Origin: Brevundimonas sp. UBA7635
GTDB lineage: Bacteria; Pseudomonadota; Alphaproteobacteria; Caulobacterales; Caulobacteraceae
DNA: 29,306 bases
Assembly (NCBI GenBank): GCA_002483865.1
Contig: DLIT01000170.1
Coordinates: 20,257-49,562 of the forward strand
Reading direction: 5' to 3'
This document shows positions 1-29,306 of this stretch, in pieces. Every line of letters starts with the position of its first letter. Position 1 is the first letter of the stretch. Under the pieces are notes generated by a model. That model was not told the origin of the DNA and searched no databases. It was given only the letters and a program-made list of their open reading frames with translations. Made by a program: the position numbers and the translations under genes.

Positions 1-963
1 CCCTTGGTGCGGCTGAAGGCTGCGTCGGAGGCGACGGGGTGTGACATCTATGGCAAGGCCGAGTTTCTGAATGCGGGGCAGTCGATCAAGGATCGGGCGG
101 CGCTGAGCATCATCCTCCAGGCCAAGGGCAGCGGGGCTTTAAGGCCCGGCGGGACGATTGTTGAGGGGACGGCGGGGAATACCGGGATTGGGCTGGCACT
201 GGTCGGGGCGGCGCTGGGGCATCCGGTTGTCATCGTCATGCCGCGCACCCAGACCGAGGAGAAGAAGCGGGCGGTCCGTTTGCAAGGGGCCAAGCTGATC
301 GAGGTCGATCCGGCACCCTTCAGCAGCCCGAACCACTTCGTCCACTACTCGCGCCGACTGGCAGAAGAGCTAAACGAAACCGAACCCCGCGGCGCATTCT
401 ACGCTGACCAGTTCGACAACCTGTCGAACCGTCTGGCCCACTATGAGACGACCGGCCCGGAAATCTGGGAACAGACGGGCGGCAAGGTGGATGGTTTCAT
501 CTGTGCCGTCGGCTCTGGCGGCACCTTGGTTGGCACCACCACCTATCTGAAAGAACAGAACCCCGCGCTTAAAGTCGGCCTCGCCGACGTGCCGGGCGCG
601 GCCCTCTATTCCTTCTTCAAGGAAGGCGTGCTGAAGGGCGAGGGCAGTTCGATCACCGAGGGCATCGGCGTCAACCGGATCACCGGCAACCTGACGGGCC
701 TCGATGCCGTCGATTTCGCCTATCGCATCGAAGACACCGACTTCCTGCCCATCCTGTTCGATCTGGTGTCGCATGAGGGCCTGTGCCTTGGGACATCCAG
801 CGGCGTGAATATCGCCGGTGCCATCCGGATGGCCAAGGAGATGGGGCCCGGCCACACCATCGTGACCGTGCTGTGCGACCCCGGCCAACGCTATGCCAGC
901 AAGCTCTATGATCCGGCCTTCCTGCGCGCCCGCAACCTGCCGACCGCCGAGTGGATGGAGTAG
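1..963 (+). CDS. cysK: cysteine synthase (O-acetylserine sulfhydrylase family), 5' end outside window
   Basis: PLP-dependent beta-replacement enzyme that makes L-cysteine from O-acetylserine and sulfide in the cytoplasm. The frame is open at base 1 and begins inside the family's N-terminal TPLVRL motif, so the true start lies a few codons to the left. The Schiff-base lysine is in LNAGQSIKDRA (codon 88-90). The substrate loop EGTAGNTGIG and the phosphate-binding GSGGT loop follow in the usual order, and EGLCLGTSSG sits near the C-terminus. About 319 residues are visible, close to full length. The longer body and the AGQS form of the loop fit the alphaproteobacterial CysK type. The LysR gene starts 5 bases after its stop, so the two are probably co-transcribed. 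CysM or cystathionine beta-synthase-like alternatives are less likely. Confidence 0.9.
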   Translation, partial: PLVRLKAASEATGCDIYGKAEFLNAGQSIKDRAALSIILQAKGSGALRPGGTIVEGTAGNTGIGLALVGAALGHPVVIVMPRTQTEEKKRAVRLQGAKLIEVDPAPFSSPNHFVHYSRRLAEELNETEPRGAFYADQFDNLSNRLAHYETTGPEIWEQTGGKVDGFICAVGSGGTLVGTTTYLKEQNPALKVGLADVPGAALYSFFKEGVLKGEGSSITEGIGVNRITGNLTGLDAVDFAYRIEDTDFLPILFDLVSHEGLCLGTSSGVNIAGAIRMAKEMGPGHTIVTVLCDPGQRYASKLYDPAFLRARNLPTAEWME

Positions 964-968
964 GGACC

Positions 969-1901
969 ATGGCCAATAGTCCGCTTGAAAGCCGCATCCC
1001 GCCTCTGAACGCGCTCAAGGCCTTTGAGGCCGCCGCCCGTCGCCTGAACATCACCCGCGCCGCTGAAGAACTGTCGGTCACGCCCGGTGCAATCAGCCAG
1101 CAGATTCGCATCCTTGAACAACACGCAGGCGCGCCGCTCTTCCACCGCGAAGGGCGCCAGATCGCCCTGACCGAACTGGGGGCGGAGCTTTACCCGTTGT
1201 TGCACGATGGCTTTGACTATCTGAAACGGGCAGGGGACCTGATCTATCGCCCCAACCGCCGCCACGCTCTGGCGATCAGCGTGCCGCCGTCGTTCGCTTC
1301 CAAATGGCTGGCCCCCCGTATCGTCAGGTTTTCTGCGGCCCATCCCGATATCGAGGTCTGGATGTCGGCGGACATGCGCCTGGCGGATGTGGGCGGCGGA
1401 CGCGTGGACGTCGCTATCCGCTACGGCCGGGGCGATTACTCGGGTGTGCGATCCGAGCGCCTGTTGTCCGCCGACGTCATTCCGGTGTGCAGTCCGACCC
1501 TTTTGTCCCGCCTCAAGAAGCCTGCGGACCTGGCCCACGAGGTTCTGATCCACCTGCGTCCCAGCGAGTTGGAGGAACCGCGCCCGGACTGGCCCTCCTG
1601 GCTGGCGGCCCGCAAGCTGATCAATATCGACGCTGGCTCGGGTCCACGTTTTGACCAGACGGCCCTGGCGATCGAAGCCGCCGCCCACGGCCAGGGCGTG
1701 GCGCTCGCCCCCCATGCCTTCGTTGCTGAGGATCTGGCGTCGGGACGGCTGGCTGCGCCCTTTGCCGACGGAGCCCTGACTACCCCGCTGGCCTATCACG
1801 TCCTGACCCGCCGCAGCGGTATATCCGAACCCGCCCGCGCCTTCGTCAAATGGATCAAGGAAGAGACCCGCACCGCCGAACAATTGGTCGATGACCTGTA
1901 G
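969..1901 (+). CDS. LysR-family transcriptional regulator, GcvA-like
   Basis: DNA-binding regulator of about 310 residues. The N-terminal winged HTH (roughly residues 12-70) contains NITRAAEELSVTPGAISQQI, typical of LysR proteins, then LEQHAGAPLFHREGR. The rest is a two-lobe periplasmic-binding-protein-like effector domain with the GcvA-type stretch VDVAIRYGRGDY and a conserved GQGVALAPHAFVAEDL. The ATG at 969 is chosen because GGAG and AGGGA lie just upstream; an in-frame ATG at 951 lies inside the cysteine synthase gene and lacks such a site. Its position directly behind the cysteine synthase suggests it controls that gene or linked amino-acid metabolism, but the effector cannot be read from sequence. 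It ends 9 bases from the convergent hydrolase gene. Confidence 0.9.
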   Translation: MANSPLESRIPPLNALKAFEAAARRLNITRAAEELSVTPGAISQQIRILEQHAGAPLFHREGRQIALTELGAELYPLLHDGFDYLKRAGDLIYRPNRRHALAISVPPSFASKWLAPRIVRFSAAHPDIEVWMSADMRLADVGGGRVDVAIRYGRGDYSGVRSERLLSADVIPVCSPTLLSRLKKPADLAHEVLIHLRPSELEEPRPDWPSWLAARKLINIDAGSGPRFDQTALAIEAAAHGQGVALAPHAFVAEDLASGRLAAPFADGALTTPLAYHVLTRRSGISEPARAFVKWIKEETRTAEQLVDDL

Positions 1902-1910
1902 GCGCGCGGA

Positions 1911-3272
1911 TCAGTTCCGCTTCGCCGGGATCGTCTGACCATTCTGATGCAGGATCAAACCCGTAATCCGGCCTTCGGTGTCACGTTCGAAGGTGATGCG
2001 GGCATCGACCTCGGTCAGGAAGAAGCGGTCCTCGGCTTCGGCGTGCAGAACAAAGGCGTTCTGGCCAGTCGCCTGGGCCATCAGCTGGCCATCGACGACC
2101 GTTACCGTCAGGGTAAAGGTCGGAATGACCTGATAGACGCCGACATAGGATTGCAGGATTTCGGTCGCGACCGTGATCGATTTCCGCTCATGCGGCAGCA
2201 CCACCTCGCCGCCCTGAACCAGCGTGACCAGATGGCGGCCAATAGCGTCCGGTGCCGTACCATTCTGATTACCCAGGACGACAATGGAAGTCCGCTCGTC
2301 GGGGTCATAGGCCAGATAGGCGTTAAAACCTTCAATTCCCCCGTTGTGCCAGATCAGCCTGCGACCATCCTCCTCCACGACAACCACCCCCATGCCAAAC
2401 CCGTTTCGGACCGGCGTGGTCATGGTGACCAGCGACGGAGGCGTCAGCAGCTTGCCGCCATAAAGACCCTGGTGCCATTTCAGAAGGTCGCGTGACGTCG
2501 AATACAGGGCACCTGCGCCCATCGGCACAGTCATATCCACATAGTCGGCGTTCGTTATGCCACGCGGCGTCAGCGTATAACCATCCGCCCGCTTCGACAG
2601 GATCACAGCGTGGTCGTCATAGCCGGAGTCGACCATGCCCAAGGGCGTGAAAAGACTGTCTCTGACAAACTGCTCATAGGTCTGGCCACTGACCTTTTCT
2701 ATGATTGCGCTCAGCAGGATGTAGCCGGAGTTTGAGTAGGCGAACCGCTCGCCCGGTGCGAACTCAAGTGGCAGGTCGCGGAACCGCCCAATCAAATCTG
2801 GCAATGTCGCGGGCAATGTCTTCGTGGCCGCAAAGTCGGGAAGGGCCGTCAGATTGGGAATGCCGGAGGTGTGGTTGAGCAAATGGCGAACCGTCACCCG
2901 GTCCCAGGCCGCTGGCGCGTCATTAACCCAGGTCTTAACCGGAGCATCCAGTTCCACCAGGTTACGCTCGTTCAGCAGAAGGATGACGGCGGCGGTAAAC
3001 TGCTTCGACACTGATCCCAGCCGAAACTTCGTGTCACCGTCATTGGGAATATTCCATTCCCGGTTGGCCAGTCCAAAGCCTTGATCGAGCAGGACCCTGT
3101 CACCCCTGGCTACCAGAACGGCACCTGAAAACTCACCGGACCGCGTATAGGCCGCGGCGATTTCCGCCATACGGGCAGGATCCTGAGCTGTCGCTGTACC
3201 TGCCATCAGACCCAGCGCCGCCACAATGGCAGCCACCATGGAACCTGACCTCAGAAAACTTGAATGCGACAT
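1911..3272 (-). CDS. secreted serine hydrolase, beta-lactamase class C / PBP-like
   Basis: Protein of 453 residues with a signal peptide (hydrophobic core about residues 11-28, ending ATAQ), so periplasmic or exported. The three class C signatures are present and in order: SVSK at 87-90 (nucleophile Ser87, Lys90), YSN at 169-171, and HNG at 299-301 in place of KTG. This belongs to the beta-lactamase (Pfam PF00144) superfamily, which includes esterases, D-aminopeptidases and penicillin-binding-like enzymes. The HNG form and the extra C-terminal domain of about 100 residues (from about 350) are more common in peptidase/esterase-like members than in true AmpC enzymes, so resistance should not be assumed. 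It stands alone, divergent from the kinase gene across 140-180 bases that must hold both promoters. Confidence 0.9.
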   Translation of the reverse strand: MSHSSFLRSGSMVAAIVAALGLMAGTATAQDPARMAEIAAAYTRSGEFSGAVLVARGDRVLLDQGFGLANREWNIPNDGDTKFRLGSVSKQFTAAVILLLNERNLVELDAPVKTWVNDAPAAWDRVTVRHLLNHTSGIPNLTALPDFAATKTLPATLPDLIGRFRDLPLEFAPGERFAYSNSGYILLSAIIEKVSGQTYEQFVRDSLFTPLGMVDSGYDDHAVILSKRADGYTLTPRGITNADYVDMTVPMGAGALYSTSRDLLKWHQGLYGGKLLTPPSLVTMTTPVRNGFGMGVVVVEEDGRRLIWHNGGIEGFNAYLAYDPDERTSIVVLGNQNGTAPDAIGRHLVTLVQGGEVVLPHERKSITVATEILQSYVGVYQVIPTFTLTVTVVDGQLMAQATGQNAFVLHAEAEDRFFLTEVDARITFERDTEGRITGLILHQNGQTIPAKRN

Positions 3273-3450
3273 AAAATTATTCTCCCCGACTTATCGCCAG
3301 CCGATACAGCCAGCGCAGACAATTGGTGATCCGATTAACCGCTAGAGACGTCATGCGGTCCAAACGAATGCCGTTGGCCAGCTACCTATCTGGTGAACCT
3401 ATGTTTTCGCCATGCATTGCTGTTTCTGGACCGTAACCAGAGGCTTCGTG

Positions 3451-5925
3451 GTGAAAGGCCCCGTAATCGGAAACCGTGCCAGACGGGCATATACGCTTTT
3501 CCTGATGTTTGGCGCGCTGGCAATGGCAGCCATTCTAATGCTGGGGACTCAGACCCTTCGCGAGCTTAGCAGCAGTCAGCAGTTGGAGTTGGCGCTCGAC
3601 AGGGCACATGACCGCCAGGAGCAGTTGCAGGATGTCTTTTCCTTGCTTCAAAATGCCGAAACCGCGCTTCGGGGTTATCTGCTAACTCGAGATCCCGTTT
3701 TCCTCACGCCCTATCGAAATGCCGAGACAGGCATGGATAGCGCATGGATACGATTAGAACAGCTCTTCGCTCACGACCCCGCACGCCTGAGTCGGTTGAG
3801 TACGCTGGTTAAGACAGAACGCGATCTACTTCGTGCCGAAGTAGATGGTGCAGGGCGGATTTCAGAAGCAGAGCGGCACTCTCGCGCCTTGTCCGGCAAG
3901 GCGGCCATGGATGACATCCATGCCGAGATGGCTGAGTTGAACCGTCAAGAGGCTCAAACGCTGGACCAATTGCGCACGAACCGTCTCCATCAGGCTGCGA
4001 CGGCGCAACGGACAGTTAAGGTGCTCACCCTGCTATTCGTCTTTCTGATGTTGGCAGCGGCAATTACGATATTGCAATACATGCGCCGTCAGGCAGCGCT
4101 CCTTTTGGAAGTGGCGGCGTCGGCCCAGTATCAGCAAGCGTTGTTTCAGGGCAGTCATCAGCCGCTGCTTATCTTGGCAGATGAAGGCACGATTGAACGG
4201 CTCAACCCTGCAGCAGAGAGCCTTCTGCAATGGTCCTCGGCCGAAGTGGTCGGTAGGAATGTCAGAGCCCTGGTCGATATCGAAAGGTCAGGCGATCCTC
4301 GCATTCTTGACCAATTGCGAAGTCGCGTCGCTCCGTTGGAAGAAGGCCTGGAAGGTGAAATTTGTGTACGTCGCCAGGACGGTACTGTCTTTCCCGCCGA
4401 GGTGTCCGTTAGTCCGGTAAAGGTGGATCAAGGCTCCAACATCGTGGTTGCGGTCAAAGACGTGTCGGAACGTCGACGAATGGACGAGATGAAGTCCCAG
4501 TTCGTGTCGACCGTCAGCCATGAGCTACGCACGCCGCTTACTTCCATTGCTGGATCGCTGGGATTGCTGGCGGGCGGCGCGGCGGGGCCCTTGCCAGCGA
4601 AAGCCAGCCGATTGATTGGCATTGCCCAGGCCAACAGCCAAAGATTGGTCCGGCTGATCAACGATATCCTGGATATCGAAAAGCTGAAATCAGGCCAGAT
4701 GACGCTTCATCTGGAGCCAGTAGATTTGCGGGAACTGGCGATGCATTCAATCGATACCGTCAGCGGAATGGCTGTCGAGCAGCAAGTTCATGTCGAACTC
4801 AAAGACGGGGCGTCAGCAACCGTGATGGGTGATGAAGACCGGTTGATACAGGTGGTCGTGAACCTGTTGTCCAATGCAATCAAGTTTTCGCCGCCCAATG
4901 AGACTGTCACGGTGCAGATACAGGCTGGCGAAGGGCCGATGGTCCGGCTAACCGTTCGGGACAAGGGGCCGGGCGTACCTGAGACATTCAGAGCCAGAAT
5001 ATTCGAGAAGTTCGCACAGGCCGATTCGTCCGATACACGCCAGCGCGGCGGCACAGGTCTAGGTCTAGCGATTTCCAGGGAGATCGCCGAACGGCATGGA
5101 GGACGGCTTTGGTTCGATCCTGATGTTGGTCCCGGCGCAGTCTTCCATCTGCAGCTGCAGCGCATCGCTACCATACCGCTCGAGACCATGGCGGACGGAC
5201 CAGAGCTACTGATAGTCGAGGATGATCCGGATACAGCTGAAGTGCTCCGCACCATTCTTGAAGAAGGCGGGTATAAGGCACAGGTGGCTTCAACGGCGCA
5301 CGAAGCGCTTGTACTTGCCAACCAGACCAACTTTGTCGCAGCGCTGATTGATTTGCGTTTGCCCGATGCGCACGGTGCCAGTCTGATCCGCGCGCTTAGA
5401 AAATCGGCCAAGACGCGTGATCTCCCGATCCTGGTAATATCTGCTGATGTGTCGCAGGGATTGGCGCAGGCCGCCTCGCTTGACGTTCTGGACTGGATTG
5501 AAAAGCCGCTGGAGATTGATCGCTTGCTGCGCGCCATTCAAACGGCGACCGACAAGCCGGAAGGGCGGCCGCTCGTCCTTCATGTCGAGGACGAGACTGA
5601 TGTGTGCAGCGTGACGGCGTCCGCCCTTGCAGGGGTGGCGATTGTCGAGTCCGCTCGGTCCCTGGCTGACGCGCGACGGTTTCTTGATAGCCATCACCCA
5701 GATCTGGTGATCCTTGATATTGAACTGCCGGACGGGTCTGGCCTGGAACTGCTGGAGGATCTTCAGAACGGCAAATATCCACCCATACCGGCCATCATCT
5801 ATTCGGCCCGTGATACGGACCTGGAGTGGAATAAAGGCATTGAGGCCGTGCTCGTGAAGTCTCGAACATCACTATCCTCACTGGCCCGAACGGTACAGCG
5901 TCTGACTCGCAAGGACAGGACATGA
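3451..5925 (+). CDS. CHASE3-PAS hybrid histidine kinase with two C-terminal receivers
   Basis: Membrane sensor kinase. Numbering is from the GTG at 3451, preferred because AGAGG lies 7 bases upstream; the frame also has an ATG at 3412 without a clear site. Two membrane segments (about 14-33 and 189-209) bracket a helical CHASE3-type periplasmic domain with NAETALRGYLLT. A PAS domain follows (about 222-339), then HisKA with SHELRTP (His357), then HATPase_c with the N box VVNLLSNAIKFS, DKGPG and GGTGLGLAI. Two receivers end the protein: the first with acceptor Asp634 (IDLRLPDA) and IEKP, the second with Asp756 (LDIELPDG) and a degenerate VKS instead of KP. The stop overlaps the next start (ATGA), so the kinase, receiver and Hpt genes form one coupled operon. 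The signal sensed is unknown. Confidence 0.92.
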   Translation: MKGPVIGNRARRAYTLFLMFGALAMAAILMLGTQTLRELSSSQQLELALDRAHDRQEQLQDVFSLLQNAETALRGYLLTRDPVFLTPYRNAETGMDSAWIRLEQLFAHDPARLSRLSTLVKTERDLLRAEVDGAGRISEAERHSRALSGKAAMDDIHAEMAELNRQEAQTLDQLRTNRLHQAATAQRTVKVLTLLFVFLMLAAAITILQYMRRQAALLLEVAASAQYQQALFQGSHQPLLILADEGTIERLNPAAESLLQWSSAEVVGRNVRALVDIERSGDPRILDQLRSRVAPLEEGLEGEICVRRQDGTVFPAEVSVSPVKVDQGSNIVVAVKDVSERRRMDEMKSQFVSTVSHELRTPLTSIAGSLGLLAGGAAGPLPAKASRLIGIAQANSQRLVRLINDILDIEKLKSGQMTLHLEPVDLRELAMHSIDTVSGMAVEQQVHVELKDGASATVMGDEDRLIQVVVNLLSNAIKFSPPNETVTVQIQAGEGPMVRLTVRDKGPGVPETFRARIFEKFAQADSSDTRQRGGTGLGLAISREIAERHGGRLWFDPDVGPGAVFHLQLQRIATIPLETMADGPELLIVEDDPDTAEVLRTILEEGGYKAQVASTAHEALVLANQTNFVAALIDLRLPDAHGASLIRALRKSAKTRDLPILVISADVSQGLAQAASLDVLDWIEKPLEIDRLLRAIQTATDKPEGRPLVLHVEDETDVCSVTASALAGVAIVESARSLADARRFLDSHHPDLVILDIELPDGSGLELLEDLQNGKYPPIPAIIYSARDTDLEWNKGIEAVLVKSRTSLSSLARTVQRLTRKDRT

Positions 5926-6311
5926 AAGACAAGCTGACCCTGCTGCATGTCGATGACGAAGCGGATATTCGCGAAGTGGCAGCCCTGTCGTTTGAAGTGG
6001 ATCCTATGACGACATATGCCAGCGCCGCTTCCGGTGAGGAGGCACTTTCGATATTGGATAAGGGCTTGCGACCGGACGTCATCCTGCTGGATGTCATGAT
6101 GCCGGGCATGGATGGGCCGACCGTATTCAAGCACGTTCGCCAACGACCTGAACTGAAGCGAAGCCAGATCATTTTCATGACAGCTAGGGCGCAAGGCTCC
6201 GAAGTGGCCGACTATAAGGCTCTGGGGGCGATAGGCGTGATTATCAAACCTTTTGATCCCATGAGACTGATGCAAGAGGTTCGCGATTTGCTGGCCGGAG
6301 CAAATGGATGA
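5922..6311 (+). CDS. single-domain CheY-like response regulator
   Basis: A 129-residue receiver domain with no output domain. It has the acidic pair at DDE (residues 11-13), phospho-acceptor Asp57 in LLDVMMPGMDG, the conserved Thr in MTAR and Lys in IIKPFDP. A stand-alone receiver between a hybrid kinase and an Hpt gene most likely acts as a phosphoryl shuttle or sink in a relay. It starts inside the stop of the kinase (ATGA overlap) and its own stop overlaps the Hpt start, so all three are translationally coupled. Confidence 0.93.
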   Translation: MKDKLTLLHVDDEADIREVAALSFEVDPMTTYASAASGEEALSILDKGLRPDVILLDVMMPGMDGPTVFKHVRQRPELKRSQIIFMTARAQGSEVADYKALGAIGVIIKPFDPMRLMQEVRDLLAGANG

Positions 6312-6583
6312 ACGATGCTCTGAATGTGCTGAAAGCCCGTTTCAGCAAGCGGATCCTCGCCGATGCCGACGAGATCGTGCAAGCCATGCGCGAAGGAGAT
6401 TACGCTACATTGGAACGGGTGATCCATGGTCTGGCGGGCGCGGCAGGGCTATTTGGATATTCGGCCCTGTCGGCGTCTGCGCTGGCGATCGATGCCGAGT
6501 TCGGGAGCGGAAATAAACCGTCCAACGAATCCTTTATCCGGCTTGTAGATTTGATCCGCGCAGAAAGTGCGCTTTATTCGTAG
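6308..6583 (+). CDS. Hpt-domain phosphotransfer protein
   Basis: A 91-residue all-helical protein matching the histidine phosphotransfer family. The phospho-accepting residue is His40 in VIHGLAGAAGLFGY, equivalent to the HxLKGxAxxxG signature, with Gly and Ala at the expected packing positions. In relays this protein moves phosphate between a hybrid-kinase receiver and a terminal response regulator. It overlaps the receiver gene upstream (ATGA). At its 3' end it overlaps by 10 bases the end of the convergent pilus operon. The nearest regulator with a DNA-binding output is at 11806-12438, on the far side of the pilus genes. Confidence 0.85.
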   Translation: MNDALNVLKARFSKRILADADEIVQAMREGDYATLERVIHGLAGAAGLFGYSALSASALAIDAEFGSGNKPSNESFIRLVDLIRAESALYS

Positions 6584-6960
6584 ATCACGCGTATAGGCAA
6601 GAGTGGGACCCCTGCAGCCGTGCGCTGTAAGTAATCGTCGACATCAGGGATATGGACACGATCTGTGCCGCTGTCATCAACATGGCGCAAGGCGACGAGT
6701 GTCACATCCGCCCAAGTAGCGCTAGTCGCTGAAGGTGGGCCCTCGGCTTGGGGGAGATAGGTCTGGACCTGCAGGCGGTAAACCCGGTTCGCATCTGCAC
6801 CGACCTTGATAATGGCCGGATTGTTCACGGTATGGGACCGCAAGTGGATCGGCGATGCTGATGACACTTTAAGCGCTGACTGCACGGTCAAGGTGGCAAA
6901 AGCCTCCGGCGTATCCGGGCTGGCCTGAAGCAGGGTCGTGGCGAGCAATAGCGCGATCAT
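6574..6960 (-). CDS. small exported protein, last gene of the chaperone-usher operon
   Basis: 128 residues with a short N-terminal hydrophobic stretch (MIALLLATTLLQA) that looks like a signal peptide, followed by a beta-rich sequence with segments such as NRVYRLQVQTYLP and ATWADVTLVALRH. I do not recognise a named family. Its start overlaps the stop of the pilin-like gene upstream (ATGA), so it is part of the chaperone-usher operon and probably exported with it, perhaps as a tip or minor subunit. The C-terminus (PLLPIRVIYE) ends in alternating hydrophobic residues, as donor-strand-exchanging subunits often do; that is only suggestive. It overlaps the Hpt gene tail to tail by 10 bases. Confidence 0.72.
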   Translation of the reverse strand: MIALLLATTLLQASPDTPEAFATLTVQSALKVSSASPIHLRSHTVNNPAIIKVGADANRVYRLQVQTYLPQAEGPPSATSATWADVTLVALRHVDDSGTDRVHIPDVDDYLQRTAAGVPLLPIRVIYE

Positions 6961-7487
6961 AGCAGTTGCACCGTGACCAAATAATCAAACGGGTGTTCGC
7001 CTCCGGGAGCGGCACCATTCAGCCTGACATCCATGCCCAGGTCAAAGGTCGCATCGCGAAATAGGCCCAGCGGGTACAGCTCGAAACTCACGGTCGCACC
7101 TTCTGAGGGTGATCCGCCCAGGTATGTGGTGCCACGAAGGTTTGACACCCTGAAGCGGGTAATAGTTGCAGGCCCCTGTCCGCCAATGGGCGTGATCGTG
7201 ACGCGGATAGCCCGCAGCGCACATAGTGAGGCAAGGCTATTGGCCCCACAAGTCACGGCAATCGTGGGCGCGCGGACCGTGGCCGTGCTTAATCGAATTG
7301 CATCGCCGGATATTCGGCTAACTACGCCACTTGTGCTGACGCTGAAGATCGTTGGGGACTGGCCGCGTATAGTCCGGCCCAGCGTGGGGGCCTCGGCCGG
7401 AGAGCGAGAGACGTCCAACTGGGCCGCTGCGGGGGAGGCGAGGAAGGTGAAGAAAAGCGCAAGTACGCCAAGAAGGTGTCGCATCAT
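6957..7487 (-). CDS. DUF4402-like minor pilin subunit (putative)
   Basis: 176 residues with a clear signal peptide (MMRHLLGVLALFFTFLASPAAAQ). The mature part is beta-rich and resembles the DUF4402-type pilin plan: IRVTITPIGGQG, TTYLGGSPSEGATVSFELYPLGLF, and a C-terminal strand FDYLVTVQLL. Two cysteines about 12 residues apart (TCGANSLASLCALR) could form a disulfide, a feature absent from the major pilin of this operon. It overlaps both neighbours by ATGA junctions, which ties it to the usher. It is probably a minor or tip subunit. Family assignment rests on general resemblance and on context. Confidence 0.7.
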   Translation of the reverse strand: MMRHLLGVLALFFTFLASPAAAQLDVSRSPAEAPTLGRTIRGQSPTIFSVSTSGVVSRISGDAIRLSTATVRAPTIAVTCGANSLASLCALRAIRVTITPIGGQGPATITRFRVSNLRGTTYLGGSPSEGATVSFELYPLGLFRDATFDLGMDVRLNGAAPGGEHPFDYLVTVQLL

Positions 7488-10207
7488 GAGGCTGTCCCTT
7501 TCAGGCTGACGCTGATCGTCCCTGCGCGAATAAACCCGCCCGTCGGAGGTATGTGCACAAGACTTTCTCGCTTTATCGTCAGACCCAAAGTCGACGCCTG
7601 TTCGGCATTCAGTCGAACGCGATATTCTCCTGGAGGCACCCCATCGATGAAGGCGATACCGGCATGATCGCTGCGCGCATTGAAAACCGTGCCGTCGTTT
7701 CCAACGAGTTCGATATCGACGGCCGACAGGGGACGGACATTATCCGCCGCCCTTTCAAGCACTACGCGAACTTCGATTTCGGCCGAGCGCTGCATCGGAT
7801 AGTTGACGATAACCGTCCGACCGGGGCGTGGCTCAACCGAGAGCAGGGTGGGGCCACCAGCCAGATAGGGGTCTTCGACCGCCAAGGTATTCAGGCGAAT
7901 GATTGCAGATCCGGGATCACCTAGTCCCGGAGCATAGGCCAGGCCGCTGGCATCAGTGATGAGGGTGTCGGTCGGAACGTCGGCTACGATGCCCGACACG
8001 CCTTCTTCATCTCGCTGACGAACGCCGTCATCATTGGCATCAATCCAGGCATTGATAGCCACGGCACCGCCTGACGCGCCACCGCTGCGGACCAGTCGAT
8101 AGCTGCGGCCCACGGGATCATAGCCAAAGCCAAATCCCAATTGGAAGCCGACGCGCCATTCGCCGGTCTCGGCTTCTAGGGCACTGTTCACGGCAAGGTC
8201 GAAGCGACGGGCTCGCCATATATGAGAGGCCTGGAGCGTAGTGATGGGTGTCGAGCCCAGACTGCGCACCATGCCGAACCGCAGGGCCTGATTGTCACGA
8301 AGTTGCCAGTCTGCTGTCAGATAGCCCGTTTCCAACTGAACTTCGGGCGACAATCGGTAGGTCAAACCCGAGCGAAGCTGAAGGCGGCGGGCGACAAGTG
8401 TGGCCACGTCAGTGGCTCCCACCCAACGCTTTGTCCGCGTGGCGTCAGCGCGTTTGTCTTCTTCCCAGGCAATGCTGCTGGATGCATAGAGCCGTCCGAT
8501 GGGTGTCGAGGCCCTCAGTTCTGCATTGGTTTGAGCGCTATTATCGCTTCGCTCCAGTCGTCTTAGATTGAGCGACCAGGGGACAATTTGCGAATGCGGG
8601 CCTTGAATCTGTCCATCGGCACGAAAATCGCTGGCTCGTCGCAACGGCGATGCGTTGCCCAGACCAAGCTGTCGAGTCTCGTCAATAAATCCGTCGCGGT
8701 ACTCGGCATGGCGGCCCACAAGAGAGAGACTTGATATCCTGCCAGCGAAGCTGCCGGCGATAGCCTGTCCGTTCTGGTCATCCCAACCAGCGTCGATCTG
8801 GGTGGCAAATGGCCCCAGAGAGGTTCGAAGTCCTATAGTCGCCAAAGAGCGGGACGGTTGGCCGGCAATGGGTTCGAAGCGCGCAATGCCGCCCGCAAGG
8901 GTCACCGAACTCGATAAACCGTAATCCAGCCCAGCGACCAGGCGCGTTCCATGGGGAACGATGCCTGGGTGGCTTGAAGGATCATCGCTCAGCCTCAGCA
9001 GGGTTCTACCCTGCTCGACAGCGCCGAGGCGTAAGATAAGGCGTCCTTGCTCAACCTGACCAGCCCCGAAGTTAATGCGCCTGACGGTCTCTCGGGTTTC
9101 ACCGTGCGGGCCGTAAAAGACGAGACGAAGCGTATTCAGGCCATAGGACAGCGGAACATCCAGAAATTCATACTGGCCCTGAACCGGAGTGGACTGCGAT
9201 CCGTAGAGGATCTCGTTGACATAGAGCTCAACCTCTTCGCCAACAGCCAGTTCGCCGCGCAGATCCAAAGGTGTACCGATATCGAGGCTATCGCGAGGAG
9301 CTGAGGTATAAAAAAGGCCCCGTCCACTGATACTGGCAACACCCAGCGCCAGTGACGGCGTATAGACATCCCCGATACCGGCGTGGGTCCCGCCCAACGG
9401 ACCGAGGGCATGACCGCTTCTGTCCCGGCGAGACAGAGTGATACGGCTGTCGCTCAGCCGAGCGTCGTCATCGGAGCCGACCCAGGCTTCGAGACCTGCC
9501 CACAACAGGTCGCCCGCGGCCCGGATGTCATAACGGCTGCTCTGGTCGCGTCCATCCCGACCTGTCTGGCCGCCGATATTGACATCGAATGCAGGTGCAG
9601 TGAATGCCCGATAGGGGGTAGCGATTTCAACGGGACGGTCGCCGCCAGCACCCAGGCCTATACGGCTACGCCGTTGGTCACGTTCAAGTCGTTGTTGAAA
9701 GGGTAGGGGCTCTAGGGGGGTCAGTTCCAGGACTTGCGCGCTGGTATCGGGCTTCAGGCGCACCGGTAGAAGCTGCTCAATCACATCGATCCGAAGATAG
9801 AGATCATCCGCGTAGATGGCGGCTTGGTCGGGAGATACCGAGATCTCCTGTCCCGCCAGCACGGCCTTACCCGTCGCTAGATCGACCGTCAGCTTGCGAT
9901 CCGGGGATAAAACCCATCCTTCAGCCCGGCGCTGAGATGGAAAGACCCCCACGGCGATGTCTAGCACCCGCGCCAGTTCGCCAATGGGCACAAAAACGCC
10001 TGTTCGTGAGGCATAGACGTTTACGGATTCAGCCAAAAGATTTGGCCCGGAACGCACTTCCAGCCACAAAAGGTCATCGCCATTGAAAGGCTGGGTGGCG
10101 GCAGCATCGACTAAGTTCGCGGCCGCCGCTCCGTTCTGAGCATGGGCCGCGAGAGCGACTAGGCTCCAGCTCAGCGCAACAGCACCGGCAAAGCCGCGGC
10201 CTTTCAC
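7484..10207 (-). CDS. outer-membrane fimbrial usher with C-terminal carboxypeptidase-regulatory-like domain
   Basis: 907-residue usher that would form the outer-membrane pore and assembly platform for the pilus. A signal peptide (about 1-23, ending AHAQ) precedes an N-terminal chaperone-binding region (WLEVRSGPNLLAESVNVYA) and a long amphipathic beta-barrel region. The barrel is interrupted by the plug-like stretch GEEVELYVNEILYGSQ and QYEFLDVPLSYGLNTLRLVFYGPHGETRE, a hallmark of ushers. After the barrel comes an acidic DANDDGVRQRDE segment (about residue 722) and beta-sandwich sequence including VPPGEYRVRL, of the kind annotated as carboxypeptidase-regulatory-like. The start overlaps the chaperone stop and the stop overlaps the minor-pilin start, so translation is coupled. 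It belongs to the alternative usher lineage often found beside DUF4402 pilins, not to the classical FimD type. Confidence 0.9.
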   Translation of the reverse strand: MKGRGFAGAVALSWSLVALAAHAQNGAAAANLVDAAATQPFNGDDLLWLEVRSGPNLLAESVNVYASRTGVFVPIGELARVLDIAVGVFPSQRRAEGWVLSPDRKLTVDLATGKAVLAGQEISVSPDQAAIYADDLYLRIDVIEQLLPVRLKPDTSAQVLELTPLEPLPFQQRLERDQRRSRIGLGAGGDRPVEIATPYRAFTAPAFDVNIGGQTGRDGRDQSSRYDIRAAGDLLWAGLEAWVGSDDDARLSDSRITLSRRDRSGHALGPLGGTHAGIGDVYTPSLALGVASISGRGLFYTSAPRDSLDIGTPLDLRGELAVGEEVELYVNEILYGSQSTPVQGQYEFLDVPLSYGLNTLRLVFYGPHGETRETVRRINFGAGQVEQGRLILRLGAVEQGRTLLRLSDDPSSHPGIVPHGTRLVAGLDYGLSSSVTLAGGIARFEPIAGQPSRSLATIGLRTSLGPFATQIDAGWDDQNGQAIAGSFAGRISSLSLVGRHAEYRDGFIDETRQLGLGNASPLRRASDFRADGQIQGPHSQIVPWSLNLRRLERSDNSAQTNAELRASTPIGRLYASSSIAWEEDKRADATRTKRWVGATDVATLVARRLQLRSGLTYRLSPEVQLETGYLTADWQLRDNQALRFGMVRSLGSTPITTLQASHIWRARRFDLAVNSALEAETGEWRVGFQLGFGFGYDPVGRSYRLVRSGGASGGAVAINAWIDANDDGVRQRDEEGVSGIVADVPTDTLITDASGLAYAPGLGDPGSAIIRLNTLAVEDPYLAGGPTLLSVEPRPGRTVIVNYPMQRSAEIEVRVVLERAADNVRPLSAVDIELVGNDGTVFNARSDHAGIAFIDGVPPGEYRVRLNAEQASTLGLTIKRESLVHIPPTGGFIRAGTISVSLKGTAS

Positions 10208-11040
10208 GGTGCGATCACCTGCGCCATTGCCAGGACTTCGCCCGCCCGTGCATCATCGTCTCGATAAACAAGGGTCAGGGTCTGCCCAGCGGCGACGGCT
10301 TGGGGCAAAGCCAGGCGTACAGTGCGTTTCGAGATTTCGGGATAAACTGCAACGCCGCGCACCGCAGTCATCAGCGGAGCATCATCCCCGGCACCAAGAC
10401 GGACTTCCAAGTCCCCATAGACAGAACTTGCGCCGAGTCGATCCAGATCGAAGACCATCTCGGTTCCAGATGGCCCCTGTTGCAGCCGGGCATTGGTGAT
10501 GGCCGCGCGGGCATCGGCAGTATTGTCGCGCACGATCACGGGAATGCTGACGCTAAACAGTGCGATGACCTGCAGGGCCACATCCTCATTGCCCGCAGCG
10601 GCCTGCGCTGCGGTAAAGCCACTGTCTTCTGGAGGAAGAGCTGTAATGGTCAGATGCGACCGGTGCTCGGCCGTGCCATCTCCACCGGGACGGGCCCTCA
10701 AACGAATGGCCTGGCTTTCCCGCGGTTGCAATGTGACACGGCGCGGAGTGTGCTGAACCAAGTCGGCAGCTGACGAAATGTCCAGTTCCGGGCGGTCGGA
10801 AGCTGGCACGATCTGACCATCAGGGAGCATTATACGATCGACCATCTCCACCGTATATGTGGCGGGCTGGTCACCCTGATTGAAGACATAGACGACGGCG
10901 CTGCGTTCACCTGGACCGAACACGACGCGTTTGGGCGAAATGTTCAGATCTGCCCCGATTTGGGCGCTGGCAGGCAGAGCAAGCGCAAGAGCAACCGCAG
11001 CTACCAGATTTGCGAGAAATAACGGCCAGCCCTGTCTCAT
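10204..11040 (-). CDS. PapD-like periplasmic fimbrial chaperone
   Basis: Periplasmic chaperone that would fold pilus subunits and hand them to the usher. The ATG at 11040 is preferred over an upstream in-frame GTG at 11073 because it places the signal peptide (MRQGWPLFLANLVAAVALALALPASAQ region) at the N-terminus and has AGG about 10 bases upstream. The protein is then 278 residues. Two Ig-like domains follow. Domain 1 has NISPKRVVFGPGERSAVVYVFNQGDQPATYTV and LQPRESQAIRLRARP. The strand ALFSVSIPVIVRD is the typical G1/linker segment before domain 2. It lies between the pilin and usher genes, overlapping the latter. Confidence 0.9.
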   Translation of the reverse strand: MRQGWPLFLANLVAAVALALALPASAQIGADLNISPKRVVFGPGERSAVVYVFNQGDQPATYTVEMVDRIMLPDGQIVPASDRPELDISSAADLVQHTPRRVTLQPRESQAIRLRARPGGDGTAEHRSHLTITALPPEDSGFTAAQAAAGNEDVALQVIALFSVSIPVIVRDNTADARAAITNARLQQGPSGTEMVFDLDRLGASSVYGDLEVRLGAGDDAPLMTAVRGVAVYPEISKRTVRLALPQAVAAGQTLTLVYRDDDARAGEVLAMAQVIAP

Positions 11041-11090
11041 TACCAATCTACCTGTCAGAGGCCGCTGCAGCACAACGCAACGACCATATT

Positions 11091-11621
11091 TCAGTTATAG
11101 GCTGCCGAAACGGTGAAGGTTCCAGTATAGACGCCCGTTGCGGCGGTCGAAGGCAGAGCAACGGTCCCCCCGACGCGAACGTTCAGTGTACCCGCAGAGC
11201 CCAGAGCATTGCTAAGAGTTTGGGCCGAGGCGTTGGCACCCAGGCTGTTATTGGTGGTGACGGTCAGACTCTCGGCCCCATTGATCATGCTGAAGGTGGC
11301 AGGAATGGTGACCGATACGGATTGGCCGCCTTCGCCTTCGATGTTGAACTGGGCAGCTTGGGGCGTGTCACCAGAATTTAGGGCCACGGCACCGCCCGAA
11401 ACGGTGCGAGCGCCAGCATTGCTGATGATCACAGAACCGGAACCGGTCGAAGGGCGCACTACGGTACCAAACTTCATGTCGGCGCTTTTGGAAACAGTCA
11501 GGGGGCGGATGACCGTGATGGAACCCTGTCCCGAAGCCGAAGAGCTCGATTGGGCCGAGGCGGTGCCAGCCAGACCGAAAGCGGTTACGGCGAGCGCGGA
11601 AACGAGAGCGAAGCGGTTCAT
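11091..11621 (-). CDS. major pilin, DUF4402 family
   Basis: 176-residue secreted structural subunit, first gene of the operon. The ATG at 11621 follows GGAG with 5-base spacing; an in-frame ATG at 11654 is less likely because it would put extra residues before the signal peptide MNRFALVSALAVTAFGLAGTASAQ. The mature protein shows the DUF4402 pattern: KFGTVVRPSTGSGSVIIS, ARTVSGGAVAL, FNIEGEGGQSVSVTIP, and the C-terminal VRVGGTVALPS...TGVYTGTFTVSAAYN. It is rich in Ser, Thr, Gly and Ala and has no cysteines. Being first and nearest the promoter fits a major subunit. DUF4402 proteins are found in alternative chaperone-usher (Mat/Ecp-like) pili. Confidence 0.88.
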   Translation of the reverse strand: MNRFALVSALAVTAFGLAGTASAQSSSSASGQGSITVIRPLTVSKSADMKFGTVVRPSTGSGSVIISNAGARTVSGGAVALNSGDTPQAAQFNIEGEGGQSVSVTIPATFSMINGAESLTVTTNNSLGANASAQTLSNALGSAGTLNVRVGGTVALPSTAATGVYTGTFTVSAAYN

Positions 11622-11805
11622 GTGAACTCCAACGTTTGAAAGCTGCGTTGGCACCCAAATCTTCCCGATTTTGGCGTGGGTCCATCAAACCAATCGCTGG
11701 AAGGGCGATTTTCGAACCAAAGTTATACGATATGGCGCACTTTTTTGTCCGCCGGGAACCGGAAACACCGAAACCGCTTCCTTCAGGAGGAGGTAGCCCT
11801 GCCCA
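11622..11805. promoter_or_regulatory. divergent promoter region between pilin operon and response regulator
   Basis: This intergenic stretch must carry the promoters of both the pilus operon and the regulator. It is more AT-rich than its surroundings (for example TTATACGATAT at 11723-11733). It contains a dyad AATCGC-N7-GCGATT at 11692-11710 and a second imperfect dyad around 11655-11680 (CCCAAATC and GATTTTGG). A strong ribosome site AGGAGGAGG begins at about 11785 for the regulator. The dyads are candidate binding sites for the adjacent regulator. Confidence 0.55.
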
Positions 11806-12438
11806 ATGCGTTGGACCGTGCTTATAGTAGATGATCACCCACTGGTTGCCGAAGCTTTGGAAGCGGCCATCGTTCATGCCTATCCGCAGTTTGGAGTGGC
11901 TCGGGTCTCTAACGCTGCAGAAGCAGAAAGCTATGCAAGACGACATCCGGACCATATCCGCGTCGTCATGCTTGATCTGATGCTCCCGGATACAGAAGGT
12001 TTCGGAGCTCTGCTAAGGCTCCAGCAGATCCTGCCCAAAGCCAGATTTGCTATCGTATCTTCGCGGGTCGATGCAGCTGTGATTGCTATGTCGCGGGCGT
12101 TCGGGGTTCAGGCCTATCTTAGCAAGGCACAATCCGTAGAGACCCTGGTCAACGCTGTGGGCGCGATCTTGCGCGGCGAGAGCCTGTTCCCTTCAATCGA
12201 AGAAGATATCGCCAGCACTGACGGTATTCACAAGCGTTTGCTGACGCTTTCTGCCGCTCAAACCCGGGTTCTTAAAGCCATGATCCATGGGAAATTGAAC
12301 AAGCAGATAGCAAATGATCTTGGACTCACGGAAGGGACAGTAAAGCAGCATGTTTCTGCCATTCTGAAAAAGCTTAACGTACCCAATCGAAGTCAGGCAA
12401 TTTTGGCAGGCGCTCGATACTTGACGAAAATGGATTGA
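11806..12438 (+). CDS. NarL/FixJ (LuxR-type) response regulator, FimZ-like
   Basis: 210-residue two-domain transcription regulator. The receiver has DD at 9-10, phospho-acceptor Asp57 in VMLDLMLPD, SS at the Thr/Ser switch position and Lys107 in YLSK. The C-terminal HTH (about 147-205) carries NKQIANDLGLTEGTVKQHVSAILKKLNV, diagnostic of LuxR/GerE proteins. A strong AGGAGGAGG lies about 12 bases upstream. It is transcribed away from the pilin operon and has no adjacent kinase of its own. The overall form is like FimZ/EcpR-type regulators of fimbriae, so control of the divergent pilus operon is a reasonable inference. Phosphate could come from the kinase/Hpt operon at 3.4-6.6 kb. Confidence 0.9.
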   Translation: MRWTVLIVDDHPLVAEALEAAIVHAYPQFGVARVSNAAEAESYARRHPDHIRVVMLDLMLPDTEGFGALLRLQQILPKARFAIVSSRVDAAVIAMSRAFGVQAYLSKAQSVETLVNAVGAILRGESLFPSIEEDIASTDGIHKRLLTLSAAQTRVLKAMIHGKLNKQIANDLGLTEGTVKQHVSAILKKLNVPNRSQAILAGARYLTKMD

Positions 12439-12686
12439 GAATTACTGCAGTGACTGCTTACTCATCCCCAAGGGCGTCTGCCGCGAAGCAAAAAAGCGGT
12501 CGCTCATTTCCAAGCGTGTGGGATGAGCAAGCGGCGACGTTGTCAGCGCAGGCGACAGTAATCCTAGGGCAATCGCGCCCGCACTAGCGGAGGAATTGGC
12601 GGAAGCGGTGTCCCTCGCACCTTGCGGACGCAGCAGGGGTTTGAGCGGATTCTGGACCGCTCTCCCACCTTTTCTCCCACCTCGTG
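12439..12686. other. host-prophage junction, non-coding, with long imperfect inverted repeat
   Basis: 248 bases with no convincing gene. It must contain the left prophage boundary, since the gene to the left is a host regulator and the genes to the right are phage. An imperfect dyad spans most of its left half: ATTACTG (12441-12447) pairs with CAGTAAT (12556-12562), and GCTTACTCATCCC (12456-12468) pairs with GGGATGAGCAAGC (12520-12532) with one mismatch. A shorter hairpin GAGCGG-N8-CCGCTC lies near 12642-12662. No integrase and no intact tRNA were found. Confidence 0.5.
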
Positions 12687-12875
12687 TTATGCCGCTGCTG
12701 CTGGCGCATTATTTATCAGATCGACCAGCGAACTGCGCAGGATCACGGTCCTGGAGCCGATCTTGCGGGCCTCAAGGCGGCCTTCCTTGATCAGCTTGTA
12801 GAGAGTCGTGCGCCCCAGCCCGGAAGCCTCAAGGGCCTCGGGGATGGAGTATGCGATCTTGGCGTTCTCGTTCAT
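12687..12875 (-). CDS. excisionase-like helix-turn-helix protein
   Basis: 62-residue MerR/excisionase-type HTH (HTH_17 class) with SIPEALEASGLGRTTLYKLIKEGRLEARKIGSRTVILRSS, the standard pattern of small DNA-binding directionality factors. The ATG at 12875 is used because AAGGAG precedes it at 7 bases and it overlaps the nuclease stop (ATGA); a GTG at 12881 is also in frame. It is the last gene of the leftward operon, where lambda has xis. The expected integrase gene does not follow. It could alternatively be a simple AlpA-like regulator. Confidence 0.8.
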   Translation of the reverse strand: MNENAKIAYSIPEALEASGLGRTTLYKLIKEGRLEARKIGSRTVILRSSLVDLINNAPAAAA

Positions 12876-13288
12876 TGCCACACTCCTTTCTTGTTGCGGC
12901 GGGCATCGTTCTCTTGCCCACGATATGGGTCGCCGTAGTTGGTCTCGGATATGGCCAGGCCTTCGCTGACGAGGGTGGCACCTAGATCCCGGCCACTGAT
13001 GGTGCAGACGGCCACGTTGCGCTGATAGCGGTCAGTGTCCGTGATGGTGCAGCGGGCCCCGTAGATGGCAAGCTGGCGAGCGCGGTCCCTGGCGGCGTTT
13101 GCAGTAGCCCGGCCCGTCGTGCAGGCCCAGATCGTCGGCTGGTTCCGGCAGCGGGTGAACGGCGCGGCTTCTCCCGCATCGATGCCTGCCAGGCGGATGC
13201 GGTGGCGCTCGCCGTCCTCGGTGACGCAGCGGCCGGAGTCGCCATCCGAAAGGACAAGGGCGGCGCAGATCAGGACGATGGGGGTCAT
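12872..13288 (-). CDS. thermonuclease (SNase-like) family protein
   Basis: 138 residues with a short hydrophobic N-terminus (MTPIVLICAALVLSDG), so possibly exported. The staphylococcal-nuclease-like core is visible: DGDSGRCVTEDGERHRIRLAGIDAGE, then DTDRYQRNVAVC (catalytic region equivalent to DRYGRxLA), and the C-terminal ENDARRNKKGVW. Members cut DNA or RNA with Ca2+. It overlaps both neighbours in the leftward operon by ATGA. Its role in the phage is unknown. Confidence 0.82.
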   Translation of the reverse strand: MTPIVLICAALVLSDGDSGRCVTEDGERHRIRLAGIDAGEAAPFTRCRNQPTIWACTTGRATANAARDRARQLAIYGARCTITDTDRYQRNVAVCTISGRDLGATLVSEGLAISETNYGDPYRGQENDARRNKKGVWQ

Positions 13289-13557
13289 TTCACCACCTTC
13301 AGGCCATGCTCCAAGTGGTGCAGGCGCGTTTCAAGTGACTGGCCGCGCTCGTCGTCCTTGTTGCCCCACGGCCTCGGGGCAATGGCGAGAACGTCAGCCG
13401 GGCATTCACGGATCGTGTGCTCGTAAACCCGATCTGCTGGGACACGATCATCAACAGTTAGAACCACGACATTTCCATCGGGGTCTGCGATCTTCACGTC
13501 CAGCCAGCCTGTCTCATCGTAGTGCATCACCACGACAGCTTTGATCTCTCGGCTCAT
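13285..13557 (-). CDS. hypothetical phage protein
   Basis: 90 residues, not recognised. The first half looks like a small beta domain (AVVVMHYDETGWLDVKIADPDGNVVVLTVDDR), the rest is charged with a helical C-terminus. No signal peptide or membrane segment. It is coupled to both neighbours by four-base overlaps in the leftward operon. Confidence 0.65.
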   Translation of the reverse strand: MSREIKAVVVMHYDETGWLDVKIADPDGNVVVLTVDDRVPADRVYEHTIRECPADVLAIAPRPWGNKDDERGQSLETRLHHLEHGLKVVK

Positions 13558-13979
13558 TCCCCCTCTCCCTGTTTGGCGCGAAGGATGGCGATGCAGAGGG
13601 CGAGGGCGGGTGGCCGCTCAATGGCAACCTCGATCCGCCTATGCGTTGAGCGGTGCCAGCCATCGTTGTCGCATTCGTTCAGGGTGATGCGGGACATAGC
13701 TCCCCACCGATCAACCTGCCACGCCCAGCCTCCAAGCACCCTTTCCGCCAGCGCGAGGGCGGCGTCGAGGGAGGTGGTGAAGGGTGATGCCGAGATGCTG
13801 CTGCCATTCGCATCGAGCAGCCAGCCCGGACGCGGAGAAAATATACCAGCAACTTCGGGGTCCACGATGGAAACCGCGCCATCTTGAGCGGTAGCAAGAG
13901 CGATTTCTGCATCCAGCTCCCGGCTCCCCACCTCGGCAGCCTCCAGCCTAGCGATGAGGGCGGACAGGTCAGCGGTCAT
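13554..13979 (-). CDS. hypothetical phage protein
   Basis: 141 residues from the ATG at 13979, chosen because it falls just before the end of the upstream gene (10-base overlap); the frame stays open further upstream. The N-terminus is helical (LSALIARLEAAEVGSRELDAEIALA). The middle has TTSLDAALALAERVLGGWAWQVDRWG and the end AIERPPALALCIAILRAKQGE. This arrangement is familiar from many alphaproteobacterial prophages, but no function is known to me. Confidence 0.7.
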   Translation of the reverse strand: MTADLSALIARLEAAEVGSRELDAEIALATAQDGAVSIVDPEVAGIFSPRPGWLLDANGSSISASPFTTSLDAALALAERVLGGWAWQVDRWGAMSRITLNECDNDGWHRSTHRRIEVAIERPPALALCIAILRAKQGEGE

Positions 13980-14172
13980 AGGTGGTGTCCTTGGTCTGGA
14001 AATGCTCCACTGGCCACGACTCCTCGACATTATGCTCGTGGCAGATTGCAGTGATAAAGCCCTTGGTCCGGCTCTTGCGGACGAAGGTGTAATCGCCTCC
14101 TCGTTTTCGGGAGATCAGGTCTCCCGGTTTGAGCGCATCGACACTGGCACCGGCGGAATGAACCCTATTCAT
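13969..14172 (-). CDS. hypothetical phage protein, SH3-like
   Basis: 67 residues from the ATG at 14172, which has AGGAG 6 bases upstream. The sequence LKPGDLISRKRGGDYTFVRKSRTKGFITAICHE looks like a small beta-barrel (SH3-like) fold. Function unknown. It overlaps the DUF551-like gene upstream by 8 bases. Confidence 0.65.
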   Translation of the reverse strand: MNRVHSAGASVDALKPGDLISRKRGGDYTFVRKSRTKGFITAICHEHNVEESWPVEHFQTKDTTYDR

Positions 14173-14461
14173 CTTCTGCTCCTGGTGCTGGAGGGAGGGG
14201 GAGCCAGTGGGTGGGTGGATCAGTCCAGTTGTGGAGGTCGATGTCTCTGGCCTCTTCGGAAGCCCAATCCACGATGCAGCCCACATCCCAGCCCGCAGCG
14301 CTTACGAGAAAGGATCGACCGTTACAGACGGCGGTGTTCAGAGGGAGCCACTCCACCATCTCACGGATGCAGGCGGCGGCTTCGGCAATAAGGGGATCGG
14401 CGACCGCATATTGAGCGCGCGCCTCCAGCCGCCCCACCAGTTCCATAGGGTCACGAGACAT
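14165..14461 (-). CDS. DUF551-like phage protein
   Basis: 98 residues from the ATG at 14461. The C-terminus DIDLHNWTDPPTHWLPLPPAP carries the THW[ML]PLP signature of DUF551, a domain common in tailed-phage early regions. The N-terminal part is helical. No enzymatic residues are evident. It overlaps the preceding gene by 11 bases and the next by 8. Confidence 0.65.
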   Translation of the reverse strand: MSRDPMELVGRLEARAQYAVADPLIAEAAACIREMVEWLPLNTAVCNGRSFLVSAAGWDVGCIVDWASEEARDIDLHNWTDPPTHWLPLPPAPGAEDE

Positions 14462-14684
14462 AGGCGGGTCCCTCCACCTCAAAGCGGACAATGCGATAGC
14501 CCCAACGCTTTCGGGCCTTGGCCCACGATTCCGCCGAAGGGTCGTTCGGATAGTATTTCCGCTCCATGCGCATCATTTCGGCGATCACGTCAGAGCGACG
14601 CGAACGGGTAGTTGAGGCCAGTATCCAGCCGCCCTTGTTGACGGCGGCGTAGAGGATTTGGCGCGGCACGATGATCTCACCCAC
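14451..14684 (-). CDS. hypothetical phage protein
   Basis: 77 residues starting at a GTG (14684) that has AAGGAGG 6 bases upstream, one base after the stop of the previous gene. Basic protein (many Arg/Lys) with STTRSRRSDVIAEMMRMERKYYPNDPS and WAKARKRWGYRIVRFEVEG. It resembles small phage accessory proteins but I cannot assign a role. Confidence 0.65.
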   Translation of the reverse strand: MGEIIVPRQILYAAVNKGGWILASTTRSRRSDVIAEMMRMERKYYPNDPSAESWAKARKRWGYRIVRFEVEGPAYVS

Positions 14685-14685
14685 G

Positions 14686-15300
14686 TTAGGCCTCCTTGCT
14701 GAGAAAGGCGTAGGCCGCCTCCACCTCGAAATCACGCGGCGCGACGTGTGACATGGCTTTCAGGTGTTTGAGCGCCTCAGCCAGCTTGTGCTCTGCTTCG
14801 GTGGCTCGGTCCCGCCAGCCCTCTACAATCCCAGCCGCTTCTGACGTTTCGAGCTTGCCGATTGCCTCGCCAGCCTTACGCGCCCATTCCGAGCACTCTT
14901 TCAGGGCTGCCATTTCGCTTGCCCGCAGCGCCGCGTTCTCTGCGATGAGGGCTTTAAGATCGGCTGCATGTTCTGCGGCCACAGAGGCAGACAGAAGAAC
15001 GCTTCCGTTCGCGCCGGGGTCGCCATCGGCCATCCAGTCGGCCATGTCAGCCAGCCTCGCCAGTTCCGCACGATCGCCGGAGCCGGATGCGAGGGCGGTG
15101 AGGATGGCGTCGGCAGCCCAAAGCGCATCGCTCTTTTCAGACTCAGATGCAGCGCCCCATTTTACCTGACGAGGCTGATCAAGCGTGAACTTGGAGTTGT
15201 CTGGAACAGGGTTTCGCGGCCCAACAATGCACCTGGCCACCTTCTCGCGCGGGGTGAGGGGGGCGTCACCGAGTTCCAATATTGGGCTATATCCGCTCAC
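14686..15300 (-). CDS. hypothetical phage protein with coiled coil
   Basis: 204 residues from a GTG at 15300 that overlaps the upstream stop (GTGA) and has AAGGGG upstream. The N-terminal part has LTPREKVARCIVGPRNPV and DALWAADAILTALASG, a pattern often seen in small phage proteins. Residues from about 110 to 190 are strongly helical and likely coiled coil (LKALIAENAALRASEMAALKE and ATEAEHKLAEALKHLK). Function unknown. Confidence 0.65.
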   Translation of the reverse strand: MSGYSPILELGDAPLTPREKVARCIVGPRNPVPDNSKFTLDQPRQVKWGAASESEKSDALWAADAILTALASGSGDRAELARLADMADWMADGDPGANGSVLLSASVAAEHAADLKALIAENAALRASEMAALKECSEWARKAGEAIGKLETSEAAGIVEGWRDRATEAEHKLAEALKHLKAMSHVAPRDFEVEAAYAFLSKEA

Positions 15301-16022
15301 GACTGCGGCCCCTTGTGCTTGGCAATGTAAAACGCGACCCATTCCGGCGTATCTTTCAGGCGCAGGCCGTGTTCGTCAGACCACTTTCCGTGGTTCAGGA
15401 CGCCTACTCCCTCAACAATTCCGACAAGCGCCGTTGCAGCCTCCAGCAGTTCATCGCTGGCTGGGGCGGGGTGTGGGTACAGGGGTTGTATCGTGCGCCC
15501 CATTAAGCCGTGATAGGTGTCTGCACCTTCAATCGGAGGCCAGTTCCTAGGCTCCCCATACGAGCTACCGTCCCGCCACACAGCCCGCCAAGCCACAGGC
15601 TCCTGCTCCACCTTCGGGGCTTCGGGGTGGGCAGGTACAGTCCACCCCTTGATTGCATCGGGCAGGCTCTTGGCGTGTTGCTCCGGCGTGCCGTCCCACA
15701 GTGCAGGAATGGCCGCACAAAGAACGTCAGGCGTTCGCGGCGCAAGTTGGGTGTTCACATACTCACACCACTTGAACGCCGTCTCCAAATCCGGCGCGGG
15801 ATAAACGTCGTCTGGGCCAAGGACGTGCATCGACCATAGCAGCGGTTCCAGCTTGTAAGGATCGCTTACAGGTTCAGCCTTCGGGGCGGCTGCGAGCATG
15901 GCGTCCCAAATGTTCGCCAGCACGGTTTCGTGGTGCGTGTCAGGATCGCGGCTGAAAGCACGCTCGCCAGCGGCCCACATCTCATCCGTCGCCTCACGCG
16001 GCACCGTCACAGTATCGGTCAT
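15297..16022 (-). CDS. hypothetical phage protein (Ea22-like style)
   Basis: 241 residues from the ATG at 16022, which overlaps the stop of a small zinc-ribbon gene (ATGA). It has VPREATDEMWAAGERAFSRD near the N-terminus, a linker rich in Pro and Ala, then EPVAWRAVWRDG and IQPLYPHPAP, a PVAW...PLYP pattern common in phage early proteins such as Ea22-type. The C-terminus is WVAFYIAKHKG. No function can be assigned. Confidence 0.65.
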   Translation of the reverse strand: MTDTVTVPREATDEMWAAGERAFSRDPDTHHETVLANIWDAMLAAAPKAEPVSDPYKLEPLLWSMHVLGPDDVYPAPDLETAFKWCEYVNTQLAPRTPDVLCAAIPALWDGTPEQHAKSLPDAIKGWTVPAHPEAPKVEQEPVAWRAVWRDGSSYGEPRNWPPIEGADTYHGLMGRTIQPLYPHPAPASDELLEAATALVGIVEGVGVLNHGKWSDEHGLRLKDTPEWVAFYIAKHKGPQS

Positions 16023-16192
16023 GCGGCTTTCTCCATCGCCGCGTCCGCGCAATGCTCGCAGACAAGGCGTCCAGTGGTTTCGTAAGCCTCGGCGGACGGC
16101 GACCATTCGTCAGCGCCGCAGTCAGGGCAGTCGTTCGGTTGCTCGCCGGCCACGAGGGCGTCGTGCAGGTTCCATAGGGCCTGGGCAGTCAT
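16019..16192 (-). CDS. small zinc-ribbon protein
   Basis: 57-residue gene found by translating the gap between neighbouring genes. It starts at the ATG at 16192, which overlaps the upstream stop (ATGA), and ends in TGA overlapping the next ATG. It contains CPDCG and CEHCA, two CxxC pairs about 25 residues apart, so it probably binds one zinc. The perfect overlaps on both sides are the main support that it is real. Role unknown. Confidence 0.7.
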   Translation of the reverse strand: MTAQALWNLHDALVAGEQPNDCPDCGADEWSPSAEAYETTGRLVCEHCADAAMEKAA

Positions 16193-16539
16193 TCGCCACC
16201 CCCGTCCTGCTCACCACGGGCGCGGGCGATGGTCGCTTCAAGCGATTTGGCCTGGCTGGCGTTAGCTGCGGCCTTCTGAGCGCCATCTACCGTCCCTTTG
16301 TCGAGATGCAGGACTTCGTATCGGCGGAATGTCTTTGCCGCCTCGACGCAGGCCTCCAGCAGATCAGGCGCGGCGGCGATCAGGCGGGCGTTGGCTTCGG
16401 TGTTCGGCGCGTAACAGAACTGCGTCGTGCACACAGCGTCATGCTCGGCGTCGATTTGCCAGCACTCTGGCATCCCATCGTGGGCCTCAATGGTCTTGTG
16501 GGCCGTCCAGCGGCCCGGCGTATGCTTCACCCCGCTCAT
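16189..16539 (-). CDS. hypothetical phage protein, NARLIAAAPDLLEA type
   Basis: 116 residues from the ATG at 16539. It starts MSGVKHTPGRW and contains NTEANARLIAAAPDLLEACVEA, a pair of motifs seen together in very many phage early proteins. The C-terminal 40 residues are helical and charged. Function unknown. It overlaps the methyltransferase upstream and the zinc-ribbon gene downstream by four bases each. Confidence 0.72.
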   Translation of the reverse strand: MSGVKHTPGRWTAHKTIEAHDGMPECWQIDAEHDAVCTTQFCYAPNTEANARLIAAAPDLLEACVEAAKTFRRYEVLHLDKGTVDGAQKAAANASQAKSLEATIARARGEQDGGGE

Positions 16540-17030
16540 GCCGCGATCCTTTCGGGTTGGGCGATGATGCCGAGGCCGTGGCTGGCTGCGCGGCGCAGGG
16601 CGGACACGGCGGACGGACCAGCGGCCCACAGGCAGGTGCCCGTGCCGGGGCTTTCTCCGACTGATCCATCAGGACGGATGAACTTCAGCTTCGGCGTGAA
16701 CAGCACCAGATCCGCGCGGTCCCATGCCTCGCGAAACCACGGCGCCGAGGTGCGGTCAGGCGTGAGGGCGATGCCCCGGCCGTGGTCGAAGAACTTGGTC
16801 AGCCACGCGCGCTTCGTGGACTGGTGGCCGAACGGCGGGTTCATCCAGATGAAGCCGGTCCAGTCGCGCTCAAGGCTGTCCTCTGTGATGAAGCGGCGAG
16901 CCGGAACGCTGACGTGCGTACGGTCAACCGGCGCCGCCACGTCCTCGTCAAAGCCGACGCCGAGCGCTTCGAAGACGTGCGGCGGCGTGTACCACTCGTT
17001 GCTCTCGCCAGCGCTCTCCCAGGCGCTCAT
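16536..17030 (-). CDS. phage-type DNA N6-adenine methyltransferase (Dam-like)
   Basis: 164 residues, the usual size of the phage Dam family (Pfam PF05869). It begins ESNEWYTPPHVFEALGVGFDED, as these enzymes do, and has the catalytic NPPF motif at about 64-67 in FIWMNPPFGH. Later come APWFREAWDRADLVLFTPKLKFIRPDG and a GTGTCLWAAG strand. It would methylate adenine in phage DNA, perhaps against host restriction. The acidic motif reads FDEDVAAP rather than FDLDPCA. It has no adjacent endonuclease, so it is an orphan methylase. Confidence 0.85.
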   Translation of the reverse strand: MSAWESAGESNEWYTPPHVFEALGVGFDEDVAAPVDRTHVSVPARRFITEDSLERDWTGFIWMNPPFGHQSTKRAWLTKFFDHGRGIALTPDRTSAPWFREAWDRADLVLFTPKLKFIRPDGSVGESPGTGTCLWAAGPSAVSALRRAASHGLGIIAQPERIAA

Positions 17031-17461
17031 GCCTCACCCCCACGGCGGGAGGCTTGGCGGAGGGCGTCACCAAAAGCGTATTCAATGGCGCGCTCGCCCC
17101 TCTCACAGGCGGCCATGAGGGCTTGATCGGCCCCAGCGGTGCCTCCTGATGTGCGGGCGACCTGGACCAGTCCCTTCAGCGCCCAGAACAGCTCGTCGCG
17201 CTGTTTAGTCAGGTTCTCGGCACGTTCCCATTCAGCGCGTCGTTCCGCTTCAGCGGCATCGAGGCGTGACCTAATGTTGAATCTCACATTGTCGCACAGG
17301 TAGTCCTGAACGGCCTCCATGGTTGCGCCATAGAGCAGATCGCTAGCCTCGCGCACCTCATGCTCAATAACCGGGCGGATTGCGTCCAGAACTTCGGCGG
17401 ACACCGCGTCAAAATCGACAGCCGCCACCCCCAGCACCGGGCTCTTGATTGATTCAGGCAT
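17027..17461 (-). CDS. hypothetical phage protein, helical
   Basis: 144 residues, mostly helical, with a likely coiled coil at RSRLDAAEAERRAEWERAENLTKQRDELFWALK. The start at 17461 has GGAGG upstream and lies in an 8-base overlap (ATGCCTGA) with the previous gene. The N-terminus MPES is shared with that previous gene at DNA level (see findings). Not recognised. Confidence 0.65.
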   Translation of the reverse strand: MPESIKSPVLGVAAVDFDAVSAEVLDAIRPVIEHEVREASDLLYGATMEAVQDYLCDNVRFNIRSRLDAAEAERRAEWERAENLTKQRDELFWALKGLVQVARTSGGTAGADQALMAACERGERAIEYAFGDALRQASRRGGEA

Positions 17462-18212
17462 GGGGAGCCTCCGACGAAGCGGCCCGCGCCTTTGCGCGCC
17501 GCATGTTCTCCTCGGCGATGAGGAAGTCGATCTCTGTCTTTGTCAGGAAGGTCCAGCCCGGCCCCGGGCGCCACGAGATCGGGTCGCCCTGATAATCGAG
17601 GCTCGGCGCCCATTCGGGGTGATCGCCGCTCAAATATTCGATCGCGCTCTTGGCGGCTTGGGCGATGTCGTAGTTGTGGTTGACGACGCTGATGAAGAAG
17701 CGGTCGGCAATGCGGAATGGCACCGAGAAGTGGATCTTGCCGTCGCTGTAACCGACACCCCCGCCACCCTCCTCGGTGCGCAGATCGGTGATCGCGCCGA
17801 GGTGATCCATAGCGGCTCGGTCGACCGGGAAGGTCGGCAGAGCGGCAACCTCTTCAGCGAGCTTCTTCCCCGCAGGACGCTTCGAAAACGCTTTAGCGAC
17901 ATAGCCGCGACGCTCGACGTAACCGCGCCCGGCGTTGACCCAGGCCGCGCCAGTCGGCTCGCTCCCTGCCTTAAACGAGAAGGCGCGGGGGTGACCGCCA
18001 TCGCGGGGAGGATAGAAGCCGTCAGCGCCGCGCTCCTTCGCCCAGGCTTGAGCCGCATCTTCGGCGGCGTCTTCCTGGCGATAGAACTCGATCATGGGGG
18101 CGCGGGTCTCTTCGGAGACGGCCTCGACATAGAAGCGGCGATTGTGCGGTTGCAGGTGCTCCGGCAGGCCTCGCAGGCGCTCCAGGATTTGGGCGGGGGT
18201 TGATTCAGGCAT
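17454..18212 (-). CDS. hypothetical phage protein
   Basis: 252 residues from the ATG at 18212, in an 8-base overlap with the HNH gene. The sequence has HNRRFYVEAVSEETRAPMIEFYRQE, then AWAKERGADGFYPPRDGGHPRAFSFK, then HFSVPFRIADRFFISVVNHNYD and WRPGPGWTFLTKTEIDFLIAEENMRR. The middle resembles conserved phage proteins of unknown function with a GADGF motif. No catalytic residues can be singled out. Confidence 0.68.
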   Translation of the reverse strand: MPESTPAQILERLRGLPEHLQPHNRRFYVEAVSEETRAPMIEFYRQEDAAEDAAQAWAKERGADGFYPPRDGGHPRAFSFKAGSEPTGAAWVNAGRGYVERRGYVAKAFSKRPAGKKLAEEVAALPTFPVDRAAMDHLGAITDLRTEEGGGGVGYSDGKIHFSVPFRIADRFFISVVNHNYDIAQAAKSAIEYLSGDHPEWAPSLDYQGDPISWRPGPGWTFLTKTEIDFLIAEENMRRAKARAASSEAPHA

Positions 18213-18612
18213 GGTCGTGGGCCTTCTGAGGGCGCGCGACAACAGAGCCGTCGAACCTCTTGGTCCGGGTCTTGTCGAAGCCGCGTGATTGAATGGAGCC
18301 GTGGCCGCGCTTCTGGCGGCGGGCGTATTGACCGGTCTCGCCAGCCTGGGCCTTGGCTTTGGCGATCCGGGGCGTGTCCTGCTCGTCCGTCTTCTTCCGG
18401 GCGCAGGGCTTGCGGTAGAGGGCGCGGTTCTCGAGGGCGTTGGTGCCCAGCAGGGCGAGGGCGCGCAGGTGCTCGTCTATGACGCCCTCGGTCATGGGTT
18501 GCAGCTTCTCGCCGCAGCCGCAGGCGCATCGGCCCTCCTGGTCGATCATCAACTGACCGAACTCGGCGCGGGTGAGCGGGCGGCGCTTCTCGATCTGGGC
18601 GGCTGGGGTCAT
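18205..18612 (-). CDS. HNH endonuclease family protein
   Basis: 135 residues. A zinc-binding CACGCG cluster (Cys29-Cys33) is followed by VIDEHLRALALLGTNALENRAL (His48, Asn62) and RKPCARKKTDEQD, the order expected for an HNH nuclease, although the leading residue is DEH in place of DHI. The C-terminal 50 residues are very basic and may bind DNA. In lambdoid phages such genes sit near recombination genes as here. It could process DNA or act as a mobile-type nuclease. Overlaps both neighbours. Confidence 0.8.
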   Translation of the reverse strand: MTPAAQIEKRRPLTRAEFGQLMIDQEGRCACGCGEKLQPMTEGVIDEHLRALALLGTNALENRALYRKPCARKKTDEQDTPRIAKAKAQAGETGQYARRQKRGHGSIQSRGFDKTRTKRFDGSVVARPQKAHDHA

Positions 18613-19127
18613 GCGGCCTCCTGCTGGCGCTGGAGCGTGGCCGGATCGACGCCGATCATGGCTGCCACGATGTCGAGGATGGCGGTCTTGCTGGCCTGGA
18701 AGTCCGCCTTTCCCATGGCCCGGACCGACTGGCTCTTGGCGGTACGCTCGACTACCAGGGGGCCACGGACCACCACATGGGCGAAGTCATCGCGGGCGCG
18801 CAGATGGCTGGCGACGCGAAGGGCGGCGGCATTGCTGCCAACGTCGAGGAGGGTCTCGTTGAAATAGCCGGCGCGAATGAGGGCCCACTTTCTCAGGTGC
18901 TCAGGGGTGGGGAACTCGTCGGCCATGTCCTCGGGCAGGTTCTTCCAGGCCTCGCGGAGCCAGGCGAACTCATGCCGGTGCGAGGCGTCCGAGCGAGGCT
19001 CGACCGGGGCCAGCAGGTAGTCCTCGCAGCCGGTGAAGCGCCTGGCGGCAAGGCGGGGCCACTCCGGGACCATGACGCAGGCCTCGGCGTCCCAGGTAAA
19101 GGCGGTGGGGTGGGTCATGCCGGGCAT
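18609..19127 (-). CDS. conserved hypothetical phage protein beside SSB
   Basis: 172 residues. It has HEFAWLREAWKNLPEDMADEFPTPEHLRKWALIRAGY in the middle and TAKSQSVRAMGKADFQASKTAILDIVAAMIGVDPATL at the end. I have the impression of this pattern in many alphaproteobacterial prophages next to ssb, but I know no function. Two starts are possible (19127 or 19118); the first is used, lying 1 base after the SSB stop. Confidence 0.72.
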   Translation of the reverse strand: MPGMTHPTAFTWDAEACVMVPEWPRLAARRFTGCEDYLLAPVEPRSDASHRHEFAWLREAWKNLPEDMADEFPTPEHLRKWALIRAGYFNETLLDVGSNAAALRVASHLRARDDFAHVVVRGPLVVERTAKSQSVRAMGKADFQASKTAILDIVAAMIGVDPATLQRQQEAA

Positions 19128-19128
19128 C

Positions 19129-19620
19129 TCAGAACGGAATGTCGTCGTTCAGGTCGTAAGAGTCCTTCGGGCCAGAATGTCTCCGGCTTTCGTCCGAATG
19201 ACCTCCGCCGCCACCGCGCCGGGAAAAGCCGTCAGCATAGTCCGAACGAAAGTCATCGCCGGACTGCTGGGGCTTGCCGCCGAGCAGTTTCAGTTCGCCG
19301 TTGAAGCGCTGGATAACGATCTCGGTCGTGTACTTCTCGACGCCCTGCTGGTCGGTCCACTTGCGCGTCTGCAGGCCGCCTTCGACGTAAACGGTCGAGC
19401 CCTTGGCGCAGTAGTTCTCGCAGACCCTCACGACGTGTTCGTTGAAGATCACGACCTGGTGCCACTCGGTCTTTTCCTTCTTCTCGCCGGTGGACTTGTC
19501 GCGCCACGTTTCCGAGGTGGCGACGCGCAGGTTGGCGACGCGGTCCCCGTTGTTGAGGGTGCGGATCTCGGGATCGCGGCCGAGCTTGCCGACCAGAATG
19601 ACTTTGTTGACGGACGACAT
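19129..19620 (-). CDS. ssb: single-stranded DNA-binding protein
   Basis: 163 residues. The OB fold begins [19 protein letters not shown] and continues with [34 protein letters not shown] and [20 protein letters not shown] Gly/Ser-rich linker leads to the acidic tail DLNDDIPF, the canonical C-terminal tip that recruits replication and repair proteins. This is a phage copy clustered with the exonuclease and annealing protein. Its start overlaps the exonuclease stop by one base (TGATG). Confidence 0.95.
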
Positions 19621-20255
19621 CAGGCAGCGACCTTCAGTTGGGCGCCGTAGCGCGCGGACAGTTCGGAAAGGCGGGCGTCGATCTCAGCCAGGAAGGCGAC
19701 GACCTCGGTCTCGAGGCGCTCGATCTCTTCGACGTCGGCCTCGACGCGGTGGATGAAGACCCGCAGTTCTTCGGGCAGGCGTGGATCGTAGGAGACGAAG
19801 TCGCACCACTCGCGGCCGGTGCAGGCCATCTGCCACATCATCTGGGTGACGTATTTCGCCGGGGGCTTGCCGGCCGTCAGGGTGTCCAGGTGTGTCGCCG
19901 TGTTGGGGCACTTGATCTCCAACAGGCCAAGCGAGCCCACGAGGCCGTCAGGGCTGGCTCCCGACATGCTGATGCGCGGGTGATCCACGAAGGCGATCTC
20001 TTCCACGTCGTTGTCGGTGCGGAAGGCATAGGCGCGGCGGGCCTCGGGCTCCTTCTCGGTCCCCCAGCGCATGGCGTCATTGGTGAAGCCCTCGGTGGGC
20101 TCGCCCGTCAGGCGCTCGATGATGAGCTGAGCCGCGTAGTTGGATCGCGTGGCGGCGTATCCGCTCTTGGTCCGAGCGACCACGTCCGCGACCTTGGAGG
20201 CCGTGACCTTGCCCAGGCGGGCCTGATGCCAGTCGGCTGAACCTTGCGCCATCAT
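19620..20255 (-). CDS. YqaJ/lambda-type recombinase exonuclease
   Basis: 211 residues of the YqaJ viral recombinase family, PD-(D/E)XK fold, a processive 5'-3' exonuclease that makes 3' single strands. It begins [18 protein letters not shown], as family members do. Active-site residues are Asp103 in SGASPDG and Glu113/Lys115 in LLEIKCP. The Gln pair in [25 protein letters not shown] is typical too. The C-terminal part is helical. With the ERF protein upstream it forms an exonuclease-annealase pair for single-strand-annealing recombination. Confidence 0.93.
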
Positions 20256-21016
20256 TGCGCGCCCGCCTTTTTCTGCTTGGCGAGCAGGGCCTTCATGGCG
20301 TCCTGGAACTTCGCGGCCGGAATGTCAGAGACGGACGGCGCGCCGATGTAGTCGAGGAAGGCGGCGACCTTAGTCCCGGTCGAGCCGATCAACTCGCGGA
20401 TGGTGTCGGCTTGCTCGTCAGTGATGACCGCGCCAGAACCGCCCGCCTGCCCGTCGTCGTCCTCGCCTCGGCTGGTCAGGTTGAGCAGCAGGCCAGCGGT
20501 GTAGCGCTTGCCGTAGGACGTGCTGGACCCGACCGCCTGGACCGCATTCTTCGACCCGCTGCTGTCGTGCGGCAGGACGATGGTCGTCTCTTCCGAATGA
20601 CCCTCGCGGTGGGACAGGACGCCGGTGACGCTGATCTGGCCGTCGTCGCGACCGGTGCGGAATGACAGGGCGAAGCCGTGCTTGGCCAGCACAGGCTTGA
20701 TCGCGTCGTTGATGTCCTCCCACAGGGCGTAGGTGGACTGCACCTTGCCGCTGCGGTCCTTGATGCCGCCGCGCTCGACAATCGACGGCAGTTCAGGCGC
20801 CATGGCAGCCAGCGCGGCGGAATAGGCGGCGCGGGCGTCGCGCTGCAGGATGCGCTCCTGCATCTCCAGCAGGCGCTCCATCTTGTCGATGTCTACGTCG
20901 GGGTTGGTCGCGGCGCGCTCGATCACCGAAATGATGGCGGCGGCCTGATTGATGACGGCGGGCGCTTGGGTCTCATCGACCTGGACGACTTCGCCTTGGA
21001 TAGCGGGCTCACCCAT
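20252..21016 (-). CDS. ERF-family single-strand DNA annealing protein
   Basis: 254 residues of the ERF superfamily (Pfam PF04404), like P22 Erf. The core runs AAYSAALAAMAPELPSIVERGGIKDRSGKVQSTYALWEDINDAIKPVLAKHGFALSFRT, and then SSGSKNAVQAVGSSTSYGKRYTAGLLLNL, a near-diagnostic stretch. Family members anneal complementary strands and form rings. The C-terminal 70 residues hold a helical domain (DEQADTIRELIGSTGTKVAAFLDYIG) like those found in RecT/ERF partners. It overlaps the exonuclease downstream (ATGA or TGATG, depending on which of two ATGs is used there). Confidence 0.92.
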   Translation of the reverse strand: MGEPAIQGEVVQVDETQAPAVINQAAAIISVIERAATNPDVDIDKMERLLEMQERILQRDARAAYSAALAAMAPELPSIVERGGIKDRSGKVQSTYALWEDINDAIKPVLAKHGFALSFRTGRDDGQISVTGVLSHREGHSEETTIVLPHDSSGSKNAVQAVGSSTSYGKRYTAGLLLNLTSRGEDDDGQAGGSGAVITDEQADTIRELIGSTGTKVAAFLDYIGAPSVSDIPAAKFQDAMKALLAKQKKAGAQ

Positions 21017-21224
21017 AGGGGTTCTCCTCGAAATAGCTGATGTCGGATGCGAACAACTCGCCCTCGTCGCCGCAGTAGTCGCAGCAGGCGGTCAGGCGGT
21101 TCGCGCAGTAGGGGCAGCCCACCAGATCGCCGTGGCGTGGGGCTCGAAAGCTCCAGCCATCACCAGCCGGGTTCTTGGCCCGGACTGGTGCCTTGGCGGT
21201 GGATGAAAGGGGTTGGTGGGTCAT
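21009..21224 (-). CDS. small zinc-finger-like phage protein
   Basis: 71 residues from the ATG at 21224, which overlaps the upstream stop (ATGA) and has GGAG about 8 bases upstream. It has GCPYCANRLTACCDYCGDEGEL, with CxxC pairs suggesting one zinc site, after a 35-residue basic segment. Its end overlaps the ERF start by 8 bases. Function unknown. Confidence 0.68.
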   Translation of the reverse strand: MTHQPLSSTAKAPVRAKNPAGDGWSFRAPRHGDLVGCPYCANRLTACCDYCGDEGELFASDISYFEENPYG

Positions 21225-21634
21225 GCGGATTGCTCCGCTGACTTCAAGTTGCTGACGATCCACGAACGCATGCGCTGGAAGCGCTGCTCAGGCGTCTCGT
21301 TGTAGGGGCCGCATTCGTCGTTCTCCCACATGATTTCGCAGGCCATTGCACGCGGAAGCCCGAAGAGCGCGGCGACGCCTTCTTGGTCGCCATCCCACAC
21401 AGCCGACATGTCGAGGTTGCGCGCCACGCCAACGGCTCCGAGGGTGCATACGCAGCCCTCAGCGGTTTTGAAGGAGTTGCCGATCAGCATCTTCGAGGGC
21501 ATCGCGTCGAATGCAGTCAGCGCTTCCCTGAGGAATGCTTGACCACGCTTGCCACGAATGGCGCTCTTTACGGCACCGCGCCAACGTATCAGCGACCAGT
21601 TTTCCACGTCTTCGGAATAGCCTGAGCGAGACAT
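21221..21634 (-). CDS. conserved hypothetical phage protein
   Basis: 137 residues from the ATG at 21634, which has GGGAGG upstream and touches the previous stop (TGATG). The sequence SLIRWRGAVKSAIRGKRGQAFLREALTAFDAMP, a CVCTLGAVGVAR stretch and ALFGLPRAMACEIMWENDE matches a type I have seen widely in prophages, always without known function. The C-terminus ETPEQRFQRMRSWIVSNL is helical. The frame is open further upstream, but that part overlaps two other genes. Confidence 0.72.
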   Translation of the reverse strand: MSRSGYSEDVENWSLIRWRGAVKSAIRGKRGQAFLREALTAFDAMPSKMLIGNSFKTAEGCVCTLGAVGVARNLDMSAVWDGDQEGVAALFGLPRAMACEIMWENDECGPYNETPEQRFQRMRSWIVSNLKSAEQSA

Positions 21635-21861
21635 CACGCACCTCCCAAAGAAAGCAGAGCCCACCAGACCAGACCTACAAAAGCAGCCAGTGCGATGAAG
21701 GAGGTGATGGTGCGGATCAGGTTGACCGGCATCCGGCGGGGATCGAAGGGGACCGAGCGCGGGTCCGGCATGGGCTCGCGCACAGCCAGTTCGCGCAGGC
21801 GACGGATGACCGCATCGCGCGGCAGTTCCGGCTCTTCGAGGAGGTCGTAGATGCGAGCCAT
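21634..21861 (-). CDS. small single-pass membrane protein
   Basis: 75 residues from the ATG at 21861 (a GTG at 21864 is also in frame). The first 45 residues are soluble and charged (DLLEEPELPRDAVIRRLRELAVREP). One membrane segment follows at about 50-70 (ITSFIALAAFVGLVWWALLSL). It overlaps both neighbours by one base. Function unknown; possibly works with the next small membrane protein. Confidence 0.65.
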   Translation of the reverse strand: MARIYDLLEEPELPRDAVIRRLRELAVREPMPDPRSVPFDPRRMPVNLIRTITSFIALAAFVGLVWWALLSLGGA

Positions 21862-22016
21862 CACGCGACCCTCCAGATGTAGAGAGCCATCGCACCGGCA
21901 AGCGCGGCCAGGGCAGAGAAGGCCTGCAGGGCCGCTGAGCCCCAGAGGCGACGTTCAACGGCGCGCGAGCACAGGACGGCGTGAAGGATATACAGGCCCG
22001 TGAAAATCCAGATCAC
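21861..22016 (-). CDS. very small two-pass membrane protein
   Basis: 51 residues starting at a GTG (22016) with AGGAG 8 bases upstream and a GTGA overlap with the previous stop. Two hydrophobic segments (about 2-17, WIFTGLYILHAVL, and 28-48, AALQAFSALAALAGAMALYIW) are joined by a short charged loop CSRAVERRLWG. The longer frame upstream is a shadow of the next gene. It could be holin-like in size, but it sits in the early operon, so that is doubtful. Confidence 0.6.
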   Translation of the reverse strand: MIWIFTGLYILHAVLCSRAVERRLWGSAALQAFSALAALAGAMALYIWRVA

Positions 22017-22222
22017 GCGGCAATCTCCTGTGGGCCGACGGCGGCAATCGCTGCGTCCAGGTCGGCTATGAGGGTGTCGTAGGTTGAGCGGAGAGCGGGG
22101 CTGGCCATGATGCGCCAACTCGCGAACACAGACCGGACCCCGGCAGCCTGCTCTGGCGACAGGTCGGAGCTGGGGCCGACAACCCGTCCGTTGCAGGCGA
22201 TGAAGTGAGGGGCGCGCGCCAT
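22013..22222 (-). CDS. hypothetical phage protein
   Basis: 69 residues, starting at an ATG that touches the upstream stop (TGATG). Helical content is likely in SPEQAAGVRSVFASWRIMASPALRSTYDTLIADLDAAI. No known family recognised. Second gene of the leftward operon. Confidence 0.62.
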   Translation of the reverse strand: MARAPHFIACNGRVVGPSSDLSPEQAAGVRSVFASWRIMASPALRSTYDTLIADLDAAIAAVGPQEIAA

Positions 22223-22488
22223 CAGGCTGCCCTCCGGGTCTCGGCGCAGATCGAGGCGCTCTCGGCGTAGGGGCTGGCCCAGTCGATGGTGCGAACCGGC
22301 GGGGTCTTGGCCCGCTCGGCGGCGATCCAGGGGGCGGGGTCGGCCTGAATGATCGGCACGCCTTCATGGGGGCGGTTGCTGGTGTGCAGCCAGCCCCAGC
22401 ACTGGCGGTGGAGGTCGTCAGACAGGGCGACCGCGATCTGGGCCGAACCGTCCATCGACTTCACGTAGGTGGTGTGCGTTGCGGCCAC
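22222..22488 (-). CDS. first gene of the leftward early operon, hypothetical
   Basis: 88 residues from a GTG (22488) with GGGAGG 5 bases upstream. The long upstream extension of the frame runs through the promoter and is rejected. The sequence has VKSMDGSAQIAVALSDDLHRQCWGWLHTSNRPHEG and IDWASPYAESASICAETRRAA. The position, first behind the leftward promoter, is that of lambda N, but nothing like an arginine-rich antiterminator motif is visible, so a role in antitermination is unsupported. The leader between the operator and the start is about 27 bases. Confidence 0.62.
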   Translation of the reverse strand: MAATHTTYVKSMDGSAQIAVALSDDLHRQCWGWLHTSNRPHEGVPIIQADPAPWIAAERAKTPPVRTIDWASPYAESASICAETRRAA

Positions 22489-22515
22489 GTCGGCCTCCCT
22501 CGTTGATGAGGAAAC

Positions 22516-22530
22516 CCTACAAAACGTAGA
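22516..22530 (-). promoter_or_regulatory. left operator 1 (overlapping the leftward promoter -10)
   Basis: Read on the - strand it is TCTACGTTTTGTAGG, a near match to right operator 1 (12 of 15 bases). A conserved CCTTGCGC lies exactly 6 bases upstream of it, as at the right side. TACGTT inside it is the likely -10 of the leftward promoter, so a bound repressor would block transcription. Confidence 0.7.
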
Positions 22531-22550
22531 CATCGAGCGCAAGGAAAAAA

Positions 22551-22565
22551 TCTACAAAATGTAGA
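22551..22565. promoter_or_regulatory. left operator 2
   Basis: TCTACA-AAA-TGTAGA, a perfect 6-base inverted repeat and the best match to the consensus of the set. Its centre is 35 bases from that of left operator 1. Confidence 0.75.
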
Positions 22566-22674
22566 GGCCGCCCGCATCGTATGCGACAGACACGGACGTA
22601 GGTGGTCGCCAGAGGACTCGACTCATCCCGGCTGAACGCCGATTTTCAGGGCGGCGAAAGGAGGTGACGGCAGA

Positions 22675-22935
22675 ATGGCCGAGAAGACGATTTACTGCGC
22701 CCAGGCCTTCTGGTGGCGGGGCGGGAAGCTGAGGGGCGGGGAGGTCCACCAGTTCGCAACCGTGGACCGAGCTGTGGCTGGGGGCGAGGCTCTGTTTACC
22801 GGCGCGCCGGGCGTGGCCGTGTTCAGCGTGACCGGCCACCCGGACGTGGATCTATGGGGCGAGCCAGTGATGATACAGGCCCTGGGCGACGTGCCGTCCA
22901 TGGATGGCGAGGACTGGCACGGGATGGCCGCCTAA
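22675..22935 (+). CDS. hypothetical phage protein
   Basis: 86 residues, transcribed away from the leftward operon. An excellent ribosome site AAAGGAGGTGA lies about 7 bases upstream of the ATG. The sequence begins EKTIYCAQAFWWRGGKLRGGEVHQFATVDRAVAGGEAL and contains DLWGEPVMIQALGDVP. Similar small proteins occur in alphaproteobacterial prophages. A terminator lies about 100 bases after its stop. Function unknown. Confidence 0.75.
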   Translation: MAEKTIYCAQAFWWRGGKLRGGEVHQFATVDRAVAGGEALFTGAPGVAVFSVTGHPDVDLWGEPVMIQALGDVPSMDGEDWHGMAA

Positions 22936-23032
22936 GCGCCTGCGACAGTCTCGGTCGTGGGCGTGTTCTTGCCTCTCGACACAACCATGCGGCGTGATAT
23001 GACGCGGTTATGTTCAGGCGTCCAACCAACTG

Positions 23033-23056
23033 CCCCGCTTCGGCGGGGTTCTTTTT
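23033..23056 (+). terminator. rho-independent terminator
   Basis: Hairpin CCCCGC-TTCG-GCGGGG followed by TTCTTTTT. The six-base GC stem with a stable TTCG loop and T tract is a textbook intrinsic terminator on the + strand. It closes the 22675-22935 transcript and insulates the downstream three-Cys gene. Confidence 0.88.
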
Positions 23057-23175
23057 GCCCCGTCCGTAACCCAGACACGCAAACGACCGCTCGTGGGGCT
23101 CAACGGGAGCGGGCCGGTTGGGGTGATGATGTTTAGAACGATGAGATGAGTGAGGCGGCCGCGGACAGACAACGA

Positions 23176-23204
23176 TTCACAGGAATAATTTCCTGTGTCA
23201 TTAT
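23176..23204 (+). promoter_or_regulatory. putative promoter with internal dyad, upstream of the three-Cys gene
   Basis: TTCACA (23176-23181) and CATTAT (23199-23204) are 17 bases apart, a possible -35/-10 pair. Between and over them lies CACAGGAA-N4-TTCCTGTG (23178-23197), with perfect 8-base arms. The gene starts 55 bases downstream of the -10. The dyad is unlike the TCTACA operators, so a different regulator is implied. Confidence 0.5.
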
Positions 23205-23258
23205 AGCGCTCGGTAGGCACCAAAACTGCATTGCCAAACAGGCGCAGGAGGATGCTCG

Positions 23259-24014
23259 ATGGCCGACACAACGATTGAATGGACTGACGCGACTTGGAAT
23301 CCTGTCGCCGGTTGCCAGATCATCACGCCAGGTTGCTCGAACTGTTACGCCATGAGAATGGCAGCTCGCCTTGATGCTATGGGCGTCCAGAAATATCAGG
23401 GCCTCACGCGAAAGAGTGGTGATCGTTACGTTTGGACCGGAGTAGTCTTTTGCGATGAAGCATCTCTCGACGCACCGTTAAAGTGGCGTGCGCCAAGGAA
23501 AATATTCGTCAACTCTATGTCGGATCTATTCCACGAAGATGTGCCGGCTGATTTCATCAAGCGCGTATGGGCCACGATGCAGGCCACTCCGCACCATACT
23601 TATCAAGTTCTGACCAAGCGGCCGGAGCGCATGGCGGCAATTGTTGCCGGTGAGAACTTGCCGGTGCTGAGCAACGTATGGCTTGGAACGAGCGTCGAAG
23701 ACAGCAAGGTGATCGGCCGACTTGACCACCTGCGAGCTACGGCAGCTGCTGTAAGGTTTGTTTCTTTTGAGCCCCTTATCGGCTCAGTGGGTCAGGCTGA
23801 CCTCACGGGCATCCAGTGGGCCATCGTCGGAGGTGAGTCCGGCCCTCGCAGCCGTCCGATGTTGGAAGAATGGGTGGACGAGATCTATGAACTCTGCGCC
23901 GACGCTGGCACAGCCTTCTTCTTCAAACAGTGGGGAGGAAGGAACAAGAAGGCTACCGGCCGCTCCTTCAGGGGGCGGACCTTTGACGAGATGCCTCAAG
24001 CTTCTGCCTTCTGA
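23259..24014 (+). CDS. DUF5131 / phage Gp37-Gp68 family three-cysteine protein
   Basis: 251 residues. The N-terminus IEWTDATWNPVAGCQIITPGCSNCYAMRMA carries the family's CX6CX2C cluster (Cys19, Cys26, Cys29), reminiscent of radical-SAM iron-sulfur motifs. Other family marks are KIFVNSMSDLFHEDVP, HTYQVLTKRPERM, NVWLGTSVED, VRFVSFEPLIG, WAIVGGESGP and the end FFFKQWGGRNKK...GRTFDEMP. An AGGAGG site is 7 bases before the ATG. The family (Pfam PF07505) is regularly encoded next to TcmP, as here. Biochemical function is not known to me. Its last 47 bases overlap the convergent TcmP gene. The DNA is more AT-rich than phage neighbours. Confidence 0.9.
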   Translation: MADTTIEWTDATWNPVAGCQIITPGCSNCYAMRMAARLDAMGVQKYQGLTRKSGDRYVWTGVVFCDEASLDAPLKWRAPRKIFVNSMSDLFHEDVPADFIKRVWATMQATPHHTYQVLTKRPERMAAIVAGENLPVLSNVWLGTSVEDSKVIGRLDHLRATAAAVRFVSFEPLIGSVGQADLTGIQWAIVGGESGPRSRPMLEEWVDEIYELCADAGTAFFFKQWGGRNKKATGRSFRGRTFDEMPQASAF

Positions 24015-24900
24015 TCAGGTCTGAGACCGCCTTCTTGGCAAGCCCTATGGCTTTCGGACTGTCATTTGAGACTAGGAGAAACAGCGCAAATTTCTGTTGG
24101 TTTCCAGGACCAATTGACAATGGTTCGGAGACAAAGGGAAAGAGCTCTTTCAGGCGTCGCTGCACATAGGCTTCGATGTCTCGACGATTACCTCTGCGCC
24201 GCTGAGTCGTGGCCTCGAAGAACAAATCGCCTGCAATCACTTCGTCTTGGTAGAGATCTGTCTGCCACTCCGGTCCTCCAAAGATGAAGTCGAGCTTGCG
24301 CTGTTTAGCCTGATCGACTCCTTCGAAACTACGGGCAAGTTGTCGACCGACCGCCTCGATGGGGAATAGATACCAAACGTCGAAGCGCTTAGTGGCAGCT
24401 AAAAGCTCAAGCGTCTGCCAAGAAACTTGCATCCCATATGGATCCAAGAACACCACGCCTCGACGAAGCCCTTTGCCTGCACCCGGCAGGCGCCATTCGG
24501 CTGACTTCAAGAGCTTTGCAAGTTCTTCGTTCGCGTCGCCATGGATGCACTGCACCCGACTATCGTCACGGAGCGCACATAAAGCCGCGTAGCGGGTAGG
24601 GTCAGCCTCGATGAGAACCACCCGTTGAAAGGGCGGCTTAATCGCTAGAGCCCGCTTGGCAGACCCATCGAGTTGCACGACTTCGTGGCCGATCGGCTGC
24701 TGGACGAACAGTCCTCCGGTCTGCCGGGCGGCTGTCCTCTCCCCAGATCCGGCGAAGGCGTCAACATACCAAAGGTCAAATGACCAAGACGCGTCGGCTT
24801 TGCCCTTCAGAGCAGTGGTGTAGAACTGTAGATAGTAGAACAGTGCATCAAGCTTCTGTTCGGTCCAGTCGCCACCAAAGGTGTGTTCAGCTTCCCTCAT
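23968..24900 (-). CDS. tcmP: three-Cys-motif partner protein TcmP, methyltransferase fold
   Basis: 310 residues. It begins FGGDWTEQKLDALFYYLQFYTTAL, typical of TcmP proteins. A Rossmann methyltransferase pattern follows: motif I-like YVDAFAGSGE (45-54), acidic strand VVLIEADP (94-101), HGDAN (120-124) and the motif IV-like VVFLDPYGMQ (149-158). The rest includes WYLFPIEAVGR and FGGPEWQ. TcmP is defined by its pairing with DUF5131 proteins (TIGRFAM TIGR04474, from memory). It lies in the same orientation as the repressor and lipoprotein genes, 102 bases after the latter, and ends inside the DUF5131 gene. A GGGGGAGGG stretch precedes its ATG at short spacing. Substrate unknown. Confidence 0.88.
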   Translation of the reverse strand: MREAEHTFGGDWTEQKLDALFYYLQFYTTALKGKADASWSFDLWYVDAFAGSGERTAARQTGGLFVQQPIGHEVVQLDGSAKRALAIKPPFQRVVLIEADPTRYAALCALRDDSRVQCIHGDANEELAKLLKSAEWRLPGAGKGLRRGVVFLDPYGMQVSWQTLELLAATKRFDVWYLFPIEAVGRQLARSFEGVDQAKQRKLDFIFGGPEWQTDLYQDEVIAGDLFFEATTQRRRGNRRDIEAYVQRRLKELFPFVSEPLSIGPGNQQKFALFLLVSNDSPKAIGLAKKAVSDLIRRQKLEASRQRSAP

Positions 24901-25002
24901 ACCCTCCCCCGAGGTTATCCGGCATTTAGCTCTGACTTACTAAGCCCTCCGCGTAATCCACCTGATCCGGCCGATGACGCGGACCCGGGCGACACCCTGA
25001 TG

Positions 25003-25266
25003 TCAGAAATATCGCTCGGGCAGGCAGGTGATCGACCCGTGGCCTGTCGCCTCGTTATAGGCCCCCAGGGCCGAGGCGACCTGCTTCAGCTCCGACTTCT
25101 GGATTTCGCAATCAGACTTGGACAGATCCCGCGCAACAATGTTTTCAGTGTTGCCGATCGCGTGGACAAGTCGATAGGTGTCCGCAGGCTCCTGCGTCTG
25201 CGGATTTCCGCACCCGCTGACCAATGCGGCGGCAAGCGCAGCGACAAATATGAGACCTTTTCGCAC
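25003..25266 (-). CDS. small lipoprotein in the immunity region
   Basis: 87 residues from a GTG (25266) with GGGAGG 5 bases upstream; an ATG at 25284 would add six residues. The signal peptide (KGLIFVAALAAALVSGC) ends in the lipobox LVSGC, so the mature protein would be lipid-anchored at Cys19 or so. The mature part is short, with NTENIVARDLSKSDCEIQKSELKQVASALGAYNEATGH and two further cysteines that may form a disulfide. It follows the repressor by 34 bases in the same orientation and could be expressed in the lysogen. A role in superinfection exclusion is possible but unproven. Confidence 0.75.
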   Translation of the reverse strand: MRKGLIFVAALAAALVSGCGNPQTQEPADTYRLVHAIGNTENIVARDLSKSDCEIQKSELKQVASALGAYNEATGHGSITCLPERYF

Positions 25267-25281
25267 CAGAGCCTCCCGCCT

Positions 25282-25297
25282 CATTCACCTGTGAATG
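25282..25297. repeat. inverted repeat between repressor and lipoprotein genes
   Basis: CATTCAC-CT-GTGAATG, perfect 7-base arms, directly after the repressor stop. GATAAT just upstream on the - strand (25305-25300) could be a -10 for the lipoprotein, placing the dyad at its transcription start. It shares the 9-mer ATTCACAGG (on the - strand) with the dyad in front of the three-Cys gene. Confidence 0.5.
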
Positions 25298-25300
25298 TCA

Positions 25301-25615
25301 TTATCCGTCCGTGCCGGTCTTGGCGAAGACCTTGAGCATTTCCAGCGCCCGTGGCCGATCATCGGACGGGATTGACGCCCAGACGTCCAAGATGGCGGTC
25401 GGCAGGTCATTCGGATCGTGGTCGAGAATATAGCCCGGCGACGTATTCAGCGCCTCGGCAAGGGCAGGGAGCCACTTGCTCGTCAGCTTTCGCGCGCCCG
25501 TCTCCCAGTGGCCAATGCTGGCCACCGAGCAGCCCACCTTTAGGGCGAGCTCTTCCTGCGTCATGTGCCGGAAAGTCCGCCACGCAGCCAGGTGATTAGT
25601 ATAGGGGCCGGTCAT
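25301..25615 (-). CDS. CI-type phage repressor, XRE family, without peptidase domain
   Basis: 104 residues from the ATG at 25615. The HTH (about 8-60) reads HLAAWRTFRHMTQEELALKVGCSVASIGHWETGARKLTSKWLPALAEALNTSPGYIL, a standard XRE/CI fold. The C-terminal 40 residues are a short helical tail (IPSDDRPRALEMLKVFAKTG), perhaps for dimerisation. There is no S24 self-cleavage domain. It is divergent from the Cro-like gene and flanked by three operators, one of which ends one base before its ATG. No ribosome site is visible, so the message may be leaderless. The longer frame upstream reads through the operators and is rejected. Confidence 0.85.
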   Translation of the reverse strand: MTGPYTNHLAAWRTFRHMTQEELALKVGCSVASIGHWETGARKLTSKWLPALAEALNTSPGYILDHDPNDLPTAILDVWASIPSDDRPRALEMLKVFAKTGTDG

Positions 25616-25616
25616 G

Positions 25617-25631
25617 TCTACATTTTGAGCA
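25617..25631. promoter_or_regulatory. right operator 3 (next to the repressor start)
   Basis: TCTACA-TTT-TGAGCA: one perfect and one degenerate half-site. Its centre is 34 bases from right operator 2. It abuts the repressor ATG, so binding there would block repressor expression (autoregulation). Confidence 0.6.
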
Positions 25632-25650
25632 GGAAGGCGTTTATAGTCCC

Positions 25651-25665
25651 TGCCCAAAGTGTAGA
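25651..25665. promoter_or_regulatory. right operator 2
   Basis: TGCCCA-AAG-TGTAGA: one perfect half-site. Its centre is 35 bases from right operator 1, the same spacing as between the two left operators, which supports it despite the weak half. Confidence 0.6.
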
Positions 25666-25685
25666 GTTTTGCCTTGCGCCTGAGG

Positions 25686-25700
25686 TCTACAATATGTAGG
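25686..25700 (+). promoter_or_regulatory. right operator 1 (overlapping the rightward promoter -10)
   Basis: TCTACA-ATA-TGTAGG, strongly palindromic. TACAAT (25688-25693) within it is a good -10 for the Cro-like gene, whose ATG is 15 bases downstream. CCTTGCGC (25672-25679) precedes it by 6 bases, exactly as at the leftward promoter. Confidence 0.75.
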
Positions 25701-25708
25701 GTTGCGGC

Positions 25709-25948
25709 ATGGCAAAAACCTCCGCTCAAACCCTGATCGACGCCGGGCTGTCTAAGAGCTTCGCCTATCACGTGATGAATGGCGTTCGAGCCATCAGCGT
25801 GCCGCTGGCCCTTTGGCTTCACGAAAATGACGGCCTGCGAGTCGGCCCGCTCGAAGGAGCCGCGCCGGCCAAGATCAAGGCTCTGCGCTCCATCTACGAG
25901 CCCAAGGCCCCCAAGAGCGTCCTCCAGCGGCGCCAGAAGCGAGCCTGA
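25709..25948 (+). CDS. Cro-like DNA-binding protein
   Basis: 79 residues. SAQTLIDAGLSKSFAYHVMNGVRAISVPLALWLHENDGLRVGPL looks like a compact XRE/Cro HTH, followed by a basic tail KSVLQRRQKRA. It is the first gene of the rightward transcript, divergent from the repressor, with its -10 inside an operator. This is the position and size expected of Cro, the antagonist that turns off early transcription. An AGGG lies about 8 bases before the ATG. Confidence 0.8.
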   Translation: MAKTSAQTLIDAGLSKSFAYHVMNGVRAISVPLALWLHENDGLRVGPLEGAAPAKIKALRSIYEPKAPKSVLQRRQKRA

Positions 25949-25967
25949 CGCCATGATCCGGGGCGCC

Positions 25968-26189
25968 TCAGACACTCCGAGCCTTGGCCCGGTATTCAAG
26001 GGCACAGCGGATCAGCAGGTCACGCTGGCGCTTGGTTCGGGCGGTCTGTGCGCGCGCCTCGGCGTCATGGGCGAGGGCCATCCAGTCGACCCGGCTTTGC
26101 GCGGGCAACGGCTCGTAGCTCGCCACCCGCGCCCGGAAATCCACGAACACCACCACGCCGCCTGTCGCGGCCTCTGCCTGTCTGTCCAT
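25968..26189 (-). CDS. possible antisense small gene between Cro-like and CII-like genes
   Basis: 73 residues on the strand opposite to its neighbours. It has normal high-GC codon use, AAGG 5-6 bases before the ATG, and a convincing amphipathic helical second half (VDWMALAHDAEARAQTARTKRQRDLLIRCALEYRAKA). Alternatives: a non-coding stretch with chance bias. The + strand here has no gene with a better case, so the 300-base gap would otherwise be empty. Not recognised. Confidence 0.5.
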   Translation of the reverse strand: MDRQAEAATGGVVVFVDFRARVASYEPLPAQSRVDWMALAHDAEARAQTARTKRQRDLLIRCALEYRAKARSV

Positions 26190-26254
26190 GGGGCCTTTGT
26201 CGCCCAGGGCGAGGCAAGCGTCACCGAAACACCCAGCCTGAACATTTTGAGAAC

Positions 26255-26659
26255 ATGAGCACAGCTGTCATCAAGGCGCTGACGAAGCGCATTCGCCTCC
26301 GCATCGGCTCAACTGAAATGGCCGCCAGGTCCGCCGGAGTAAGCCCGGGCGTCTGGTCCCATTACGAAAGCGCCGACAAGGCCGACACCAGCATTCCGCT
26401 GCACCGCCTGGCCCAAATGTCCCTGACCGCTGCCGAGCGCCGCGAGATCATCGACCTGTTCACCGAAGATGATGACCAGGTGGTCGAGTGCCTGATGGCA
26501 GAGGCGAGTGAAGCCACCGAGGCAGCGGCGACGCTGCAGGGGCTGGTGCGGGTCGCCACCCGCGATGGCCGTGTCACCGAGGCCGAGGCCCGCCGCATCC
26601 GCGATGCCGCCCTGACCGCCAAGGAACAGATCAACGATGTCCTGAAAGGGGTGGCCTGA
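26255..26659 (+). CDS. CII-like / early regulatory protein
   Basis: 134 residues from the ATG at 26255. The N-terminal HTH includes LRIGSTEMAARSAGVSPGVWSHYESADKADTSIPLHRLAQM, resembling phage CII or Cro/CI-type regulators. The second half is helical and acidic (EASEATEAAATLQGLVRVATRDGRVTEAEARRIRDAAL). Its position after Cro and before replication genes matches cII. No ribosome site is evident and ACATTTTGAG, identical to part of right operator 3, ends 3 bases before the start. The frame is open upstream but that part is not convincing. It is coupled to the next gene (TGATG). Confidence 0.7.
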   Translation: MSTAVIKALTKRIRLRIGSTEMAARSAGVSPGVWSHYESADKADTSIPLHRLAQMSLTAAERREIIDLFTEDDDQVVECLMAEASEATEAAATLQGLVRVATRDGRVTEAEARRIRDAALTAKEQINDVLKGVA

Positions 26660-26871
26660 TGCGTATTCACATCCTCTCCCGGCTGTTCCGCGATCCGGTG
26701 AAGGCCGAGCTGGAATCCGCGCGCTCGGCATTCGCTGAGGCCTACCGCGAGAACCGGGCCGCCACGGATCGACAGGACACGCGCCGGATGCGGGCGTCGG
26801 CCATCGCGCTCCGGGCCGCCAATACCCGACTGCTGCGCGCTGAAATGGCCTTTGACGAGGCCCGCGCATGA
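26659..26871 (+). CDS. hypothetical phage protein, helical
   Basis: 70 residues, nearly all helical and rich in Arg, Ala and Glu (KAELESARSAFAEAYRENRAATDRQDTRRMRASAIALRAANTRLLRAEMAFDEARA), so a probable coiled coil. One-base overlap with the gene before it and ATGA overlap with the next. Function unknown. Confidence 0.65.
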   Translation: MRIHILSRLFRDPVKAELESARSAFAEAYRENRAATDRQDTRRMRASAIALRAANTRLLRAEMAFDEARA

Positions 26872-27023
26872 CCCGGCTTGTCAATGTCGAAACCTGCACC
26901 CTGCGCCGGGACGAGAAGTACCTGATCACCTATCGCATCGCTGGGGAGACCTACTCCGCCATCTCGGCCCGGCCAGTCCGGGTGGGATCGGACGTGCGTG
27001 TGCGCGACGGGAAGGTGGTCTGA
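26868..27023 (+). CDS. small hypothetical phage protein
   Basis: 51 residues (begins MTRLVNVETCTLRRDEKYLI and ends VRVRDGKVV), identified by translating the gap between two overlapping genes. It looks like a small beta-rich domain. Its ATG overlaps the previous stop (ATGA) and its TGA touches the next ATG (TGATG), which is the main support. The longer frame that runs through this interval in another register is not used. Confidence 0.68.
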   Translation: MTRLVNVETCTLRRDEKYLITYRIAGETYSAISARPVRVGSDVRVRDGKVV

Positions 27024-27433
27024 TGGGTCGGGCGACCAATGCGGGGGCAAGCCCTTCTGCCGGGCTGTTCGCCACGACACGTCGTGGTGGCCTGACCAAC
27101 GAAGAGATCCACATGATCGAAGCCAAGCGGGCCGCTCCTCGTCCCGTGCCGTGGCAGGCCATTGCCCGCCAGTTCGGCCGTCCCGAGGCCGAGGTCCGTG
27201 CCGTCTTCGAGGCTACCCCAAGGACGGGCATCGCGCCGGTCGTCATTGCCGAGCCTGAGAAGAAGCGGCCCGGTGCCCAGCCTCGCCAGCTCACCGACAG
27301 GGACCACCTGATCCTGTCGATGGTCGAGGCCGGCCAGGTCACGCAGGTTGCGGCTTCGCGCCTGATGGAATGCACCCCGGCGGCCGTGCGTCGCTATCTG
27401 GAGCGCCGAGCAGACGCGAGGGAGGCCGCATGA
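27023..27433 (+). CDS. putative HTH DNA-binding phage protein
   Basis: 136 residues. Two helix-turn-helix-like segments are visible: VPWQAIARQFGRPEAEVRAVF at about residues 42-62 and VTQVAASRLMECTPAAVRRYLERR near the C-terminus. A proline-rich basic linker joins them. It could regulate or help initiate phage replication, as it lies just upstream of the helicase gene. Not assigned to a known family. Confidence 0.68.
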   Translation: MGRATNAGASPSAGLFATTRRGGLTNEEIHMIEAKRAAPRPVPWQAIARQFGRPEAEVRAVFEATPRTGIAPVVIAEPEKKRPGAQPRQLTDRDHLILSMVEAGQVTQVAASRLMECTPAAVRRYLERRADAREAA

Positions 27434-27675
27434 GCCCCCGGATTGTCCCGCTCAACCCTCGCAGCGCTGGCGACCTGGCACCGGCGGACCAGTTGGCCCG
27501 TGTGGCCGACGTCGTGACCGGCGAGATCGAGAGCATGGCGCTCGACCGTCGCGACAGCGTGCGCGTGGCCCGCCTGTTCACCCGACAGGCCGCGCTTTAC
27601 GCCGGTTGGCTGCAACCCCTCGAGACGGCCCAGTGCCTTCGCGCGCTGGCTGACGAGCTGGAGGCCCGAGCATGA
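27430..27675 (+). CDS. hypothetical phage protein
   Basis: 81 residues from the ATG at 27430, overlapping the previous stop (ATGA). Mostly helical, with LARVADVVTGEIESMALDRRDSVRVARLFTRQAALYAGWL and AQCLRALADELEARA. It overlaps the helicase start by four bases, so it may be a helicase loader or accessory factor, but nothing in the sequence proves that. Confidence 0.65.
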   Translation: MSPRIVPLNPRSAGDLAPADQLARVADVVTGEIESMALDRRDSVRVARLFTRQAALYAGWLQPLETAQCLRALADELEARA

Positions 27676-29072
27676 GCATCCATGCCCTTGAAAGCGAACA
27701 GGCGGTCATCGGGGCGGCCCTGTTTGACCCCGAGGCCTGCGACGTGGCCCTTGAGCGTCTGCGCCCGGACAGCTTCTTCGAGCCCTATCACGCTGCGGCC
27801 TGGGACCTGATTGGACAGGCCCGCCGCGCGGGTGCGCCGGCTGATGCGGCTGTCGTTACCCAGCGGCTGTCGGCCCACCCGGCCGCACAAGGCTATGGCC
27901 CGGCCTATTTTGTGGACATGGTCGAGAAGGCCGCCCTGTGGTCGCTTCCGGCCCACATCGATGCAGTGGCCGACAGGGCCACCCGTAGGGCCATCCAGCA
28001 TCTGGCAAGGGACGTGGCACAGCGGGCAGGGGACACCCTGGATGGCTCGGGTGACCTTCTGCTGGCTGAGTTGGAGCGCGGCGCGGCCGACGTGGCCCGT
28101 CATTCCGGCTCGGCCTCGCTGGCAGTGCCTGCCGGGCTCGACGCCATGGAGATGCTGGAAGCGGCGTGGCGGGGCGAGAACAAGGGCGTCCCGGTCGGCC
28201 TCGAGTGCCTGGACCGCGTAACCGCCGGGATCCGCCAGGAGGATGTGTGGGTCATCGGTGCCCGCACCTCCATGGGCAAGTCCGTGTTTGGCCTCAACCT
28301 GGTGCGCGCCATCGCACAGCAGGGCAGGGGAACCATGGTGTTCTCGCTGGAGATGCCCCGACGCGAGGTCCAGGCCCGCCTGATCGCTGACCTGGCCTTC
28401 GAGCGCCGCCGGGCCTATCCCGACTGCCCGTCGCCCAACGTCCGCTATTCCGACATGCTGCAGGGCCGCTCTGTCGCTGACCAGCGCCAGCTGGCCCAGG
28501 ACGGGGCGCGCAAGCTGGCCAGCCTGCCGATGGCTGTGTGCGACGCCGGGGGCCTGACCATTGACGACATTCGCGTGCAGGCTATCCGCCAGATGCGCGC
28601 GTGGGATCGCTCTGGCGTCAAGCGCGGGGCGGTGCTGATTGACCATATCGGGCTGGTGCGGCCCGTCAGAAGCACGGGCAATAAGGCCGCCGACACCGCC
28701 GACACCGTGAACGAGCTGAAGTCGCTGGCCAAGGCGCTCGAGTGCCCGATCATCTGCCTGTCGCAGGTCAATCGTGGTCCCGAGGGTCGTCAGGACAAGC
28801 GACCGACCGCTGCCGACCTGAACTGGTCCGGTGCCATCGAGCAGATCGCGGACATGATTTGCCTGCTTTATCGGGAGGCCTACTACCTGGAGCGCTCGAG
28901 CGAGCAGGCCGACCGCGACAGCGCGGCCTTTGTCGAGAACAAGCTGGAGCTTCTGATCCAGAAGAACCGATCCGGGCCGTCCTGCAACCTGGAGGCCTTC
29001 ATCGACGTGGCCTGCAACGCCGTGCGGGACACCGAGGAGCGCTACGCCGACGAATACAGAGGGGTGCGCTGA
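27672..29072 (+). CDS. replicative DNA helicase, DnaB family
   Basis: 466 residues. The N-terminal DnaB domain reads ALESEQAVIGAALFDPEACDVALERLRPDSFFEPYHAAAWDLI. The RecA-like ATPase core has Walker A GARTSMGKS (196-204), FSLEMPRREVQARL (H1a, from 224), Walker B VLIDHIGLV (Asp324) and LSQVNRGPEGRQDKRPTAADLNWSGAIEQIADMICLLYREAYY (switch and arginine-finger regions). It unwinds DNA at the phage fork as a hexamer. It overlaps the genes on both sides by four bases or one base. Slightly shorter linker than in the bacterial protein. Confidence 0.95.
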   Translation: MSIHALESEQAVIGAALFDPEACDVALERLRPDSFFEPYHAAAWDLIGQARRAGAPADAAVVTQRLSAHPAAQGYGPAYFVDMVEKAALWSLPAHIDAVADRATRRAIQHLARDVAQRAGDTLDGSGDLLLAELERGAADVARHSGSASLAVPAGLDAMEMLEAAWRGENKGVPVGLECLDRVTAGIRQEDVWVIGARTSMGKSVFGLNLVRAIAQQGRGTMVFSLEMPRREVQARLIADLAFERRRAYPDCPSPNVRYSDMLQGRSVADQRQLAQDGARKLASLPMAVCDAGGLTIDDIRVQAIRQMRAWDRSGVKRGAVLIDHIGLVRPVRSTGNKAADTADTVNELKSLAKALECPIICLSQVNRGPEGRQDKRPTAADLNWSGAIEQIADMICLLYREAYYLERSSEQADRDSAAFVENKLELLIQKNRSGPSCNLEAFIDVACNAVRDTEERYADEYRGVR

Positions 29073-29306
29073 TGAGCCTGACAACCGAAGCCCTGCGAGA
29101 GCTCGTGCAATGCGGCCTTACGGCCGAGCAGATCCTGCGCGTCGCAGAGGCCAACGAGAAGCCGGCCACGGAGAAGACCCTCCGGCAGGAGCGCAATCGC
29201 CGCTACTACGAGTCCAAGCGTCTTAAAGCGTCTGAACAAGACGTCTTAAAGGCGTCTGAAACCAACCCTCTCCCCCTCCCTTCTTCCCCCCAGACCCCCC
29301 AACAAC
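29072..29306 (+). CDS. putative phage replication-region protein, cut by window edge
   Basis: The first 78 codons are visible and stay open to the last base. The start overlaps the helicase stop by one base. The N-terminus (EALRELVQCGLTAEQILRVAEANEKPATEKTLRQERNRRYYESKR) is a helical, possibly HTH-bearing region; then a repeated LKASE and a Pro/Ser-rich linker begin. In other phages such a linker gene beside the helicase encodes an origin-binding or helicase-loading protein. Identity is not certain. Confidence 0.6.
   Translation, partial: MSLTTEALRELVQCGLTAEQILRVAEANEKPATEKTLRQERNRRYYESKRLKASEQDVLKASETNPLPLPSSPQTPQQ
29219..29260. repeat. tandem near-direct repeat in the replication gene, possible origin
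   Basis: CGTCTTAAAGCGTCTGAA (29219-29236) and CGTCTTAAAGGCGTCTGAA (29242-29260) differ by one inserted base. The unit has a TTAAA core and is itself partly dyad-symmetric (AGACG...CGTCT). Lambda and related phages carry origin iterons inside the replication initiator gene. Confidence 0.5.

Follow-up and report, generated by a model that had tools for sequence, protein, structure and literature searches.

In a genome of Brevundimonas type, the genes for a DUF5131 protein and its partner TcmP form one block in the variable cargo slot of a lambda-like region, with the left operators on one side and the repressor on the other. The pair is already known as a computational defence candidate, PDC-M41, with candidate anti-phage activity. 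We consider the chances about even that it is a prophage exclusion (anti-phage) cassette, in which a constant radical enzyme acts on nucleic acid with a swappable specificity partner. It is possible, although we hold this more tentatively, that the system has two parts, one conserved radical-SAM enzyme and a set of diverged methyltransferase-fold partners that are traded at the repressor slot, with the TcmP allele setting the target. New here are the recurrence of the pair in Gordonia phages in the RexAB-like slot of CarolAnn, the swapping of cargo in sister prophages, the reassortment of TcmP and the fold models. The window is the whole stretch of DNA that was analysed (29,306 nucleotides); the label ‘prophage’ rests on its ERF, SSB, DnaB, CII-like and repressor genes; contig and window end together, shortly after the DnaB gene. 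A tRNA scan of the window found none. The features are:

22517..22564, no strand assigned: left operator pair CTACAAAACGTAG (at 22517) and CTACAAAATGTAG (at 22552), spacing 35 bp
22675..22935, plus strand: 86-aa phage ORF, left edge of the variable slot and outside the cassette; tblastn match in 7/7 sister loci
23032..23059, plus strand: terminator-like hairpin and T run between the 86-aa ORF and the cassette (3 such sites in the window against 3.3 expected by shuffling, not significant)
23173..24921 (approximate), no strand assigned: cassette, a block with 87.7% nucleotide identity to the IMG/VR viral contig L017
23176..23204, plus strand: promoter-like site TTCACA-17-CATTAT, with TG before the second hexamer, upstream of DUF5131
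23178–23197: palindrome CACAGGAATAATTTCCTGTG, within the promoter-like site
23259..24014, plus strand: 251-aa DUF5131 protein with a predicted barrel of radical-SAM type
23968..24900, minus strand: TcmP, 310 aa, predicted RlmJ/Trm1-like methyltransferase fold
25003..25284, minus strand: lipoprotein, 93 aa, lipobox VSGC, adjoining the repressor
25301..25615, minus strand: HTH_3 repressor, 104 aa, Pfam match
25687..25699, no strand assigned: right operator CTACAATATGTAG, from the operator pattern scan
25709..25948, plus strand: ORF of 79 aa at the cro position, without a Pfam match; homologues adjoin the repressor in sister loci L212, L213 and L214

The extent of the cassette follows from comparison with related loci. 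Its immediate flanks have no blastn match in L017, and the region 23145–24930 is 75% identical in nucleotides to L045; these two contigs belong to a second, diverged phage group and carry the pair in the same position as the window. The original prediction had started the segment at 22675, which is the start of the separate 86-aa ORF; since that ORF is present in all seven sister loci that lack the cassette, the cassette is taken to be about 23173–24921. In the seven sister prophages the ORF and the repressor are kept, and the slot between them holds other ORFs or almost nothing: Pfam identifies SocA_Panacea and SHOCT in L213, GNAT and SNase in L214 and P63C in L218, and the slot of L212 is 330 bp only (the ORFs beside the sister repressors, and the start codon of an exported protein in L215, were assigned in this analysis). 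The small lipoprotein does lie beside the repressor, as had been described, but its proposed membership of the module was not upheld: it falls outside the block shared with L017, and none of the 130 other genomes among the 131 of the genus contains a match. It was rejected as a third component and is separate cargo of the immunity operon. Of those 130 other genomes, 8 contain relatives of the window repressor at E ≤ 1e-6. The higher AT content that had been noted was also found, with GC of 0.53–0.58 in windows over DUF5131 and TcmP against 0.59–0.70 in the surrounding phage windows.

TcmP and the lipoprotein share the strand of the repressor, as noted at the outset, and the terminator scan gave no terminator-like site on that strand. 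TcmP lies where a transcript of the repressor could extend into it. DUF5131 is encoded on the opposite strand, tail to tail with TcmP (overlap 47 bp), and has a promoter-like site of its own, which puts it outside the repressor operon. Among the viral and genome loci compared, the exact palindrome CACAGGAATAATTTCCTGTG occurs only in the window, L017 and L045, and it was not found elsewhere in the 131 genus genomes. A host regulon was considered for it and rejected, with just one further place (one mismatch) in those genomes, and so was a role as a general cassette feature, because it is absent upstream of DUF5131 in the other loci examined.

The two families were correctly named at the outset, and their sequences and fold models point to enzymes. 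The DUF5131 protein (PF07505) scores 319.3 bits against a gathering cut-off of 28.9 and has its three cysteines as C19-x6-C26-x2-C29, a C-x6-C-x2-C pattern that is present in 147 of 147 distinct sequences. The canonical radical SAM motif is C-x3-C-x2-C, and variants of the superfamily with other cysteine spacing exist; in this spacing DUF5131 differs from radical SAM enzymes such as spore photoproduct lyase, viperin and RlmN. Its structure model is nonetheless a radical-SAM barrel, nearest to spore photoproduct lyase, and the radical SAM model TIGR04471 matches at E 8.8e-21 (74 bits, below the cut-off of 355); the best E in a PDB sequence search was 0.69. DUF5131 is thus predicted to be a radical-SAM-type enzyme. 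TcmP (TIGR04474) scores 164.8 bits against a curated cut-off of 53 and has the motif DPYG. The folds nearest to its structure model are those of rRNA/tRNA N-methyltransferases (RlmJ/Trm1-like). The window TcmP has no Pfam match and so stays below the cut-off of RsmJ (PF04378), the best E in a PDB sequence search was 0.1, and of 68 aligned TcmP proteins one matched Pfam RsmJ, at E 0.011 only, which separates the family from RlmJ (23S rRNA A2030 N6) and Trm1 (tRNA G26).

The two families occur together, as had been stated. DUF5131 lies within 3 kb in 56 of the 63 viral contigs with TcmP, convergent in 49 of those 56; when a single contig represents each TcmP cluster at 90% identity, the figures are 48/53 and 41. 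Among 289 same-class genomes searched, all 13 with a PDC-M41A match (the source genome counted) also have DUF5131 in the stretch around the match. For DUF5131, no TcmP was detected at 36 of the best 80 viral loci out of at least 581 (8 of the 36 lie near a contig end), nor in any of five low-identity phages (RcapNL, prophiT36-2a, TChen, Confidence and RR1-A). A broader TcmP profile was used for these five; the first one (A3) had failed to pick up the true TcmPs of Angelique and Bosnia.

In PADLOC-DB 2.0.0, PDC-M41A and PDC-M41B match the window proteins at E 6e-72 and 3e-104, and the genes are adjacent and overlapping; the window pair thus comprises the same two adjacent families as PDC-M41 (TcmP and DUF5131), to which PDC-M30 is related. 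Such PDC entries are computational candidates obtained by ‘guilt-by-embedding’ and called nonexperimentally validated in the consulted part of PMC10855318. A BREX system is a neighbour on a Nostoc plasmid, and in the consulted part of a published listing the TcmP entry comes directly after the defence gene hna. These associations support indirectly the link to host defence that had been suggested. The literature search found no publication on DUF5131, on the name gp37/gp68 or naming PDC-M41 (PDC-M30 alone was found); the matches listed for TcmP by name concern other things, and the prophage slot, the convergent layout and the swapping of alleles were not found described in the literature searched.

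The comparison with rexAB was sound as regards position, and can be extended. In the window TcmP is beside the repressor and on its strand, with the lipoprotein between, and DUF5131 is on the opposite strand. Lambda RexAB and CarolAnn gp43/gp44, the latter reported as experimentally proven RexAB-like exclusion genes, share a position beside the repressor, the place of the CarolAnn repressor being taken from the consulted part of the same source (PMC6426606). CarolAnn gp42 is 98% identical to the BaxterFox metalloprotease and gp41 71% identical to an Easley HTH protein; in BaxterFox-type phages the slot of gp43/gp44, with the metalloprotease gene as a shared boundary, is thus occupied by the pair. 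Of seven Gordonia phages compared over the region, six have the arrangement DUF5131 → ← TcmP ← repressor, TcmP adjoining the annotated repressor on its strand; Jablanski, the seventh, has two other ORFs after TcmP (the Jablanski ‘repressor’ and ‘cro’ labels and the BaxterFox DUF5131 start codon were assigned in this analysis). The cassette is thus present at this place in phages of unrelated bacteria. The likeness to RexAB is one of place: Pfam and PADLOC scans of the pair give DUF5131 and PDC models only, with no RexA/RexB or DUF4747 match, and RexAB is a sensor and a channel, whereas the window pair is predicted to be enzymes and has no polytopic membrane partner. BstA, as described in the consulted part of PMC8585504, is likewise a prophage-encoded phage defence in Gram-negative bacteria, a likeness by description only.

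The Gordonia phages also show how the two genes evolve. Their DUF5131 proteins are 92–97% identical, whereas their TcmP groups are only 21–27% identical; among 54 viral pairs, 95% of the 1431 non-independent comparisons give a higher identity for DUF5131 than for TcmP. A control of identities with shuffled sequences was uninformative, as end gaps were free. It might be supposed that this diversity is mere mosaicism of the immunity module, TcmP hitch-hiking on repressor exchange with no role in specificity: between L017 and L045 the repressor region also falls to 66–68% identity, and the repressors differ in most Gordonia pairs. We think this improbable, given both the excess of DUF5131 identity and the reassortment of TcmP and repressor. 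Easley and Bosnia share 85% identity in the repressor and 93% in cro but 21% in TcmP; Easley and ThankyouJordi have TcmP 97% and repressor 37% identical, and Angelique and Bosnia 88% and 30%. These alignments show TcmP reassorting independently of the repressor while DUF5131 stays nearly constant, which contradicts pure hitch-hiking. A constant DUF5131 with a repeatedly exchanged partner is suggestive of a defence system whose specificity can be swapped.

In an exclusion cassette of this kind, TcmP would be made together with the repressor in the lysogen, DUF5131 would be a radical-SAM enzyme with one fixed chemistry on nucleic acid, and TcmP would select, and probably N-methylate, an RNA or DNA target. 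An incoming phage with a nucleic acid or factor that fits the resident TcmP would suffer a damaging modification and its infection would fail, or abortive infection would follow; TcmP would be variable because it is the arms-race part. The exchangeable specificity subunit of type I restriction resembles the proposed role of TcmP, the proposed difference being radical chemistry on RNA or DNA. ‘Modification-based’ exclusion, as first put forward, is plausible in that it fits the predicted folds.

Alternatively, the pair might modify the nucleic acid of its own phage, or host tRNA/rRNA, so escaping restriction or sustaining translation, and its place in the immunity region would merely time expression. 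The TcmP-less DUF5131 genes of the five low-identity phages lie among DNA methyltransferase, RecT, SSB or replication genes, which would suit such a role, as would the resemblance of TcmP to rRNA/tRNA N-methyltransferases. However, the paired form accompanies lysogeny genes, as in the six Gordonia phages, and the PADLOC, BREX and hna associations favour host defence; we regard both self-modification and a purely timing role for the location as unlikely. A toxin–antitoxin-like addiction or prophage stabilization module is very unlikely, since, although there are two small genes and the sister slots hold SocA_Panacea and GNAT proteins, families seen in toxin–antitoxin systems (GNAT proteins are associated with toxins), the genes are convergent, DUF5131 often occurs with no detected TcmP, and a constant DUF5131 with a highly diverged TcmP is unexpected for cognate toxin and antitoxin.

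Proximity to a repressor was examined in two sets of viral contigs. The first comprised 50 of the 63 TcmP contigs, 13 of the shorter ones being left out, and gave HTH_3 hits at E ≤ 0.001 in 40 contigs; in 26 of these the hit lay within 2.5 kb, compared with an expectation of 8.2 (0 of 2000 placements). The second comprised 50 of the 80 DUF5131 loci, omitting 12 on contigs of the TcmP sample, 8 with DUF5131 near a contig end and 10 more (short contigs and L200); among its 36 contigs with HTH_3, proximity was not enriched. Enrichment of the immunity region thus stands for TcmP contigs and not for the broader set. The second result leaves an immunity-region rule for every DUF5131 unsupported, and it counts against reading the pair as an exclusion cassette.

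Exclusion genes that adjoin the repressor and are expressed in the lysogen have precedents (RexAB, CarolAnn); none with a predicted radical enzyme and a swappable methyltransferase-fold partner was found in the literature searched. Should the exclusion spectrum depend on the TcmP allele, phage defence would have a new chemistry, and if the allele-specific reading is true, related phages with different TcmP alleles would exclude each other. The families gain a concrete, testable role, and TcmP alleles have already been exchanged naturally in isolated, culturable Gordonia phages.

A scan of the window for operators gave three sites within one mismatch of the pattern, where 0.18 would be expected, and three sites in 0 of 100 shuffles; the pattern was composed post hoc from sites already known. 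In the sisters L212–L214 the left operator pairs are 34–35 bp apart and two right operators 69 bp apart. By eye, a half-site match in the window begins 69 bp left of the right operator CTACAATATGTAG.

On the evidence of sequence comparison, the DUF5131 and TcmP genes of the window are best viewed as a defence candidate of the M41 type, carried by temperate phages in the rex slot, named by analogy with lambda rexAB. The window forms the right-hand part of a 49.6-kb contig and reaches its end; the contig comes from an incomplete genome (66.9% complete), for which the names of closely related proteins suggest Brevundimonas. From left to right, the phage region of the window reads like lambda in gene order:

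leftward, SSB gene
leftward, YqaJ-type nuclease-like ORF (judged by eye)
leftward, ERF gene
22517 and 22552, two left operators
22675-22935, rightward, 86-aa ORF
23259-24014, + strand, DUF5131 (PF07505)
23968-24900, - strand, TcmP (TIGR04474)
25003-25284, - strand, lipoprotein
25301-25615, - strand, HTH_3 repressor
25687, right operator
beyond the right operator, ORF in the cro position, then a CII-like ORF, then DnaB

Genes for a histidine kinase, a beta-lactamase-family protein and a LuxR-type regulator left of about 12.5 kb look like host genes. The left arm also codes for an N6-adenine methyltransferase of Dam type and a homologue of SNase (16539-17030 and 12875-13288).

Both proteins are far over the cut-off in profile scans (DUF5131 against PF07505, TcmP against TIGR04474), and they match the PADLOC models PDC-M41B and PDC-M41A, respectively. 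The idea that the pair serves in defence is not new, because both proteins match this PADLOC candidate; PDC-M41 was derived from co-location, and a literature search found no experimental test of the DUF5131-TcmP pair. The PDC-M41A model has matches in 13 of 289 genomes of the same class, own genome counted, and DUF5131 is present in the stretch around the match in all 13. Amongst 63 viral contigs bearing TcmP, DUF5131 lies within 3 kb in 56 (49 convergent, 7 same-strand) and is lacking within that distance in 7; after reduction to a single contig for each TcmP cluster at 90% identity (n = 53), it is near in 48 (41 convergent, 7 same-strand) and lacking in 5. Of the four other genus genomes carrying this TcmP, three also have the convergent layout, as do two Synechococcus phage records. 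On Sinorhizobium meliloti pSymA (L110, 6343-12004), an 845-aa ORF, probably hna, and a TcmP are followed on the opposite strand by a second TcmP-type ORF and DUF5131, two TcmP-type genes within one defence locus. On the Nostoc plasmid pC052_C (L111, 1306-9894), an annotated radical SAM protein adjoins TcmP, near BREX pglZ and brxL.

The pair behaves as a block in a variable slot. Positions 23173-24921 are common to the window and to L017, a viral contig from IMG/VR, at 87.7% nucleotide identity, and the adjoining DNA on either side has no match in L017. In the same order as the window, L017 runs from a small ORF (by eye, apparently homologous to the 86-aa ORF) through DUF5131 and TcmP to a gene for an exported protein and an HTH_3 repressor, with a DnaB-like gene farther on. 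A second viral contig, L045, is 88% identical to L017 over 10 kb, and the two are counted as one case because they are close relatives. Among the other 130 genus genomes, 8 have a relative of the repressor, and seven of these were compared as sister prophage loci (L212-L218). All seven keep the 86-aa ORF and the repressor, and three have the same operator family with conserved spacing; the slot between the two genes ranges from 330 bp to 3.7 kb and its contents differ:

L212, a single membrane ORF
L213, a SocA_Panacea protein and a SHOCT protein (Pfam)
L214, a GNAT protein and an SNase protein (Pfam)
L218, a P63C protein (Pfam)

The Pfam scan covered slot ORFs of L213, L214, L215, L217 and L218, and found no match for those scanned in L215 and L217. 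The L218 contig has a distant DUF5131 (31% identity) about 6 kb outside the slot. In all seven sister loci, AT content is higher in the slot than in its flanks, and the low GC of the window is therefore a property of the slot.

The original prediction placed the pair in the rexAB position of a lambdoid prophage, and this is supported by its recurrence beside an annotated repressor in Gordonia phages, as well as by the slot that holds RexAB-like genes in phage CarolAnn. Seven Gordonia phages were examined by region (Easley, Angelique, BaxterFox, ThankyouJordi, Bosnia, Jablanski and Fairfaxidum). In every one, metalloprotease-type and HTH genes lie to the left of the convergent DUF5131 and TcmP genes, near the integrase; in six, the annotated repressor follows TcmP on the same strand and is itself followed by an HTH or cro-like gene. 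The exception is Jablanski, in which two more ORFs follow TcmP and the gene labelled immunity repressor is the divergent one. Phage records label TcmP 'methyltransferase' or hypothetical; its identity is given by a TIGR04474 match in all five phages scanned and, for Jablanski and Fairfaxidum, by a custom profile built with the former as a member and without the latter. DUF5131 at least 92% identical to that of Easley is found in ten Gordonia phages, Easley counted. In BaxterFox (L113, 3495-4247), the frame is open and matches DUF5131 but is unannotated; the record calls two small opposite-strand ORFs in its place.

CarolAnn has, beside its integrase, a metalloprotease 98% identical to that of BaxterFox and an HTH gene 71% identical to that of Easley. 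Its genes 43 and 44 lie between these and the repressor, the place of which is taken from PMC6426606; the two genes are reported there to be coexpressed with the repressor, to resemble RexAB and to give defence against cluster CZ phages. Thus, the pair occupies a slot that in another phage houses proven defence genes. In Nymphadora (L220, 6834-8131), another convergent pair, genes 42 and 43, fills the slot before the repressor; neither matches the DUF5131 or TcmP profile, and the record notes gene 42 as 'HipA toxin, toxin-antitoxin system?'.

The wider enrichment in immunity regions that had been proposed as a check holds for one sample and not for the other. Set 1 comprised contigs drawn by TcmP, of which 50 of 63 were searched and 40 had HTH_3 matches. 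Of these 40, 26 have HTH_3 no more than 2.5 kb away, against 8.2 expected at random (0 of 2000 simulated placements reach 26), with an HTH gene upstream of TcmP on the TcmP strand in 19 of the 26. The excess persists after grouping by TcmP cluster: at least one member is near HTH_3 in 19/29 at 70% identity and 14/21 at 50%. By type, the counts are 20/29 for convergent pairs, 2/6 for same-strand pairs and 4/5 for TcmP without DUF5131, so the link may follow TcmP. Set 2 was drawn by DUF5131 (the best 80 of at least 581 matches, TcmP being more distant in many of them; the search covered 50 of the 80 loci), and proximity to HTH_3 was not significant in convergent pairs (2/7, 1.5 expected), same-strand pairs (5/12, 3.1) or loci without TcmP (5/17, 2.9). 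Both sets undercount, because HTH_3 is only one repressor type; the link is clear in set 1 only. In RR1-A, RcapNL, prophiT36-2a, TChen and Confidence, DUF5131 is at most 46% identical, and a profile search found TcmP absent from the surrounding stretch. This second DUF5131 type without TcmP (phage loci L116-L120) lies among RecT/recombination, DNA methyltransferase or replication genes; in some phage records its annotation reads RNA methyltransferase.

The composition of the pair, one partner constant and the other swapped, is unexpected. Across six Gordonia phages, identity is 92-97% for DUF5131 and 89-97% for the metalloprotease, whereas TcmP splits into groups that are 21-27% identical to one another; that of Fairfaxidum has 51% identity to Jablanski's and 24-25% to the rest of those compared. 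Easley resembles Bosnia in repressor (85%) and cro (93%) but differs from it in TcmP (21%), while TcmP is shared and the repressor is not between Easley and ThankyouJordi (97% versus 37%) and between Angelique and Bosnia (88% versus 30%). DNA windows of L017 and L045 are 57-72% identical over TcmP as against 94-97% over DUF5131, and DUF5131 is the more conserved partner in 95% of 1431 (non-independent) comparisons amongst 54 viral pairs. From this reassortment of TcmP relative to the repressor and these contrasts in identity it follows that TcmP is exchanged on its own, and we infer that diversifying selection acts on it.

Upstream of DUF5131 is a promoter-like site with a 20-bp palindrome inside it (23178-23197); promoter-like sites number three in 4 kb where 0.9 are expected, which is weak evidence. 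The palindrome is exact in L017 and L045, and no other exact copy occurs in the 131 genus genomes, with one further place at one mismatch; amongst the loci checked, it is kept upstream of DUF5131 in L017 and L045 only. TcmP lies 102 bp downstream of the lipoprotein gene, and a repressor transcript could read into it. The lipoprotein (25003-25284), formerly grouped with the pair as a third part, has no match in the other 130 genus genomes and is instead read as an exclusion or conversion gene of envelope type, separate from the pair. In eight of nine loci (the window, L017, L212, L213, L214, L215, L217 and L218, but not L216), the same-strand ORF adjoining the repressor, picked by eye, encodes either a hydrophobic N-terminus or a membrane segment; the same measure picks out 13 of 175 predicted sister-locus genes and 9 of 42 window genes. 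These exported, lipo- or membrane proteins have no mutual similarity at E 0.01, and form a positional class of likely envelope exclusion or conversion genes, including:

window, 25003-25284
L017, 7426-7986
L212, 6823-7101
L213, 6910-7104
L217, 6475-6960
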